Assembly: GCA_014584465.1 (NCBI GenBank)
Contig: JACTMU010000097.1
Span: 22,683 to 86,682 of the forward strand
Reading direction: 5' to 3'
DNA from: Pseudomonadota bacterium
GTDB taxonomy: Bacteria; Bdellovibrionota; Bdellovibrionia; Bdellovibrionales; JACTMU01
DNA: 64,000 nucleotides
Shown in pieces: positions 1-64,000 of this stretch. The translations under genes were made by a program, and so were the position numbers. Positions within the stretch are counted from its first letter, which is position 1. Each line of letters starts with the position of its first letter. The notes beneath the pieces are model-generated. The model was not told where the DNA came from. It was given only the letters and a program-made list of their open reading frames with translations, and ran no database searches.

Positions 1-498
1 CTGAAATGAAAACCAGATGAGCCCTACAACAAAGCTCATCACCAACCCGGAGGTAAGAATTTCCCATGTTGGGACCTGAACCAAATCGGACCCAAAGAGA
101 ATCAGGATCGTAAAACCTGCAACCGCCATTTGAATGGTTTGAAACCCCAAAAAAGAGGCCAAATGAAACTGCCAAAATTGAAAGGGGTAGATCAAATACG
201 ATGAGATGCGACCCAGGCGAATGTCCTCAGCAAGCTGAGAACTAAAAAATCCCTGAGAAAGAAGACTCACAATCAAAACCCACACCTGATAGTTGATCAT
301 CTCAGAAAAATCGTATCCCTGAATCTGTATCCCTTCTTTCAGTGAGTAGATTGCCGACCAAAGGTTGTACTTAATGAAGAAAAAAACAAGAGCTGGACCT
401 ATGATGATCAGAAAGAAGTTCACCTTATAGGCCATAAACGCGATCATCGACATCTTGATCGTCTGCCACCATTTTTTTACTTCCCAAGAGATGTTCAT
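1..498 (-). CDS. ABC-2 type transporter permease, partial (C-terminus beyond window start)
   Basis: Reverse complement from ATG at 498 reads MNISWEVKKWWQTIKMSMIAFMAYKVNFFLIIIGPALVFFFIKYN..., open to the window edge, hydrophobic; directly upstream of an ABC ATPase gene is typical of ABC-2 exporters. Confidence 0.7.
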   Translation of the reverse strand, partial: MNISWEVKKWWQTIKMSMIAFMAYKVNFFLIIIGPALVFFFIKYNLWSAIYSLKEGIQIQGYDFSEMINYQVWVLIVSLLSQGFFSSQLAEDIRLGRISSYLIYPFQFWQFHLASFLGFQTIQMAVAGFTILILFGSDLVQVPTWEILTSGLVMSFVVGLIWFSFQ

Positions 499-514
499 AG
501 TTGCAACTTCTCAG

Positions 515-1501
515 CTAAAGCAGATGAGGATTGGAGATGAGAGTGCTCATGACTCTCTCGATGGGCATCTTCTCAGTGTGAAAGTCCACGACCGGATATT
601 GATTCAGAATCGTAGCGGACAGCTCTCTTAAACGCTCCTCAGGGATGCGAAGCTCCACCTGTCGCCCCTCAAACTTCCACTTGGGATCGTGCGACTTCCA
701 GATCTCTGAAGTTTGATCTACACCCCTCTCAAAGGTAAAGGTCACAAACTTCTCTCGGCCTAGGATCTGACTGAACTTTGTGATGGAGTCATCAAAACGT
801 TTCTTTCCTCCCAAGATGAGAACGATTCTCGAACAGAGCGCTTCGACATCTGCCATGTAGTGAGAGGTCAGAAGAATCGTAGTTTGACGTTCCTCCTGGT
901 AGACTCTTAAAAAGTCGCGAATGTTCTTTTGCGCCACCAAATCGAGCCCAATCGTTGGCTCATCCAAAAAGATGACTTCGGGCTCATGCAGTAGACTTGC
1001 CATGAGCTCAAGCTTCATTCTCTCCCCAAGAGAGAGCTTTCGGACATGAATGTGGAGTACTTTCTCAACATCCAACATCTCCGAGAGAAATCCCACCCGT
1101 TTTTTGAAGTCTCCGTCGGCAATTTCGTAGTACTTCTGCAACAGCAGAAATGAATCCATTGCAGGGATATCCCACCAAAGCTGATTCTTTTGCCCCATGA
1201 CCAGAGCGATCTTCCGACGAAATTGAAGTTTTCGCTCACTGGGCGTAAACCCCAAAACCTTCATCTTTCCAGAACTTGGAACAATGATCCCCGTCAACAT
1301 TTTCATGAGCGTGGTCTTCCCTGCTCCATTGGGCCCAAGAAGACCCACCAACGCTCCGGGCTCAAGCAGCAGATCGAAATGGTCCACGGCCCGATTGAGA
1401 ATCTGCTCTCGAACAAAAAATGATTTAAGGGTGCCTAAAAAACCTGGCTGCTTCTTATAAGTACGAAACTCCTTGGTAAGTCCGTGACACTCAATGACCA
1501 T
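515..1501 (-). CDS. ABC transporter ATP-binding protein (ABC-2 exporter type)
   Basis: Walker A GPNGAGKTT, signature LSLGERMKLE, Walker B VIFLDEPTIGLD; internal start MVIECHGLTKEF preferred over the ORF-track start. Confidence 0.9.
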   Translation of the reverse strand: MVIECHGLTKEFRTYKKQPGFLGTLKSFFVREQILNRAVDHFDLLLEPGALVGLLGPNGAGKTTLMKMLTGIIVPSSGKMKVLGFTPSERKLQFRRKIALVMGQKNQLWWDIPAMDSFLLLQKYYEIADGDFKKRVGFLSEMLDVEKVLHIHVRKLSLGERMKLELMASLLHEPEVIFLDEPTIGLDLVAQKNIRDFLRVYQEERQTTILLTSHYMADVEALCSRIVLILGGKKRFDDSITKFSQILGREKFVTFTFERGVDQTSEIWKSHDPKWKFEGRQVELRIPEERLRELSATILNQYPVVDFHTEKMPIERVMSTLISNPHLL

Positions 1502-1904
1502 CCACAGTAACGGGTCGTCCCTCATCCCTCCAGCGAACAATCCCACCGATCATGTTGTAGGCCTCAACAAATTTGAGCTCTTCCATCATTTTGAGCGTCT
1601 TACCGCTGCGATTGCCCGACCGACAGTAGACCAAATAGAGCTTGCTTCGATCCAATTGACCTAGCTTCTCCTTGAAATCGTCTGCAAAAAAATCGACATT
1701 TGTGGCTTCAGTCAGATGACCATCTTTGAACTCAGACGCCGTACGAACATCGAGCACAACGACACGTCCACTTGACTTGTTACCTTCAAAGATGGATTGA
1801 AATTCACTTGGAACGACGTCCTTGTAAGTCTCGGCTCGTCCCAAGTTCGAAAACATACAATGAAGTGAAAAGATACACGAAAAAAATAAAAAGAGTCTCA
1901 TCAT
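1491..1904 (-). CDS. Periplasmic rhodanese-like domain protein
   Basis: Signal peptide; VVLDVRTASEFKDGHL and catalytic loop YCRSGNRSGK. Confidence 0.85.
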   Translation of the reverse strand: MMRLFLFFSCIFSLHCMFSNLGRAETYKDVVPSEFQSIFEGNKSSGRVVVLDVRTASEFKDGHLTEATNVDFFADDFKEKLGQLDRSKLYLVYCRSGNRSGKTLKMMEELKFVEAYNMIGGIVRWRDEGRPVTVDGH

Positions 1905-2169
1905 TCCCCCTATCTGTCCCCATCGACAAGATTTAGCTGCTCTATAACCAAAGCGATCGAATCCTCGATCCGTCCCTCGTGATATTATGAGCTCTCACGA
2001 CTCCCGGTCAATGGAAAAACCCAATCTCGATTCGGGCTTTGACTCGGTCTTTCCTGCAGAATATACCGAGATCGAGTTTGCCTGTTTTAGCAAGTGAACT
2101 TGGGTCAGATTTGGATCTCATTTTGAAAATTGAATCGACCTGAACGACAGACCACCACAGGAGAAGAGC

Positions 2170-3408
2170 ATGAGTGATAAGGGAGCTAAAGCCAAGTTCA
2201 CATCGCAAGGTTGGCAGAAGATCCAACGTGGCCATCCTTGGCTCTTTCGAGGGGACATCGGTGAAAATGTAAAGATTCCCAAAAAAGTTGGGCTTTGGAG
2301 GTTTGGCGAACACTGGTTTCTTCTCTCCCCACAAAGCAAGATTATGGCCCGACGACTGGGCCCTGCAACGCGAAATCTCTGCTCTCTCGACGAGTCTTTT
2401 TTATGTGATCCCTACGCCTTTTTGAAATACTTCGGCCAGATCCTGGAAACTGTTCTTCGAGACGCCCTCGCTCGTCGTATGAGATTCTTCCCCGATGAGG
2501 TTTGCTTTCGATGGATCTTTTCTGAAAACGATCTCCTTCCAGGATTGATCATTGATCGTTATGGGGACCATCTCGTCGTACAGATCCTCACTGCTCCCAT
2601 GGAGCTCTTTTGGCCTTCGATCCGTTCCTTGGTGGAGAAGGTGTTCCTGGAGTTTGTGGAAGTACCACCAAAGATCCTCGAGCTGCGCTCCTCCCCTGTG
2701 CGTCTGAAAGAGGGGCTCAACGTCGAACAGGTCCCGGAGGGGCAAAAGATTCCAGGACGATGGATCCAATGGAACGGTCTTGAATGGTTTATGCAACCCG
2801 GAGGAGAGCAGAAGACAGGATCCTTCTTTGATCAAAAGGAAAACCATCTTAAGGCTGCCCAGTGGGCCTCACTGCTTCAAACCAAGGAGGCATGGGATCT
2901 CTGCACCTATCATGGAGGTTTTGCTTTGCACCTTGCAAAAAGCGGGGTTCCTGTTCTCGCTCTGGACGAATCCTCATCGGCCATTGACATTGCCCAAAAA
3001 AACATTGAACGAAATTCATTGGATCAAAAGGCACAAACGATGGTGGGAGATGTCTTCGACTTCTTACGCTCTCAGTTTGATCAAGAACGAAAAGTTGACA
3101 TGATCGTTTTAGATCCACCTGCTTTTGCGAAAGGGCGATCTGGACGTGAGGGAGCTCTCCGAGGTTTCAAGGAGCTCAACCTTCGTGCCATGCACACCGT
3201 ACGCGAAGGAGGTCTTCTCGTTTCTTGCTGCTGCTCTCAAAACATCAGCCCTACTGATTTTCAAGATCTCCTTCAGACAGCGGCCCACGACGCACGAAAG
3301 AGTCTTCACGTCCTTTCCGTCGAGGGGCCAAGTCCCGACCACGCCCCTCTCATCTCATTCAAAGAGGGGAGCTATCTTCAAGCGTGGTTCACGCGCATCG
3401 GACTTTGA
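2170..3408 (+). CDS. Class I SAM-dependent rRNA methyltransferase, RlmI-like (PUA plus methyltransferase)
   Basis: N-terminal GHPWLFRGDI (PUA-like), GSFFDQKENH, DLCTYHGGFALHLAKSG, LDPPAFAKGR motifs. Confidence 0.85.
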   Translation: MSDKGAKAKFTSQGWQKIQRGHPWLFRGDIGENVKIPKKVGLWRFGEHWFLLSPQSKIMARRLGPATRNLCSLDESFLCDPYAFLKYFGQILETVLRDALARRMRFFPDEVCFRWIFSENDLLPGLIIDRYGDHLVVQILTAPMELFWPSIRSLVEKVFLEFVEVPPKILELRSSPVRLKEGLNVEQVPEGQKIPGRWIQWNGLEWFMQPGGEQKTGSFFDQKENHLKAAQWASLLQTKEAWDLCTYHGGFALHLAKSGVPVLALDESSSAIDIAQKNIERNSLDQKAQTMVGDVFDFLRSQFDQERKVDMIVLDPPAFAKGRSGREGALRGFKELNLRAMHTVREGGLLVSCCCSQNISPTDFQDLLQTAAHDARKSLHVLSVEGPSPDHAPLISFKEGSYLQAWFTRIGL

Positions 3409-3474
3409 CCATCACACCCTGTCCATTCATCCCTCTACCCCTCATGAAGCAGTTTGTGATACAGTCCGTTCGGA

Positions 3475-4737
3475 CTATAGATGTTTGGATCGCAGACGCC
3501 CCAACTGAATTGAAACTGCGATCCGAGTAAATAGGGTGAACAGGAGGGCTCCAAAGGCCCAAATCCCCAAAGAGATCGCCGTTTCACCACGTGATGGAGT
3601 GTATTCAATCAGAAGTCCCGTTGGACTTGGAATAAAACCAGGAATAATAAGTCCGACCCCCTTCTCAATCCAAATTCCCACAATGATCAACATCGACGCA
3701 AACGCCATCCAACGTCGCCTTCGAGCAAGTGGAGAAAACAGAACGGCCAGTGAGATCAGAGAAAATGCCACACTCGTCCAAATGATCGGGGTCAATCGAT
3801 GGGCACCGTGAAGACCAAAGAAGAGATATTGGGCCGAACGATTGTGCAGAGTATCCGTATAAAACTCATTGAAAAACTCACACCCCAAAAGAAAAAAATT
3901 GATAGGCAAAAACAGGGTCATCAGAGTCCTCATAAGTTCAAAGACTCGTCTTGCAATCTGAAAATTCATAACTCGTTCAACCACCAAGAAGATGAGAAAG
4001 AGGATGGCTGGCCCTGAAGCAAAGGCACTGATCAAAAACCTTGGTGCCAAGATGGCTGAGTTCCAAAAGGGTCTCCCACCAAGTCCGCTGTACAAGAATG
4101 CCGTCACTGTGTGAATGCTGACCGCCCATCCGATCGAGAGAAAGACAAAGGGCAAGTAATGAAGTGGCGTGGGTTGCTCTCCCATATAGCGCTTGTAAAG
4201 AAGATAACCTGGGACATAGAGATTCAATAACAGATACCCCATCAGCACCACCACGTCCCACGCTAAAATAGATCTGGGAAAGTTCAAACGACCAAAAAAG
4301 GGGAGTATGTGCAAAAAACGATCAGGTCTTCCGAGATCCACCATGATGAACAAAAGGCACATGACAATGGCGACAAAAGCCAACAATTCGCCAAGAATCA
4401 CAACCTCTTTCACGTAGGATCGTTTAAAGAGATAAGCGGGAACCACAAGAAGAACGGCCGAAGCTGCCACTCCTACCAAAAAAGTAAAATTGGCGATGTA
4501 GACACCCCAACTCACGCTGTCGCTCATGTTGGTATGAATCAACCCATCTCGAAGCTGAAGAAAGTAGTAATAACCTCCCACCGAGCAAAGTGCCGTAAGA
4601 AGAATGATCCACGAAAAATAGATCTTATCGCCACTTAAAAAGTGGGCAAAGATCCTTACCCAATAGCTCAAATAGCTCTTCACACCCATTGTCTCAAACC
4701 TCGCTTCTTCGTGCCAGGCACTACTTCTGCTGCTCAA
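3475..4737 (-). CDS. NrfD/PsrC-family polytopic membrane protein (quinol-interacting subunit)
   Basis: Multiple TM segments; SWGVYIANFTFLVGVAASAVLLVVPAY is typical of NrfD/PsrC; next to FeS protein gene. Confidence 0.88.
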   Translation of the reverse strand: MSSRSSAWHEEARFETMGVKSYLSYWVRIFAHFLSGDKIYFSWIILLTALCSVGGYYYFLQLRDGLIHTNMSDSVSWGVYIANFTFLVGVAASAVLLVVPAYLFKRSYVKEVVILGELLAFVAIVMCLLFIMVDLGRPDRFLHILPFFGRLNFPRSILAWDVVVLMGYLLLNLYVPGYLLYKRYMGEQPTPLHYLPFVFLSIGWAVSIHTVTAFLYSGLGGRPFWNSAILAPRFLISAFASGPAILFLIFLVVERVMNFQIARRVFELMRTLMTLFLPINFFLLGCEFFNEFYTDTLHNRSAQYLFFGLHGAHRLTPIIWTSVAFSLISLAVLFSPLARRRRWMAFASMLIIVGIWIEKGVGLIIPGFIPSPTGLLIEYTPSRGETAISLGIWAFGALLFTLFTRIAVSIQLGRLRSKHL

Positions 4738-5645
4738 TCCAGGTAGTAGTAAAAACTCGGAATTGTGTTCAGCTCCTCCTTCAACACAAATACCAACTTA
4801 TATTTAAGAATCTGAAAGACTTCGCTTGATGGATCCAAGATATTTCCAAAGTTGCGCGCTCCCGTTGGGCAAGCCTCCATACAGGCAGGATTCTTTCCAA
4901 CTCGTGTCCTGTGCATACAGAAATGACATTTTTCCACGACTCCTGCCGGCCGCAGCCGATTGCTCAAGTATCCTTGATTGGGATTGACCTCCTCAGGTGA
5001 AATCTTGGGTGCTGAAAAGTTGAACCTCCTTGCCTCATAGGGGCAAGCTGCCATACAGTAGCGACATCCAATGCACCAATCATAGTCGATTGCGACAATT
5101 CCATCTTGCTCTTTCCACGTTGCCTCGATCGGACAGACTTTAACACAAGGTGGATTGTCACATTGAAAGCACTGCATTGGAAGATAGAACTTCCCATCTT
5201 TGGGAACCTCCCCTTCGTAGCGACTTGATCCGCTCTCCAAATTCATGCTTCCAATGGGCATCTCGAGAACTCGAATGTACTCAATCGGAGTGCTGCGATC
5301 TTGATTGTTCTCACGGACACAAGCCTCAACACACCTTCGATTGCCGTTGCACAAACTCAAACTCAGCGTGTAGACAAATTTAACTCCGGGGATCGGTTGT
5401 GGATCTTGGATCGTAGGTCTTACGCCAATGTCACGCTCGGCCTTCTCCTCAATTCGGCGAAAAATCCGCTCTTTGTCGCTGGCACTCAACTCCTTGTAGT
5501 GTCTCTTGAAAAAATCCTCAAAAAAGTGATTCTCCTGGGAGCAACCTGACACGAGCGAGGCCGCCACTCCGGCCGCCGATTTTTTTAAGAAATTTCGACG
5601 ACTCTCCCGTTTCTCTAAAAGTTTCGTTGGACGATCTCTTTTCAA
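4734..5645 (-). CDS. 4Fe-4S ferredoxin-type electron transfer subunit with Tat signal and lipobox-like site
   Basis: SRRNFLKK Tat motif, LVSGC; CVEACVREN, CFQCDNPPCVKVCP, CIGCRYCMAACP, CHFCMHRTRVGKNPACMEACP. Confidence 0.92.
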   Translation of the reverse strand: MKRDRPTKLLEKRESRRNFLKKSAAGVAASLVSGCSQENHFFEDFFKRHYKELSASDKERIFRRIEEKAERDIGVRPTIQDPQPIPGVKFVYTLSLSLCNGNRRCVEACVRENNQDRSTPIEYIRVLEMPIGSMNLESGSSRYEGEVPKDGKFYLPMQCFQCDNPPCVKVCPIEATWKEQDGIVAIDYDWCIGCRYCMAACPYEARRFNFSAPKISPEEVNPNQGYLSNRLRPAGVVEKCHFCMHRTRVGKNPACMEACPTGARNFGNILDPSSEVFQILKYKLVFVLKEELNTIPSFYYYLD

Positions 5646-5696
5646 CTACGGCCCCTCAACTAAAAAAGGAATCACTCAAGAGAATTTGGTTTATAG

Positions 5697-5726
5697 CCCA
5701 TTTCGAACTTCAGATCCAGGTTCAAG
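5697..5726 (-). repeat. Dispersed short repeat, copy a
   Basis: Reverse complement TTGAACCTGGATCTGAAGTTCGAAATGGG. Confidence 0.45.
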
Positions 5727-5771
5727 TATAAGTTTGTATATGAGCTTGGACCAAACGGCAAGAATTTCCCT

Positions 5772-7040
5772 CTAAGGCGTCGCGCTTTTGTGATTGGGGC
5801 GCAACTCCTTTGCCCCTCCACCTTCGGCAGTTGCCTTCTTAGAAGATTTTGGAGAAACGAGATGGGCCTCCTGATTGATCCAATGAATTTCAATGGTCTT
5901 TCCACCATGCATGAGGTGACAAGTGGTGCAGGTCGTTCGTTTCGGCATATGGCGCTCAAAATTGACATGACAATTGGTGCAGCCACCCTGATAGGTTGCG
6001 GCGACATCTTTATGTTTAAACCTAAAACCTTTCGGATGGGGGATCTCCACATGGCATGAACCACAATAAGGAATGCCTCGCATCTCTGCACTTGCGGTCT
6101 CGTTGTAATGACAAGTCGTGCACGCAAAGGCCTTTGGATCTGATTTATTTGCCACATAGGCGTTGCCGTGATTGGTCGGCAGCGCCCAAGCCGGGCTGTG
6201 GGGATAGGGGTGACACTCCTGACAGCTTTTCACTCCCTCGGAGGACTTTCCTTCGCCTTTGTGGCAGCCTACACATCCGTTGCGGTTTTGCAGATAGCTG
6301 TGTGCATGCAGCTCCTTTTTGCTCCACTCGTTCACGTGCGGGTAGTTGTTGTGACATTTTACACAAAGTGGAACACTCTTCTCTTCCTCTCCAAAGCCTG
6401 CGCCATCTTCTTTTTCTCGAACATCATGGCAATGCAAACAAAATGGGTTTTCAGGGTTGCTCTTCTTATTTTCCAAGAAAGCGCCCCCGTGTTGAGGGCC
6501 AAGAGACCAACCTTGGGGATGAGGATAGGAGTGACACTCTTGACAACTCTTGACTGCTTTGGAGCCCTTTCCATCCGACTTGTGACAACTCAGACACTGA
6601 TTGGAATCCCTCAGAAAGGCAGCACCGTGGTTCAATCGATTGGACCACTCCTTTTCATGAGGATAGGTGTGGCATTGAGTGCAAGAGGGGCTCTTTCCTT
6701 TTGGTGATTCGTGGCAATTCTTGCACTTCTGAGGATCGGAAGTGTATTGAGCTCCATGCTGAATCATCGAATCCACATGGGGATAGGCCTGGTGACATGA
6801 GGTGCAAACAGGAGCCTGACTCGTTCCATTATGGCACTGGGTGCAACTTTGACGATCCTGCAGATAGTGCTCCCCATGAAGAAGCGTCGTTCGAAACTCC
6901 TCGCTGTGAGGGTATCCTTGAGTCTGGGTCTTTTTCTCGCCACCTCTCTCCTGATCACCCTCTCTCTGGGGATTGGTCTTTACACAAGACACCCCAACAA
7001 AAATCATCAGAATGAGAGCCGACCAGGTAGACTTTCTCAC
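5772..7040 (-). CDS. Multiheme c-type cytochrome, 14 CXXCH motifs
   Basis: Direct count of 14 CXXCH; N-terminal export signal; GTG start; repeated CxxCH...CxxCHxYPHxxxWxxxxxHG modules. Confidence 0.93.
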   Translation of the reverse strand: MRKSTWSALILMIFVGVSCVKTNPQREGDQERGGEKKTQTQGYPHSEEFRTTLLHGEHYLQDRQSCTQCHNGTSQAPVCTSCHQAYPHVDSMIQHGAQYTSDPQKCKNCHESPKGKSPSCTQCHTYPHEKEWSNRLNHGAAFLRDSNQCLSCHKSDGKGSKAVKSCQECHSYPHPQGWSLGPQHGGAFLENKKSNPENPFCLHCHDVREKEDGAGFGEEEKSVPLCVKCHNNYPHVNEWSKKELHAHSYLQNRNGCVGCHKGEGKSSEGVKSCQECHPYPHSPAWALPTNHGNAYVANKSDPKAFACTTCHYNETASAEMRGIPYCGSCHVEIPHPKGFRFKHKDVAATYQGGCTNCHVNFERHMPKRTTCTTCHLMHGGKTIEIHWINQEAHLVSPKSSKKATAEGGGAKELRPNHKSATP

Positions 7041-7126
7041 AACACCACCCCTTTGATCACAATAATATCTTGCTTTCCCCGTCAGATACAGTCTCTTGCG
7101 AAAACTGGGCTCCGGTCTTCACAGGT

Positions 7127-7144
7127 GCTTGACTTTGGTCAAGC
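7127..7144. promoter_or_regulatory. Perfect palindrome GCTTGAC-TTTG-GTCAAGC in divergent promoter region; candidate FNR/CRP-superfamily operator
   Basis: 7-bp arms, 4-nt spacer; contains TTGAC-N4-GTCAA resembling FNR/DNR boxes; overlaps a possible -35 (TTGACT 7129-7134) with GATAAC 18 nt downstream. Confidence 0.4.
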
Positions 7145-7194
7145 TTCCCATCGATAACAAAAGGACCATCCAACCACGAAAAAGAGTTACGCCC

Positions 7195-8256
7195 ATGAGC
7201 CTTGTGCGAATCGGTTTCGCCATCATCTCCTTCATCTTCCTAGCTGATGTCAATGCTCAAAGCACAAACTGCACAACCTCAAAGTGCCATCAATCGGTGA
7301 CCCAAAATCGATTCCTCCATCGACCACTAAAAACAAAGGATTGTCTCATCTGTCACCAAATCGATTCGACCAATGAGTCCCATCGAGGGCGTAAGGGGGC
7401 CCATCCGTCTGTTCGACCCTTTACAATGGAAAAGATCACTGAACTCTGTCTGAGTTGCCATGAAGGCCTCAAGAAGGCATTTGCACAGAAGAGCTCTTGG
7501 ACGATTCATTCGGCCATCGAAGAGCGTTCTTGCATTGCGTGCCACAGCCCTCACGGCTCAGAACATCGTTATCTTGTCCGAAAAGATTCGATCAAGAACC
7601 TTTGCCTCTCTTGTCATGACATCCTCAAGGGTGAAAGGAGTTCACTGCACTCACCTGTCTCTGAGGAGCGGGGTTGTTTGAATTGCCATACCGTCCACTA
7701 TTCTCAACACAAAAACCTCCTCAAAGAGCAAGAGAAGGATCTCTGCTTGACTTGCCACGCTCAGCCCATCAAAGGGGTCTCCCCTATCGGTCTTGCTTTA
7801 AAGAAGAGCTACCTCCACGGGCCGATCCTCAAAGGACGCTGCACTTCATGCCACGTTCCGCACAAGAGCACCTTCGCTCACCTTCTCAAAGAGAATTACA
7901 GCATGAACAACTACTTAAATGGCGAACATCCCATCTCTGAAGTGGCTCACTGTTTTACCTGCCACGATCGCACCTTGATCGACAGGGAGAGAGTGACCAC
8001 TCAGACTCAATTTCGAAATGGATCGAAGAACCTTCACTATTTGCACTTTCAAGGCGCCCAACGCGGCTGTCACCTCTGCCACGACTCTCATGCAAGCAAC
8101 AATCACAGCTTGATTCGACCCTCCTTTGAGTACTTGACCAAAATGGTACCAATCTTGTTTGAACGGAGCCCCACTGGGGGCAAGTGCGCAACCATGTGTC
8201 ATAAGACTCTGACCTATGATCGAGAACAGGAGATGATCAATGTTCTCGATCGCTGA
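7195..8256 (+). CDS. Multiheme c-type cytochrome (DmsE/doubled-CXXCH-like), 9 CXXCH plus CX4CH and CX3CH
   Basis: CLICH, CLSCH, CIACH, CLSCH, CLNCH, CLTCH, CTSCH, CFTCH, CHLCH plus CTTSKCH and CATMCH; signal peptide after internal ATG at 7195. Confidence 0.9.
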   Translation: MSLVRIGFAIISFIFLADVNAQSTNCTTSKCHQSVTQNRFLHRPLKTKDCLICHQIDSTNESHRGRKGAHPSVRPFTMEKITELCLSCHEGLKKAFAQKSSWTIHSAIEERSCIACHSPHGSEHRYLVRKDSIKNLCLSCHDILKGERSSLHSPVSEERGCLNCHTVHYSQHKNLLKEQEKDLCLTCHAQPIKGVSPIGLALKKSYLHGPILKGRCTSCHVPHKSTFAHLLKENYSMNNYLNGEHPISEVAHCFTCHDRTLIDRERVTTQTQFRNGSKNLHYLHFQGAQRGCHLCHDSHASNNHSLIRPSFEYLTKMVPILFERSPTGGKCATMCHKTLTYDREQEMINVLDR

Positions 8257-9580
8257 AATGGCTCAAAAAGTTCGATCTAGCTTGAAAGTCCAACCATCAA
8301 ATCATTTGAAACGCTGGGGATTGGAACATGGGCATTTGATGCATTGGCGCAAATGGTTACTTGTTTTGAGCCTTGCTCCGGCAACAGCTAATGGAGATCT
8401 GATTCGCATTGAATCAGAGAGCCTTTGGGGTCTTCGCAGAAACGCACAGGACCATCTGGCCTCTCCTCTGGAGGAGTTCTTTCAACTTCACTATCTTTCA
8501 GATGAAAAGGGCTTGAGTTTTGATTCGAGTTTTTCGCTCTATGATGACCCCGTCACACTTGGCAACCAAGGAGAGTTTCATCTCTATACGATGAATTTAA
8601 GGTATGGCCTACTCGAAAATCGCCTTCAGTTGAGCTTAGGACGAAGCTTCAATAGCGAAACCTCGGTCAAGCCTTTGTCCATGGATCTTCTCAACGTCGA
8701 ATATGCCCTTCTCAAGCGTGAGCTCTATCTTGGAACCTTCTTGGGGTACGAAGGTGCCCAAGGTGAAACCAGCTCTTCGGATCTGCGTTCTCAGGTTGCG
8801 GGGCTTTATCTCAACTATCGCCCACACTTCTTGGATCTTCCAAGAGTTCGAATCAAGTTTGAACGTCGTCAGACCGACACGACGCTCGTTCGTTCAAACA
8901 ATCTCTTTGCCTACGCTTTTTTGCAGCCTCTCCCAGGCCATCTGAGTCCTGAAGTCTATGTGGAGGGTGAAACCTATCTTGAAAACCTCGTGGGGAGAAA
9001 GATTGAGGTTGGAGCCGACCTCTATCCCAACACGCAATCTTCAATTGGGGTGAGCTATCTCCGATATGAAGATCAAGACGCTCTCTCTCAGGAGAGAACT
9101 CTGTTTTCTATTTTTTCTCAAGGTGTTTTGCAGGAGTATTCGGTGAAGATGGGTTATCAAATCCGACGATTCTTTGTGCCCTCTTTGAAGATCTCCTATG
9201 ATGAATATCCCTTTCAGGGAACAAAGACAACTTCTGGTGGTAAAATGGAGGTTGGTTTTGTAGGGCAATCTGCACGGAATCGATATGAGGGGAAACTGGT
9301 CTATCTAAAGAGTTACGGTGGATGGTTGACTGGACTTGAGATATCTGCTTCGCAGACCCTGATTCATGATTTTGAGCTATTGGAGAAGATCGAGGTTGGC
9401 TACTATGAAAAGATCACTCAATCCAAGAGGTGGGTCTTCTCTTCGCAAATGGGCATGAATGCATGGGTTTGGAACCACTTTCGCCTCTACTTCGGTGGCG
9501 AGTTGAACAACAACAACCTCTTTGCTGCGGATGCAAGGGTGCTTGCCAAACTCACCTATTTGTTTTGGAAGGAGTTGTAA
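8240..9580 (+). CDS. Predicted outer-membrane beta-barrel protein in cytochrome operon
   Basis: Signal-like hydrophobic segment LLVLSLAPATA then alternating amphipathic segments (MNLRYGLLENRLQLSLGRSF, VGADLYPNTQSSIGVSYLRY, EYSVKMGYQIRRF, HFRLYFGGELNN); no heme motif. Confidence 0.7.
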   Translation: MFSIAEMAQKVRSSLKVQPSNHLKRWGLEHGHLMHWRKWLLVLSLAPATANGDLIRIESESLWGLRRNAQDHLASPLEEFFQLHYLSDEKGLSFDSSFSLYDDPVTLGNQGEFHLYTMNLRYGLLENRLQLSLGRSFNSETSVKPLSMDLLNVEYALLKRELYLGTFLGYEGAQGETSSSDLRSQVAGLYLNYRPHFLDLPRVRIKFERRQTDTTLVRSNNLFAYAFLQPLPGHLSPEVYVEGETYLENLVGRKIEVGADLYPNTQSSIGVSYLRYEDQDALSQERTLFSIFSQGVLQEYSVKMGYQIRRFFVPSLKISYDEYPFQGTKTTSGGKMEVGFVGQSARNRYEGKLVYLKSYGGWLTGLEISASQTLIHDFELLEKIEVGYYEKITQSKRWVFSSQMGMNAWVWNHFRLYFGGELNNNNLFAADARVLAKLTYLFWKEL

Positions 9581-10219
9581 ATGGACCGCTCCACGATGTT
9601 TCGTCGAATTCATAATTGGCAGGTGATACTCACAGTCTTGGTGATCGTCATGGTGCCTTGGTCCCGTGGGACCTCGAATTCTCAGATTGAACCCATCTAT
9701 CGGCGCTTTGACCTCAAATTTCACAAGAGACACTCTTTTGTATCACAGACGCTGACCTGCACCCATTGCCACAATGTCGAAGAGAAGAGCAAAGGGGGAG
9801 GTGAACTTACTGCAACCGACGCCCTCAAGACGGCAACCTTCAATCGGCCGCTGGGTCAAATTTGTCATGAGTGTCATAAAGAAAAACGCCGTGGATTTGA
9901 GAGCGCCCCAACAGGTTGCTACCAGTGTCATCAGAGTTTTGAGGATTTGGGTCGCATTCAACCTCAAAGCCATGCTATTGTGGGATGGAAAAGCGACCAC
10001 GGTACACAGGCTCGAATTGCAGGAAATGAATGTTTTTTGTGTCATCGCAATTCCCAATGTGTTAAGTGCCACCTCCACCGGAGTGATCTTGAGATGAACA
10101 ATCATGGCCGCAACTTTCGTTTTTTTCACTCCATACAAGCACGTATGGAACCCCATCGGTGCGACAGTTGTCACACGCCAACCTATTGCTCGCGGTGCCA
10201 CCTAGGAGGCACTAAATGA
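9581..10219 (+). CDS. Multiheme c-type cytochrome, 7 CXXCH
   Basis: CTHCH, CHECH, CYQCH, CFLCH, CVKCH, CDSCH, CSRCH; N-terminal signal segment. Confidence 0.92.
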   Translation: MDRSTMFRRIHNWQVILTVLVIVMVPWSRGTSNSQIEPIYRRFDLKFHKRHSFVSQTLTCTHCHNVEEKSKGGGELTATDALKTATFNRPLGQICHECHKEKRRGFESAPTGCYQCHQSFEDLGRIQPQSHAIVGWKSDHGTQARIAGNECFLCHRNSQCVKCHLHRSDLEMNNHGRNFRFFHSIQARMEPHRCDSCHTPTYCSRCHLGGTK

Positions 10220-10548
10220 GTCTCGTTTCGAATTGGGTAGGGAGGCCTTGGCTCCCCTATTTTCTGATGGTGACAACCCTTGCCGTTCTCTCTTGCTCCC
10301 AAGATCGTCAATATGAAAATTATGGAGACATTCGAACTTCTCCCGGTGGAATCTCGTTGATTGATCCTGAGGAGCACGGCGGTGGATATGGACGAACTTC
10401 ATGCCTCGTCTGCCACAACTTAGAGCTCAATTTGCATCGAAGCGAAGGATCGTCATTTTCCAATGCCGAACAGCTCAATGATACGATCAGAGAAAACGGG
10501 GGTTCTACCTTTTGCCTTAAGTGCCATGGTGCCAATGGAACTGACTAG
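10216..10548 (+). CDS. Diheme c-type cytochrome, probable lipoprotein
   Basis: TTLAVLSCSQD lipobox-like; CLVCH and CLKCH; 4-nt overlap with upstream gene. Confidence 0.85.
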   Translation: MSLVSNWVGRPWLPYFLMVTTLAVLSCSQDRQYENYGDIRTSPGGISLIDPEEHGGGYGRTSCLVCHNLELNLHRSEGSSFSNAEQLNDTIRENGGSTFCLKCHGANGTD

Positions 10549-11062
10549 ACACTCATCCTTAGTTTTTTTACTTCTTCTCTTCACGTTCTGTGCCGCCTTC
10601 ACAAATGGCCAAGCCGAGGAGGGTCGCCCCAGTTTGGGAGTGCAGCAGATCGAGCTTCAGCCGCCGAGCAAATCTGTGGATTCGAACTGTCGTGATTGTC
10701 ATCTGCGAAGGTACCGAACTGAAATTCCAGAAAAGCGCACTCTGGAGCGAAAACATACAAACATATCACTCAACCACGGCGGTTTAGAGATCTCGTGCAA
10801 CCATTGTCATGACATCAACAAATACAATCTCTTGCTCCACACAGAGGAGTTCCCGGCAACGTTTCAAAACCCAAGCCCTCTTTGCCATCGATGCCACTCC
10901 ATGAAGTATCGTGATTGGCAAATAGGAATTCATGGAAAGCGAATGGGTGGATGGAGCCGACAAGCCATTGGTCAAATAGAACCGCCGAAACGACTTCAAC
11001 TCCACTGCACCGAATGTCACAACAGTCACTCCGTAAAGTTCAAAAAGATGATCGCCAGATAA
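10535..11062 (+). CDS. Tetraheme c-type cytochrome
   Basis: Start MELTRHSSLVFLLLLFTFCAAFTNGQA; CRDCH, CNHCH, CHRCH, CTECH; overlaps upstream gene. Confidence 0.88.
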   Translation: MELTRHSSLVFLLLLFTFCAAFTNGQAEEGRPSLGVQQIELQPPSKSVDSNCRDCHLRRYRTEIPEKRTLERKHTNISLNHGGLEISCNHCHDINKYNLLLHTEEFPATFQNPSPLCHRCHSMKYRDWQIGIHGKRMGGWSRQAIGQIEPPKRLQLHCTECHNSHSVKFKKMIAR

Positions 11063-11155
11063 GTGCCAGGTTCCGAATGCTGGACGCACCCAGATGTAAT
11101 GTCCGAACAGGATCTTGAATTTGACTTGCTGTGCCCAGCAAACGGAACCTGGCAC
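11063..11155. repeat. Intergenic inverted repeat GTGCCAGGTTCCG...CGGAACCTGGCAC
   Basis: Perfect 13-bp arms at 11063-11075 and 11143-11155, with inner GCTGG/CCAGC arms offset by 3 nt on each side. Confidence 0.8.
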
Positions 11156-11158
11156 CTT

Positions 11159-13420
11159 TCAGTCGAGGATCAGATGGTCATCCTTAATCTTGGCAGAGAC
11201 TTTTCCACCCTTGGTGAGGGATCCAAAGAGAATCTCGTGAGCTAAGGGCTTTTTAAGATGCTCATCCACGGTGCGTCCGAGGGGGCGAGCTCCGTACTTG
11301 GGATCAAATCCTTTAACTAAGAGCCATCGAAGGACGTCGTCGGTGACATTCAGAGCGATCTTCTTCTCTTTGAGTTGCAACTGAAGCTCTTCCACAAATT
11401 TTCGTACGACCCGAATCAACATCTCCTCACCAAGCTCTGAAAAGAGAACGATGGCCTCCAAACGATTGAGAAACTCCGGAGTAAAGACCTTTTTGATGGC
11501 ATCCAACCGTTTGTTTTGACCACCGTCGGACTGAATGCCGATCCTCTGCTGCATCCCTTCACTCGATCCCGCATTGGTGGTCATAATGACAATGGCATGC
11601 CGAAAATCCGCCTTTCTCCCATTCGAATCGGTCAACGTTCCATGATCCATCACCTGCAGCAAAATATTATAGATATCAGGGTGGGCCTTCTCAATCTCGT
11701 CAAGGAGAAGGACACAATAGGGGCTTTTTAGAAGAGCGTCGGTCAGCAGTCCACCCTCTTCATATCCCACATATCCCGGCGGGGCTCCGACAAGACGGGC
11801 GACAGAGTGCTTCTCTGCGTATTCACTCATATCAAAGCGCAAAAACCGAGTGCCGAGCAGTGCCGCCAGTTGCTTTGAAAGTTCCGTCTTCCCCACTCCA
11901 GTGGGACCCGCAAAGAGAAACGATCCCACGGGCTTGTCAACTCTGCCTAAACCTGATCGAGAGAGCTTGATCGACTCAACGACTCTGTGAATGGCCTCCT
12001 TTTGGCCAAAAATAGTCCCATTGAGTCTCTCTTCCAGATGAGCCAGTGACTCGCGATCATTGGAACTTACAGTGAGCTCCGGCATCTGAACCATCTTGGC
12101 CACAACCTTCTCGACATCCTTCACTCGAATCCGGCGATGAGACTTCGTCTTCGACTGAAGACGCACGCGAGCCCCAACCTCATCCATCACGTCAATGGCC
12201 TTGTCCGGCAGATGCCGGTCTTGGATGAATCGCGCCGAAAGCTCGACGGCAGCTCGAATCGCTCCCGAATCAAAAGTCACCTTGTGGTGCTTCTCATAGC
12301 GCTCCTTCAAACCCTCTAGAATTTCAATGGTCTCCTCAACAGTGGGCTCAGTTACATCAACTCTTTGAAATCTCCGCGCCAATGCTCGATCTTTTTCGAT
12401 TTGATTTCGGTAATCCTTGTAGGTGGTCGACCCAATCACACTGATCCGTCCACTTGCAAGACTTGGTTTAAGCAGATTGGACCCATCCATAGAGCCCCCC
12501 GAAGTGCTTCCGGCACCTACGATGGTGTGGATCTCATCGATAAACAAAATCGCACCTTCGATGCTCTCAAGTTCATGGACCACAGACTTGAGCCTCTCTT
12601 CGAAATCCCCCCGATATTTGGTACCCGCAAGGAGACTCCCCATGTCCAGTGAGTAGATTGTGCATCTTTTCAGTGGGTCGGGAACGCTCTCCTCCACAAT
12701 TCGAAGCGCAAGGCCATCTGCTATGGCCGTCTTTCCCACACCCGGCTCTCCGATCAACAGCGGATTGTTCTTGGTTCTTCGCATTAGGACCTGAACAACA
12801 CGTTCAATTGTCTCTTCACGCCCAATCAGGGGATCAATCAACCCAGATCGAGCTCTCTCATTGAGATTGACTGCAAAGGCCTCAAGAGCCGAGCCTCTCT
12901 CTCTATTTTCTTGAGTGGTGGACTCCGAATCTCCACCCCTCTCCTCAACTTTGAGAGGAAGAAGAGAGTTTCTTCGACCATGAGAGATGTATTGAATCAC
13001 CTCAAAGCGACCAACCCCCTGTTTGTTGAGATAGTAAACGGCGTGAGAATCACCTTCTTGAAAAAGAGCTACCAAAAGACTTGCACAAGTCACTTCACCT
13101 TTTCCAGAACTTTGCACCTGAATTGCGGCCCTCTGAATGAGCCGATGAAACGCCAGTGTCAGCTCGGGTCGCCACATTTTAGGTGAGGAGTCCAGAAGTT
13201 CTTTACTGACTTTGGGACAATTTTCTTTAAAGAAGCCTTTCAGCTCCTCCTCGAGAGTCTCCAGGTTGGCTCCACAACCAACCAAAATTTCACAAACTTC
13301 AGAATCTCTTAGAAGAGCAAAGAGAACATGCTCAAGGCAAACAAACTCATGAGCCTTCTTTGCAGCTTCGTCTACGGCCTGGTTAAGTATCTTTTCGACA
13401 TCGGGGCTGAGCACCGTCAA
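11159..13420 (-). CDS. clpA: ATP-dependent Clp protease ATP-binding subunit ClpA
   Basis: Clp N domain; two AAA domains [15 protein letters not shown] and [53 protein letters not shown]. Confidence 0.93.
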
Positions 13421-13490
13421 CCTCCTTCACATTCGCGTCTCTATGCATCGATAGCACGGGGTCGTTCGCCATTCACTGCCAATCACTGAA

Positions 13491-14366
13491 TCACTGTCCG
13501 ATCACGGCCTCGATGGTGAAGCTCTCACCGCCTTGGGTGGAAAATCTTACGGCAACACACGGACCCACGATCATATGGCTGATCTCGTGGTTGTCGCCCG
13601 AGATCACTGTGGGGATGGCCGATTGAATCTGATGGCCCATCTCATTGAGTTCGGTTTTGGCAAGACCAAATATTTGGTTGCAAATTTCGCCGGCCGCGTC
13701 TCGAAACTCCTCCGTGATGGTCGTAGATTTTTCTCCCAACATCCGCTCGATTATGCCCAAAAAACACTTTTTTGTAAAGGAGACTGCCATGCTTCCTTGA
13801 TAATATTGACTGTTCATAGGAACGACCGCAGAGATATCTCCACTGATCTGCCCCTTGGTTCTTAAAAAGATATTCTCTTTGACGGCTTCTGTTCTGCAAG
13901 TCTCTAAAAGGACCCTGAGCGTCGCCTTTATGAAGGGATTGATGAAATTGACATCAACCTTGTAGGGTTCACTCTTCTGATTATCTGCGCCCCCCAACAC
14001 TCGACTCGCGTACATAAGGATTCGATCCTCATCAAAGGGCTTTTCCAGATATTTGATGTGCTCCTGCTCCTTTCCAATGTATTCCGACTCCAGAAATGCT
14101 GAGAGCACAATCACCAATTTAGGTCGTAGAGATAAATCAAGGCCTCGAATGACGTTGACGAGACTCATTCCATCCATTTTTGGCATCTTAATGTCGGTGA
14201 TGACCAAATCAAACTTCTGTCTGGTCATTTTCACATGGGCATCGGATCCGTCTGTCGTCTCAATCACGCGAACAGGAAAGGAGCTCTCCAAAAGAGATTT
14301 CAAAAGCCTTCTGATGTCCTCCTCGTCATCAACGACAAGAGCTGTTTTTTTAGCTGCTTCTGCCAT
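13491..14366 (-). CDS. Response regulator receiver fused to CheX-like domain
   Basis: ALVVDDEEDIRRLL, DLVITDIKMPKMDGM, KYLEKPFDEDRI; C-terminal SQYYQGSMAVSFTKKCFLGIIERMLGE...DAAGEICNQIFGLAKTEL is CheX-like. Confidence 0.85.
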   Translation of the reverse strand: MAEAAKKTALVVDDEEDIRRLLKSLLESSFPVRVIETTDGSDAHVKMTRQKFDLVITDIKMPKMDGMSLVNVIRGLDLSLRPKLVIVLSAFLESEYIGKEQEHIKYLEKPFDEDRILMYASRVLGGADNQKSEPYKVDVNFINPFIKATLRVLLETCRTEAVKENIFLRTKGQISGDISAVVPMNSQYYQGSMAVSFTKKCFLGIIERMLGEKSTTITEEFRDAAGEICNQIFGLAKTELNEMGHQIQSAIPTVISGDNHEISHMIVGPCVAVRFSTQGGESFTIEAVIGQ

Positions 14367-14399
14367 CCAACTTCCTCAATCCATTTATGATCGAACTTC

Positions 14400-15878
14400 C
14401 TACTTCTCGTCACTTCTGCCATCAAATGTAAATATTTTTTCTTCTCCGTCCATCGTCGTGGTCATATGCACAGGGCGCGTCCAAATCTTAAAGACATTCT
14501 CAAGAGTCGCCATCATATAGTCGGGCTGCATATCCACTCCCTCATGCATGTGCACAAGCATCATTTCTCCACGATTCTTATAGTTCCCATCGTCGATGCG
14601 AATGATCGGCTGCCCCCAGTTGGTGAGTTGAAAGAGAAGTTTCTTTTTAATGGCGGGAAAATCTCTTGTGTCAATCTCATATTGACCCGTTCGCCGGTTG
14701 AACTTATAGACGAACATCTTGTTTTCCATACAAAACTCTTCCGTCAAAAATTCATCGATGAACATCACATCGTTGTAATCACGACGAATGTCGAAGATTT
14801 TTTGACGCCCCAACCCCAACTTTCGGTCCCAATTGCGCCGCTCCCTCACATCTTGACATTGGTCCCATTCGCTTCCAAATCTTCCCTTGTTCCAACGCTC
14901 TTCAATGTTTCGAAAGAGTTCAATTCCCACCTTGTAGGGGTTGAAACTGGTCGGCGACATCGCCACGGTGCCGCTATGATGATCTGCATAATCAACCACT
15001 TCACTCGCCTTGAGAATCTTTTCCACCATCAAGGTCGTGTGCCAAAATGAGGCCCAGCCTTCATTCATAATCTTGGTCATTCCTTGTGGCGCAAAGTAGT
15101 AGGCCTCGTTGCGAATGATCGAGAGCACATCCTGCTGCCAGTTTGAAAGTGGAGCAAAGTGAAGTAGAAATTTCAGAACATCTCGCTCAGGCTTTGGCGG
15201 AAACTTTCTCTGATCCCTCTCCTGTTGGGCCATCTTCTCTCTTTGAGCTTTGACAAATTCAGGGGGGTTGATGAACGAATCCATGTACTCCCGATCCACA
15301 GGCAGGAGATAACGATCATCTCGACCTTGATTCTCCTCCTCTTTCTGTTCTCTACTTCCTTTTTCTGGACCTAGGTAGGGACTGTATCGATCGATGAGGT
15401 TTTCAAGACTCAAGCAGGTATCTACGAAGGACTCCACCGCCTCAATCCCAAAGCGATCCATGTATCTTCGAATCCGAGAAGCATGATTGGCCATTGTATC
15501 AATCATCTTTCGATCGGTGGGAGCAAACCATTGATTGTTCTTGAAAAAATCACAGTGACCAAAAACGTGCGCCATAACCAGTTTCTGATCGACAAAGGCA
15601 TTACCTTCCATCAAGTAGGCATAACAGGGATCGGTGTTGATCACCATCTCGTAGATTTTAGAGAGACCGTATTCATATCCCTTGGAAAGCGATTCGTACT
15701 CCATACCGAATCGCCAATGGGGATATCGAACAGGAAAACCTCCGTAGGCCGCAAACTGGTTCATCTGTTTGTAGGTGATGACCTCAAAGATGGTCTCAAA
15801 GAAATCAAGACCGTAATTCTTTGCATACCCTACGATCTCTCGCCGTGCCTTCTCAAGCTCCGGGGTCAACATCGCCAT
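14400..15878 (-). CDS. SpoVR family protein
   Basis: YEMVINTDPCYAYLMEGNAFVDQKLVMAHVFGHCDFFKNN, NEGWASFWH, NPYKVGIELFRNIEERW. Confidence 0.93.
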   Translation of the reverse strand: MAMLTPELEKARREIVGYAKNYGLDFFETIFEVITYKQMNQFAAYGGFPVRYPHWRFGMEYESLSKGYEYGLSKIYEMVINTDPCYAYLMEGNAFVDQKLVMAHVFGHCDFFKNNQWFAPTDRKMIDTMANHASRIRRYMDRFGIEAVESFVDTCLSLENLIDRYSPYLGPEKGSREQKEEENQGRDDRYLLPVDREYMDSFINPPEFVKAQREKMAQQERDQRKFPPKPERDVLKFLLHFAPLSNWQQDVLSIIRNEAYYFAPQGMTKIMNEGWASFWHTTLMVEKILKASEVVDYADHHSGTVAMSPTSFNPYKVGIELFRNIEERWNKGRFGSEWDQCQDVRERRNWDRKLGLGRQKIFDIRRDYNDVMFIDEFLTEEFCMENKMFVYKFNRRTGQYEIDTRDFPAIKKKLLFQLTNWGQPIIRIDDGNYKNRGEMMLVHMHEGVDMQPDYMMATLENVFKIWTRPVHMTTTMDGEEKIFTFDGRSDEK

Positions 15879-15881
15879 AAA

Positions 15882-16982
15882 CTAACGCCCCTTCCCCAAA
15901 AAGTCCTTGATCGAGTTCATGATTTTATCGCGATTTTCAATCTTACTCACGGTCAACCGCTCTTCATTTGGAAACTCTTTTGTGAGATCTCTCAAAAACT
16001 GACCACTTCCATACTTACTCTCTACCTGGCCATAACTAAACTGATTCACATTGGGTAAGAAAAAGGATCTCAAAAGGTTGATGCAGATTCGAGTGTCTTC
16101 ACCACTCCAGTTGTCCCCGTCACTAAAATGAAAGGGGTAGATGTTCCAAGAGCTGCTGGGGTAGTCTTCCCCAATGATCTGTTGACAAAGCTTGTAGGCA
16201 GAACTGATCAACGTACCACCGGATTCACTTGTTCGAAAAAAGGTATCTTCATCAACCTCTTTGGCTGCGGCATCGTGAATGATAAACCGGGTCTCAAGTC
16301 CCTTGTAGTGACGCTTAAGCCACGCATTGATCCAGAAACTCTCAAGCCGAACAATCTCCTTTTGCTCCTCACCCATCGACCCCGAGACATCCATCATGTA
16401 GATGACCACTGCATTGGCCTGGGGCTTGACCACCTCTTTAAAGGATCTGTATCGATAGTCATTGCGAATGGGAATAACCACTGGGTTTTCCGGATCGTAA
16501 GCACCTGAACTTATGTACCTCTTAAGAGCTCTCTTGTAGGTACTCTTAAAATGTTTAAGCCCCTCGGGTCCTACAGGAGCCAAACCCGAATACTTGATCT
16601 GTTTGACCTCTGTGTTTTTATTTCCCTTAGGTTCGATGCGCGGAAGCTCAAGCGTCTCCCCCAAAATGTCAGCAAGCTCTTCAAGTGTGATGTCAACTTC
16701 TAAGACATGTTCACCAGGTGTATCCCCAGCTTGGCCAGGGCCTTGACCGGGATCACCTCCCAATGGATCTCCAGGGTTTCCTTGACCTTGACCTACGCCC
16801 CCACTCTGTTTAGGACCATATTTGAAGGTCGGTATATCAATGTGAGGAATCGGAATGCGCACATAATCCTTTTCGCGCTTTCCGATCATCTCCCCGTGAG
16901 TGATGTACTTTTTAAAATCCTCTTTGATTCGACCCTTAATGATGTCTCTAAACCGACTGTGATCTTCTTGAATGCTCATCAA
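15882..16982 (-). CDS. DUF444 (YeaH/YhbH) family protein with VWA-like region
   Basis: [37 protein letters not shown]; located between spoVR and prkA. Confidence 0.92.
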
Positions 16983-17010
16983 AATGTCCTATCTTGACTA
17001 CAGGCTTTGG

Positions 17011-19107
17011 CTATTTATTCTTCACATCTCCACGAGCAAAGATGCTGGCAACATACTGAAGCACATCCGTAGCGGAGATCTCATCATAACCATAATCCTT
17101 AATCAAACGAGTTTTGACAATTTCGATCTTCTCTTGGGTATCCTTATCAGCCACCGAAGAGACCATGGAGGTGAGCTTGATGCTGTCCTTCTGATCTTCA
17201 AACAGTTTAAGTTCAAGAGCTTTATGCAACCGCTCGTTGGTCTTATAGTCAAATTTCTTATTGTCTAGAGCCAAACGTCCAATAAATCCCATGATCTCTC
17301 TTCGAAAGTCGTCCTTCCGTGATTCGGGAATTTCAATCTTTTCTTCAATGGACCTCATCAACCGCTCATCGGGTTCTTCATCTTGCCCCGTGAATGGATT
17401 ACGAACCTTCTCCCTCTGGGTGTACGCCTTGACATTGTCAATGTAATTTCCACACAAACGAGAAAGAGCACTCTCATCCGCACTGATGGCTCTCTGCACC
17501 TCGGCCTTAATGATGTCCTCATACTCATGCTTGATCACGTTGAGGAGTTCAACAAAATCAACCTTCATCTCATCACTTGAGATCAACGAATGGTGCCTGA
17601 GTCCTGACTCAAGCTCGTTCATAACCATAAAGGGATTCACGGAACCTCGATTGCTCTGTTGAGCATTGACCAAGGAGTTGGAGAGTTTGTCCTGAATGTA
17701 TCGAGGAGAGATTCCATCGAACCCCTCTCGCTCGGTCTCTTTTCGAAGCTCCTTTACGTTGTCCTCAGTGTAATTGGGAAGATACTTCCCATCATAAAGC
17801 TTAAGTTTTTGCATTCGTGTAAGATTGGCCTTCTTTGGTTTTTCCAAGCGAGTGAGAATGGCCCACATCGCAGCCATCTCAATGGTGTGAGGAGCAATGC
17901 TGACTCCACGCAATCTTCGACTGTTGAAATCTTTTTTGTAGATCTTAATTTCATCTTTGAGCTTCGTAATGTAGGGGATGTCAATCTTAACGGTACGATC
18001 ACGAAGAGCTTCCATAAACTCATTGTCCTGCAATCGACGGTACTCGGGCTCATTGGTATGTCCAATGATCACCTCATCAATGTAAGTTTGAGCAAATTTC
18101 TTGGGTTTAACCCTATGCTCCTGCGAAGCCCCAAGAAGATCGTACAAAAAGGCCACATCAAGCTTCAATACCTCGACAAACTCAATCATGCCTCGATTTG
18201 CAATATTGAATTCTCCGTCAAAGTTAAAGGCACGAGGGTCAGAGTCCGATCCATACTCGGCAATCTTTCGATAGTTGATGTCTCCTGTAAGCTCGGTGCT
18301 ATCCTGATTCTTCTCATCTTTGGGCTGAAAGGTGCCGATCCCGATGCGATCTGCCTCATTAAGAACCAGACGTTTCACTCGCACATAAGAGAGAACTTTG
18401 GAAAGATCACCATGAAAACGATCCATGAGAGACTGAAAGATGAACCGACTGGCAGGACTTAACTCGCCCACAATCTTAACTCGAAAATCTCCTCCTTGCC
18501 CGCGATTGAGTTCGGCTTCCATACGCCCTCGCATTTCGTGGGGAAGCAGCAAGAGGGGCTCCTCATGCATCGGACTTGGAAAGCGCACCACCTCTTTTCC
18601 TAAAAGATCACCAAGCTCCATCTTTTCGTCATACCACTCAAAGGTGTAAAGAGCTCCCTTCTCGGTTCGCGAGTAGTGTTCGACCCCCCGCTTTAAGAGC
18701 CTGCAAATGGTCGATTTTGCGCTACCGACGGGTCCGTGCAGGAGAATCACCCGTTTTTCTGTTCCATATCCCAATGCCGCCGATCGAAGAACATTGACCA
18801 ACTTCATCAAAGGCACATCAAGGCCAAAAACCCCATCTTCTCCTTCACTGATGTTGTCATCAAAAAATTTGTACCGAACGATTTTCTTCTTAAAATCGAT
18901 GTACTCTTCGGTCCCACTTTCAAGGATCATGTCGTACATCCTTTGAAAGGCATTTCGCGTCACCTTAGGATTGCTCTTCACGATGGAAAGATAATCCTCA
19001 AAACTGCCACTCCAGTTTAAATCTTCATATTTCTGACCCGATTGCCATTCATTGATCAACGATTTGAAGTTCATACCGCCCTGATTTGATGACATTACCC
19101 CCTCCAT
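17011..19107 (-). CDS. prkA: PrkA family serine protein kinase (YeaG-like)
   Basis: [53 protein letters not shown]; conserved neighbourhood. Confidence 0.93.
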
Positions 19108-19145
19108 GTTTTCCTGATTTTTATTATGCCTAATTCCGTAAGAAG

Positions 19146-19174
19146 TTACAACCCAGATCTGGATTACAAACGAG
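19146..19174 (+). repeat. Dispersed short repeat, copy b
   Basis: TTACAACCCAGATCTGGATTACAAACGAG. Confidence 0.4.
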
Positions 19175-19781
19175 TAAAAGCAGCAGGAACTTTTAACGCA
19201 AACTTCTCTTCAATCACCTCGACCTTTGACTGGAAATTTTGAAGATGGAGTTGCACCTCAGACTCAGGCGATGAAAAAGAGAGCACGCGTTCTCTTCCAT
19301 CTCTCTTTTGCCACTTAATTTCGAGTCGGCTTTTGGAATTCAAACATCGAGTCAAATACTCATCGGAATCTCTTTCACAACGCCAGCCCTCCGACTTCTG
19401 AGGAGGCAAATCGAAAAGAACATCCACAAGGACCCGTGGATCTAGCTCCAAACGAACGAGCTCCTTCATGATCTTCGCTTCTGGACGCCCTTGATAATAC
19501 TTTCGCTCTTGCACAATGAGGCAAGTCATCACTTCACCTTGCATGGCCAGTGAGGCAACATGCACTCCAAGCGTCGAAGTGACATCGACGCGCAATCGGT
19601 GGGGGCGTTTTGAAAGAATCTCAAGATTCAATACATGAGATTTACCGCTTTTAAGATCTCGAATCAGGACCTTTCCGTCCCACCCTCCACGATCAAAGTC
19701 TTCAAAGTGAACAGGGGGCAATGTCACACAACTTGTTGCCAAAAAAAGAAAGAAAAGGAAACAGAACTTCACCGATTCCAC
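19164..19781 (-). CDS. Putative outer-membrane lipoprotein, LolB-like
   Basis: Lipobox-like [23 protein letters not shown]...[17 protein letters not shown]. Confidence 0.55.
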
Positions 19782-19835
19782 GCAAACATCCCTACTGGCA
19801 ACTGTGCTAAGAATTGGGTTGGGCCTAAATCGGGA

Positions 19836-21767
19836 CTACTTTGATAGTGAACTTGAGGCAGGACCTCGTTGAGATGGAACCGGCACCTGGCGTTCGATGG
19901 AGCCAATCTTCCGACGGATCTTTTCAATGCTCTTCTCATTACGATCAACCGCCACAGCCTTCAAGTACATCATCTTGGCTTTTTCAGGCAACTGGTTTCG
20001 ATAATATGCGTCGCCTAAATGCTCTGCAATGATGCTCTCATCTTGCTTTTCCGCATAAGCCCTTTCAAGAATTCGAATGGCCTCTGCAACTTCTCCCTTT
20101 TTATACAACACCCAACCCAAAGTATCTAGGATAAAAGGATCCTTGGGTTCAAATTCAAGTGCTTTTCTCACCATCTGTTCGGCATCATCCAGATGAAGGT
20201 CATTTTCCGCATAGGTGTATGCCAAATAATTAAGAGCCTTCACATGTTTCTCATCAATCTCAAGAACACGCTTCATGCTCGAAATGGTCCCTTCGAGATT
20301 TCCATCTTGATCCTGAAGCGATCCCAAATAGAAGAGAAGCTGGGCCTGCCCAGGAAATCTCGTTACAGCATCCGAAAGAATTTGCACGGCCTTCTTCACC
20401 TCTCGTTTCTCTTCAAGCAGTGCGCCATAGATGATATACATCTGAGGAATGTCACCATTGTTCTTTATTCCACCTTCAATGACTTCGATCGCTTCGGCCA
20501 ACTTGCCCTCTCGCTCCAGAATGTAGGCCATATGAATCACTGCTTCCGGATAGAATGAACTTGATACCGGTACAGCTCGAAAATGGGCCACTGCCTGAGC
20601 ATTTCTCTGCGTCTCTTCATAGACAGCTCCCAAGTAGAACCGAACCTTATCTGAATCGGGCACTTGAGAGAGAACCTCTTCAAGTTCGTGGATGGCCTCA
20701 TCAAACCGCTTGAGTTCGATCAAGATCAGTGAAATCTTGACTTTAACCCCCAAGTGTTGACTGCCTTGAACCTCCGCCACCTCCAACTGCTCAAGTGCTT
20801 CAACAAGTTTGTTTTCTTCAAGATAATAGTGACTCAGAATCTCCGCAACTTTGACTTCGGGACCGTACTTATTTTGAAAGGTTTCTAACGCGGCCATTGC
20901 CCTCTGCTTTCCGTCCATTCCGTGCTTCTCATACAGTTGTGCAAGCGCAATGACGGCATCAACGTACTTAGGGTTCTCTTTCAACGACTTGCGAAAAGAC
21001 TCTTCTGCTTCTGAATTGTTCTCTTCGCCCAACTTCTGGACCTGAACCTGACCTATGTAGTAATAACTCATGAACTTTTGATCATTGGATTTAATCTTCA
21101 AACTCTTTTCAAAGATTTCAATGGCTTCGTCGTACCTCTTCTGCTCTGCATAGAGAGTCCCAATATAGAAGTAGCCTTCAATACTGTCGGGGTTATTTTG
21201 AACTAAAAGGAGATACTGTTCATGGGCTTGATCATACATGCGCAACGAAGTGTAGATTCCTCCCAGAAGAACTCTTCCGTCACTGTACTTAGGGTCCAGC
21301 TCAAGAGATCTTTGACAACTCTCGATGGCCTCTCCGATGAGTCCTGAGCGAACATACTCCACTGCAATTCGCAGGTGCACCAGAGGTGATTCGGAATCAT
21401 AGACCAACGTCAAACGAAACTCTTCCAAAGCCTTGGTCGTCTCTCCCGCAAGACTGTAGGACTCTCCAAGCGAGAAATGGTAGTCTGCTTCCGAACGCAG
21501 ATGAGTCTCATCGATGGAAATGCTCCCGTCCCTGGAATCAGAGGGAGATGAGATGGATCTTGGCGGGCTGTTACGATCATAAAAGGCAGATTCGTGATAG
21601 ACTCCATCACCCTGAATGGCAGAGTGGCTGCATCCCAAAATCAGTGTCAAAAAGATACCACAAGGGATCTTCCCCAGTGACACCCTCCTAGACTTCACGA
21701 AGCAGGATAAAGAATCTTCTCTCATTGAAGCGCTATCGGAAGATTTGAGAGTTTGCTTGATAGGCAA
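19836..21767 (-). CDS. TPR-repeat lipoprotein
   Basis: LTLILGCSHS lipobox; many TPR units such as EAIESCQRSLELDPKYSDGRVLLGGIY. Confidence 0.85.
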   Translation of the reverse strand: MPIKQTLKSSDSASMREDSLSCFVKSRRVSLGKIPCGIFLTLILGCSHSAIQGDGVYHESAFYDRNSPPRSISSPSDSRDGSISIDETHLRSEADYHFSLGESYSLAGETTKALEEFRLTLVYDSESPLVHLRIAVEYVRSGLIGEAIESCQRSLELDPKYSDGRVLLGGIYTSLRMYDQAHEQYLLLVQNNPDSIEGYFYIGTLYAEQKRYDEAIEIFEKSLKIKSNDQKFMSYYYIGQVQVQKLGEENNSEAEESFRKSLKENPKYVDAVIALAQLYEKHGMDGKQRAMAALETFQNKYGPEVKVAEILSHYYLEENKLVEALEQLEVAEVQGSQHLGVKVKISLILIELKRFDEAIHELEEVLSQVPDSDKVRFYLGAVYEETQRNAQAVAHFRAVPVSSSFYPEAVIHMAYILEREGKLAEAIEVIEGGIKNNGDIPQMYIIYGALLEEKREVKKAVQILSDAVTRFPGQAQLLFYLGSLQDQDGNLEGTISSMKRVLEIDEKHVKALNYLAYTYAENDLHLDDAEQMVRKALEFEPKDPFILDTLGWVLYKKGEVAEAIRILERAYAEKQDESIIAEHLGDAYYRNQLPEKAKMMYLKAVAVDRNEKSIEKIRRKIGSIERQVPVPSQRGPASSSLSK

Positions 21768-22128
21768 AAACGCCCTGTTTTGAGACAGTTAGGGCCCATT
21801 TGGATTATTTTACCGATTTTTCAATTATTTCTTGACGCAACCTAACCAAGTCCACTATTTTGGGCGTCTCTGTAGTAGAGGAGAGGTTTTTTGCGCTAAT
21901 GTAACGGGTTGATCGACCTCCGTCTCGTCGTTGTTTCAGATTGTGGTTTTCGTGAGATGTGAGTAGAAAAACCTGGGCAAAGGCGGTGACAAAGGCTTGA
22001 CAACGTGTTGCGGCGAATATAGGGTCGCGCCAGACCATGTCGAGACTACAGAAGTCAGTGATGAGGGAAGGGTCCTTGGATCGTCATACAAATTGAGGAT
22101 TCAAGCATAATAGAAAGAGTGAGGGAAC

Positions 22129-22692
22129 ATGTCCATGGGAGAAACTTTGATGAGCCAAAACCGTGAAACAAGTGTTATTTCTAAGAACAAAATCATTAAA
22201 CGTTACCAGAACAGAAAGCTCTATGACACTCAACAGAGCTGCTATGTAACGCTTGATGATATTGCGAAGATGATCCGTGCAAACGAAGAGGTGACCGTCA
22301 TTGACAATAAGACAAAGAATGACATCACCGCTGCCACACTGACGCAGATCATTTTTGAAGCCGAAAAGAAGGCAACTCAACATGCTCCACTCTTTACTCT
22401 TCGTGAGATCATTCAGAATGGAAATGGCAGCATTTCCAGCTACCTGGCAAAACTTGGAGCCTTCACTCAGGATCAAGTCACTGAGTCCATTAGGACCGAA
22501 GTCACACCTCCTGTTGCAGAGCCCAAGCCCTCCGTAGACAACATTAAGCAGGCTCTTGAACAGCGTGTAGCCAGTGCAGCAAATCTTGCCCATGGCGAAG
22601 GTGCCGCATCTACATCCAAGAACTTCGCCCATAATGACGAAGATCAGACTCCTGATCTTCCGACATCCTCAAGTCAGAATTTCAACAACTAA
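22129..22692 (+). CDS. Polyhydroxyalkanoate synthesis regulator-type DNA-binding protein (PhaR-like)
   Basis: KIIKRYQNRKLYDTQQSCYVTLDDIAKMIRANEEVTVIDNKTKNDITAATLTQII matches PHB accumulation regulator N-domain. Confidence 0.88.
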   Translation: MSMGETLMSQNRETSVISKNKIIKRYQNRKLYDTQQSCYVTLDDIAKMIRANEEVTVIDNKTKNDITAATLTQIIFEAEKKATQHAPLFTLREIIQNGNGSISSYLAKLGAFTQDQVTESIRTEVTPPVAEPKPSVDNIKQALEQRVASAANLAHGEGAASTSKNFAHNDEDQTPDLPTSSSQNFNN

Positions 22693-22722
22693 TCAAGTTC
22701 TCCGAGAAAAGATTGGTTCTGC

Positions 22723-22755
22723 AAAAAGCCTCAAAGCAAACTTTGAGGCTTTTTT
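22723..22755 (+). terminator. Rho-independent terminator
   Basis: AAAAGCCTCAAAG-CAAA-CTTTGAGGCTTTTTT downstream of the PhaR-like gene. Confidence 0.85.
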
Positions 22756-22756
22756 G

Positions 22757-24007
22757 TTAGTTGAAGGATCTCCAATGAACAAACGCCATCTTCCCCCCCC
22801 TGATCGCAACCTCCTCAAAGGTCTTCTCCTCTCCTGACGGGAACTTAGATCGATCAAGCCCTCGAATGTTCACCCTGTAGGTCCCCGGTTTCAACCGAAG
22901 CCTTGCAACCTGAAAACTCTCTGGCAGCGTGGACCACTGCCTTAAGTCAGCTTGGTCTGCAAGATTCATCACAACCCACGCCAACATGCCGAGATTCTCA
23001 TCCTTTTGACGAATTTGATCTGCAACGACAGCTTTGGTTGCGATCCCAGCAACACGTTTTGCAATCAAAGCTCCGATGGCATCATTGAATGTCTTCGTTG
23101 CCACCCCTTCGAGGTCATAAATAAGATCCGTCACACTCTGACTAACCATTGAGTTGTTCTGATAAACTTCGACCTTGGCTCTCGATGTACGACTGTGAAC
23201 GGGAAAAAGTTTAGGTAGCCTATGACCACCTGGATGGGGTCGCTTTCGAGGTCCCCAACCCTGTTGATAGACCAAAACGAGTTCACCAAATTCACGGCTG
23301 GTCCATTCCGGTTGAACAACCTCTTGAGGGAACCTCTTTTTCCACTTTGCAATCTCTTCAGGTCGCTGTGCAAGGATCGCAGACCTCAGGAGATCCTTAC
23401 CAATCAATGGAAATGTTGGCTGAAGTTCAAAAACCTTTTGATACTCGATGTAGGCATCATCCCACTTCCGTTCCGCTTCCCAGACCATTGCCGAAAGATA
23501 GCGTGCAAATGGATTCTGCTCATAATCCATCTTGGCTTCAAACTTATATTTGTAAAGCTTTTCATTGAGCCTTCTTGCCTCAACCAAGGCATCATCCATA
23601 AGCCCCAACATAATGTAGTTGATCGCAAGATAGGCGTTGATCATGACCTTTTCAAAATCCTCGCCCTTATATTGAACCATTCCCTCATTGAGAAGAAGGG
23701 AACCACCAATCCGAGAAATGCTGTGGTAATCTTTGACCTCGGACAACCGATCAGCTCGCAGAAATGCTTTGTTCGACTCCTGAAAGTTACCTGCAAGTTG
23801 CTCGGCAACTCCGTAGTCTAAAAGGTAGATCAACTGATCATCGCCTTCGACCTCTGCCAAAGGCTTCAACTTTTCAGCCGCTGCGGACGGCTGTCCCCCT
23901 TGGATCAACTTACGGGACTCTTCAACCTTGGTCTGATAAGTTGCACAGCCTGTCAAAAAAAGTAGAAGGGCCCCAAAACAACTGGAGCAAATGTTTAATC
24001 TCTTCAA
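22757..24007 (-). CDS. Lipoprotein with TPR-like repeats (COG3014-like)
   Basis: LLLFLTGCATYQ lipobox; YLLDYGVAEQLAGNFQESNKAFLRAD, YLSAMVWEAERKWDDAYIEYQKVF. Confidence 0.7.
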   Translation of the reverse strand: MKRLNICSSCFGALLLFLTGCATYQTKVEESRKLIQGGQPSAAAEKLKPLAEVEGDDQLIYLLDYGVAEQLAGNFQESNKAFLRADRLSEVKDYHSISRIGGSLLLNEGMVQYKGEDFEKVMINAYLAINYIMLGLMDDALVEARRLNEKLYKYKFEAKMDYEQNPFARYLSAMVWEAERKWDDAYIEYQKVFELQPTFPLIGKDLLRSAILAQRPEEIAKWKKRFPQEVVQPEWTSREFGELVLVYQQGWGPRKRPHPGGHRLPKLFPVHSRTSRAKVEVYQNNSMVSQSVTDLIYDLEGVATKTFNDAIGALIAKRVAGIATKAVVADQIRQKDENLGMLAWVVMNLADQADLRQWSTLPESFQVARLRLKPGTYRVNIRGLDRSKFPSGEEKTFEEVAIRGGKMAFVHWRSFN

Positions 24008-24703
24008 TCAGATTCCGACAGATCGTTTCTTATACTTCTTTCGAATCTGCTTATGATCGGACCATTCAATCACTCCAGATTTCAAATTGGTCAAATTGAG
24101 TGTGATCTTATAATAGACGGTCTTCTTTTTCCCAACCTCTTGAACAATGGAATCGAGTCGACCATTGACAATATAGTCCGCACCCGCCTGTCCTCCGGGT
24201 CCTTTCTTGCTGGCTTCAGAAACCACACCAGAATTCTGATACTCATACTCCTCTGCGATATCTTCACGTGCCGCCTTATCTACAAATCGAACCTTTCCCC
24301 CTCGCATGAGCTCCACCTGGACCATGTCCATGACGCTCTGAGTGTCGATATGTTCACTGGTTTTGTTTTGTAGTTTAGTAACCATAACCAAGGGCGGAAG
24401 CTTTGCCCTTGAGATCGCATTGTGGTTGAGCATACTGGTCACAAGCTCATTCACTGTCTTTTGCATGTCGGTCTCTGACCACTGATCGGTCAACAGATTT
24501 TCTGTTGCGACATCATCGTAATCGCCTTCAACGAAGGCTTGAGGCCCGCATCCAGAAAACGTCAACAAGCTAAATCCCAAAAAGAAAAACTTACACCATC
24601 TCATCTCCACTCCTCTCGTTGTCTTCTCCCTCACACCAAAACCCTCAACTATTAAGTCCAACCCGGATCTGAAATTAGAAACGAGACCCTGGGATGATCT
24701 CAA
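24008..24703 (-). CDS. Penicillin-binding protein activator LpoB-like lipoprotein
   Basis: LTFSGCGPQ lipobox; KLPPLVMVTKLQNKTSEHIDTQSVMDMVQVELMRGGKVRFVD, ADYIVNGRLDSIVQEVG; true start probably the internal MRWCKFFFLG. Confidence 0.8.
   Translation of the reverse strand: MRSSQGLVSNFRSGLDLIVEGFGVREKTTRGVEMRWCKFFFLGFSLLTFSGCGPQAFVEGDYDDVATENLLTDQWSETDMQKTVNELVTSMLNHNAISRAKLPPLVMVTKLQNKTSEHIDTQSVMDMVQVELMRGGKVRFVDKAAREDIAEEYEYQNSGVVSEASKKGPGGQAGADYIVNGRLDSIVQEVGKKKTVYYKITLNLTNLKSGVIEWSDHKQIRKKYKKRSVGI
24657..24685 (+). repeat. Dispersed short repeat, copy c
   Basis: TCCAACCCGGATCTGAAATTAGAAACGAG. Confidence 0.5.
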
Positions 24704-24868
24704 AATCAGAGATTCATTCTAATCAGATAACTCCATCCAATCAAGCGATTGCAACAGGAAAGACCAATCGAGCTTCTATACGGTTCCGCGATTCGGCCAA
24801 ATAGGATTGTCTGAACCCGTGGATTTGCTCGACAGGTCGTCATAAGGTTTGCATAGACCTTCTGTGCA

Positions 24869-25372
24869 ATGCAGAAAACCAGCCAAATAGAACGACTCGA
24901 AAAGAACGGACGACAGAAATCCATGAAAGAGTGGAGTCCTCGAAGTTCCCTCTCGAGCAGCTATGATGCCTTTTGTCAGCTTAGAAGAACCTTTCTCAGA
25001 TCTCCCGTTGAGGAGCTATGGATCTTGTCTCTAAGCCGTGGTCTCCTTCTGATCCGAAGTCAGATGCTCTTTCGAGGAACGGCAGATGCCTGCACCGTTC
25101 ACCCTCGTGACATCTTCCGATTTGCTTGCCTCACCAATGCAAGCTTCATCATTTTGGCACACAACCATCCGAGTCGCTCTCTGACACCATCTCGAGAAGA
25201 TCTCCTATTTACCCAACGTATCATTGAAGCAGGAAATCTCTTTCAGATTCCACTGCTCGATCATCTCTTGGTCTCACCGACTGAATACAAAAGCTTCGCC
25301 GATCAAAAATGGATCAACTTTCAAACTGGCGAGATCAGCGACCGCTTTGACCATTTGGATTTTGAGAGCTGA
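24869..25372 (+). CDS. RadC-like JAB domain protein
   Basis: GLLLIRSQMLFRGTADACTVHPRDIFRFACLTNASFIILAHNHPSRSLTPSREDLLFTQRI (HNHPSG-like motif). Confidence 0.82.
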   Translation: MQKTSQIERLEKNGRQKSMKEWSPRSSLSSSYDAFCQLRRTFLRSPVEELWILSLSRGLLLIRSQMLFRGTADACTVHPRDIFRFACLTNASFIILAHNHPSRSLTPSREDLLFTQRIIEAGNLFQIPLLDHLLVSPTEYKSFADQKWINFQTGEISDRFDHLDFES

Positions 25373-25976
25373 AGTCCGATGCCGCTCCACGAGCTTGTAC
25401 TTTTCGTATGTTGCTCAGTTTGAGAGTCTTAGGATCAACGTCGACCACATACCCCTGTTTAAGAGCACTCTCTTTAAAGGCTCGAATGAACTCCTCATGA
25501 TACCTCTTGTTGTAATCTCGCCTTAAAATTTCTTGCTCCTTCAGCAAGTAAACTCGGTCCGCTGCGCTCAATTCAAACTGATGAGAGATGCCCTCCTCAA
25601 GATCCTCCATCACATGGTCGTAAGGTGAAGCTTGGCTCTCATGAAACGAGGTGCCCTGTGGTAAACCCGGCAGCTCCTCAGCATCTCGACCCTCTGTAAA
25701 GTATCGTTGAAGCCGTGAATTTTCCTCCTCCATAACGAGGCGATCTCGATCGATGTCGTTGTTCGTCTTTCGAAGATGAAAGTTCACCGAGTCGATGTAA
25801 TTCATCACATCCTTCTTACCATTCCCACTGACAGAAGGGCGACTCCCCCCAGAATAGGAGCCCTGCATTGATCGTCCTGATCCCCTTTTCGCCGCATCCT
25901 TTTGACTCGTCCTCTCAAAGAGAAGAAGACAAACGAGCAGCAATAAAATGATGATCACAATTTTCTTTGAGTCCAT
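25335..25976 (-). CDS. Hypothetical single-TM protein
   Basis: Start MDSKKIVIIILLLLVCLLLF; ORF downstream of histidine kinase; convergent overlap with radC-like gene. Confidence 0.6.
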   Translation of the reverse strand: MDSKKIVIIILLLLVCLLLFERTSQKDAAKRGSGRSMQGSYSGGSRPSVSGNGKKDVMNYIDSVNFHLRKTNNDIDRDRLVMEEENSRLQRYFTEGRDAEELPGLPQGTSFHESQASPYDHVMEDLEEGISHQFELSAADRVYLLKEQEILRRDYNKRYHEEFIRAFKESALKQGYVVDVDPKTLKLSNIRKVQARGAASDFSSQNPNGQSGR

Positions 25977-26036
25977 CAGACTCTTATCGACCAAAATCGA
26001 GATTTTCTTGAGTCCGGATATGTGAACTTTCGTATA

Positions 26037-26065
26037 CCCATTTCTAATTTCGGATTGGGGTTCAA
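26037..26065 (-). repeat. Dispersed short repeat, copy d
   Basis: Reverse complement TTGAACCCCAATCCGAAATTAGAAATGGG; 23/29 identity with copy a. Confidence 0.5.
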
Positions 26066-28029
26066 TGGCGATCTTGTACAATCACTCCTGGTTTACCAAT
26101 CTCCAACGCTCTCAGAGGCAGCGTCACCGTAAACTCACTCCCCTTGCCAACTTCGGATGTAACATAAATCTCTCCCCCGTGGCGCTCCACGATCCCGTAG
26201 CTGATGCTTAAACCAAGTCCTGTTCCCTCTCCGATCTCTTTGGTCGTGTAGAAGGGATCAAAGATCTTTCCAATCTCGCTGGGAGGGATTCCCTTCCCGT
26301 TGTCGCGAATGCGCACCTCGATCTTTTTGCTCTCTTTGAGATGTCTCGTTTTGATCCAAATGTCTCCTTGGCCCTCAATGGCTGCAATTGCATTGGACAG
26401 GATGTTCATAAAGACCTGATTCAACTGGCTCGGATAACACAAAACCTGTGGCAACGACTCAAACTCCCTATGAATCTGAATTCGACCCCGAATCTCGCCA
26501 GACAAGAGAGTGAGCGTGTCCTCAATCCCCGGAGTTATATCAATAAGGCTGATCTTTGAGCTGTCCAATCGAGAAAAATTCCTCAATCCTAAAACAATAT
26601 CCCTAATTCTTTGTGCACCATCCTCGCAGGACTTAATCAGCTTTGGAAGATCCTCAAGAATGTAGCCATACTCGGCCTCCTCCAATGCCTCCTCCAGTTT
26701 TTGAGGTTCAGCCTTTGCCACCCCAATGAGGTGAAACAACCTCTCTGAATACTCCCGAAGATGGCTCATGTTGCTGTAAATAAACCCAATCGGATTGTTC
26801 AACTCATGCGCAACACCGGCCACAAGTTGACCGAGACTTGCCATTTTCTCTGAGTGAACCAGCTGCGATTGGGCCTCCTTGAGCTGCGAATAGGCTGTTT
26901 CAGCTTCATTGATCTTGTCAGTCAACTCCTTTTGAACCTTCAATGTCTTTTGGCTCATCCGGTTAAAACTCTCAGTGAGCAAACCCAGCTCTGTGTGGCT
27001 CACCTCGGGAATCATCTTAAAAGGTTTACCCTCTTCAACACTTGCAATCGCATCCAGCAGAAGGCGAAATGGCCTTGAAATGATTCGAGATGTAACAAAA
27101 CTTGTGATACTGAGAAGCACCACCACTGTGCCCACAACCGTGAAAAATGCGTATTTGACCTCTTTCAATATGCGATCCGATTCTCCCGTATAGCCACCTA
27201 AACCAACAAAAAAACGATCTTCCCCCCACGTCAGTGGCTGAACTAAGAGACCCAACGAGTGGTTTTGAATCAGAATGTTTTCGACCTCCTCATGATCCTG
27301 TTGAGTCAAATTTCGAAAGTATTCTTGCGGAAATCGAGTGAGGTCCTCCATGGTGGCCACAACGGGACGACTCTCCCGATCCAAAAGCAGCAATTCAAGA
27401 TTCATCCTCTTTTTCAAGCCCGTCAGAAAGAGTTCATCCATACTGACCAGAGCCTCAACGAAGCCCACGGCTTTCCCATTGGAGTTTACAATCTTTGCAT
27501 AAATCACCAACTCCAAAAGAGAGACTCCGACGGTATCGACAAGCTTGAATGGGCTCTTCTCCAAAATTTGAGCGACGATCTTCTCCGGTAAAAAAATTTC
27601 TGAAATCTTGGTTCTTTTCTCCTCCTCAATTCTTCCATCGGATCCCCGAAAAAGAGAGCTGACCATTCGACCATCTTGATCAAAAAATGAGAGTCTTCGT
27701 GCAATCTGATGAGGCGCAATCTTTCGAGCCACAGTGCCTATCTGTAAAAAATTGCCACTGGACATGAGAAAGACCAAAGATGGGTCTTCAATCAACGTCG
27801 TAACACTTTGAGTAAGCGTAGATTCAAAGTCTCCAAGTATGATCTCGACCTCACGGGCATTGCCTCGCAACCGCTGATAGAGCTCACCCCGTATCGCCTC
27901 TTCATATTTGACAAAGGAAAATCCGGTCAAAAATCCCAGAGGTGCAACAGAAAAGAGAATGAAGAGCGCCATCAACAAGGTTCTAAGAGATCGCTTCGGA
28001 GCAAATCCAAACTGAGACGATCTACTCAT
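26062..28029 (-). CDS. Membrane sensor histidine kinase with HAMP domain
   Basis: MASLGQLVAGVAHELNNPIGFIYSN (H box), NAIAAIEGQGDI, GKGIPPSEIGKIFDPFYTTKEIGEGTGLGLSI; TM plus HAMP-like region. Confidence 0.92.
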   Translation of the reverse strand: MSRSSQFGFAPKRSLRTLLMALFILFSVAPLGFLTGFSFVKYEEAIRGELYQRLRGNAREVEIILGDFESTLTQSVTTLIEDPSLVFLMSSGNFLQIGTVARKIAPHQIARRLSFFDQDGRMVSSLFRGSDGRIEEEKRTKISEIFLPEKIVAQILEKSPFKLVDTVGVSLLELVIYAKIVNSNGKAVGFVEALVSMDELFLTGLKKRMNLELLLLDRESRPVVATMEDLTRFPQEYFRNLTQQDHEEVENILIQNHSLGLLVQPLTWGEDRFFVGLGGYTGESDRILKEVKYAFFTVVGTVVVLLSITSFVTSRIISRPFRLLLDAIASVEEGKPFKMIPEVSHTELGLLTESFNRMSQKTLKVQKELTDKINEAETAYSQLKEAQSQLVHSEKMASLGQLVAGVAHELNNPIGFIYSNMSHLREYSERLFHLIGVAKAEPQKLEEALEEAEYGYILEDLPKLIKSCEDGAQRIRDIVLGLRNFSRLDSSKISLIDITPGIEDTLTLLSGEIRGRIQIHREFESLPQVLCYPSQLNQVFMNILSNAIAAIEGQGDIWIKTRHLKESKKIEVRIRDNGKGIPPSEIGKIFDPFYTTKEIGEGTGLGLSISYGIVERHGGEIYVTSEVGKGSEFTVTLPLRALEIGKPGVIVQDRH

Positions 28030-29194
28030 GAAGAGGCTCCCCCTCACTTTCTATGGGGGTCTCCTCACCATCTCGATACGCTGGCACCGGACTCTCTTTC
28101 TTTGACTCAACATTTAAGGAATCTGGAGATCCCTCTGAGGAAGTTTCACTCGCGTCGGGGGCTGGGCCCTTTGCTCCATCTTCTTTAACCTCAGGAGAAC
28201 CCTCTTGAGGTTGCGTTGACCTACCGGTTTCCGTTTTGAGGCCCTCTTCGATCCATAAAATAATTCGAATCTGTCCCTCAGGCATCACGCGGACATGGTC
28301 ATCTTTATAGATTCTGATTTCACCCCGCATCTTCAACGCAGAGAGAAGCTCCTCATATCTGGCCTCCTCCATAGCAAAATGGAAGTAGCTCCCTCTTGTT
28401 TTCCGCCATCCAAGTGGAACGCTACCTGCCTTTTCTCCACCAAGAGCCTCAATGTCCCTCACAATTTCAGGAGTAATTTGCTCAAGCCCTTTCAGTCTCA
28501 TAAAGCCTCGATAGACATACCCTTTACGCTTTTCAGTCGTAGCTGGTCTCTCTTGTGAAACTTCAACTTGAGATTGGGGCTCTTCCCTCAAAGAAACTAG
28601 CGCCTGAGCTGCCACCGAGCCTTTCATGTTCGAAGGAGCTGGACCAGATGATGCTCCGGGCTCCGATGGGTTGGCCTCAGGAACCTGAGAGGCAACACTC
28701 GAGGGAACCTCGTCCAAAGGGCTCTCCTGATCGCTCTGCGACCTCTCCTTTACAACCTCACTCAGGACGATCTTTGGGTCTGAGACGACCATCGTCTTCC
28801 ACATTCGTTTCCACGGAACCAGTGTCACCACCATCGCAACTGTGAGACTTACCAAAAGAGCCTCGGAACTCCACCTCAAAGAGTGAGGCCAGTGTCTCCA
28901 GCGAAGCCAATCAAGCCAAGAAGGAAGCAACCCATAGGCCGTTGAGACCGAATCATAGACGTCGTTGGAGATCTCAGTGAGAGCCAACTCTTTGCAATAA
29001 TGAATGCCATACTGAATGGATCTAAGATGGTTTTGGTTTTCCTCGTGCTCTTTGAGCGAGCGTTCTACAAGGTCTTTGTACTCTTCCGGCAGTCTCCCAC
29101 AGACATAATCATAGAGAAGCTCCTGACAGTGAAAAGATGTCATCAATCTACGATGTTTGATCGGCTTAAAGTCGACGTTTACATACTCATTCAT
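28022..29194 (-). CDS. Putative anti-sigma-like membrane protein
   Basis: N-terminal FHCQELLYDYVCGRLPEEYKDLVERSLKEHEE resembling zf-HC2/anti-sigma, single TM (EALLVSLTVAMVVTLVPW), Pro/Ser-rich periplasmic region; start overlaps upstream sigma-like gene. Confidence 0.55.
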   Translation of the reverse strand: MNEYVNVDFKPIKHRRLMTSFHCQELLYDYVCGRLPEEYKDLVERSLKEHEENQNHLRSIQYGIHYCKELALTEISNDVYDSVSTAYGLLPSWLDWLRWRHWPHSLRWSSEALLVSLTVAMVVTLVPWKRMWKTMVVSDPKIVLSEVVKERSQSDQESPLDEVPSSVASQVPEANPSEPGASSGPAPSNMKGSVAAQALVSLREEPQSQVEVSQERPATTEKRKGYVYRGFMRLKGLEQITPEIVRDIEALGGEKAGSVPLGWRKTRGSYFHFAMEEARYEELLSALKMRGEIRIYKDDHVRVMPEGQIRIILWIEEGLKTETGRSTQPQEGSPEVKEDGAKGPAPDASETSSEGSPDSLNVESKKESPVPAYRDGEETPIESEGEPLHE

Positions 29195-29651
29195 CGAGGC
29201 GATCCAGACGATACATGCTTCCCAAGTGTCGAAGACCACGGGATACACGGTGACGAACCGTCCCTTCACTCAGTCTCAACCCTGAAGCGATCTCTTGATC
29301 CTCGTATCCTAGAATCCGGGACCAAATCACCGAGAGAAACTCCTTGGAGTCAGATTCCTTATAAAACTGCCGCCAAGGCCCTAGATCTGTCTGCTTGGGT
29401 GGACTCCATAAAGAACGTGAAAGCGCGACAACCCCCTGCCTCTTAGCCGTCGTCTGAAAGCGAGACCAATGTTCTTGGGTCAACTCCACAACTTTTGCAT
29501 GCATCTCAAATTTCGAAACCTGATCATGCCGCTTCTTTAGAAAAATCTTAAGCTGATGGACCACCTTAGATGAGGCACTCTGAGCAAGTTTCTCATTCAT
29601 TAAGGAAAAATAGAAAAAAAGGGCAATGGAACGAATGTCAGCTGCACTCAT
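29187..29651 (-). CDS. Sigma-70-like (ECF-like) protein with region-4 HTH
   Basis: ILGYEDQEIASGLRLSEGTVRHRVSRGLRHLG resembles sigma region 4; N-terminal half not clearly a sigma2 domain. Confidence 0.55.
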   Translation of the reverse strand: MSAADIRSIALFFYFSLMNEKLAQSASSKVVHQLKIFLKKRHDQVSKFEMHAKVVELTQEHWSRFQTTAKRQGVVALSRSLWSPPKQTDLGPWRQFYKESDSKEFLSVIWSRILGYEDQEIASGLRLSEGTVRHRVSRGLRHLGSMYRLDRLDE

Positions 29652-29684
29652 GAAGCTCTATTTTTCAAACCTCTCTTCGGTTTT

Positions 29685-30749
<1,065 letters not shown>

Positions 30750-30898
30750 TCAAAGTTGAATATCACCTAGTACAAAGTCCCGCAAAATCCCAGATGTCAG
30801 GAGAACTCAAGACTCGTCTCGAAGCGGGCAACGTTCTAGGGCACTATACGTCACATCCTAGCTTAAGGTTTTACGACACACAAGACTCAAATCGACCA

Positions 30899-31717
30899 TC
30901 ACCATTGAAAATGTCGGATTTTATCACGTCGTTCATCTAGCTCCGCCATTGCTTTAACGCCGAGCTCCAAGTGCAGATCTGTGTACTTTCGAAAGACCTT
31001 GTTTGCCGACTCCTGTGTCTTGACCTCCTCCAATGGTAAGTCACTCACCAAGAGCAAGGCTCCACAGGGAACTTTGCAGGCAAATGCCGTGATGAAAAGA
31101 GTGGCTGTCTCCATCTCGACGGCTCCAACCTTCTCCAACATGAGCGTCTTTTTGAAACTCTCATCAAACTCCCAAAATCGATAGTCCGTCGTGTGAACGA
31201 CTCCCGCAGAGTAGGTTAAACCCGATTCCACAATCACCTGACTGACAAATTTCTGAATCGTAAAGGCAGGTAGAGCCGGAACTTGAGGTGGAAAGAAGTG
31301 TTGTGATGTTCCCTCATCACGAATTGCTGCCATCGGCAGAAACAGGTCTCCGATTCTAAGATCTCGATGTATGCCCCCACACATTCCCAACATCAAAACG
31401 GCGGTAGGTTCAATCGCTGAAAGCATCTCGATCACCAACGCCGACATTGGCGATCCAATGTTAAAGCAGATCAGCGAAACATCCATCTCATGATTGTTCA
31501 CAACTCGTAATGCGGAACCCGATCTTACGTTGAGCTTATGGGTCTTAGAAAATGACTCGATGTAATACTCAAAATTGGTCAAGATGATATGGGAACAGAA
31601 CTCTTCACCACGACAACCCGAGTATCGCTCCAACATATCCTTGGCAATGGCCTTCTTCTTGGGATTATTCCAGGTACGTGCAGGTTCAAGAGGTAACAAT
31701 CTCATATGGGTAACCAC
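30899..31717 (-). CDS. AMP nucleosidase / purine nucleoside phosphorylase family protein
   Basis: VLMLGMCGGIHRDLRIGDLFLPMAAIRDEGTS, VGAVEMETATLFI, LLLVSDLP. Confidence 0.82.
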   Translation of the reverse strand: MVTHMRLLPLEPARTWNNPKKKAIAKDMLERYSGCRGEEFCSHIILTNFEYYIESFSKTHKLNVRSGSALRVVNNHEMDVSLICFNIGSPMSALVIEMLSAIEPTAVLMLGMCGGIHRDLRIGDLFLPMAAIRDEGTSQHFFPPQVPALPAFTIQKFVSQVIVESGLTYSAGVVHTTDYRFWEFDESFKKTLMLEKVGAVEMETATLFITAFACKVPCGALLLVSDLPLEEVKTQESANKVFRKYTDLHLELGVKAMAELDERRDKIRHFQW

Positions 31718-31890
31718 CTACAAAGGGTTCATTCTCGACTTGATCTCAAAGTTTAGATGAAACCTCCTGCGTCGTCCACCTATTTTGTCGCCATTGCAGG
31801 CCTTGCCATCAAACTATATCTTTACAAAGTAGATGGACCCCAGTCACAATCAAAAGAGATGTTCAACAATGTCATCATGGGAATTTCTGC

Positions 31891-32349
31891 ATGACCCCAG
31901 AGGATTCGACCCAGCTTCTAAGAGTGTTTTTTGAAAAACAATCTGCGCCAGCAAAAGCCATAGGCCTACTCAAAACAGGAGTGGAGATTGGAGTTGTTGT
32001 TGCCGATTCAATGGAACTGGCCCTCTTTCAAGAGCAGGGACAACCTCAATTGGTCCAAAGATCTGCGAAGAACCCTGATGTCATCTTTTATCTTAAGCCT
32101 GAGGCCATCGAGATGATCTGCAAGAAGGAGTTTTCCGATGTAGGATCTTTGGGCATTCAAATTGTAAAACAGATCATGACGGGCTCGATTCGACTGACCG
32201 TTCCGGGAAGTATGATGCGCATCTTTCGAAATGGTTATATCGACATCATCAAACTTGGCGGGAAGACCTTTTTCGACTTTCTTGCGGAAAACGGCCTCAA
32301 GACGCTCTCAAAGATTCCAGACCTCATTAGGAGCTTAAAACCGAAGTGA
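31891..32349 (+). CDS. SCP2 sterol-binding-domain-like protein
   Basis: DVIFYLKPEAIEMICKKEFSDVGSLGIQIVKQIMTGSIRLTVPGSMM; weak similarity by eye. Confidence 0.4.
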   Translation: MTPEDSTQLLRVFFEKQSAPAKAIGLLKTGVEIGVVVADSMELALFQEQGQPQLVQRSAKNPDVIFYLKPEAIEMICKKEFSDVGSLGIQIVKQIMTGSIRLTVPGSMMRIFRNGYIDIIKLGGKTFFDFLAENGLKTLSKIPDLIRSLKPK

Positions 32350-32365
32350 ACCGTTGAACCTTGGA

Positions 32366-32399
32366 GTTTCAGCTCCGGGCTTTAAACTGAAACAATTTT
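32366..32399 (+). terminator. Probable Rho-independent terminator
   Basis: GTTTCAG ... CTGAAAC followed by AATTTTTT, downstream of 31891-32349. Confidence 0.5.
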
Positions 32400-32664
32400 T
32401 TCTACAGATGTTCTTGGAATCATGAAGGGTTGCACAAGAATTGCGAAAAAAATCTTAACGATGTTGCAGTTGATTCAGACTTAAACAAAGAGCTTCTGTC
32501 TCAACACGAGAAAGAGTGTCTCAGACCAAGTCAAAAAGCGTATGTAATTTAGCCGTATTCACAAAATTTATTCGCCAGTTCAAATTTAACTCCGAAGTAT
32601 CAAAATAGTTCAACTTCAACCCAAAAAAAGTTGCTATATTTGTTTTGTAAAGGAGGAGTTACAA

Positions 32665-32771
32665 CCTTCCGATGTAAAAAGTCGGAGGTAACACAAGGTA
32701 AGAGTAGGTCTTACTTCTGTGTAAGCTCAATGAGCTCTGGACACGGCCAAGTAATTAGTGGCCGTGTCCAG
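32665..32771 (+). promoter_or_regulatory. Structured 5' leader with consecutive hairpins
   Basis: CCTTCCGA/TCGGAGG (32665-32688), GTAAGA-GTAGG-TCTTAC (32698-32714), CTGGACACGGCCA-N9-TGGCCGTGTCCAG (32737-32771, perfect 13-bp stem) upstream of 32809. Confidence 0.5.
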
Positions 32772-32808
32772 GGTCAGAGAAGAAAAACTATAACATAAGG
32801 AGAAAAAA

Positions 32809-34302
32809 ATGAACTCTACAAACAGGACGTTAATGAAAATTGTAGGTCTCATCGCATGCACAGGATTGATACTTGCTGGATGTACCGCAAGCAACACAGA
32901 TGAAACCTCAACAGCCACCGCATCTTTAACTGTTGCTGGATCCCTGGGCGGAGCCCAAGCCAAGCCAGGACATCAAAAGATCGGAACCCAGGCAGTTACC
33001 TACACCGACTACTCAGTTCGATGTACGACACTGACAGGAACACCTAAGGCTGGGACAGGAACTGTAAATGCTGACGGTAGTTTCAGTCTTACCATCGACG
33101 TAGGATCGTCAGAATCTGTTCCCATTGGTTGCTTTGTCATCGCAACAGTATCAAGCTCCATTGCTGCAACTTTTGCCTTTGACTCAGGCTCAAGCGGTAT
33201 TGGGGCTAGCGGCAACGGAGAGACTTCAAAATCAGGATCTCTTTCAGCTGGCGCTGGAGAGACCCTCAACTTTGGCACGATCACATTTGACCCTGACAAG
33301 GGAACCGCAACCGTCTCCACGGCTTCAATCACACGAGCTGGGACATCTCATGAAACTGTAACAGGTACGTGGACGGACCCGACAGGGCAGTGGACGATGA
33401 CCTGTAAAACCGACAGTGGGGTCCTTGATGACGATGCCTGCCCTCAGGAAGGCATGGAGCCTTTTGACATCTATCTTCATCAAATGGAGGCAACTGATGC
33501 CTCAGCAGTTGTTCATAAAGGGCTCTCAGTTTGGGAGAACGCGACCTCTTATGCAGCTTGCGGTAGCACCGAAGATCTTGACGCTGAACTCCCCTCTGGC
33601 TGGTCGGCCGTAGATGCAACCCTGAATGCAGATTTTACCATTGACGCCATTCCTGCAGCCTCCTCAGTGAGTGTCCCAAGTTGGGGTGGAAGCGGCACCT
33701 GTGGTGTCAACCCAACCACCGTCACCACGTGTGATCAAGTGACCAATGTGCAGAGCTGGGGAAATGGCACGATCACCTACTCAGATGCAGATTGCCAAGC
33801 CATGTGTGTGGCAGAAAGCCTTTGGAACACCTCAGGGAGTTGCCGTGCTAGGTACTACATCAACTTCAGCTACACTCAAGGTGCTGGATTAAGCCCTGGT
33901 GACATTGCAACAGAAGTTGCCTCATTCAATGGGACCACGGGGACGACCACCAACGGATACATTACGCGAAGTACCAGTCCAGAAGTTCGTTACGCCATCG
34001 GTGAACTTACCGTCAATGGTAATTTTGGAACGATGCTCTCATCACAAACGCAGACCATGCACTTTTGTCAATGGAACGAGAATAACGGCGGTTGCACAGA
34101 TCGAACCTGTGTTGCCACCGAGAACGTGAAGATGGATATCAACCAGACATCGGCCACAGCAGCAGAAGTTGAAGTTGTCATCAGTTGGGCACTTGATGTG
34201 ACCAACTCGGACGCCGCCTGCTCTCAGCAAGTCAGCGGGAACTATCTCTATGAAGAGATGAACCGCACCAACAAGTTTCAGCTATCGGCGGTTAAGCAGT
34301 AG
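32809..34302 (+). CDS. Secreted Cys-rich lipoprotein of unknown function
   Basis: LILAGCTAS lipobox; Ala/Thr/Ser-rich N-terminus and 14 further Cys by count; preceded by AAGGAG ribosome-binding site. Confidence 0.8.
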   Translation: MNSTNRTLMKIVGLIACTGLILAGCTASNTDETSTATASLTVAGSLGGAQAKPGHQKIGTQAVTYTDYSVRCTTLTGTPKAGTGTVNADGSFSLTIDVGSSESVPIGCFVIATVSSSIAATFAFDSGSSGIGASGNGETSKSGSLSAGAGETLNFGTITFDPDKGTATVSTASITRAGTSHETVTGTWTDPTGQWTMTCKTDSGVLDDDACPQEGMEPFDIYLHQMEATDASAVVHKGLSVWENATSYAACGSTEDLDAELPSGWSAVDATLNADFTIDAIPAASSVSVPSWGGSGTCGVNPTTVTTCDQVTNVQSWGNGTITYSDADCQAMCVAESLWNTSGSCRARYYINFSYTQGAGLSPGDIATEVASFNGTTGTTTNGYITRSTSPEVRYAIGELTVNGNFGTMLSSQTQTMHFCQWNENNGGCTDRTCVATENVKMDINQTSATAAEVEVVISWALDVTNSDAACSQQVSGNYLYEEMNRTNKFQLSAVKQ

Positions 34303-34349
34303 TAGAATCTGAAGTCTCAAATTCTTTTTTCAATCTCGAATGGTTGTTC

Positions 34350-34380
34350 GCTTGGGGGGCTAAGGCCCCCAAGCCTTTTT
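34350..34380. terminator. Rho-independent terminator
   Basis: GCTTGGGGG-GCTAAGG-CCCCCAAGC-CTTTTTT between convergent genes. Confidence 0.85.
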
Positions 34381-35750
34381 TAAGAGGAGATGTCCTCATG
34401 AGCCATGGGGCGACGTCGAGCACGCAGGTAGCTTCTTGGCGACAGCGCTAAAAAATCACTCAGTCTGGGCATGTAGATGCACGCATACCTCTCAACCTGA
34501 TAGGCAAAATAACTCTCTTCATTCCCAACTCTCATCACTTCCCCCCAGTGGGGATTGTAACTCAATTGACGTTTGGTGATGAGTTGACTGATCTCATGAT
34601 CAATATGACCAATTTTCTGATAAAGCTCTTCGATGCGCTTTTCATTCACACCTTTAGGATTCCCCACTCGTGCTGTGGTCAAATCAAGGTGCTCCTCTTC
34701 AATTGGCTCTTTAAGCTTCATCAGGCGATCAATCTCCGTCTGCAAAGAACTGACGGCACGATTCTTTTCGACCTCTTCTCCAAGCTCTTCAACGACCAGT
34801 GCCGTTCTCCAGTTGCAATCTTTCTTCAATCTTAAAATATCACCGTAAATGTGATCCCCGACATAGAGTATCTCATCTCCAGCAATGGCCAAAGAAGTCG
34901 TAAACCTCTCCGCACTTCCACCCTGATAGACTCCAGGTACAATTCGGCCCGGATGATTCACCATCGTTCCATCCTTGGGATTGATCTTCAAGAAGTGAAG
35001 ATTATCATAAAAGAAACGAGGTTTTTGGGAAAGAGTAATGATGAATTCAAACAATTCAAGCCAGGACCTACACTCCTTCAAATGAGGAGAAATTGCATAA
35101 TCCAAAAGGAGTTTCGAATAGGCATAATCGGAATTGGTAAGCAAAAAGATCTTTTTTCCATGCCTACGAAAACACTCTAGCCCCTCCACCACTTCGGGAT
35201 CGGAGATGATGTACCGACTCAGGTCCTTTCGAACAGCCTCCTTCAAAGAGCCATCTCGGTGCGATTCGTCGAGTGAGTCTAGTACGTCCTTGCCCAGTCG
35301 CTGATAATCAGGCAGAGGTGTCCCATGATCCTTCAAATCCACCAATTGAGCAAAGAGTGTGGCGTAAGATATGGCAAAGTTCGTATCCACGGAAGAGACC
35401 TGGGACTCACTCAAATCGATGTAGATGCTCTTGTACCTCTTCTTTTGAGTCGCAAAATCCATCACATGGGTGCCATGATAAGCAAGCCTTATTGCAGAGT
35501 AACGGCTGACCTTAAGAAGATTGCCATTGATCAAATCCAGAACAAGTCCTCGAATCGCCAAATCGTAGTCAAACTTCAATTCTCTCAAATTAGAGGGATA
35601 GCCCTTTACGGTAATCAGTTTTTCAATGATCATCTTGTAGGCCAGACCCTCAAACTCACGGCTGTCATAGCGAACCAAAGTATGATCCATGTCCAAACCA
35701 ATGTACTTGATCTTCTTGAGATTGAGAGTTCGATTCACGTAGACGTTCAA
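34380..35750 (-). CDS. HAD superfamily 5'-nucleotidase (cytosolic purine 5'-nucleotidase-like)
   Basis: YIGLDMDHTLVRYDSREFEGLAY, KIFLLTNSDYAYSKLLLDYA, ILYVGDHIYGDILRLKK. Confidence 0.9.
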   Translation of the reverse strand: MNVYVNRTLNLKKIKYIGLDMDHTLVRYDSREFEGLAYKMIIEKLITVKGYPSNLRELKFDYDLAIRGLVLDLINGNLLKVSRYSAIRLAYHGTHVMDFATQKKRYKSIYIDLSESQVSSVDTNFAISYATLFAQLVDLKDHGTPLPDYQRLGKDVLDSLDESHRDGSLKEAVRKDLSRYIISDPEVVEGLECFRRHGKKIFLLTNSDYAYSKLLLDYAISPHLKECRSWLELFEFIITLSQKPRFFYDNLHFLKINPKDGTMVNHPGRIVPGVYQGGSAERFTTSLAIAGDEILYVGDHIYGDILRLKKDCNWRTALVVEELGEEVEKNRAVSSLQTEIDRLMKLKEPIEEEHLDLTTARVGNPKGVNEKRIEELYQKIGHIDHEISQLITKRQLSYNPHWGEVMRVGNEESYFAYQVERYACIYMPRLSDFLALSPRSYLRARRRPMAHEDISS

Positions 35751-36116
35751 TCAACTCTCCCTTTCAAACCCAAGTTCATTCCAGCGCATCATTCCTCCTG
35801 ACATATTATAAACCGAGGGGAACCCATTTTTCTGTGCGATCTGTGTCGCCTTCGCGGATCTCTTTCCGCTACGACAGATAAAGACAATGGTCCGATCTTT
35901 AGGAAGGAGATCGATCTTTCTCTCCAGTTCATCCAAAACGACAAGCTGAGAACCCGCAATGTGCCCGAGTTCCCCCACATACTCGTCCTGACCTCGAACA
36001 TCGACAAGATGAACTTGGGAGCTCACACCACGTACCTCCTCGGGAGAGACATCCATGACTCCATGAAGCTCATTGTTCTCTTGTGCCTTCTTAAAGTTTA
36101 CATATTGATTTTTCAT
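35751..36116 (-). CDS. Rhodanese-like domain protein
   Basis: HLVDVRGQDEYVGELGHIAGS, VFICRSGKRSAKATQIA. Confidence 0.9.
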   Translation of the reverse strand: MKNQYVNFKKAQENNELHGVMDVSPEEVRGVSSQVHLVDVRGQDEYVGELGHIAGSQLVVLDELERKIDLLPKDRTIVFICRSGKRSAKATQIAQKNGFPSVYNMSGGMMRWNELGFERES

Positions 36117-36154
36117 ACACTCCTCATACGCCTATTGGCACTTCCATTCATTCG

Positions 36155-36321
36155 CGCACAAACACTATATTAGTGCTTGGCGCGAAACCTCATTTCGGTG
36201 AATTTGTCATAAGTTTTCCTTATACCTTCGTTGAGCCTCCTCGAGTTAGCGCCTCTGGCTAGCCCTTCTATGCAAATTCACTCGAAAGCAGGTTTCGTGC
36301 ACAAGCACTATATTATTGCTT
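36155..36321. repeat. Intergenic element with paired near-palindromes and long imperfect inverted repeat
   Basis: GTGCTTGGCGCGAAACCTCATTTCGGTGAATTTG (36173-36206) is inverted at CAAATTCACTCGAAAGCAGGTTTCGTGCACAAGCAC (36273-36308); CACTATATTA(G/T)TGCTT also occurs directly at both ends. Confidence 0.7.
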
Positions 36322-36373
36322 TTTTTTGACCCTTCTGCAAAATGAATGCAAAGGCATAGGGTGGGATAGACAG

Positions 36374-37501
36374 ATGGACCGTGTGAAACTCTCTTCAGTT
36401 GAGGCCATGCAATTGGCCATTGGCGAAGCTAAGAAGGGTTTTGGATTTGTCTCCCCCAATCCACCGGTTGGCTGCGTCATTCTAGATCGAGAGGGATATC
36501 TCTTGTCTAAGGGGTACCACCACCAATGCGGAGCTGCTCATGCCGAAATTGACGCATTAAGTAACTTAACTTCTCTCGATCTTCTCAATGGAGCCCACCT
36601 CTACGTCACACTTGAACCCTGTGCACATGAGGGTCGGACCCCATCTTGTGCCAAACATCTTGTAAAACTTCCACTTGCTTCGGTGACATTTGGTCTGATT
36701 GATCCCAATCCGATGGTCTCTGGTCAAGGAGTTGAGATTCTTAAAACTCAACTTAGAGTCCACCAACTTCTTGAGTTGGAAGATGAGCTAAGAGAACTTA
36801 TGGAAATCTATTTTCTCAACATGAAAGAGCAGATTCCTTTTGTCGCACTGAAAATTGCGACCACTCTTGATGGAATGATGGCGACCCGAAATCACCGTGG
36901 TCGTCAGATCTCGGGCACGAAGTCGATGCGTATGAACCACCTTTTAAGAGGATTTTACGATGCCATTCTCATTGGAAGAAAAACCTACGAATCAGATAAC
37001 CCATTTCTTAACATTCGCCACCCCCGATTTCCCTCCAAATCCAACAAGGTCGTCATCTTAGACCCTGAAGGAAAATCATTGGACACTTTGAAAAGCTCAA
37101 ATATCACCTCATGTCACCATAAAGAGGATGTCATCGTGGTGCTTGATCCAAAGAGTTATGGTGAACGACAGGGCTCTGCCCCGTTTCATTTGATTTGTGC
37201 TTCAAAAAGAGAGGGTGGAACATTGAACCTTCGTGAACTCTTGAGACAACTCTTTCGACTGGGTGTTTGCTCACTCTTTGTAGAAGGTGGAAGTCACACC
37301 CTTTCGGCATTCTTAAACGAGAGACTTTTTCATCGACTCTACCTTTTTCAGGCCTCAAAAATTCTCGGGGGAGTCAATGGGCTTTCCTGGACGGAAAAAC
37401 TCCTGGTGGAGGATCTCAATCAAACCATTGAACTTGATCACTTGAAATTCAGACGCCTGGATCAAGATCTTTTTCTGACGGCCGTCCCGAAGGAGCCTTA
37501 A
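36374..37501 (+). CDS. ribD: Bifunctional riboflavin biosynthesis deaminase/reductase RibD
   Basis: HAEIDAL, VTLEPCAHEGRTPSCAKHLV, ALKIATTLDGMMATRNHRGRQISG. Confidence 0.93.
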   Translation: MDRVKLSSVEAMQLAIGEAKKGFGFVSPNPPVGCVILDREGYLLSKGYHHQCGAAHAEIDALSNLTSLDLLNGAHLYVTLEPCAHEGRTPSCAKHLVKLPLASVTFGLIDPNPMVSGQGVEILKTQLRVHQLLELEDELRELMEIYFLNMKEQIPFVALKIATTLDGMMATRNHRGRQISGTKSMRMNHLLRGFYDAILIGRKTYESDNPFLNIRHPRFPSKSNKVVILDPEGKSLDTLKSSNITSCHHKEDVIVVLDPKSYGERQGSAPFHLICASKREGGTLNLRELLRQLFRLGVCSLFVEGGSHTLSAFLNERLFHRLYLFQASKILGGVNGLSWTEKLLVEDLNQTIELDHLKFRRLDQDLFLTAVPKEP

Positions 37502-38252
37502 CCTTAGATCCAGTCGAATAGTTGAGTTTGCGAATCGTTTGGCGAACCACAACGTGAAAGATTCGAAGCTCTTTGACCGAAGGATGATTGCCTAACAAGA
37601 GTCGTTTGAGTACTTTGAAAGCATTCATACGTCTAGCCGATAGATCAAATCCGAGAGCGTCCAGCCACTGCCGAAGCGATTCATCAGGAAAGTACTTCGG
37701 GCGAAGGCGTTTCACCAAATCCACAGAAGAAGCCTTTTCCACCTCTTTCTTACTTTTATTTGTCCTGATTGAAAAATTCTTAAAGACAAACAGCGAGAGG
37801 AGCACCGCCTGTGGCAAACTCAAACTCCTAAATTCTCCATAAACAGGAAGTTCGCAAAGCGCATGAAGATCCTCCACATCATTGGCAGAAAGTCCATGAT
37901 CTTCGGGGCCAAAAAAGAGATACATCGGCAAAGAGTGTTCCTCGAAGATTTGAGGCACACTTTCAAGATATCTTTCAAATTCAAAATTCTTCTCAACCAA
38001 ACGAGATCGAGCCGAGAAGCCTATTCGAACACCCTCACCCTCCCTCTCATAGAATTCACGAAGAGTTGGATAGGTGATCAAACCCTCAAGTGGTTCAACT
38101 CCACCTGCGGCTCCTTTTCGAGCCTCTCCATCAATCATGCACTGTGGTTCCACCAATATGAGTCTCTTGACCCCCATATTGGACATTGCACGAGAGGTTC
38201 GACCGACATTGCCCGAATACTTAGTGCGAACCAAAACAACGTTAAGATCCAT
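37449..38252 (-). CDS. RNA methyltransferase, SpoU/TrmJ family
   Basis: NVVLVRTKYSGNVGRTSRAMSNMGVKRLILVEP, YLFFGPEDHGLSANDVEDL, LSLPQAVLLSLF. Confidence 0.85.
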   Translation of the reverse strand: MDLNVVLVRTKYSGNVGRTSRAMSNMGVKRLILVEPQCMIDGEARKGAAGGVEPLEGLITYPTLREFYEREGEGVRIGFSARSRLVEKNFEFERYLESVPQIFEEHSLPMYLFFGPEDHGLSANDVEDLHALCELPVYGEFRSLSLPQAVLLSLFVFKNFSIRTNKSKKEVEKASSVDLVKRLRPKYFPDESLRQWLDALGFDLSARRMNAFKVLKRLLLGNHPSVKELRIFHVVVRQTIRKLNYSTGSKVKAPSGRPSEKDLDPGV

Positions 38253-38253
38253 T

Positions 38254-39213
38254 CTAAATCTGCTTGGGTCCCTGAAGAAGGTAGTTCTTCACATAATCGT
38301 CCACGCCCGCCTCCAAACTCCACGAAGGGTTCATTCCCACCCTCTGACTCTTCGTCATGTCTGCCTGAGTGAAATACTGATACTGTTCACGAACCTCATC
38401 TGGCATGTCGATCCACTCGATCTTCATTGAAACGCCCATCGATGAAAAGACCGATCGAGCCAAATCAAGCCATGATCGTGCCTTTCCAAATCCCATATTG
38501 TAAATGCCCGACTGGGGCTTTTTTTCGATCAGCTTGAAGGTCCAATCCACGATGTCCTTAATGTAGATGAAGTCCCGAAGCTGCATTCCGTCCTGGTACT
38601 CTGGCCGATGAGAACGAAAGAGCCTCAAGGAACCCTTTTCACTGATCTGCTGATAGGCCTTGTAGACCACGCTCGACATCTCCCCCTTGTGATATTCACC
38701 AGGGCCAAAAACATTGAAATATCTTAAACCATACCATAAGGGTGGAACCTGAGACTGACTCAACGCCCATCGATCAAACTCGAGTTTCGACTCACCATAA
38801 GGGTTGAGGGCTCTAAGCTCTTGCACATTGGTCTCATCACTAAATCCCTTGGATCCATCACCATAAACAGATGCGCTGCTGGCGTAGATCAGAGGAACTC
38901 CATGTTCGGAACACCATTGAAAAAGGAGTGCTGAAAAGTCGGTGTTGTTCTCCTTTAAAAAGATCCGATCTCTCTCTGTGGTGCTTGAACAAGCACCAAT
39001 ATGAAACAAAACATCCACATCCGGAAGGTAAGAAAGGTACTCCAAGAGCTCTTCTTTCTTCAAAAAGCTCTCATACTTCCTCATCTGGAGAGGTTCGGGA
39101 CGTTCTGTAGGCGATATGGTGTCCACTGCAACAATGTTGTGGAAGCCTCTTTGGTTTAGACCCCATACAATTGCACTACCAATAAAGCCGTTTGCACCCG
39201 TTACAATGTACAT
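38254..39213 (-). CDS. hldD: ADP-glyceromanno-heptose 6-epimerase
   Basis: VTGANGFIGSAIVWGLNQRG, IGACSSTTERD, NPYGESKLEFDRWA, YFNVFGPGEYHKGEMSSVVYKA. Confidence 0.92.
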   Translation of the reverse strand: MYIVTGANGFIGSAIVWGLNQRGFHNIVAVDTISPTERPEPLQMRKYESFLKKEELLEYLSYLPDVDVLFHIGACSSTTERDRIFLKENNTDFSALLFQWCSEHGVPLIYASSASVYGDGSKGFSDETNVQELRALNPYGESKLEFDRWALSQSQVPPLWYGLRYFNVFGPGEYHKGEMSSVVYKAYQQISEKGSLRLFRSHRPEYQDGMQLRDFIYIKDIVDWTFKLIEKKPQSGIYNMGFGKARSWLDLARSVFSSMGVSMKIEWIDMPDEVREQYQYFTQADMTKSQRVGMNPSWSLEAGVDDYVKNYLLQGPKQI

Positions 39214-39222
39214 CCGTTTCTC

Positions 39223-39873
39223 TCAGTCATCTTGGCGTTTACCAAGAACATTCCCCCCAAAATAACCCTTTTGGGACGCAAGCTCAACAAGACGATGGGC
39301 GAAGTCACTGATTTCAGCTGATGATTTCTCCCACGTCCTATTCATCTCATAAACTCGATCAGGAGTCACATCATGATTCCTCCAGCTGTAACCTTCATTC
39401 AAAAAATTGCTTAAAAGAGGCTGCAATCGATCAAGTCCCCTCACAAACTTTGCCTCTGAACTTTCTCCTCCTTCGAAATCCTCCCAAATCTCCACAAATA
39501 GGCCTCGTTCCTTCTCGGGCAACAGCCCAAAAATTCTCTCTGCCGCCTCTTTCTCCCTTTTCAACTTCTCCTCAAGGTTCCGTACGTAGATGCACTCATC
39601 GCCCGCATCAATTTCCACAATGTCATGAATCAGGGCCATCTTCATCGCTCGTTCAAGGTTGATCGGGTCGGTTGCGCAGTCCGAAAGAACCAGAACCATG
39701 AGCGCAAGATGCCAGGAGTGTTCAGCTGAGTTTTCGTGTCGTTTTTCATGATAGTTTAGGGTTTGGCGTAAAACAGTCTTGAGTTTGTCAATCTCACAAA
39801 TGAACCTCAACCTCTTCCAGAGCTCCCCCTCTGCTAAACTTTCAAGATCGTTCATCTTTACTTTGACATCCAC
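39223..39873 (-). CDS. HD domain protein (5'-deoxynucleotidase YfbR-like)
   Basis: ENSAEHSWHLALMVLVLSDCA, MALIHDIVEIDAGDE. Confidence 0.85.
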   Translation of the reverse strand: MDVKVKMNDLESLAEGELWKRLRFICEIDKLKTVLRQTLNYHEKRHENSAEHSWHLALMVLVLSDCATDPINLERAMKMALIHDIVEIDAGDECIYVRNLEEKLKREKEAAERIFGLLPEKERGLFVEIWEDFEGGESSEAKFVRGLDRLQPLLSNFLNEGYSWRNHDVTPDRVYEMNRTWEKSSAEISDFAHRLVELASQKGYFGGNVLGKRQDD

Positions 39874-39904
39874 TTTCCATCCCTCAACCTATGTTTTCCT
39901 GCAG

Positions 39905-40603
39905 CTAAAAAGAATCGCTTTTATCCGGGATCAGCATTCTTTTGAGTTGCAAAAAGAGCTGCTCCTTTCTCTCTTTCAATGCATTTTCGGACCATGGTTC
40001 CTGACGAATCATCTTTCTCATCGTCTCGGCATAAGCAAAATAGAAGGTCGCCGCCCCCATAAAGGTGATGATAAAGTGAGCTGGCGAAAGCTGAGAATCA
40101 ATGATCCCACGCTTTTGAGAGACGCGAATCAGCTCTTCGATTCTCCCAAAGATCGGAGCACGCGCCTGGTCCCAAATGCCAATTCCCATTGCTCCACCGA
40201 GAAGCCCATCCCACATAAGAAGTCTAACAAACTCACGATGGCTGATTAAAAACTCGAAAAACCCATCCAGAGTCATGAAAAGAAGCTTTCGATCATCCAC
40301 ATCGCTTGCCTCAAAATTCCCCTCCAGAGCTTTTCCCATCCACTTATGCATATCCTCCCACTGCTGAGTCAACACGGCTCGATAGAGCCCATCCTTGTCA
40401 CCAAAGTAGTGGTAGATCATTCTCTTGTTGACGCCAGAATCCTCCAATATCTTACTGATGGAGCCCCCGACAAAACCATGCTCTGAAAATATCTTCGTGG
40501 CTGTGGCCAAAAGGGTTGCCTTCGTTCGGTCTGGATCCCTTCTTCGCGGCGACGTGTCTCGATCCGCGGTTCTCTTTTTCTTTTCTACCTTGGCCATAAT
40601 CAA
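39905..40603 (-). CDS. TetR family transcriptional regulator
   Basis: LLATATKIFSEHGFVGGSISKILEDSGVNKRMIYHYFGDKDGLYRAVL. Confidence 0.92.
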   Translation of the reverse strand: MIMAKVEKKKRTADRDTSPRRRDPDRTKATLLATATKIFSEHGFVGGSISKILEDSGVNKRMIYHYFGDKDGLYRAVLTQQWEDMHKWMGKALEGNFEASDVDDRKLLFMTLDGFFEFLISHREFVRLLMWDGLLGGAMGIGIWDQARAPIFGRIEELIRVSQKRGIIDSQLSPAHFIITFMGAATFYFAYAETMRKMIRQEPWSENALKERKEQLFLQLKRMLIPDKSDSF

Positions 40604-40817
40604 TAAGTATCCGCTCGGTTACTAGATGTCAATTTGGACCGCCCCTTCGCCCAGCACGGACTTGATTTACGCTCGTCATTTGCCTGGCCCCCCTCCACTC
40701 CTCCAGGGACGTCCTTACCCATAGAGGAAATGGTCGAGCCCAGAAGAACGCCATGTGCCTGATTCTACAGCTCGGATCTCAATCTACAACCCGGATCGGA
40801 AACCAATGGTTCAACCA

Positions 40818-41984
40818 CTAGAAAATAGACTGCACCAACGATTGATGGTGTCGATAAGCTTTTTGCAAACTTCTGGGTTTGATCAGAAGCTTAATAAGAA
40901 GCCTCTCTCCAATTGGATTCCTGAAAAAAGATCCTAACTCATGAAACGGCTCTTTCTGCGTCGTGCACGGCTCCTCCTTTACGATGCAAGGATGAGAGCG
41001 AATCTCTGCCATTAGAGCGTGATACCTGTTCAAGGTTCGATTCGGTTGATAGATCAAGCCTCCAGAACGATTGAGCAGTGCAATCCAAAGCTGATCCCAA
41101 AATGAGGGTGTTCTGGAGTCCATCTGGATCAAATCAAATTCCCTAAACAAAAATCCAAGAGGTCTCGTTAACAAATTCATTACGGCTCGAGCTTCATAGA
41201 AAAGAGAGACGTCCAACAACTCCTCGAAATCCACATTCAATCTAAGAGCCTTATGATCATCAAGTTTCAACAGGTCTTGCATTCGTGGCTCTTTCACTAT
41301 GGCCTCATTCAAGAACTGACGTTGCTGATGAAGAATCACGAGATCCACAAATAAACGCACCAAAGGTCCTGGGTACCTGATGGACTCCGAGGTAAACTTA
41401 AAAATGGGTACGAGTTCTTTTACCACCTGGCCCAATTGACCTTCATAAAAGAGATAATTGAACTGCAAACGCTTTAACCGATCGGCTAAAATCAATGTGG
41501 TGATCGGATATGGTACGCGATCATCCTCAACGAGATCCGATCCCTCAGACCCAAATTCAACCAATCGACTGTAGCGCTCCAGAGCCAGCTTGTGCCGCTC
41601 AAGGATTGTCTTGATCTCCCCCTTGTGCTCATTGAACTCACTCTCTTCACAGAGTCCCATCCCAACACAAAAGGTTGTGTCTTGAAAGGTGAAAAGATCC
41701 TCATCGTCATTAGGAAACTCTACTGATTCCGAAGAGAGCAAAGAGCTTTGAATTCGCGAATGGATCTTGGAACCCTCTACAAGAGGATCACTCTCCCTTC
41801 CCACTTTGAATCCAAGTAAATATTTGAATCCCTCAACAGCTTCTTTGGGCGGAGACGCAACCTTTGAATTCAAGAGCGCTTGGGATTCTTGACTTAAATC
41901 CTCGTCGCCAAGATTGAAGGCAATCACAACAAGGGGTAACAGCACAAGTGGAGTCAAAAAAATCCAAAGAAGACGCTTCCTCAT
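40818..41984 (-). CDS. Hypothetical membrane-anchored/exported protein
   Basis: N-terminal hydrophobic segment LLWIFLTPLVLLPLVVIAF; 388-aa ORF overlapping tlpA-like gene by 4 nt; no recognised domain. Confidence 0.7.
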   Translation of the reverse strand: MRKRLLWIFLTPLVLLPLVVIAFNLGDEDLSQESQALLNSKVASPPKEAVEGFKYLLGFKVGRESDPLVEGSKIHSRIQSSLLSSESVEFPNDDEDLFTFQDTTFCVGMGLCEESEFNEHKGEIKTILERHKLALERYSRLVEFGSEGSDLVEDDRVPYPITTLILADRLKRLQFNYLFYEGQLGQVVKELVPIFKFTSESIRYPGPLVRLFVDLVILHQQRQFLNEAIVKEPRMQDLLKLDDHKALRLNVDFEELLDVSLFYEARAVMNLLTRPLGFLFREFDLIQMDSRTPSFWDQLWIALLNRSGGLIYQPNRTLNRYHALMAEIRSHPCIVKEEPCTTQKEPFHELGSFFRNPIGERLLIKLLIKPRSLQKAYRHHQSLVQSIF

Positions 41985-42646
41985 GGTGTCCCAACGACTC
42001 CCTTCATAAAATCAAGAACAGCTTCATGGTCCCAGCTCTCAAGACCCACGATCTTTCGATGAAGCTTAAGATCGCGGTTCACGATGTAACTCTCAGGAAG
42101 TTTTAAGGTTCCAAACATCTTGGCTACAGTGAAGGCTGGGTCCCAAAGAATATGAACATTCTCTCTATGGCCGTCAAATGCAGATAGAAAGTTTTGAATA
42201 TCATTAAGATCGGTATCAGAGGATATGGCCACCAGCTGGACCTCACCCTTGAAGTGGTCCACCAATCTCAACATAGAGGGAAACTCGCGAACACAAGGGT
42301 CACACCAGGTTGCCCAAAAGTTGACAATCAACACCTTCCCTTTAACCTGATCAAGGTGAAAGACTCTCGACTCGATGTCTTTTAATTCAAACTCGGGGAT
42401 CCCTTCACGCTCCATCTTTTTGATGAGCTCAAGTGGACCCTCTTTGGGGGGAATCTTACCAAAGAACTGATACCAGGTACCTAGGGCAATCAGCCCCAGA
42501 ATCAAAACAAAAATGGCTGTACGTATATAGGATTCTCTAATGGGCGCCTTCTCGATCAAGGTGCTGGTCCGGTCTATCTCTGAGCCGCCCAAGATACTCT
42601 TCGCGCCTGAGTTTGAAGCTGATTGAGTCTCTTCCTCTTCTTCCAC
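41981..42646 (-). CDS. TlpA-like thioredoxin-fold protein, membrane anchored (start uncertain, overlaps rplQ)
   Basis: VLIVNFWATWCDPCVREFPSMLRLVDHF; TM segment TAIFVLILGLIALGTW. Confidence 0.88.
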   Translation of the reverse strand: MEEEEETQSASNSGAKSILGGSEIDRTSTLIEKAPIRESYIRTAIFVLILGLIALGTWYQFFGKIPPKEGPLELIKKMEREGIPEFELKDIESRVFHLDQVKGKVLIVNFWATWCDPCVREFPSMLRLVDHFKGEVQLVAISSDTDLNDIQNFLSAFDGHRENVHILWDPAFTVAKMFGTLKLPESYIVNRDLKLHRKIVGLESWDHEAVLDFMKGVVGTP

Positions 42647-43077
42647 GCCTTGCGCTCAAGTTTCTTCTGATCAACGGCAGCCTCTTTCTGAGCTGAATCG
42701 CCCTCAGCAGCCGCAGCGGGTTTGTGATCTACAAACTCAATCATCGCCATCTCCGCACAATCACCGGGCCGATGCCCTACCTTGATGATTCGCGTGTAGC
42801 CACCTGGACGTTCGCGAAATCGTGGAGCCAAATCATTGATGATCGAAGTTACCGTGCTCTCATTCGGATATCGAGACAAAAGCACACGACGCGCATGAAG
42901 CGTCCCCTTCTTACCAAGAGTTACAGCCCTCTCAACATGACGACGAAGTTCCTTGGCCTTAACAACCGTGGTACGAATTCGCCCATGCTCAACCAAAGAG
43001 CTCACAAGCCCGCGAATAAGTGCCTTGCGCGGTCCCGACTTCCTTCCAAAATGACTGATATGCCTCTTGTGTCTCAT
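42574..43077 (-). CDS. rplQ: 50S ribosomal protein L17
   Basis: MRHKRHISHFGRKSGPRKALIRGLVSSLVEHGRIRTTVVKAKELRRHVERAVTLGKKG; C-terminal basic extension. Confidence 0.96.
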   Translation of the reverse strand: MRHKRHISHFGRKSGPRKALIRGLVSSLVEHGRIRTTVVKAKELRRHVERAVTLGKKGTLHARRVLLSRYPNESTVTSIINDLAPRFRERPGGYTRIIKVGHRPGDCAEMAMIEFVDHKPAAAAEGDSAQKEAAVDQKKLERKAWKKRKRLNQLQTQARRVSWAAQR

Positions 43078-43108
43078 TCTACTACCTCAATGCTCTCTGT
43101 AAAACATC

Positions 43109-44158
43109 CTAGGAATTGCCACCTGGGTCCTGCTGGTTATTCAATGCCCGACTTGCTGTATTGGGATCCCAACCGGGAGGAGGCCATCCGTCAATCTTCA
43201 TCCCCAAACCAAGACCCATTTCAGTTAAGATCTCTTTGATCTCGGTCAAAGATTTGCGACCAAAATTCTTTGTTTTTAACATCTCCGACTCACTTCGCAC
43301 CACAAGCTCGCCAATGAAGCGAATGTTGGCGTTCTTCAAGCAGTTCGCACTTCGAACAGAGAGTTCAAGATCTTCAACAGGGCGGAACAGATTCTCGTTA
43401 AGTTGAATCCCACCCTTTTCCACTCTCTCCTCTTGTGGCTCAATGTCCTCATCAAAGGTCAAAAAGATCTGAAGTTGCTCCTTCAAAATCTTTGAGGCCA
43501 ACGAGATGGACTCCTCAGGCTTCAAAGATCCATCGGTCCACACTTCGAGAGTCAACGAATCGTAGTCCGTCCTCTGCCCCACGCGTGCCGCTGAAACCAT
43601 GTAGTTAACCCTTCGAACCGGGCTATAGAGCGCATCGACCGGAATAAACCCGATGGGAAGATTCTTCTCTTGTTGATCGGCGGGAACATACCCTCGACCA
43701 AAAGTCACCTGAATCTCCATGTCCAACTTCCCACCCTCACCGATGGTGGCAATGTGCTGAGATGGGTTAAGAACCTGAACCTGATCGGTCATCTGAATGT
43801 CCGCAGCTGTTACAACACCAGGTCCAACTTTTGAGATCCTCAAAATCCGTGGTTCGGCATCGAACTTTTTGAACCGAACATGTTTCAAGTTCAAAATGAT
43901 ATCGGTGACATCCTCTACGACCTCTGGAACCGTGCTGAACTCGTGCAAAACTCCACCAATTCGGATGGCAGAAACTGCCGAACCCATCATTGAGCTCAGT
44001 AGAATTCTCCTCATCGAATTGCCAATCGTCTGGCCATAACCTTTTTCAAGTGGACGAATCAAAAATTTTCCATAGTCGTCACTCAAACTGTCACGATCAA
44101 CTTCAAAACCTCGTGGTCGAATAATATCGCGCCAAAATCTGTAATAGTGTTCCTGCAT
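43109..44158 (-). CDS. rpoA: DNA-directed RNA polymerase subunit alpha
   Basis: [31 protein letters not shown]-terminal [16 protein letters not shown]...[15 protein letters not shown]. Confidence 0.97.
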
Positions 44159-44178
44159 GTGCACGCGTCCCTCCAATA

Positions 44179-44805
44179 CTATCGCGAGTAGTACTCAACA
44201 ATCATCTTCTCTTCAACTGGCAACGTCACCATCTCACGAGTCGGACGCTCCTTGATCTTCCCCTTAAAGTTGGAATGATCTGCTTCTACCCACCCTGGAA
44301 TCTCTCTCTTTCCGGAAGACTCAATGGCTGCCAAAATCTTGTTCATTCCTCGACTCTTCTCAACGACATCCACCGTGTCGCCTGCTGAAACAATGTAGCT
44401 CGGGATATTCACACGCTTGCCATTCACCCGAAAATGGCCATGCTTCACTAGGTGTCGAGCCTCTCGACGAGAAGCCGCAAAACCCAAAGTGTAAACCGCG
44501 CTGTCCAATCGACTTTCAAGCAGAGACAAAAGATTTTCTCCGGTCACGCCTCTCTGACGATCAGCCTCCTCAAAATATCTGCTGAACTGCTTCTCAAAAA
44601 CTCCGTAATACCTCTTGGCCTTCTGCTTTTCACGCAACTGAAGCGCATACTCACTGAATTTAAGACGTGATTGGCCATGCTGTCCTGGTGGATAAGAACG
44701 ACGCTCATAGGCACACTTGTCCGTGTAGCATCGGTCTCCCTTCAAAAATAGTTTGGCATTTTCTCGACGACAAAACTTACAAACACTATTGACTATGCAG
44801 CTCAA
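44179..44805 (-). CDS. rpsD: 30S ribosomal protein S4, TTG start proposed
   Basis: [40 protein letters not shown] at 44805-44803 lies 6 nt after AAGGAG on the minus strand and just past the rpsK stop; track ATG at 44850 would overlap rpsK. Confidence 0.93.
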
Positions 44806-44815
44806 GAGAAACTCC

Positions 44816-45199
44816 TTAAATTCTTCTTCGTTTGGGAGGACGGCAACCATTGTGCGGAATGGGTGTGATGTCCTTAAGTATTTGAATCTTCATTCCTGCT
44901 GCCGCAACAGCGCGAATGGCTGGCTCACGCCCAGCCCCTGGTCCTTTAAGGTAAAGAATGACCGATCTCATGCCATGCTCAAGGGCCTTTTTCACCGCAT
45001 CTTCTGCAGTCACTTGGGCTGCAAAAGGAGTCCCCTTTTTGCCACCCTTAAAGCCCATGGCACCAGCACTCGACCACGCCACGGTATTCCCATTGGAGTC
45101 GGTCATAGTTACCACCGTGTTGCCGAAACCTGCATTCACGTAGCATCGACCTACTGGCACATTCTTCTTAACTTTTTTCTTTGTAATCTTACCCGCCAC
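44816..45199 (-). CDS. rpsK: 30S ribosomal protein S11
   Basis: [44 protein letters not shown]. Confidence 0.97.
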
Positions 45200-45209
45200 T
45201 ACTTACTCC

Positions 45210-45584
45210 TTATACAGCCTTCTTCTTACCGGCGACGGTCTTTTTCGGCCCTTTTCTTGTCCTTGCATTCTGTCTTGTACTCTGTCCCCGAACAGGTAGC
45301 CCTTTTCGGTGTCGAATCCCTCTGTAGCACCCAACATCAATAAGACGTTTAAGGGACATCTGAACCTCTCGACGCAAATCTCCTTCGATCTTGTACTGCT
45401 GATCCAACACCTTACGAAGATCCGCCACCTGGCCATCCGTCAAATCGTTGGTACGAAGAGAATCAGCAAAACCCATCTCTTTACAAATCCTTCGTGCTGT
45501 TGGCCGACCAATTCCAAATAGATAGGTCAAAGCCACCTCCACCCGTTTGTTCCTGGGAAGGTCAACCCCTGCTATACGCGCCAT
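45210..45584 (-). CDS. rpsM: 30S ribosomal protein S13
   Basis: [57 protein letters not shown]. Confidence 0.97.
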
Positions 45585-45587
45585 CTC

Positions 45588-45701
45588 TTATCCCTGCCTC
45601 TGTTTATGTTTGGGGTTCTCGCAAATGACACGGATGACCCCCCGTCTTTTAATCACCTTACATTTGTTACAAATTTTCTTGACCGAAGCTCGCACCTTCA
45701 T
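45588..45701 (-). CDS. rpmJ: 50S ribosomal protein L36
   Basis: Translated by hand: [37 protein letters not shown]; below the ORF-track size cut-off. Confidence 0.96.
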
Positions 45702-45789
45702 CACTTAACCCCACACTTAAAGTCCTACAAATCTGCGATCGGCTAAACTAACACTCTCATAGAGAGCAGTCCAGCTCAAATCGCTCAAA

Positions 45790-46425
45790 CTACTTCACTG
45801 CCAACTCAATTCTGTTGTAGATCTCCTCTTTTTTCCCCTCACCCTTCACAACCACAAGCTTACCCAGCTTTCCGTAGTACTCCTTAAGGGGGCTGGTTTC
45901 ACTATGGTAGGCCTCCAAGCGATTGGCGATCACATCTTCGTGGTCGTCCTTTCGCTGATAGAGCTCCCCACCACAACGATCACAGACTCCTACCTTCTTG
46001 GTCGGGGCACTCACCAGATGAAAAACGGCCCCACACCCCTTGCAAACTCTGCGTCCCGTCAACCTTGACGCCAAAACCGAATCGGGGACCTCCACAAACA
46101 GAGCTCGATCCACTCTCTTTCCGCACTTTGGCAGAACCTTTTCAAGGGTCTCTGCCTGCACCACGTTTCGCGGAAACCCATCCAAAATAAACTTTCCCTT
46201 AAGGGCAGTGAGCGCCTCCTCCACCATTCGAATCACCAAGGAATCAGGCACCAAAGCCCCACTGTCCATGTAGCTCTTCGCTTCCAAACCAAGCGGTGTC
46301 CCACGTCGAACTGCATCTCGAAGCAGATCTCCAGTGCTCAGATGAGAGTACCCCTCTCTTTCAACCAACAGCGCTGACTGAGTGCCCTTTCCTGCTCCGG
46401 GTGGTCCAAATAGGATCAGATTCAC
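45790..46425 (-). CDS. adk: Adenylate kinase (zinc-lid type)
   Basis: MNLILFGPPGAGKGTQSALL, FILDGFPRNVVQAE; lid CKGCGAVFH...CDRCG. Confidence 0.96.
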   Translation of the reverse strand: MNLILFGPPGAGKGTQSALLVEREGYSHLSTGDLLRDAVRRGTPLGLEAKSYMDSGALVPDSLVIRMVEEALTALKGKFILDGFPRNVVQAETLEKVLPKCGKRVDRALFVEVPDSVLASRLTGRRVCKGCGAVFHLVSAPTKKVGVCDRCGGELYQRKDDHEDVIANRLEAYHSETSPLKEYYGKLGKLVVVKGEGKKEEIYNRIELAVK

Positions 46426-46439
46426 GTCACACCACCATC

Positions 46440-47762
46440 CTAATATTGAACCCGTCGGCTGCGAATCTTCACCCCTCTCATAAATCCCTCATACTTCTGA
46501 GTGATCAGATGAGACTGAATCTGTTGAGTTGTATCAAGAGCCACCCCAACCAAAATCAAAAGGCTCGTTCCACCAAAATAGAAAGGAACCTTAAGGCTCT
46601 GCATTAAAATGCCTGGGAGAACACAGAGCGCACTGAGATAGATCGCACCACCCACATTGATTCTCTCCAAAACCCGTTGAATGTAATCGGATGTGCTCTT
46701 CCCAGCACGAACCCCTGGGATAAATCCACCATATTTCTTAAGATTGTCGGCCACCTCCGTGGGATTAAAGACAATCTCTGTGTAAAAGAAACAGAAGAAG
46801 ATGATCAATCCTACAAAAAGGATGTTGTAGACAGATCCTGTTGGCGCCAGAGAATCTCGAATGTTCACGAGCCAGGGCGCTTGCACAAATTGGGTCAATG
46901 TGGCTGGAAACATCAACAGACTGCTTGCAAAGATCGGAGGAATAACCCCTGAAAAGTTAATCTTAAGCGGCAAGTGGCTCGTTTGAGCAGCCATCGCCTG
47001 TCGACCCGATCCACGCTGAGAGTATTGAATGGGAATTCGTCTCTGACCAACCTCCAAAAAGATGATGAGACCAATGACGACTACCATAAAGACAAGAAGT
47101 CCAAGAGCCAAGAAGCCACTCAGCTCATTGCTCTGAACCAAGGTCCAAAGAGAGGTGGCCCCACTAGGAATGTCCGCCGCAATACCTGCAAAAATGATGA
47201 GACTTGCTCCGTTGCCAATTCCCCTCTCAGTGATCTGCTCCCCCAACCACATGATAAAGGCCGTCCCAGCCGTCAAAGTCAACACTGTCATCAGACGAAA
47301 AGGTATGATCCCAACCGCAGGAGCCAACACGAGCGACTCGCCCCCTGGGCTTGTTGAATTCATCAGCCAACTGCTGATTCCATACCCTTGAATCACAGCC
47401 AAAAGAATTGTGCCATAGCGAGTGTACTGATTGATCTTCTTACGTCCCTGCTCTCCCTCTTTCTTGAGAGCTTCCAAATAGGGGACCACCGAGGTCATAA
47501 GCTGAAAAATAATGGAACTTGAAATGTAGGGCATGATCCCTAAAGCAAAGACGCTGAATCGAGAGAGCGCTCCACCTGTAAAGGTGTTGAAGAGCCCGAA
47601 AATCCCTCCACTTTGCGCCTGGAAGAACTTCATCACTGCACTCCCATCAACACCGGGAGTTGGGATGTGAACTCCAATTCGATAGACTGCCAAAATCGCC
47701 AAAGTAAAGAGAATTCGCCGTCTCAAATCTGCATTTTTTGCAATTCCATCAATCGCTGCCAC
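46440..47762 (-). CDS. secY: Preprotein translocase subunit SecY
   Basis: GIMPYISSSIIFQLMT, GIGNGASLIIFAGI, IPIQYSQRGSGRQ, KKYGGFIPGVRAGKSTSDYI. Confidence 0.97.
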   Translation of the reverse strand: MAAIDGIAKNADLRRRILFTLAILAVYRIGVHIPTPGVDGSAVMKFFQAQSGGIFGLFNTFTGGALSRFSVFALGIMPYISSSIIFQLMTSVVPYLEALKKEGEQGRKKINQYTRYGTILLAVIQGYGISSWLMNSTSPGGESLVLAPAVGIIPFRLMTVLTLTAGTAFIMWLGEQITERGIGNGASLIIFAGIAADIPSGATSLWTLVQSNELSGFLALGLLVFMVVVIGLIIFLEVGQRRIPIQYSQRGSGRQAMAAQTSHLPLKINFSGVIPPIFASSLLMFPATLTQFVQAPWLVNIRDSLAPTGSVYNILFVGLIIFFCFFYTEIVFNPTEVADNLKKYGGFIPGVRAGKSTSDYIQRVLERINVGGAIYLSALCVLPGILMQSLKVPFYFGGTSLLILVGVALDTTQQIQSHLITQKYEGFMRGVKIRSRRVQY

Positions 47763-48205
47763 TACCCAATTACCTCTACCTTACCACCTGCTGTTTCAAT
47801 TGCGGACTTCGCTCCTGCACTGACACGCTCAACTTTGACCGTGAGTGCCCGACTGATCTTTCCATTTGCCAAAATCTTCACTGGCCATCTGCGAGAGATA
47901 ATTCCGGCATTGCGAAGAGACTCTGAGGTCACCTCATCTCCGTCGATCTGATTCAACTGATCCAAACTCACAATGTTGTATCGAGTCTCAAACTTCACAT
48001 TGGTAAAACCAAATTTGGGCAAACGACGCATAAGAGGAGTTTGACCACCCTCAAAAGCCCGTCGCACCTTTCCTCCTGATCGAGCCTTTTGCCCCTTATG
48101 CCCCTTACAAGAGGTCCCACCATGACCTGAAGCATCACCTCGACCAACACGTTTACGGCTCTTTCGAGCTCCCTTAAATCCCTTAAGCTCCGACAGAAGA
48201 CCCAT
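47762..48205 (-). CDS. rplO: 50S ribosomal protein L15
   Basis: [47 protein letters not shown]. Confidence 0.96.
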
Positions 48206-48206
48206 C

Positions 48207-48392
48207 TTACTTCTCCACCTTCACATCAACCAGATGCTGAACCTTGAATATCTGGCCTCGATTGGCAGGATTGTCTTTGATCACCTTCTCCTGTCCAATT
48301 TTTCGAAGCCCAAGACACCTTACCGTATCCTTCTGGTCCTGAGTTGCCCCGATCAAACTTCTCTTCAATCTTACACGAAATACCTTAGCCAC
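48207..48392 (-). CDS. rpmD: 50S ribosomal protein L30
   Basis: [49 protein letters not shown]. Confidence 0.95.
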
Positions 48393-48395
48393 CTT

Positions 48396-48866
48396 TTACC
48401 CCTTTGTCCCACCACGAACATCTAATGCATCCAGTTGGGTGAGCCCTTGAAGAGTTGCGCGGACAGCCGCATGAGAGTTTCGGGTACCAATGCACTTAGT
48501 TAGAATGTCACGTATTCCAAGTGACTCCAACACAGCCCGAACGGCTCCTCCTGCAATCACACCAGTTCCAGGTGCTGCGGGCCTCATGATCACCTTTGCT
48601 GCACCAAATGTCCCGATCACCTCGTGTGCGATCGTTCGTCCATCCACCAGGTTAATCTGAACAAAATTCTTCTTCGCTGCTCGACTGGCTTTCCCAATCG
48701 CCTCGGGAACCTCCTGAGCCTTTCCATTTCCAAATCCAATCAGCCCTGCGCGATCTCCCACAACGACCAAAGCCGAGAACGAGAATCTTCGTCCCCCTTT
48801 CACTACCTTCGCCACACGACTGATCTCCACCACTCTCTCTTCAAATTCTATTGGCTCTTGCCTCAC
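48396..48866 (-). CDS. rpsE: 30S ribosomal protein S5
   Basis: [42 protein letters not shown]-like, [17 protein letters not shown]. Confidence 0.96.
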
Positions 48867-48888
48867 CGATCATCTCTCCTATATGCCA

Positions 48889-49260
48889 TTAAAAACTCAA
48901 GCCACCTTCACGCGCACCGTCTGCTAAGGCCTTAACTCGCCCATGATAAAGGTAACCGCTACGGTCAAAAACAACCTTTGAAATCTTCTTCTCCAAAGCC
49001 TTCTTTGCAACCTCAACACCCACCTGGTGGGCGATCTCTCGCTTCGATTTATCCTTTGAATCTACTTTCAAAGAACAGGCTGAGACCAACGTATGCCCCT
49101 TGATATCATCGACAATCTGGGCATAGATCTGATTGGCGCTTCGAAAAACGGAGAGCCGTGGTCTCTCTAGATCACCGGCAACTCTCTTTCGCAGCTTCAC
49201 TCTTTTTTTAAGTCGAGCCACCATCTTCTTATCACTTCGTTTGTTGAATCTTAATCTCAC
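48889..49260 (-). CDS. rplR: 50S ribosomal protein L18
   Basis: [57 protein letters not shown]. Confidence 0.96.
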
Positions 49261-49292
49261 AGTATCACTCCAAAAAATGATCTTTAGCAGAA

Positions 49293-49835
49293 CTACTTTC
49301 CTGCTGATTTTCCTGCTTTTCTTCGGATCACCTCAGTATCATATTTGATACCCTTACCCAAATAGGGTTCAGGTGGCCTCAAATCTCGAATGCGAGCCGC
49401 AACTTGACCAACCAAACCCTTGTTCGATCCCGTAATGGAAATCTTGGTCTGTTTGTCCACCTTGATCTCAATTCCATCTGGAATTGGAAACTCAATCGGA
49501 TGGCTAAATCCCAAAGTGAGATCCAACTTCTTCCCAGAAACAGCCGCCCGATATCCAACACCATTGAGTTCCAAGTTCTTAGAAAAACCTGATGTCACAC
49601 CCGTTACAGCATTTTGAACCAAAGCACGAAACAAACCATGATAAGCACGAGTGGCCTTCGATCCATCCTTTACCGAAAAGAGGATCTCACCATCATTCAC
49701 ACTCACGCCAATCTCTGGCCGTACCTTGACCTTCTCTGTGTTCTTAGCGCCTTTCACCACAACCACATTATCTGGCGTTATGGACACCTGAACCTTCGAA
49801 TCAAATCCAATTGGTGCTCGTCCAACCCTCGACAT
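49293..49835 (-). CDS. rplF: 50S ribosomal protein L6
   Basis: MSRVGRAPI, ELNGVGYRAAVSGKKLDLTLGFSHPI, PEPYLGKGIKYDTEVIRRKAGKSAGK. Confidence 0.96.
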   Translation of the reverse strand: MSRVGRAPIGFDSKVQVSITPDNVVVVKGAKNTEKVKVRPEIGVSVNDGEILFSVKDGSKATRAYHGLFRALVQNAVTGVTSGFSKNLELNGVGYRAAVSGKKLDLTLGFSHPIEFPIPDGIEIKVDKQTKISITGSNKGLVGQVAARIRDLRPPEPYLGKGIKYDTEVIRRKAGKSAGK

Positions 49836-49843
49836 AATCTCAC

Positions 49844-50233
49844 CTACCAAACGTTACAGAGAAGTTCTCCACCAACTCTTTGAGAAAGTGCCTCTTCTCC
49901 ACTTAAAATTCCTCGATTTGTACTCAAAATAGCCATGCCGAATCCATTACGCACTTTAGGAATACGATCAACTGATACATACTCACGACGTCCTGGTCGG
50001 CTTTTACGGTGAAGTGCCTTAAGCACGGGCTCACCCTTTTGATTGTACTTGAGATAGAGCCTCATGATTCCCTGACGCCCATCCTTTACAATTCGAAAAT
50101 CTCTAATATACCCTCGGTTCTTAAGAATCTCCGCAATTCCCTTCCGAACAAGAGAGTTTGGCACATCCACCTTTTCGTGTCTTGCCATCGCCGCATTTCG
50201 AATTCTAGTTAGAAAATCTCCAATTGTATCCAT
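49844..50233 (-). CDS. rpsH: 30S ribosomal protein S8
   Basis: MDTIGDFLTRIRNAAMARHEKVDVPNS, GFGMAILSTNRGILSGEEA. Confidence 0.96.
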   Translation of the reverse strand: MDTIGDFLTRIRNAAMARHEKVDVPNSLVRKGIAEILKNRGYIRDFRIVKDGRQGIMRLYLKYNQKGEPVLKALHRKSRPGRREYVSVDRIPKVRNGFGMAILSTNRGILSGEEALSQRVGGELLCNVW

Positions 50234-50242
50234 GAAACCCTC

Positions 50243-50428
50243 TCACCAACTGGCCTTGGTCACGCCCGGTAATAATCCCCGAGATGCATTCAAACGAAAA
50301 CAGATCCGACAGAGGTCAAAGTGTCTCAAGAACCCTCGAGATCTCCCACACTCTCGACACCTGTGGTACTTTCTTACCGGAAACCTTGGCTTTCTATTTG
50401 CCTTCACAATCATCGCTTTTCGAGCCAC
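50243..50428 (-). CDS. rpsN: 30S ribosomal protein S14, zinc-binding short form
   Basis: CRECGRSRGFLRHFDLCRICFR two CXXC; 61 aa. Confidence 0.95.
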   Translation of the reverse strand: MARKAMIVKANRKPRFPVRKYHRCRECGRSRGFLRHFDLCRICFRLNASRGLLPGVTKASW

Positions 50429-50451
50429 AAAATTCTCCCCTACATCCTTAT

Positions 50452-50991
50452 CTATTGCTTACGAAAGGGCATACCTAACATATCCAAGAGAACCCTTCCC
50501 TCTTCATCTGATTTTGATGACATACAAATTGAAATGTTCATCCCTCGAATCTTATCGACCTTGTCGTAATTGATCTCTGGAAAAACGATCTGCTCCTTCA
50601 ATCCCATATTGTAATTCCCGCGTCCATCAAACCCCTTGGGCGACAAACCTCGAAAATCTCGTACACGAGGAAGTGCAAGTGAGATCAGACGATCCAAAAA
50701 GGCCCACATCTTCTCTTTTCGCAAAGTCACCTGAGCTCCAATAGGAAGCCCCTGGCGCAACTTGAAGTTCGAAATCGCCTTCTTCGCCTTGGTTACGATT
50801 GCCTTTTGCCCTGTAATCACACTCAGTTCATCAGCAACCGTGTTGAGAAGCTTTGGATTCTGAATAGCTTCACTGGAACAAACATTGACGACAATCTTCT
50901 CAAGACGAGGAACTTCCATCACGTTGCTCAGTCCCAACTGCTTTTGCAGTGCTGGCACCAACTCTCTGTACTTACTCTCTAATCGATTCAC
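50452..50991 (-). CDS. rplE: 50S ribosomal protein L5
   Basis: [55 protein letters not shown]. Confidence 0.96.
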
Positions 50992-51056
50992 CTTTTCTCT
51001 CCCAAATCAAGGCCAACTCCTATCCAATCGGCCTATCCTACTCATCACGCTCTTCT

Positions 51057-51425
51057 CTACAATACCTCGGGCGCCAATGAAACAATCTTCCCAAACTTCA
51101 TTTGGCGAAGTTCTCTGGCCACTGGACCAAAAATTCGCGTTCCAATCGGCTCTTTAGCTGCGTTGATCAAAACAGCCGAATTTTCATCAAATCGTATGCG
51201 CGTCCCATCAGGGCGAACCACAGGGTGAGTGGTTCTCACAATCACTGCCTTGGCCACCTCTCCCTTCTTTACCTTCGAATTGGGAAGTGCCTCTTTAATG
51301 GAGACCACAATCACATCACCCACAGAAGCCGTCCTCCGCTTAGATCCTCCAAGGACCTTTATGCATTGGACGATCTTTGCTCCTGAATTGTCTGCGACCT
51401 TCAGTTTTGTCTGCATCTGAATCAT
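51057..51425 (-). CDS. rplN: 50S ribosomal protein L14
   Basis: [48 protein letters not shown]. Confidence 0.97.
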
Positions 51426-51434
51426 AATCAATTC

Positions 51435-51713
51435 CTACTCTGCTGCGATCTGCAACACCTTATCTAGTTTCCATCGTTTAGTTTTACTGAGTGGACGTGT
51501 CTCAAAGATACGAACTGTGTCCCCGATCTTTGCCACATTGCCCTCGTCATGAGCCGTAAACTTTGAGGTCTTTCGTATGAACTTATGATAGATGGGGTGC
51601 ATGACCCTTCTCACGATCGCAACCTTGATCGTCTTATCCATCTTGTCGCTCACGACCTTTCCAATGATCATGTTCCGACGGCCTCTCTTTGCCTTTTTAT
51701 TACCTATCGACAT
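51435..51713 (-). CDS. rpsQ: 30S ribosomal protein S17
   Basis: [51 protein letters not shown]. Confidence 0.95.
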
Positions 51714-51736
51714 CTCTTTAACACCTCACAACCACG

Positions 51737-51928
51737 TCAGTGGTTCAACTTCTCATTCAAAGCAGTTTCGATTCGGGCAACATTTCGCTTCGCCGCTCGA
51801 ATTTCGAGGGGATTTGCTAAGTGCCCCAATGTATTCTTCATCCTCAGATGAAATAGCTCCTCTCGAAGCTCAATCTTCTTCTTGGTCAATTCATCCACTG
51901 TTAAGTTTTTGATCTCAGAATACTTCAC
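51737..51928 (-). CDS. rpmC: 50S ribosomal protein L29
   Basis: [59 protein letters not shown]. Confidence 0.95.
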
Positions 51929-51931
51929 CTA

Positions 51932-52336
51932 CTACTCCCTTGCCAAAAACCGTGTCTTAATTGGCATCTTATGCGAAGCCAAACGAAAAGCCTCCTTCGC
52001 TTGCTCCCTCGTAACCCCTGTGATCTCATACAAAATACGTCCGGGCTTGATGATCGCAACCCAATACTCTGGGTTTCCTTTACCTGAACCCATTCGTGTC
52101 TCGGCAGGCTTCTTGGTGATTGGACGATCAGGAAAAATTCGAATCCACATCTTACCACCACGCTTCACCGATCGACTTACCGCAATACGACCCGCTTCAA
52201 TCTGCCTTGAGGTCAACCAACCATCCTCTGCTGCCTGAAGAGCAAAATCTCCAAATGCAAGATCAGCTCCACGCGTTGCCTTTCCAGCTCTTCGCCCTCG
52301 ATGCTGCTTTCTCCACTTAACTCTCTTAGGACTTAA
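51932..52336 (-). CDS. rplP: 50S ribosomal protein L16 (GTG start overlapping rpsC stop)
   Basis: [39 protein letters not shown] gives the conserved N-terminus (MLSPKR-). Confidence 0.94.
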
Positions 52337-52991
52337 CACGAACTGCCTCCTCGGCCTCACGAGCCGACAAGATATCTCCCTTATAAACCCAAACTTTCAC
52401 ACCAATGAGACCATAGGTCGTCAATGCTTCCGAAGTTGCATAATCAACGTCCGCCCTCAACGTGTGAAGAGGAACACTCTTTTCTGTGTACCACTCAGTA
52501 CGAGCAATCTCTGCACCATCCAGACGCCCACTGACCTGCACTTTGATCCCACGCACTCCTCCGCGTATGGCAGCAGCCATCGCCTTCTTTAACACACGTC
52601 TCCATGAGACACGCTTCTCCAATTGAAGAGCGATGCTATCGGCAATCAGCTGAGCATCCACATCAGGCTTACGAATCTCCTGAATGTTGAGAAAAACCTC
52701 ATCGGGTGTGAGTTTCTGAACATCGAGCTTCAAAGCATCAATTCCCGTCCCCTTTTTTCCAATCACCACACCTGGACGGGCCGAATATATGATGATCTTG
52801 ATCTTCTTCGCAGCTCTCTCCATTTCAATGCGAGAGACTCCTGCATGCTTAAGCTTCTCTTTCAAATAGCGACGCAATTTAAAATCTTCGTGAAGGTTGT
52901 TGGCATACTCTCTACCCTTGGAAAACCACCGAGAGTCCCAGGTACGAATCACACCCACACGAAAACCAACTGGATTAACTTTTTGTCCCAC
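52326..52991 (-). CDS. rpsC: 30S ribosomal protein S3
   Basis: [57 protein letters not shown]. Confidence 0.97.
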
Positions 52992-53031
52992 TCGCTTTAT
53001 CCTCTTGTTTAAATTCCTCTAAATCCTCTCT

Positions 53032-53364
53032 CTACCTCTCAGCCAAAACCAAATTGATATGGCTTAGCTTCTTTCGAATCGGAGCTGCGCGCCCTTGAGC
53101 GCGAGGCATCCACCGCTTGATCGCAGGCCCCTGGTCCACAAAGATTCTTTTGACGTAGAGATTGTCGAGGTCGATCACCTTCTTCTGATCTGCATTGGCC
53201 ACCGCCGAACGAATCAGCTTATGGACAATTTCGCCCCCCTTCTTCTTCGAAAATGCCAAAATCTCCAGTGCTTCATTGACATCACGACCTCTCACCAAAT
53301 CGGCAATGAGTCTTGCTTTCATCGCACCAAGCCGCACATTTTTTAGTCTCGCTTTTACTTCCAT
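53032..53364 (-). CDS. rplV: 50S ribosomal protein L22
   Basis: MKARLIADLVRGRDVNEALEIL, GPAIKRWMPRAQGRAAPIRKKLSHI. Confidence 0.96.
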   Translation of the reverse strand: MEVKARLKNVRLGAMKARLIADLVRGRDVNEALEILAFSKKKGGEIVHKLIRSAVANADQKKVIDLDNLYVKRIFVDQGPAIKRWMPRAQGRAAPIRKKLSHINLVLAER

Positions 53365-53379
53365 CCCTAAAACCCCAGT

Positions 53380-53664
53380 CTACTTCTTAACTGCCTCTTT
53401 TGCCTTATTTCCCGAGTGCCCATGAAAGGTACGTGTTGGAGCAAACTCTCCAAACTTGTGGCCAATCATATTCTCAGTCACATAAACAGGCACAAACTTC
53501 TTTCCATTGTGAACCGCAAAGGTCATACCCACAGACTCCGGAAAGATCGTTGATCTTCTCGACCAAGTCTTGATGACCTTCTTATCACCTGAACTGTGCG
53601 CCGCCTCGATTTTCTTTAAAAGGTGCTCATCCACAAAGGGGCCCTTTTTTACTGACCTTGCCAA
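53380..53664 (-). CDS. rpsS: 30S ribosomal protein S19
   Basis: [76 protein letters not shown]. Confidence 0.97.
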
Positions 53665-53673
53665 TTTCGACTC

Positions 53674-54498
53674 CTATTTTCCTTTTCGTCTCTTAATGAT
53701 CATCGCATCGGTTCTCTTGTTGTTTCGAGTCTTATACCCTTTACATGGTTGACCCCAAGGACTGACTGGATGATGTCCCTTTCCTACACCCTCACCACCA
53801 CCGAGTGGATGGTCGATAGGGTTCATCGCCATACCACGAACTGTTGGCCTCTTTCCTCTCCATCGATTGCGCCCGGCCTTTCCAATTGTGATATTCTCGT
53901 TGTCTGTATTTCCCACCTGACCAATTGTGGCTCGACACTCAGACAAAATTTGTCGAACCTCGCCCGAGGGAAGTTTCACCTGACAGTAGGGACCAAGTTT
54001 AGCTACCAATGTTGCGCCACTGCCTGCCCCTCGCACCAACTGCCCGCCCTTTCCCGGACGTACCTCAACATTATGAATTGTTGTCCCTGTTGGAATGTTG
54101 GAAAGGGGGAGAGAGTTTCCTGGACGTACGTCAGCTGTGTCACTTGATACAACCTCTTGACCCACCTCCAAACCAATCGGAGCCACAATGTAGGATTTAA
54201 AACCATCCTTATAATGAAGAAGTGCAATTCGAGCACTCCGATTAGGGTCATATTCAATAGCCGCAACAATTGCTGGCACGTCAACCTTATACCTCTTGAA
54301 ATCAATCACACGATACCTTCGCCGATGTCCACCTCCCTGGTGTCGCATCGTGATCTGTCCGTGGTTGTTTCGAGCCCCACTCCTCTTCAATCGAACTGTC
54401 AATGCCTTTTCAGGACGATCCTTAGTGATCTCACTAAAATCGTAACCACTCATCCCTCGTCGACCGGGACTGCGCGGCTTGTACTCTTTCACTCCCAT
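53674..54498 (-). CDS. rplB: 50S ribosomal protein L2
   Basis: [47 protein letters not shown]. Confidence 0.97.
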
Positions 54499-54501
54499 AC
54501 T

Positions 54502-54780
54502 CTACGCTCCCTCAAATAGAGTGATCTTTTCACCTGGTGCCAACCTAACCAAGGCCTTCTTCCAATATCTCTTCTTTTGGAGACCGACCCGAGTGAAACG
54601 CTCTTTATCTCTACAAATCATAGTCTTCACACTCAAAACCTTAACACCAAAGAACTTCTCTACGGCCTTCTTTATGACCAACTTGTTCGCAGATCGATCA
54701 ACTTCAAAAACGTAAACTCCGCGATCACCAAGCTGAGAGTTCTTCTCTGTCACCAGTGGCTTTCGAATCACATCCAACAT
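54502..54780 (-). CDS. rplW: 50S ribosomal protein L23
   Basis: VIRKPLVTEKNSQL, YVFEVDRSANKLVIKKAVEKFFGVKV. Confidence 0.94.
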   Translation of the reverse strand: MLDVIRKPLVTEKNSQLGDRGVYVFEVDRSANKLVIKKAVEKFFGVKVLSVKTMICRDKERFTRVGLQKKRYWKKALVRLAPGEKITLFEGA

Positions 54781-54783
54781 AGA

Positions 54784-55413
54784 TCAAACCCCCACGCCAA
54801 AACGCTTAATAATGACATCCAGCGCACCCTCAGTGACAATGGCGGTGTCATATTTCAAGATATCATAGACGTTAAGCCCCAAGGCTGGGTAATAGCGAAA
54901 ATCAGACAAATTTCGAGCTGCCCTCTTAAAAGAACCCTTCTCTTCCGAGTCCACAAGGATGGCCTTCTTCACTCCAAATGCCTTCAAACGCTTGGACAAT
55001 TCCCCCGTCTTCCCCTGAGATGAATCCATCCCATCCACAACATGAAGCTGACCACTACGAAGAAGATGCGAAAGGGCCATCTTCAAACCCAATTGTCGAA
55101 CTTTTTTAGGAAGAGTGTAGGAGTAATCACGAGGTTGAGGTCCAAACATCGTACCACCACCGCGAATCAGCGGAGATCGGCTCGATCCTCGACGAGCATT
55201 CCCTGTTCCCTTTTGTTTGTAGGGCTTCTTCCCCCCACCTGAGACGAGCCCTTTCGTCTTGGTCATATGGGTCCCCTGCCTACGACAAGCAAGTTGCCAT
55301 CTTACAACCTCATTGAGCAACTCTTTACGAAGAGGCACTTCAAAGATCTCTGCAGGTAGCTCTGCCGTACGAACTGCCTTCTTATCCCAATTTACAACAT
55401 CGATCGTCGTCAT
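54784..55413 (-). CDS. rplD: 50S ribosomal protein L4
   Basis: RRQGTHMTKTKGLVSGGGKKPYKQKGTGNARRGSSRSPLIRGGGTMFGPQPRDYSY. Confidence 0.95.
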   Translation of the reverse strand: MTTIDVVNWDKKAVRTAELPAEIFEVPLRKELLNEVVRWQLACRRQGTHMTKTKGLVSGGGKKPYKQKGTGNARRGSSRSPLIRGGGTMFGPQPRDYSYTLPKKVRQLGLKMALSHLLRSGQLHVVDGMDSSQGKTGELSKRLKAFGVKKAILVDSEEKGSFKRAARNLSDFRYYPALGLNVYDILKYDTAIVTEGALDVIIKRFGVGV

Positions 55414-55420
55414 GACCACT

Positions 55421-56095
55421 TTACCCCTTTATCAACCTTACAAGTGAGTTTGGAGCCCCTGGAAGTGAGCCTTTCACAACCAAAACCCCTTTGTCTGGTA
55501 ACACCTTCACGATCTGGACATTTTTGACCGAAACTTGCTCGTCACCATAGTGACCAGGAAGTCTCTTTCCCTTGATCACTCGTCCTGGCCACGTTCGGTT
55601 CCCGACAGATCCCGGTTGACGATGAAAGGTCGAACCGTGAGCCCCTGGACCACCTTGAAAGTTGTAACGCTTTACAACTCCCGCAAAACCGCGCCCTTTT
55701 GTTCGAGAAGTAACCTTAACGAGATCTCCAGCTACCAGACTCTCAATAGAGACCTTCTGTCCAACCTGCACGCCATTTGGCAAACTCTGACGAATCTCCC
55801 TTACAAAATAGGCGCCATTTTCAAAACCAGATTTCTTTAGATGGCCCCGCTCTGCAGCTCCTGTACGTGTCGCCCTCTTCGGCCGACATGAAATCTGAAC
55901 AGCCTCGTAACCCTCTTTGGACTTCGTCTTAATCTGGGAAACAATCCATGGCTCATACTTCAAAATGGTAACGGGAGTGACAACTCCCTGATCATCATAA
56001 AGAGTCGACATCCCAACTTTGAAGGCGTACAGCCCTTTGAGTTTAAGAGCTGAATCCCCTGATGTCTCTATTTGCTCGTTGTTTTCTCCACTCAT
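55421..56095 (-). CDS. rplC: 50S ribosomal protein L3
   Basis: LKGLYAFKVGMSTLYDDQGVVTPVTILK, TKGRGFAGVVKRYNFQGGPGAHGSTFHRQPGSVG. Confidence 0.96.
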   Translation of the reverse strand: MSGENNEQIETSGDSALKLKGLYAFKVGMSTLYDDQGVVTPVTILKYEPWIVSQIKTKSKEGYEAVQISCRPKRATRTGAAERGHLKKSGFENGAYFVREIRQSLPNGVQVGQKVSIESLVAGDLVKVTSRTKGRGFAGVVKRYNFQGGPGAHGSTFHRQPGSVGNRTWPGRVIKGKRLPGHYGDEQVSVKNVQIVKVLPDKGVLVVKGSLPGAPNSLVRLIKG

Positions 56096-56120
56096 TTTTC
56101 CTACCTCTTACCCAATCACA

Positions 56121-56438
56121 TCACTCTGCCGACAACCCAATCTCAACATGCACACCGGCTGAAAGATCGAGCTTCATCAACTGATCTACAGTCTGTTGGG
56201 TTGGATCAAGAATATCCAACATTCTCTTGTGGGTTCGAATTTCAAATTGTTCACGCGACTTCTTATCCACATGCGGAGATCGAAGAACTGTGTAACGATT
56301 GATCCTTGTTGGAAGCGGTATCGGACCTGCGACACGAGCCCCCGTTCTTCGGGCAGTTTCCACAATCTCCCGAGTAGATTGATCTAATAGTTTGTGATCA
56401 AATGCCTTTAATCGAATTCTAATTCTCTGACTTTGCAT
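56121..56438 (-). CDS. rpsJ: 30S ribosomal protein S10
   Basis: [67 protein letters not shown]. Confidence 0.97.
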
Positions 56439-56610
56439 AACCTACTCTCTTAATTTGCTTCGTATGAAGGGCCGAGTATGCCTAGCTTTGAGCTAACTTG
56501 TCAAAGAAATTTCGTGGCCAATTTCGCAGAAAATCTCACCTTTTGCTCGATTCTGAGCAATGCTCAAACACCCTCTCTGGGCGGCGCTCCCCACCAAGGA
56601 ACTCTATAGG

Positions 56611-58698
56611 CTAGGCGATCTCGCAGCCCATCTTTTCAAGGACCAATCGAGCCACCTTCTCAGGAACTAGCTCGAATGAGTCAAACTTCATCGAAAAGGT
56701 CGCTCGCCCCTGACTGACCGAGCGTATATCGGTGGCATATCCAAACATCTCCGCAAGCGGGGCTTTGGCTGAGATGATCTGACGATCCTGACGTGCTGTC
56801 ATATTGAGCACCTTTCCCCTCCGACCGGTCAAATCACCGATAATTCCGCCCATGAACTCCTCAGGTGTTACGACCTCAATATCAAAGACAGGCTCAAGAA
56901 GTTGAGGTCCGCCCTTTCGTGCTGCCTCGCGAAACGCCGCTGAGGCCGAGATGCGGTAAGCTACTTCTGAAGAGAACTCATCATGCATGCTTCCGCCAAC
57001 CAGTGCGACCTTCAAATCAACCAGGCGAAAACCAGCAAGTGGCCCATTCTCCATGGCATCGCGTACCCCTGCCTCAATGGCACTCCAAAACGGCTTTGCA
57101 ATGACATCCGGTGAAACGACAATCTCAAAAGAAAAGCCCTCTCCCAACGGTCGAGGCGAAATCTCCAGAATGCAGTGGCCATACTGACCCTGAGCCCCGG
57201 TTCCCTCTCGAAAATACTTGCTCTCACCACGAGCCATCTTCGTCAATGTTTCACGATAGGTAACTTGAGGGGTTCCCACATTGGCCTTAACTTTATGCTC
57301 ACGCAAAAGACGATCCACCAGAATCTCAAGATGGAGCTCCCCCATACCGGCAAGAAGCATCTGACCCGTTTCAGGATCTTCACTCACTCGACACGAGGGA
57401 TCCTCCAAAGCAAGCCTCTTGAGAGATTCCACCATCTTCGGTTGATCCACTGTCGACTTGGCCTCAATTGCAATTGAAATGACAGGATCAGGAAACTCGA
57501 TTGATTCCAGAGCCACCACTTGAGAATCTGTGCAAAGAGTGTCTCCCGTCGCCGCAAATTTAAGACCTACAACGGCACCTATATCCCCAGCTCGTACCTC
57601 TTTGATCTCCTCTCGACTGTTGGCATGCATCCGAACCAATCGCCCGATTCTCTCCTTCTTCCCCAAGCGCGGATTCAAAACCTGCATGCCCACGCTGAGC
57701 ACTCCTGAGTAGACTCTCACATAGGTCAACGTCCCAGCGAAGGGATCCCCTGCGATCTTAAAGGCAAGCGCCGCCAATGGCCCCTGGGAAGAGGTTGTGC
57801 AGGTGATCTTATCTTCAAAGTTAGATCCACCCTTTGCAATCATAGGTGGCACATCCAAAGGACTTGGCAAATAGTCTACAACAGCATCAAGCAGTGGTTG
57901 AACCCCTTTGTTCTTAAAAGCTGAACCACAAAGGACTGGTACTGCCTTTTGACTCAAAACGATCTGTCGAAGGGCCCCTTTCAACTCCTTCGGAGCAATC
58001 TCCTCACCGTTGAGATATTTGTCCATAAGACGATCATCAAGCTCTGAAATTCTTTCGATCATCTCATCTCGTCGATTCTGAGCGATCTCTTTCAATTCGG
58101 ATGGGATCTCCTCAACTTGATAGGATTCACCCAATCCCTCAGAGGACCAAATCAGCGCCCTCTGCTCAATGAGATCGACAACGCCTCGAAACTCACCCTC
58201 CGCACCAATAGGCCACTGGATCGCAATAGGATGAGCACCCAGACGTTCTTTCAATGAGACCAGATTCATGGCAAAATCGGCACCCACGCGGTCCAATTTA
58301 TTTACAAAGACCAGACGTGGAACATGATACTTCTCCGCTTGACGCCAAACGGTCTCCGTCTGAGGCTCAACCCCACTGACACCATCAAGAAGAGCCACAG
58401 CCCCATCAAGGACTCGCAAGGATCTCTCCACTTCGATCGTAAAATCAACATGTCCAGGAGTATCAATCAGATTGAGCTTATGATCTTTCCAATAGCAGGT
58501 GGTCGCCGCGGAGGTGATAGTAATACCACGCTCCTGCTCCTGCTCCATCCAGTCCATGGTGGCACTCCCCTCATGGACTTCACCAATCTTGTGACTTTTT
58601 CCAGAATAGAAGAGGATCCTCTCGGTCGTTGTGGTTTTACCTGCATCAATGTGAGCCATGATGCCAAGGTTGCGAGTCCACTTAAGATCAGGATCCAT
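56611..58698 (-). CDS. fusA: Elongation factor G
   Basis: [58 protein letters not shown]. Confidence 0.97.
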
Positions 58699-58707
58699 CG
58701 AATGAAA

Positions 58708-59181
58708 TTACCAGTTGTAGTGAGAAAATGCTTTGTTGGCGTCGGCCATCCGATGCACATCCTCTCTTTTCTTTATGGCATTACCTCGATTGTTGTAGGC
58801 ATCAGCCAATTCAGCTGAAAGTCGTTGTGCCATCGTCTTCTCGCCACGCTCCCGTGAATACTCAACAAGCCACCTGAGCGATAAAGCCGTACGCCGACTG
58901 GGCCTAACATCCACAGGAACCTGGTAAGTGGCCCCGCCAACCCGACGAGAACGAACTTCGAGGCTCGGCTTCACATTCTCAACAGCCTTCTTGAAGACTG
59001 AAATTGGCTCTTCACCAGGAACCTTCTCCTTTAGCTCATCAAGAGCTGAATAGAAGATCCTCTGGGCAATTCCCTTTTTGCCGCTCTCCAAAAGTTTATT
59101 GATGAACTTAGCAACCAGAACGTCATTGTAGACGGGATCTGGCACAATATCTCTTTTAAAATTACTCTTACGACGTGACAT
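58708..59181 (-). CDS. rpsG: 30S ribosomal protein S7
   Basis: [50 protein letters not shown]. Confidence 0.97.
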
Positions 59182-59195
59182 CTACGATCTCCTCA

Positions 59196-59570
59196 CTACT
59201 TCTTAGGTCGTTTCGTTCCATATTTGGATCGCCCATTCAACCGACCGTTGACTCCCTGGGTATCAAGCACACCTCGAACAATGTGATAACGAACCCCAGG
59301 CAGATCCTTCACCCTTCCCCCTCGAATCAATACCACGCTATGCTCCTGCAGGTTATGGCCAATCCCGGGGATGTAAGAGTTCACCTCATAACCGTTGGAC
59401 AATCTCACCCTCGCAACCTTCCTCAATGCAGAATTTGGCTTCTTGGGAGTTGTGGTGAAAACTCGAGTGCAAACTCCTCGACGCTGTGGACACCTTGTAA
59501 GGGCCGGCGACGCGGTTTTGGTCTTCTGTACGACCCGTGCCTGACGGATCAATTGATTAATCGTTGGCAT
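59196..59570 (-). CDS. rpsL: 30S ribosomal protein S12
   Basis: [57 protein letters not shown]; start moved to 59570. Confidence 0.97.
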
Positions 59571-59821
59571 CAATACCTCAATCAAAATGGCTGTTGAACG
59601 AATATGCAGAACCAGCAAGCTATATTGAAGCTCACGCCACGTCAAGCCTATTCCTAAAGCCCCATAAACCCAGCCATTGTGGAATCTGGTTCGAACCCGG
59701 TCCCGATGATGAGGGAAGATTGCCTCTTGCGAAAACTCCACTTATGGAACACAATTTGCTCACGAAAGGTTCAAGGGGTCAGAAGGGGCCCGTCAAGTTC
59801 AATATAACGTAGGCGGTCATA

Positions 59822-60805
59822 ATGGATATGAAAAAAATCCACTGGAAGGCTATCATTATTTCAGGGTTCTACTCTTGGACCACAGCCATTGTGGCCACTC
59901 CGACTCTGGCCGTTGACGTGAAATCGAATGGAACAGGGGCTCTACGCACCAGCCAACGCGGCACTCAAGAATCCGCTGAACAGAATTCAAGATCTTCCAT
60001 TCAAGATAAAGGACGAGATCAAGCTCGCAGTGGTGCGATGTTTGACCCAGAAACTCTCTACCTAAAAGAGGAGAGCACTCTTCATAAAGAGGAGAAGTCT
60101 GGCTCTAAAAATGCAAAAGGACATTACTTCTCCACCTCCTACGTCGGAGAGTATTTCACACCGACTCTCTTGCCCTCCGAGAATCCCTATGAAAGCCGCT
60201 TGGTCTTCCACAACCACTATTTAGAAGCCCGCTATACCTTTCAGCCCGACTGGTGGATTGCGACAGGTATCCCGTTTGGAAATGCCACGGAGCGCGGCAA
60301 TGAATCTATTGTAATAGGAGATGTTCCACTTTATTTGGGGTTTCCAATCTTTGGAAGCCACGCCACCTCAACCCACATCCGTGGCCAGATGAGAGTCAGC
60401 ATGCCAACGAGCGAAGCTTCGCTACGTGCCGCAAAGGCCTTTCAGGTGCGCCCTCGATTCGATGTCGGGCAGAAGTTGGGAGGACCATTTTCCGTTTCCT
60501 ATCGGTTTAAGGGGTACTTCAATGAGTACTATGTCGAGAACCCTCGACAGCTCCTCTCCATGTACACCCATTATGTTGAGGGTGGGTGGAGTTTAACGCG
60601 ATCCTTCTCACTCCTTTTTGGCATTGAACACTATGAGACCTACATCTCCACGATGGATCCAATTCTAAACAACTTCTGGGAGCCCGGCATTGGATACAAC
60701 TACAACCATAAGTTCATCGTCGCCGCCTACTGGTTGGCGCCCTTTGAAAGCCCGGCCACCGACAACTCCAAACTTGCAATGGCCCTCTACTGGACATTTC
60801 TCTGA
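59822..60805 (+). CDS. Predicted outer-membrane beta-barrel protein
   Basis: Signal peptide; aromatic-rich alternating segments (LVFHNHYLEARYTFQPDWWIATGIPFG); ends with aromatic residue (ALYWTFL). Confidence 0.65.
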   Translation: MDMKKIHWKAIIISGFYSWTTAIVATPTLAVDVKSNGTGALRTSQRGTQESAEQNSRSSIQDKGRDQARSGAMFDPETLYLKEESTLHKEEKSGSKNAKGHYFSTSYVGEYFTPTLLPSENPYESRLVFHNHYLEARYTFQPDWWIATGIPFGNATERGNESIVIGDVPLYLGFPIFGSHATSTHIRGQMRVSMPTSEASLRAAKAFQVRPRFDVGQKLGGPFSVSYRFKGYFNEYYVENPRQLLSMYTHYVEGGWSLTRSFSLLFGIEHYETYISTMDPILNNFWEPGIGYNYNHKFIVAAYWLAPFESPATDNSKLAMALYWTFL

Positions 60806-60858
60806 TTTCCGGGTAACCCGTTGAAAATGGCAATCACTCACTCTTCAAGGGAGTCGCT

Positions 60859-61347
60859 ATGATCCGATGGGAAATGTCGAAAATCTGGAGGGCTTTGAAC
60901 TTCATTGGGGGCTTGACCCTTGTTTCCATCCTGTACACTTCGTGCGGAGAAAGGGGCACTGACAGCGTGGAGCCCACCTTCTCCTCCCTCTACGCAAACT
61001 ACTTTTCATCGGCCTGTGTTCAGTGCCACTCTCCTGGTACCGACGCTTATGACGATGGAGTTCTCTTTGATTTTACCACTCAGGAGTCGGCCTATGATTC
61101 CCTCTTGAGCAGAACGGTGACTAGCCCCAGCAACCCAGGCCTCTGCCTTGGGGTGAAGATCGTTGACGCTGGAAACGCCAAGAACTCCTATCTGACGGGA
61201 GTTTTGCTTGGCAGTTACAATACAAATAACTTTGCAGGAGTGAGTGGGTGCCGACCGGATCAGGGCCACATCAATCGAAACGATTTTCCCTCGTCAGCTC
61301 AATCGGCACTCCTCAACTGGATCAATGAGGGGGCTCAGAACAACTGA
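60859..61347 (+). CDS. Monoheme c-type cytochrome-like exported protein
   Basis: N-terminal signal LTLVSILYTSCGERG; ACVQCHSPGTDAYDDG. Confidence 0.65.
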   Translation: MIRWEMSKIWRALNFIGGLTLVSILYTSCGERGTDSVEPTFSSLYANYFSSACVQCHSPGTDAYDDGVLFDFTTQESAYDSLLSRTVTSPSNPGLCLGVKIVDAGNAKNSYLTGVLLGSYNTNNFAGVSGCRPDQGHINRNDFPSSAQSALLNWINEGAQNN

Positions 61348-61350
61348 GCC
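61332..61350. terminator. Hairpin between convergent genes
   Basis: GGCTCAG-AACAA-CTGAGCC perfect 7-bp stem; no T-tract. Confidence 0.35.
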
Positions 61351-61359
61351 ATTTGGCCT

Positions 61360-62028
61360 CTACCAAGTAAAGCCCAGGGCTCCTTGTGAAATGGTCATCG
61401 ATTCGTCCTCCACTTTAAGATTCATGGCCGTATACTCCACAAAGACGAACTTCCAACGTAGACCCACGGAACCACCCATCAAACCGTAGGAGTTGTTCTC
61501 CGAGGTCTTAATGGAATTTGTGGTCACATCTGCGGCGGTCATTCGTGCCACATACTTTGGAACCAAATAGATAAGAAACTCATCGGAAAAGTGATAATTC
61601 AGGAATACGGGAATCTCAATGTCCGTCAACGAAGAGCTCGAGCCATTCTGTTCGTCTCCAGAGCTAAAGCTGACCATCTGAGCATTGAGCCCCAAGGAGA
61701 GTTTAAAGCTATGATCTATAAGTTTGTACTTTGTTCCCGCACCAAAGGCCGTCCCATTGGTCCGTCCATTCACCTCCCAATTGTCTGTGATCCCGTACCG
61801 AACCAAGACGTCCGTCGATGGCACTGAAACCTTGGTCCCAACGGTTCCCTTTGCTCCCGAAGAACCGTCAGATGTAACTTCCGCTGACATCTGCCCCACG
61901 GCCACGGTGTACTTGAACTCTCCATTCTTTGCAGTTGTCGCATCCTGCAAGGTGGAAAGACTGGTGCATCCCAACGCAAACGTGGCCAACAACAACATTG
62001 ATCCCGACAAACGATACTTCCTCATGGT
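61360..62028 (-). CDS. Outer-membrane barrel-like lipoprotein
   Basis: MRKYRLSGSMLLLATFALGCTSLST lipobox; alternating segments such as HSFKLSLGLNAQMVSFSSG, SYGLMGGSVGLRWKFVFVEY. Confidence 0.6.
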   Translation of the reverse strand, partial: TMRKYRLSGSMLLLATFALGCTSLSTLQDATTAKNGEFKYTVAVGQMSAEVTSDGSSGAKGTVGTKVSVPSTDVLVRYGITDNWEVNGRTNGTAFGAGTKYKLIDHSFKLSLGLNAQMVSFSSGDEQNGSSSSLTDIEIPVFLNYHFSDEFLIYLVPKYVARMTAADVTTNSIKTSENNSYGLMGGSVGLRWKFVFVEYTAMNLKVEDESMTISQGALGFTW

Positions 62029-62245
62029 GCCTCCTATTTTGATTTTAATCTTAACCTTCATCGGATCGAAGGATCGCTCCGTGTGATCCATCGAAACACT
62101 CTCTCAACTCTTGTTATTTCACGAAGATTCAGGTCGTATCATGATCAATTTTTATAATTTGTCTGAAATAGTTATCAAAAACATCAAACAGATTTCAGTC
62201 TCCAGTCTTCAGCTTTTGGATAAAGGCATAAAGCATTTTGCCTCG

Positions 62246-62455
62246 TCAGTAAAATCTATGGGTGAGTGGAGGCTCGGGTAGCTTCCCAAGACTATGATAT
62301 AAGGCTATTTCTATACATTTGTACTGCCTAAATCCGTAGGATTTTCTCATAGTGAGTTTTGCTTTATTGTTTAAACCCTCCACGATGCCCGATAAAAGCT
62401 GTAAAAATTGTCTTAAAACGAGAGAGTTTTGAGGGTAGATATTATTGCGATCGAT
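62246..62455 (-). pseudogene. ISL3 family transposase, C-terminal remnant
   Basis: Reverse complement reads NNIYPQNSLVLRQFLQLLSGIVEGLNNKAKLTMRKSYGFRQYKCIEIALYHSLGKLPEPPLTHRFY*; matches the ISL3 C-terminus (SG-VEGLNNK-K---RKSYGFR). No N-terminus present. Confidence 0.82.
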
Positions 62456-62490
62456 ACCAAATACCGATTCCTGCGTAAACTATCAGACAA

Positions 62491-63774
62491 CTAGCAGATG
62501 CCATTTTCATTCCAGGCATTTGTTACGAGATCTTTTTCAAATTGAGTTTTCATAGTCAGGCTAGAATGTTGTTTATTAAATTCAGCGTAGAGATCACAAC
62601 CAATCTGATATTCAGGATCATAAAGTTTTAAGGATTTTAGCGTTTCTTGAATTCGAACCCCAATTTCAAACATCGTGGCACCATCTCGGGCAATCGGCGC
62701 AAATACGGATGCGATCAACTCACTACCTTGAAGTGATGGAACAAAAACTCTTGAATAACGGACTTCATTCTGTCGATCGCCAGCTTCTCGGATCAAGTCA
62801 GTGCGCATTTTAAGCAAGCGCGTGGCGGAATTGATGACCTCAAGTGCCGTTCCCGGATCGTTAATTCCCGCCGAGAGGGCCCGAGAGGCAATTTCAGACA
62901 AGAGCACAAAACCGAACCGAGGATCCTGATCAAACGTTCGAATATTTTCGATCTCAAAATGAGAGGCGATACCTTTCAGGCATTCGAGATCAACACTTGT
63001 ATTCACCGTTGCGAGAGGCCGATCCGGGTAAATAAAACTACCTGGTAGAATTGCTAAAGAAATCGTGATATCATAATCTTCGCAAATTTTTTGAATCGCT
63101 TTCATATCAATGAGTACTACAAAACCAACTTTCTCTGAAGTAATTACAATTTGCTGGGCATCAGAGCTAAAAGGATCCGCTTCCAATCGCTGCCCCCCCA
63201 GATACGGTTCACTTATCCGTTCTTTAATTGCCAATAGCGTGACCCTTTCTATTTCGGAGATCGTGTTGCCCACTTGTCCAACCGTCGATAATTGATCAAC
63301 CCACTTTATAATAGTTGCAACGATCACTATGATAACTACGATCGTGACTAAAAAAAGAATTAAGCGGCCGTCGCCACCATAAACGTTGGTGGCTAATGCA
63401 ACAATACCCACAATGCTGTAAAGAAACGCACCAATAAAGGTGGCAACTGTTCTCTGTGCACTCTGATTTTCAATTAATAACTTAGTAGCTCTCGGCGTTG
63501 CGTTACTCGATATATTTCCATATGACGCGACCATAATAGCGAGAGAAAAGGTGGCCACCGTGAGCATGCTCGATGCCAAAATAGTCAAAATATTGCCAAC
63601 TGCGGACACACCAATTAGATTTGAAATTTCATCAGGAACAAGATCCCTAACAAACAATGCAACGAAAGCTGTGGCAATTCCAACGAGCGCGTAAAGGAAG
63701 GATCGGACCCAAATTCGCTTAGATATTTTGGAGATTAAGAATAAAAATCTAGTTGCTGATAATTTAACGTTCAC
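62491..63774 (-). CDS. DUF2254 family membrane protein
   Basis: Four N-terminal TM segments; LTVATFSLAIMVASYGNISSNATPRATKLLIENQSAQRTVATFIGAFLYSI. Confidence 0.85.
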   Translation of the reverse strand: MNVKLSATRFLFLISKISKRIWVRSFLYALVGIATAFVALFVRDLVPDEISNLIGVSAVGNILTILASSMLTVATFSLAIMVASYGNISSNATPRATKLLIENQSAQRTVATFIGAFLYSIVGIVALATNVYGGDGRLILFLVTIVVIIVIVATIIKWVDQLSTVGQVGNTISEIERVTLLAIKERISEPYLGGQRLEADPFSSDAQQIVITSEKVGFVVLIDMKAIQKICEDYDITISLAILPGSFIYPDRPLATVNTSVDLECLKGIASHFEIENIRTFDQDPRFGFVLLSEIASRALSAGINDPGTALEVINSATRLLKMRTDLIREAGDRQNEVRYSRVFVPSLQGSELIASVFAPIARDGATMFEIGVRIQETLKSLKLYDPEYQIGCDLYAEFNKQHSSLTMKTQFEKDLVTNAWNENGIC

Positions 63775-63853
63775 TTGTGAGTCACATTGTTTTGCATCGT
63801 TAGGGCTCGCTTTTCAAAAATCCTATTTTTCTCAATCTTGGGGCCTTCCTTAT

Positions 63854-64000
63854 TCATATACGAACTCCTTTGAAATAATATCTACCTAGGGGCTGTCCGG
63901 TAAGTGAGCGCTCCATAAACCAGTGTTCAAGTCTGGCCCCGTTGATCGTATAACTTATTCGCCACGCGTGTGGATTTTCGCTTGGACAAAAGGGATCTCT
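63854..64000 (-). CDS. Partial unknown CDS running in from beyond the window end
   Basis: Open 49-codon frame RDPFCPSENPHAWRISYTINGARLEHWFMERSLTGQPLGRYYFKGVRI*; no start within window. Confidence 0.35.
   Translation of the reverse strand, partial: RDPFCPSENPHAWRISYTINGARLEHWFMERSLTGQPLGRYYFKGVRI

Follow-up and report, generated by a model that had tools for sequence, protein, structure and literature searches.

A divergent Bdellovibrionota gene cluster combines an NrfD/FeS module, multiheme cytochromes and a plug-less barrel in a candidate quinone-to-surface electron path

The window analysed here is a 64,000-nt stretch of contig JACTMU010000097.1 (positions 22,683-86,682 of the forward strand; assembly GCA_014584465.1) from a member of the Bdellovibrionota, an uncultured bacterium related to the predatory genus Bdellovibrio. 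The original prediction placed eight genes in two divergent operons at window positions 3475-11062, and all eight open reading frames (ORFs) are found there, with the following features:

3475-4689, minus strand: NrfD/DsrP-like integral membrane quinone-site subunit (the ORF opens at 4737)
4734-5645, minus strand: 4x[4Fe-4S] protein, DsrO/QrcC/ArrB-like (Fer4_11, E = 1e-20, and cysteine motifs)
5772-7040, minus strand: 14-heme diheme-repeat lipoprotein cytochrome (Cytochrome_C7 and c3 repeats)
7129-7142, no strand: palindrome TTGACTTTGGTCAA in the gap that separates the two operons, a candidate FNR/CRP-type operator
7195-8256, plus strand: 9(+2)-heme MtrA/DmsE-related periplasmic cytochrome with a Sec signal
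8240-9580, plus strand: outer-membrane beta-barrel, 22 predicted strands, no plug domain
9581-10219, plus strand: 7-heme periplasmic cytochrome that always accompanies the barrel (27 of 285 genomes have a homologue)
10216-10548, plus strand: 2-heme lipoprotein, lipobox AVLSC with Ser at residue +2, position conserved
10535-11062, plus strand: 4-heme cytochrome with weak C554/NrfB-like matches

Probable starts lie inside the listed ORFs for the NrfD protein (4689), the 9(+2)-heme protein (7195), the barrel (8240 or 8339) and the 4-heme protein (10535), and lipoprotein-type leaders are present on the 14-heme, 2-heme and FeS proteins. The palindrome is a weak FNR/CRP-type candidate, since the window has 7 matches to its loose pattern where 3.6 are expected, a number near chance, and the palindrome is not kept at the loci of relatives.

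The cytochromes of the cluster contain 14 + 9 + 7 + 2 + 4 = 36 CXXCH motifs, which is the total originally predicted. When the residues of each cytochrome are shuffled, the mean number of motifs is 0.004 to 0.18 (maximum 3), and outside the cluster one of 110 ORFs of at least 100 aa carries CXXCH, as a single motif, which indicates that the counts are not due to chance. The two non-canonical motifs ascribed to the 9-heme protein are likewise backed by its homologues: the N-terminal CX4CH aligns with CXXCH in three of them, and 11 of 11 retain the C-terminal CX3CH; in all, 11 motifs of this protein are conserved. Their conservation raises the cluster total to about 38 hemes, and the alignment suggests that this protein probably binds 11 hemes. 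Its best relative in the PDB is 6r2q_A (profile E = 1.1e-38; single sequence E = 6.6e-14), whose sequence is that of MtrA, and it scores 85 bits against the DmsE family, below the cut-off of 192.

Homologues of the 14-heme protein carry 5 to 30 hemes and lie near many conduit loci, and neither a PDB sequence search nor a plasmid collection returned a match for the protein itself. The 4-heme protein resembles a tetraheme cytochrome that is encoded before the FeS gene in relatives, and the fold model of the 7-heme protein was poor (pLDDT 63.5) and was left out of use. The window cluster encodes no large surface or extracellular cytochrome, and none of the eight cluster proteins matches the MtrC/OmcA family (TIGR03507). 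A Cytochrome_C7 scan of the host genome missed the window's own 14-heme protein and is thus no proof that other multiheme proteins are absent from the genome.

The NrfD protein and the barrel are both present as predicted, and both are without heme motifs. The AlphaFold2 model of the barrel (pLDDT 81.7) has 22 strands and no plug, and Foldseek with this model finds only general outer-membrane barrels, the best by E-value being general porins and ushers. Pfam, NCBIfam and PDB sequence searches with the barrel were all without match, and its profile finds no MtrB in the PDB at E up to 5; as far as these comparisons reach, the barrel is not detectably related to MtrB. An MtrA-family periplasmic cytochrome, as in MtrCAB, is present in the 9(+2)-heme protein, whereas an MtrB-family barrel is not. 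The 22 strands of the model would make the barrel narrower than MtrB with its 26.

The NrfD protein (Pfam NrfD, E = 1.9e-42) has about 9-10 hydrophobic segments by hydropathy and scores 382.9 bits against the NCBIfam DsrP model, above the cut-off of 350. The FeS protein has a twin-arginine/lipobox leader (LVSGC) followed by cysteine motifs for four [4Fe-4S] clusters, in agreement with the predicted Tat-type protein, and is probably periplasmic, Tat-type and lipid-anchored; against the DsrO model it reaches 178.7 bits (cut-off 200). NrfABCD nitrite reductase was rejected as an identity of the module (NrfC 115.6 of 377.6 bits, NrfD 28 of 347.6), with no NrfA in the cluster by Pfam and NCBIfam profile searches, and so was Qrc menaquinone reductase (QrcD 40.6 of 570 bits, QrcC 141 of 400), for which the cluster lacks a molybdopterin-like subunit. 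Readings of the window as a sulfite, nitrite or Mo-enzyme system were also rejected: DsrA has no match in the host genome, DsrM and DsrK are absent among the cluster's neighbours, and the cluster lacks NrfA and a Mo catalytic subunit. The Mo enzymes found in the host genome, NarG and an FdhF/YdeP-type protein, are on other contigs, consistent with the claim that no molybdopterin catalytic subunit lies nearby. In relatives, the neighbours of close NrfD homologues include a Mo enzyme and an octaheme HAO-like protein, which in part bears out the original caveat that a catalytic oxidoreductase might use the module. The module is therefore not dedicated to conduits and, from its gene neighbourhoods, looks like a general quinol-oxidising donor.

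Across 285 sampled Bdellovibrionota genomes, the core order of barrel, 7-heme, 2-heme and usually 4-heme gene recurs in 27, from 10 families, with near-constant heme numbers and with the 7-heme gene immediately 3' of the barrel gene at the loci read. Homologues of all eight genes stand in colinear order at one locus (L029), and ResB/CcsA cytochrome-c maturation genes adjoin the conduit at another (L035). A quinol dehydrogenase, either a DsrP-like NrfD or an NrfH-like hexaheme protein, is encoded in 26 of the 27 conduit genomes (NrfD alone in 13, the hexaheme alone in 9, both in 4). NrfD occurs in 17 of the 27 against 8 of the 258 other genomes (Fisher p = 7e-15) and the hexaheme in 13 of the 27 against 1 of 258 (p = 3e-14), and the two avoid each other among conduit genomes (p = 0.001); all three tests ignore shared ancestry. 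The hexaheme is NrfH/NapC-like (CymA-type), and this natural swap backs the prediction that an NrfD module stands in for CymA.

A barrel-cytochrome pair homologous to that of the window is also present in Desulfobacterota (E = 5e-21 and 5e-27 by hhalign, the latter between the 7-heme protein and the 8-11-heme partner of the Desulfobacterota barrels). These pairs adjoin large multiheme cytochromes, often with a lipobox, and the neighbours at L145 and the more distant L150 belong to the OmcA/MtrC family (221.8 and 466 against the NCBIfam cut-off of 209). A 9(+2)-heme homologue is also encoded upstream at L145.

With a probability of about 0.68, the cluster encodes a complete electron path from quinone to the outside, running outward through the plug-less barrel. 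Menaquinol would be oxidised at the DsrP-like NrfD subunit, and electrons would pass to the Tat-exported, four-cluster DsrO-like FeS protein and from there to lipid-anchored and soluble periplasmic multiheme cytochromes (the 14-heme repeat protein and the 4-heme protein). These may in turn reduce the 11-heme MtrA relative and the 7-heme cytochrome, and either or both of the two would reach into the 22-strand barrel and deliver electrons at the cell surface, with Fe(III)/Mn(IV) minerals, humic substances or other cells as acceptors. Candidates for the outer-face piece are the 2-heme lipoprotein, the 14-heme lipoprotein and the tip of the MtrA-like protein. The computed basis of this path is homology, the order and co-occurrence of the genes and the fold of the barrel, from which we infer complex formation, carrier order, outward direction and acceptor. 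Against it count the lack of a large surface cytochrome in the cluster, the other partners of close NrfD relatives and a barrel narrower than that of MtrB. The menaquinone-to-surface reading first proposed thus gains the conserved barrel-cytochrome conduit and the NrfD/hexaheme exchange, with direction and activity presumed.

The conduit could instead run inward: Fe(II), a mineral or a partner cell would donate electrons through the barrel, and menaquinone would be reduced at NrfD to feed oxidases or nitrate reductase, in an Mto/Pio-like or Qrc-like lithotrophy. QrcABCD reduces menaquinone (PMC13059093), NrfD-type complexes are able to act as quinone reductases (QrcD), and the host genome encodes COX1-family proteins, NarG and an alternative complex III locus. 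However, the window NrfD is DsrP-like and far under the QrcD cut-off, the interchangeable NrfH-like hexahemes come from a family whose known role is mainly quinol oxidation, and in relatives the module adjoins probable periplasmic reductases, which makes the inward direction unlikely. It is more doubtful still that the two operons have nothing to do with each other, with the NrfD/FeS/14-heme proteins serving a periplasmic reductase elsewhere (e.g. an octaheme HAO-like nitrite/hydroxylamine reductase) and the barrel operon having its own donor. In the NrfD tree, conduit-linked and HAO-linked proteins are indeed intermingled (L038 groups with L109, for example, with support 99/98), and one genome (G164) has the module together with an octaheme protein on a contig other than that of the conduit; yet NrfD lies within about 10 kb of the conduit in at least 9 genomes, with colinear as well as divergent arrangements among them, and alternates with the hexaheme in conduit genomes. 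An ordinary solute porin or assembly factor beside a purely periplasmic electron store or buffer, which the Foldseek matches and the lack of an MtrB relationship would suit, is highly improbable given the barrel's fixed heme-protein pairing in two phyla, its MtrA-homologous neighbour and the OmcA/MtrC-family surface cytochromes at the related Desulfobacterota loci.

Beyond the outward path of this one cluster, the Bdellovibrionota may, more tentatively, have a trans-envelope respiration of their own, in which a small-barrel conduit, always paired with a 7-heme protein, takes plug-in quinol dehydrogenases (NrfD/FeS/tetraheme or NrfH-like hexaheme), repeat cytochromes of 5-30 hemes bridge the periplasm and, in the window, the outward-facing part is an MtrA-like wire or small lipoprotein instead of a protein of the MtrC type. 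If true, mineral or cell-to-cell respiration would extend to a phylum known mainly for predators. Two unrelated quinol dehydrogenases feeding one outer-membrane conduit would be a natural experiment, the module swapping making the determinants of the inner-membrane entry point and the energy yield directly testable, and the unannotated barrel family would be a sequence marker for conduits missed by MtrB-based searches.

In MtrCAB, the inner-membrane donor is NetBCD (NrfD-type) or CymA (PMC8805035). The window shares with MtrCAB/NetBCD an MtrA-family periplasmic cytochrome beside a barrel and an NrfD-type rather than CymA-type quinol dehydrogenase, but its barrel differs in predicted strand number and shows no detectable MtrB relationship, it lacks MtrC/OmcA, its NrfD is DsrP-like and it adds the 7-, 2-, 4- and 14-heme proteins; no cytochrome of the window matches the NCBIfam NetB model at E up to 0.1. 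OetABI is the OetI-type conduit of syntrophic Desulfobacterota (PMC10553843), and here, as at the Desulfobacterota loci above, a barrel of about 400 aa is followed directly by a periplasmic multiheme cytochrome. The homology of the window pair to those loci is at profile level and OetABI itself is likened by description only; the window lacks the large extracellular lipoprotein cytochrome (OetB) and adds the MtrA-like protein and the NrfD module. The Geobacter Pcc and Ext conduits (ombB-omaB-omcB, extABCD, extEFG and extHIJKL; Ext barrels of 18-21 predicted strands; PMC6148476) are alike in architecture, combining a barrel with multiheme and lipoprotein cytochromes, whereas their heme counts and order are unlike those of the window, whose locus also encodes an inner-membrane donor.

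Among the wider NrfD families (Nrf, Qrc, Nhc and ACIII beside DsrMKJOP; PMC8076601), DsrMKJOP is approached by the DsrP-level score of the NrfD protein, the DsrO-like FeS protein and, in relatives, a tetraheme-FeS-NrfD gene order resembling DsrJ-O-P, but the window has no adjoining DsrM/DsrK, the genome has no DsrA, and the window's cytochromes are multiheme and barrel-linked. NrfD/FeS/multiheme modules of MBNT15 SHF-111 and Melioribacter roseus, proposed for Fe(III) reduction (PMC9386147), similarly have a multiheme cytochrome with NrfD and FeS proteins in the place of a Mo catalytic subunit, although the text of that paper has no barrel conduit in the locus of the module. We found no description of a porin-cytochrome system in Bdellovibrionota in the literature. 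The original prediction of an undescribed system stands for the gene combination, which appears undescribed, and not for the principle, which has precedents in NetBCD, OetABI and MBNT15.

The eight-gene cluster at 3475-11062 is real and conserved, and its most likely predicted function is that of a quinol-to-surface electron conduit. Motif counts on the ORFs return the eight genes and the 14, 9, 7, 2 and 4 CXXCH motifs per cytochrome that the original prediction had listed, and the Tat-type four-cluster FeS protein, the NrfD protein and the barrel are likewise present as it described. In shuffled cytochrome sequences the number of CXXCH motifs always falls far below that observed, and the window outside the cluster is nearly devoid of heme motifs. 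The two additional, non-canonical motifs assigned to the nine-heme protein (the 9(+2)-heme protein) are backed by their conservation among homologues: three homologues have an ordinary CXXCH in place of its CX4CH, and 11 of 11 keep the CX3CH.

The 14-heme protein (minus strand, 5772-7040) is a member of a family of lipoproteins built from diheme repeats, with between 5 and 30 hemes depending on the genome and usually with a conduit close by (loci L037, L038, L042, L044 and L115); the family resembles an extendable periplasmic wire. Between the divergent operons lies a palindrome of the FNR/CRP type (TTGACTTTGGTCAA, 7129-7142), which is not kept at the loci of relatives. Elsewhere in the window, three genes at 14400-19107 resemble, as judged from their sequences, a PrkA-YhbH-SpoVR operon.

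Homologues of the barrel are found in 25 of 285 Bdellovibrionota genomes and those of the 7-heme protein in 27, the latter hereafter termed conduit genomes. The homologous loci are recorded from MAGs of Bdellovibrionales, Bdellovibrio sp., Oligoflexia and Deltaproteobacteria, some of them labeled as groundwater, and the gene order is constant across the neighborhoods: barrel, 7-heme, 2-heme and then, mostly, 4-heme. Two layouts can be distinguished. In type A, to which the window belongs, 9 of 12 loci have the 9(+2)-heme gene immediately upstream of the barrel; type B has nearby a cytochrome of 545-774 aa, mostly with 10-12 hemes, together with a hexaheme protein that carries an N-terminal membrane helix and gives weak NrfH and NapC/NirT scores.

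The barrel was modeled with AlphaFold2 as 22 strands without a plug, for which simple barrel geometry would give a backbone diameter of approximately 40 Å, versus approximately 46 Å for 26 strands. A sequence comparison of the barrel with the solved structures in the PDB returned no match. The top PDB match of the 9(+2)-heme profile is chain A of 6R2Q, the sequence of which we take to be MtrA, although the database table labels the chain otherwise.

A search with the 7-heme protein also leads to a barrel in Desulfobacterota, with homologues in 30 of the 247 genomes of that phylum. By profile comparison, the window barrel is homologous to it (E=5e-21), and the 7-heme cytochrome of the window is homologous to its partner cytochrome (E=5e-27). 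Barrel periodicity and heme motifs inflate values of this sort, but the alignment of the barrels covers almost the full length, and the order of the Desulfobacterota barrel-cytochrome pair agrees with that in the window. Most of the 12 Desulfobacterota loci that were read have, after the barrel, genes for an 8-13-heme protein and a large multiheme cytochrome. At L145, and also at L150, which is more distant, surface cytochromes of the OmcA/MtrC family score above the cut-off, and this connects the barrel family with extracellular electron transfer.

The proposal that an NrfD-type module acts in place of CymA draws its strongest support from the distribution of NrfD and the NrfH-like hexaheme protein across the conduit genomes. 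Of the 27 conduit genomes, 17 encode a DsrP-like NrfD, versus 8 of the remaining 258; the hexaheme protein occurs in 13 of 27 versus 1 of 258. Within the conduit genomes, 13 have NrfD only, 9 the hexaheme protein only, 4 both and 1 neither, such that the two avoid each other (Fisher p=0.001, uncorrected for genome kinship). Both states are found inside families 2, 16 and 17.

The module of NrfD, FeS protein and multiheme cytochrome, which in relatives is often arranged as tetraheme-FeS-NrfD, also adjoins an octaheme HAO-like Multi-haem_cyto protein in four Bdellovibrionota genomes and a Mo enzyme in the genome of one relative. In the NrfD tree, the HAO-linked and conduit-linked copies are intermixed. 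Because of these neighbors and the interleaved tree, the module is most plausibly a general quinol:cytochrome donor, coupled to the conduit in the window. At loci L105, L109, L110 and L118, where the HAO-like octaheme protein (PF13447) stands beside the tetraheme-FeS-NrfD unit, the combination is possibly a quinol-linked nitrogen reductase, with scores below the cut-offs for named enzymes. In genome G117, a 17-heme ORF, an 8-heme ORF and two tandem FeS/NrfD pairs are located at L108:2178-11694, with the conduit on a different contig.

The source assembly (3.75 Mb, 99.7% complete) is the sole representative of its family among the genomes compared, and the taxonomic names on the homologous loci place it, probably, in Bdellovibrionota. 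It encodes NarG, a locus for alternative complex III and proteins matching the COX1 family, and a search of this genome for the dissimilatory sulfite reductase DsrA found none. Its contig C41 encodes, at L102:4502-7845, a second DsrO-like FeS protein of 398 aa together with an NrfD-type protein of 668 aa that has a long extra region, and no cytochrome adjoins the pair.

In a literature search that left out most subscription journals, no published account of such a cluster in Bdellovibrionota was found. The tetraheme-FeS-NrfD unit of relatives is arranged like DsrJOP, and NrfD subunits have been reviewed (PMC8076601). NetBCD occurs together with MtrCAB (PMC8805035), and in MBNT15 and Melioribacter, NrfD/FeS/multiheme units without a Mo subunit have been proposed to feed Fe(III) reduction (PMC9386147). 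OetABI (PMC10553843) is probably a published counterpart of the Desulfobacterota barrel-cytochrome loci. As a conduit, the cluster would be a variant of an already known kind, apparently new in this version.
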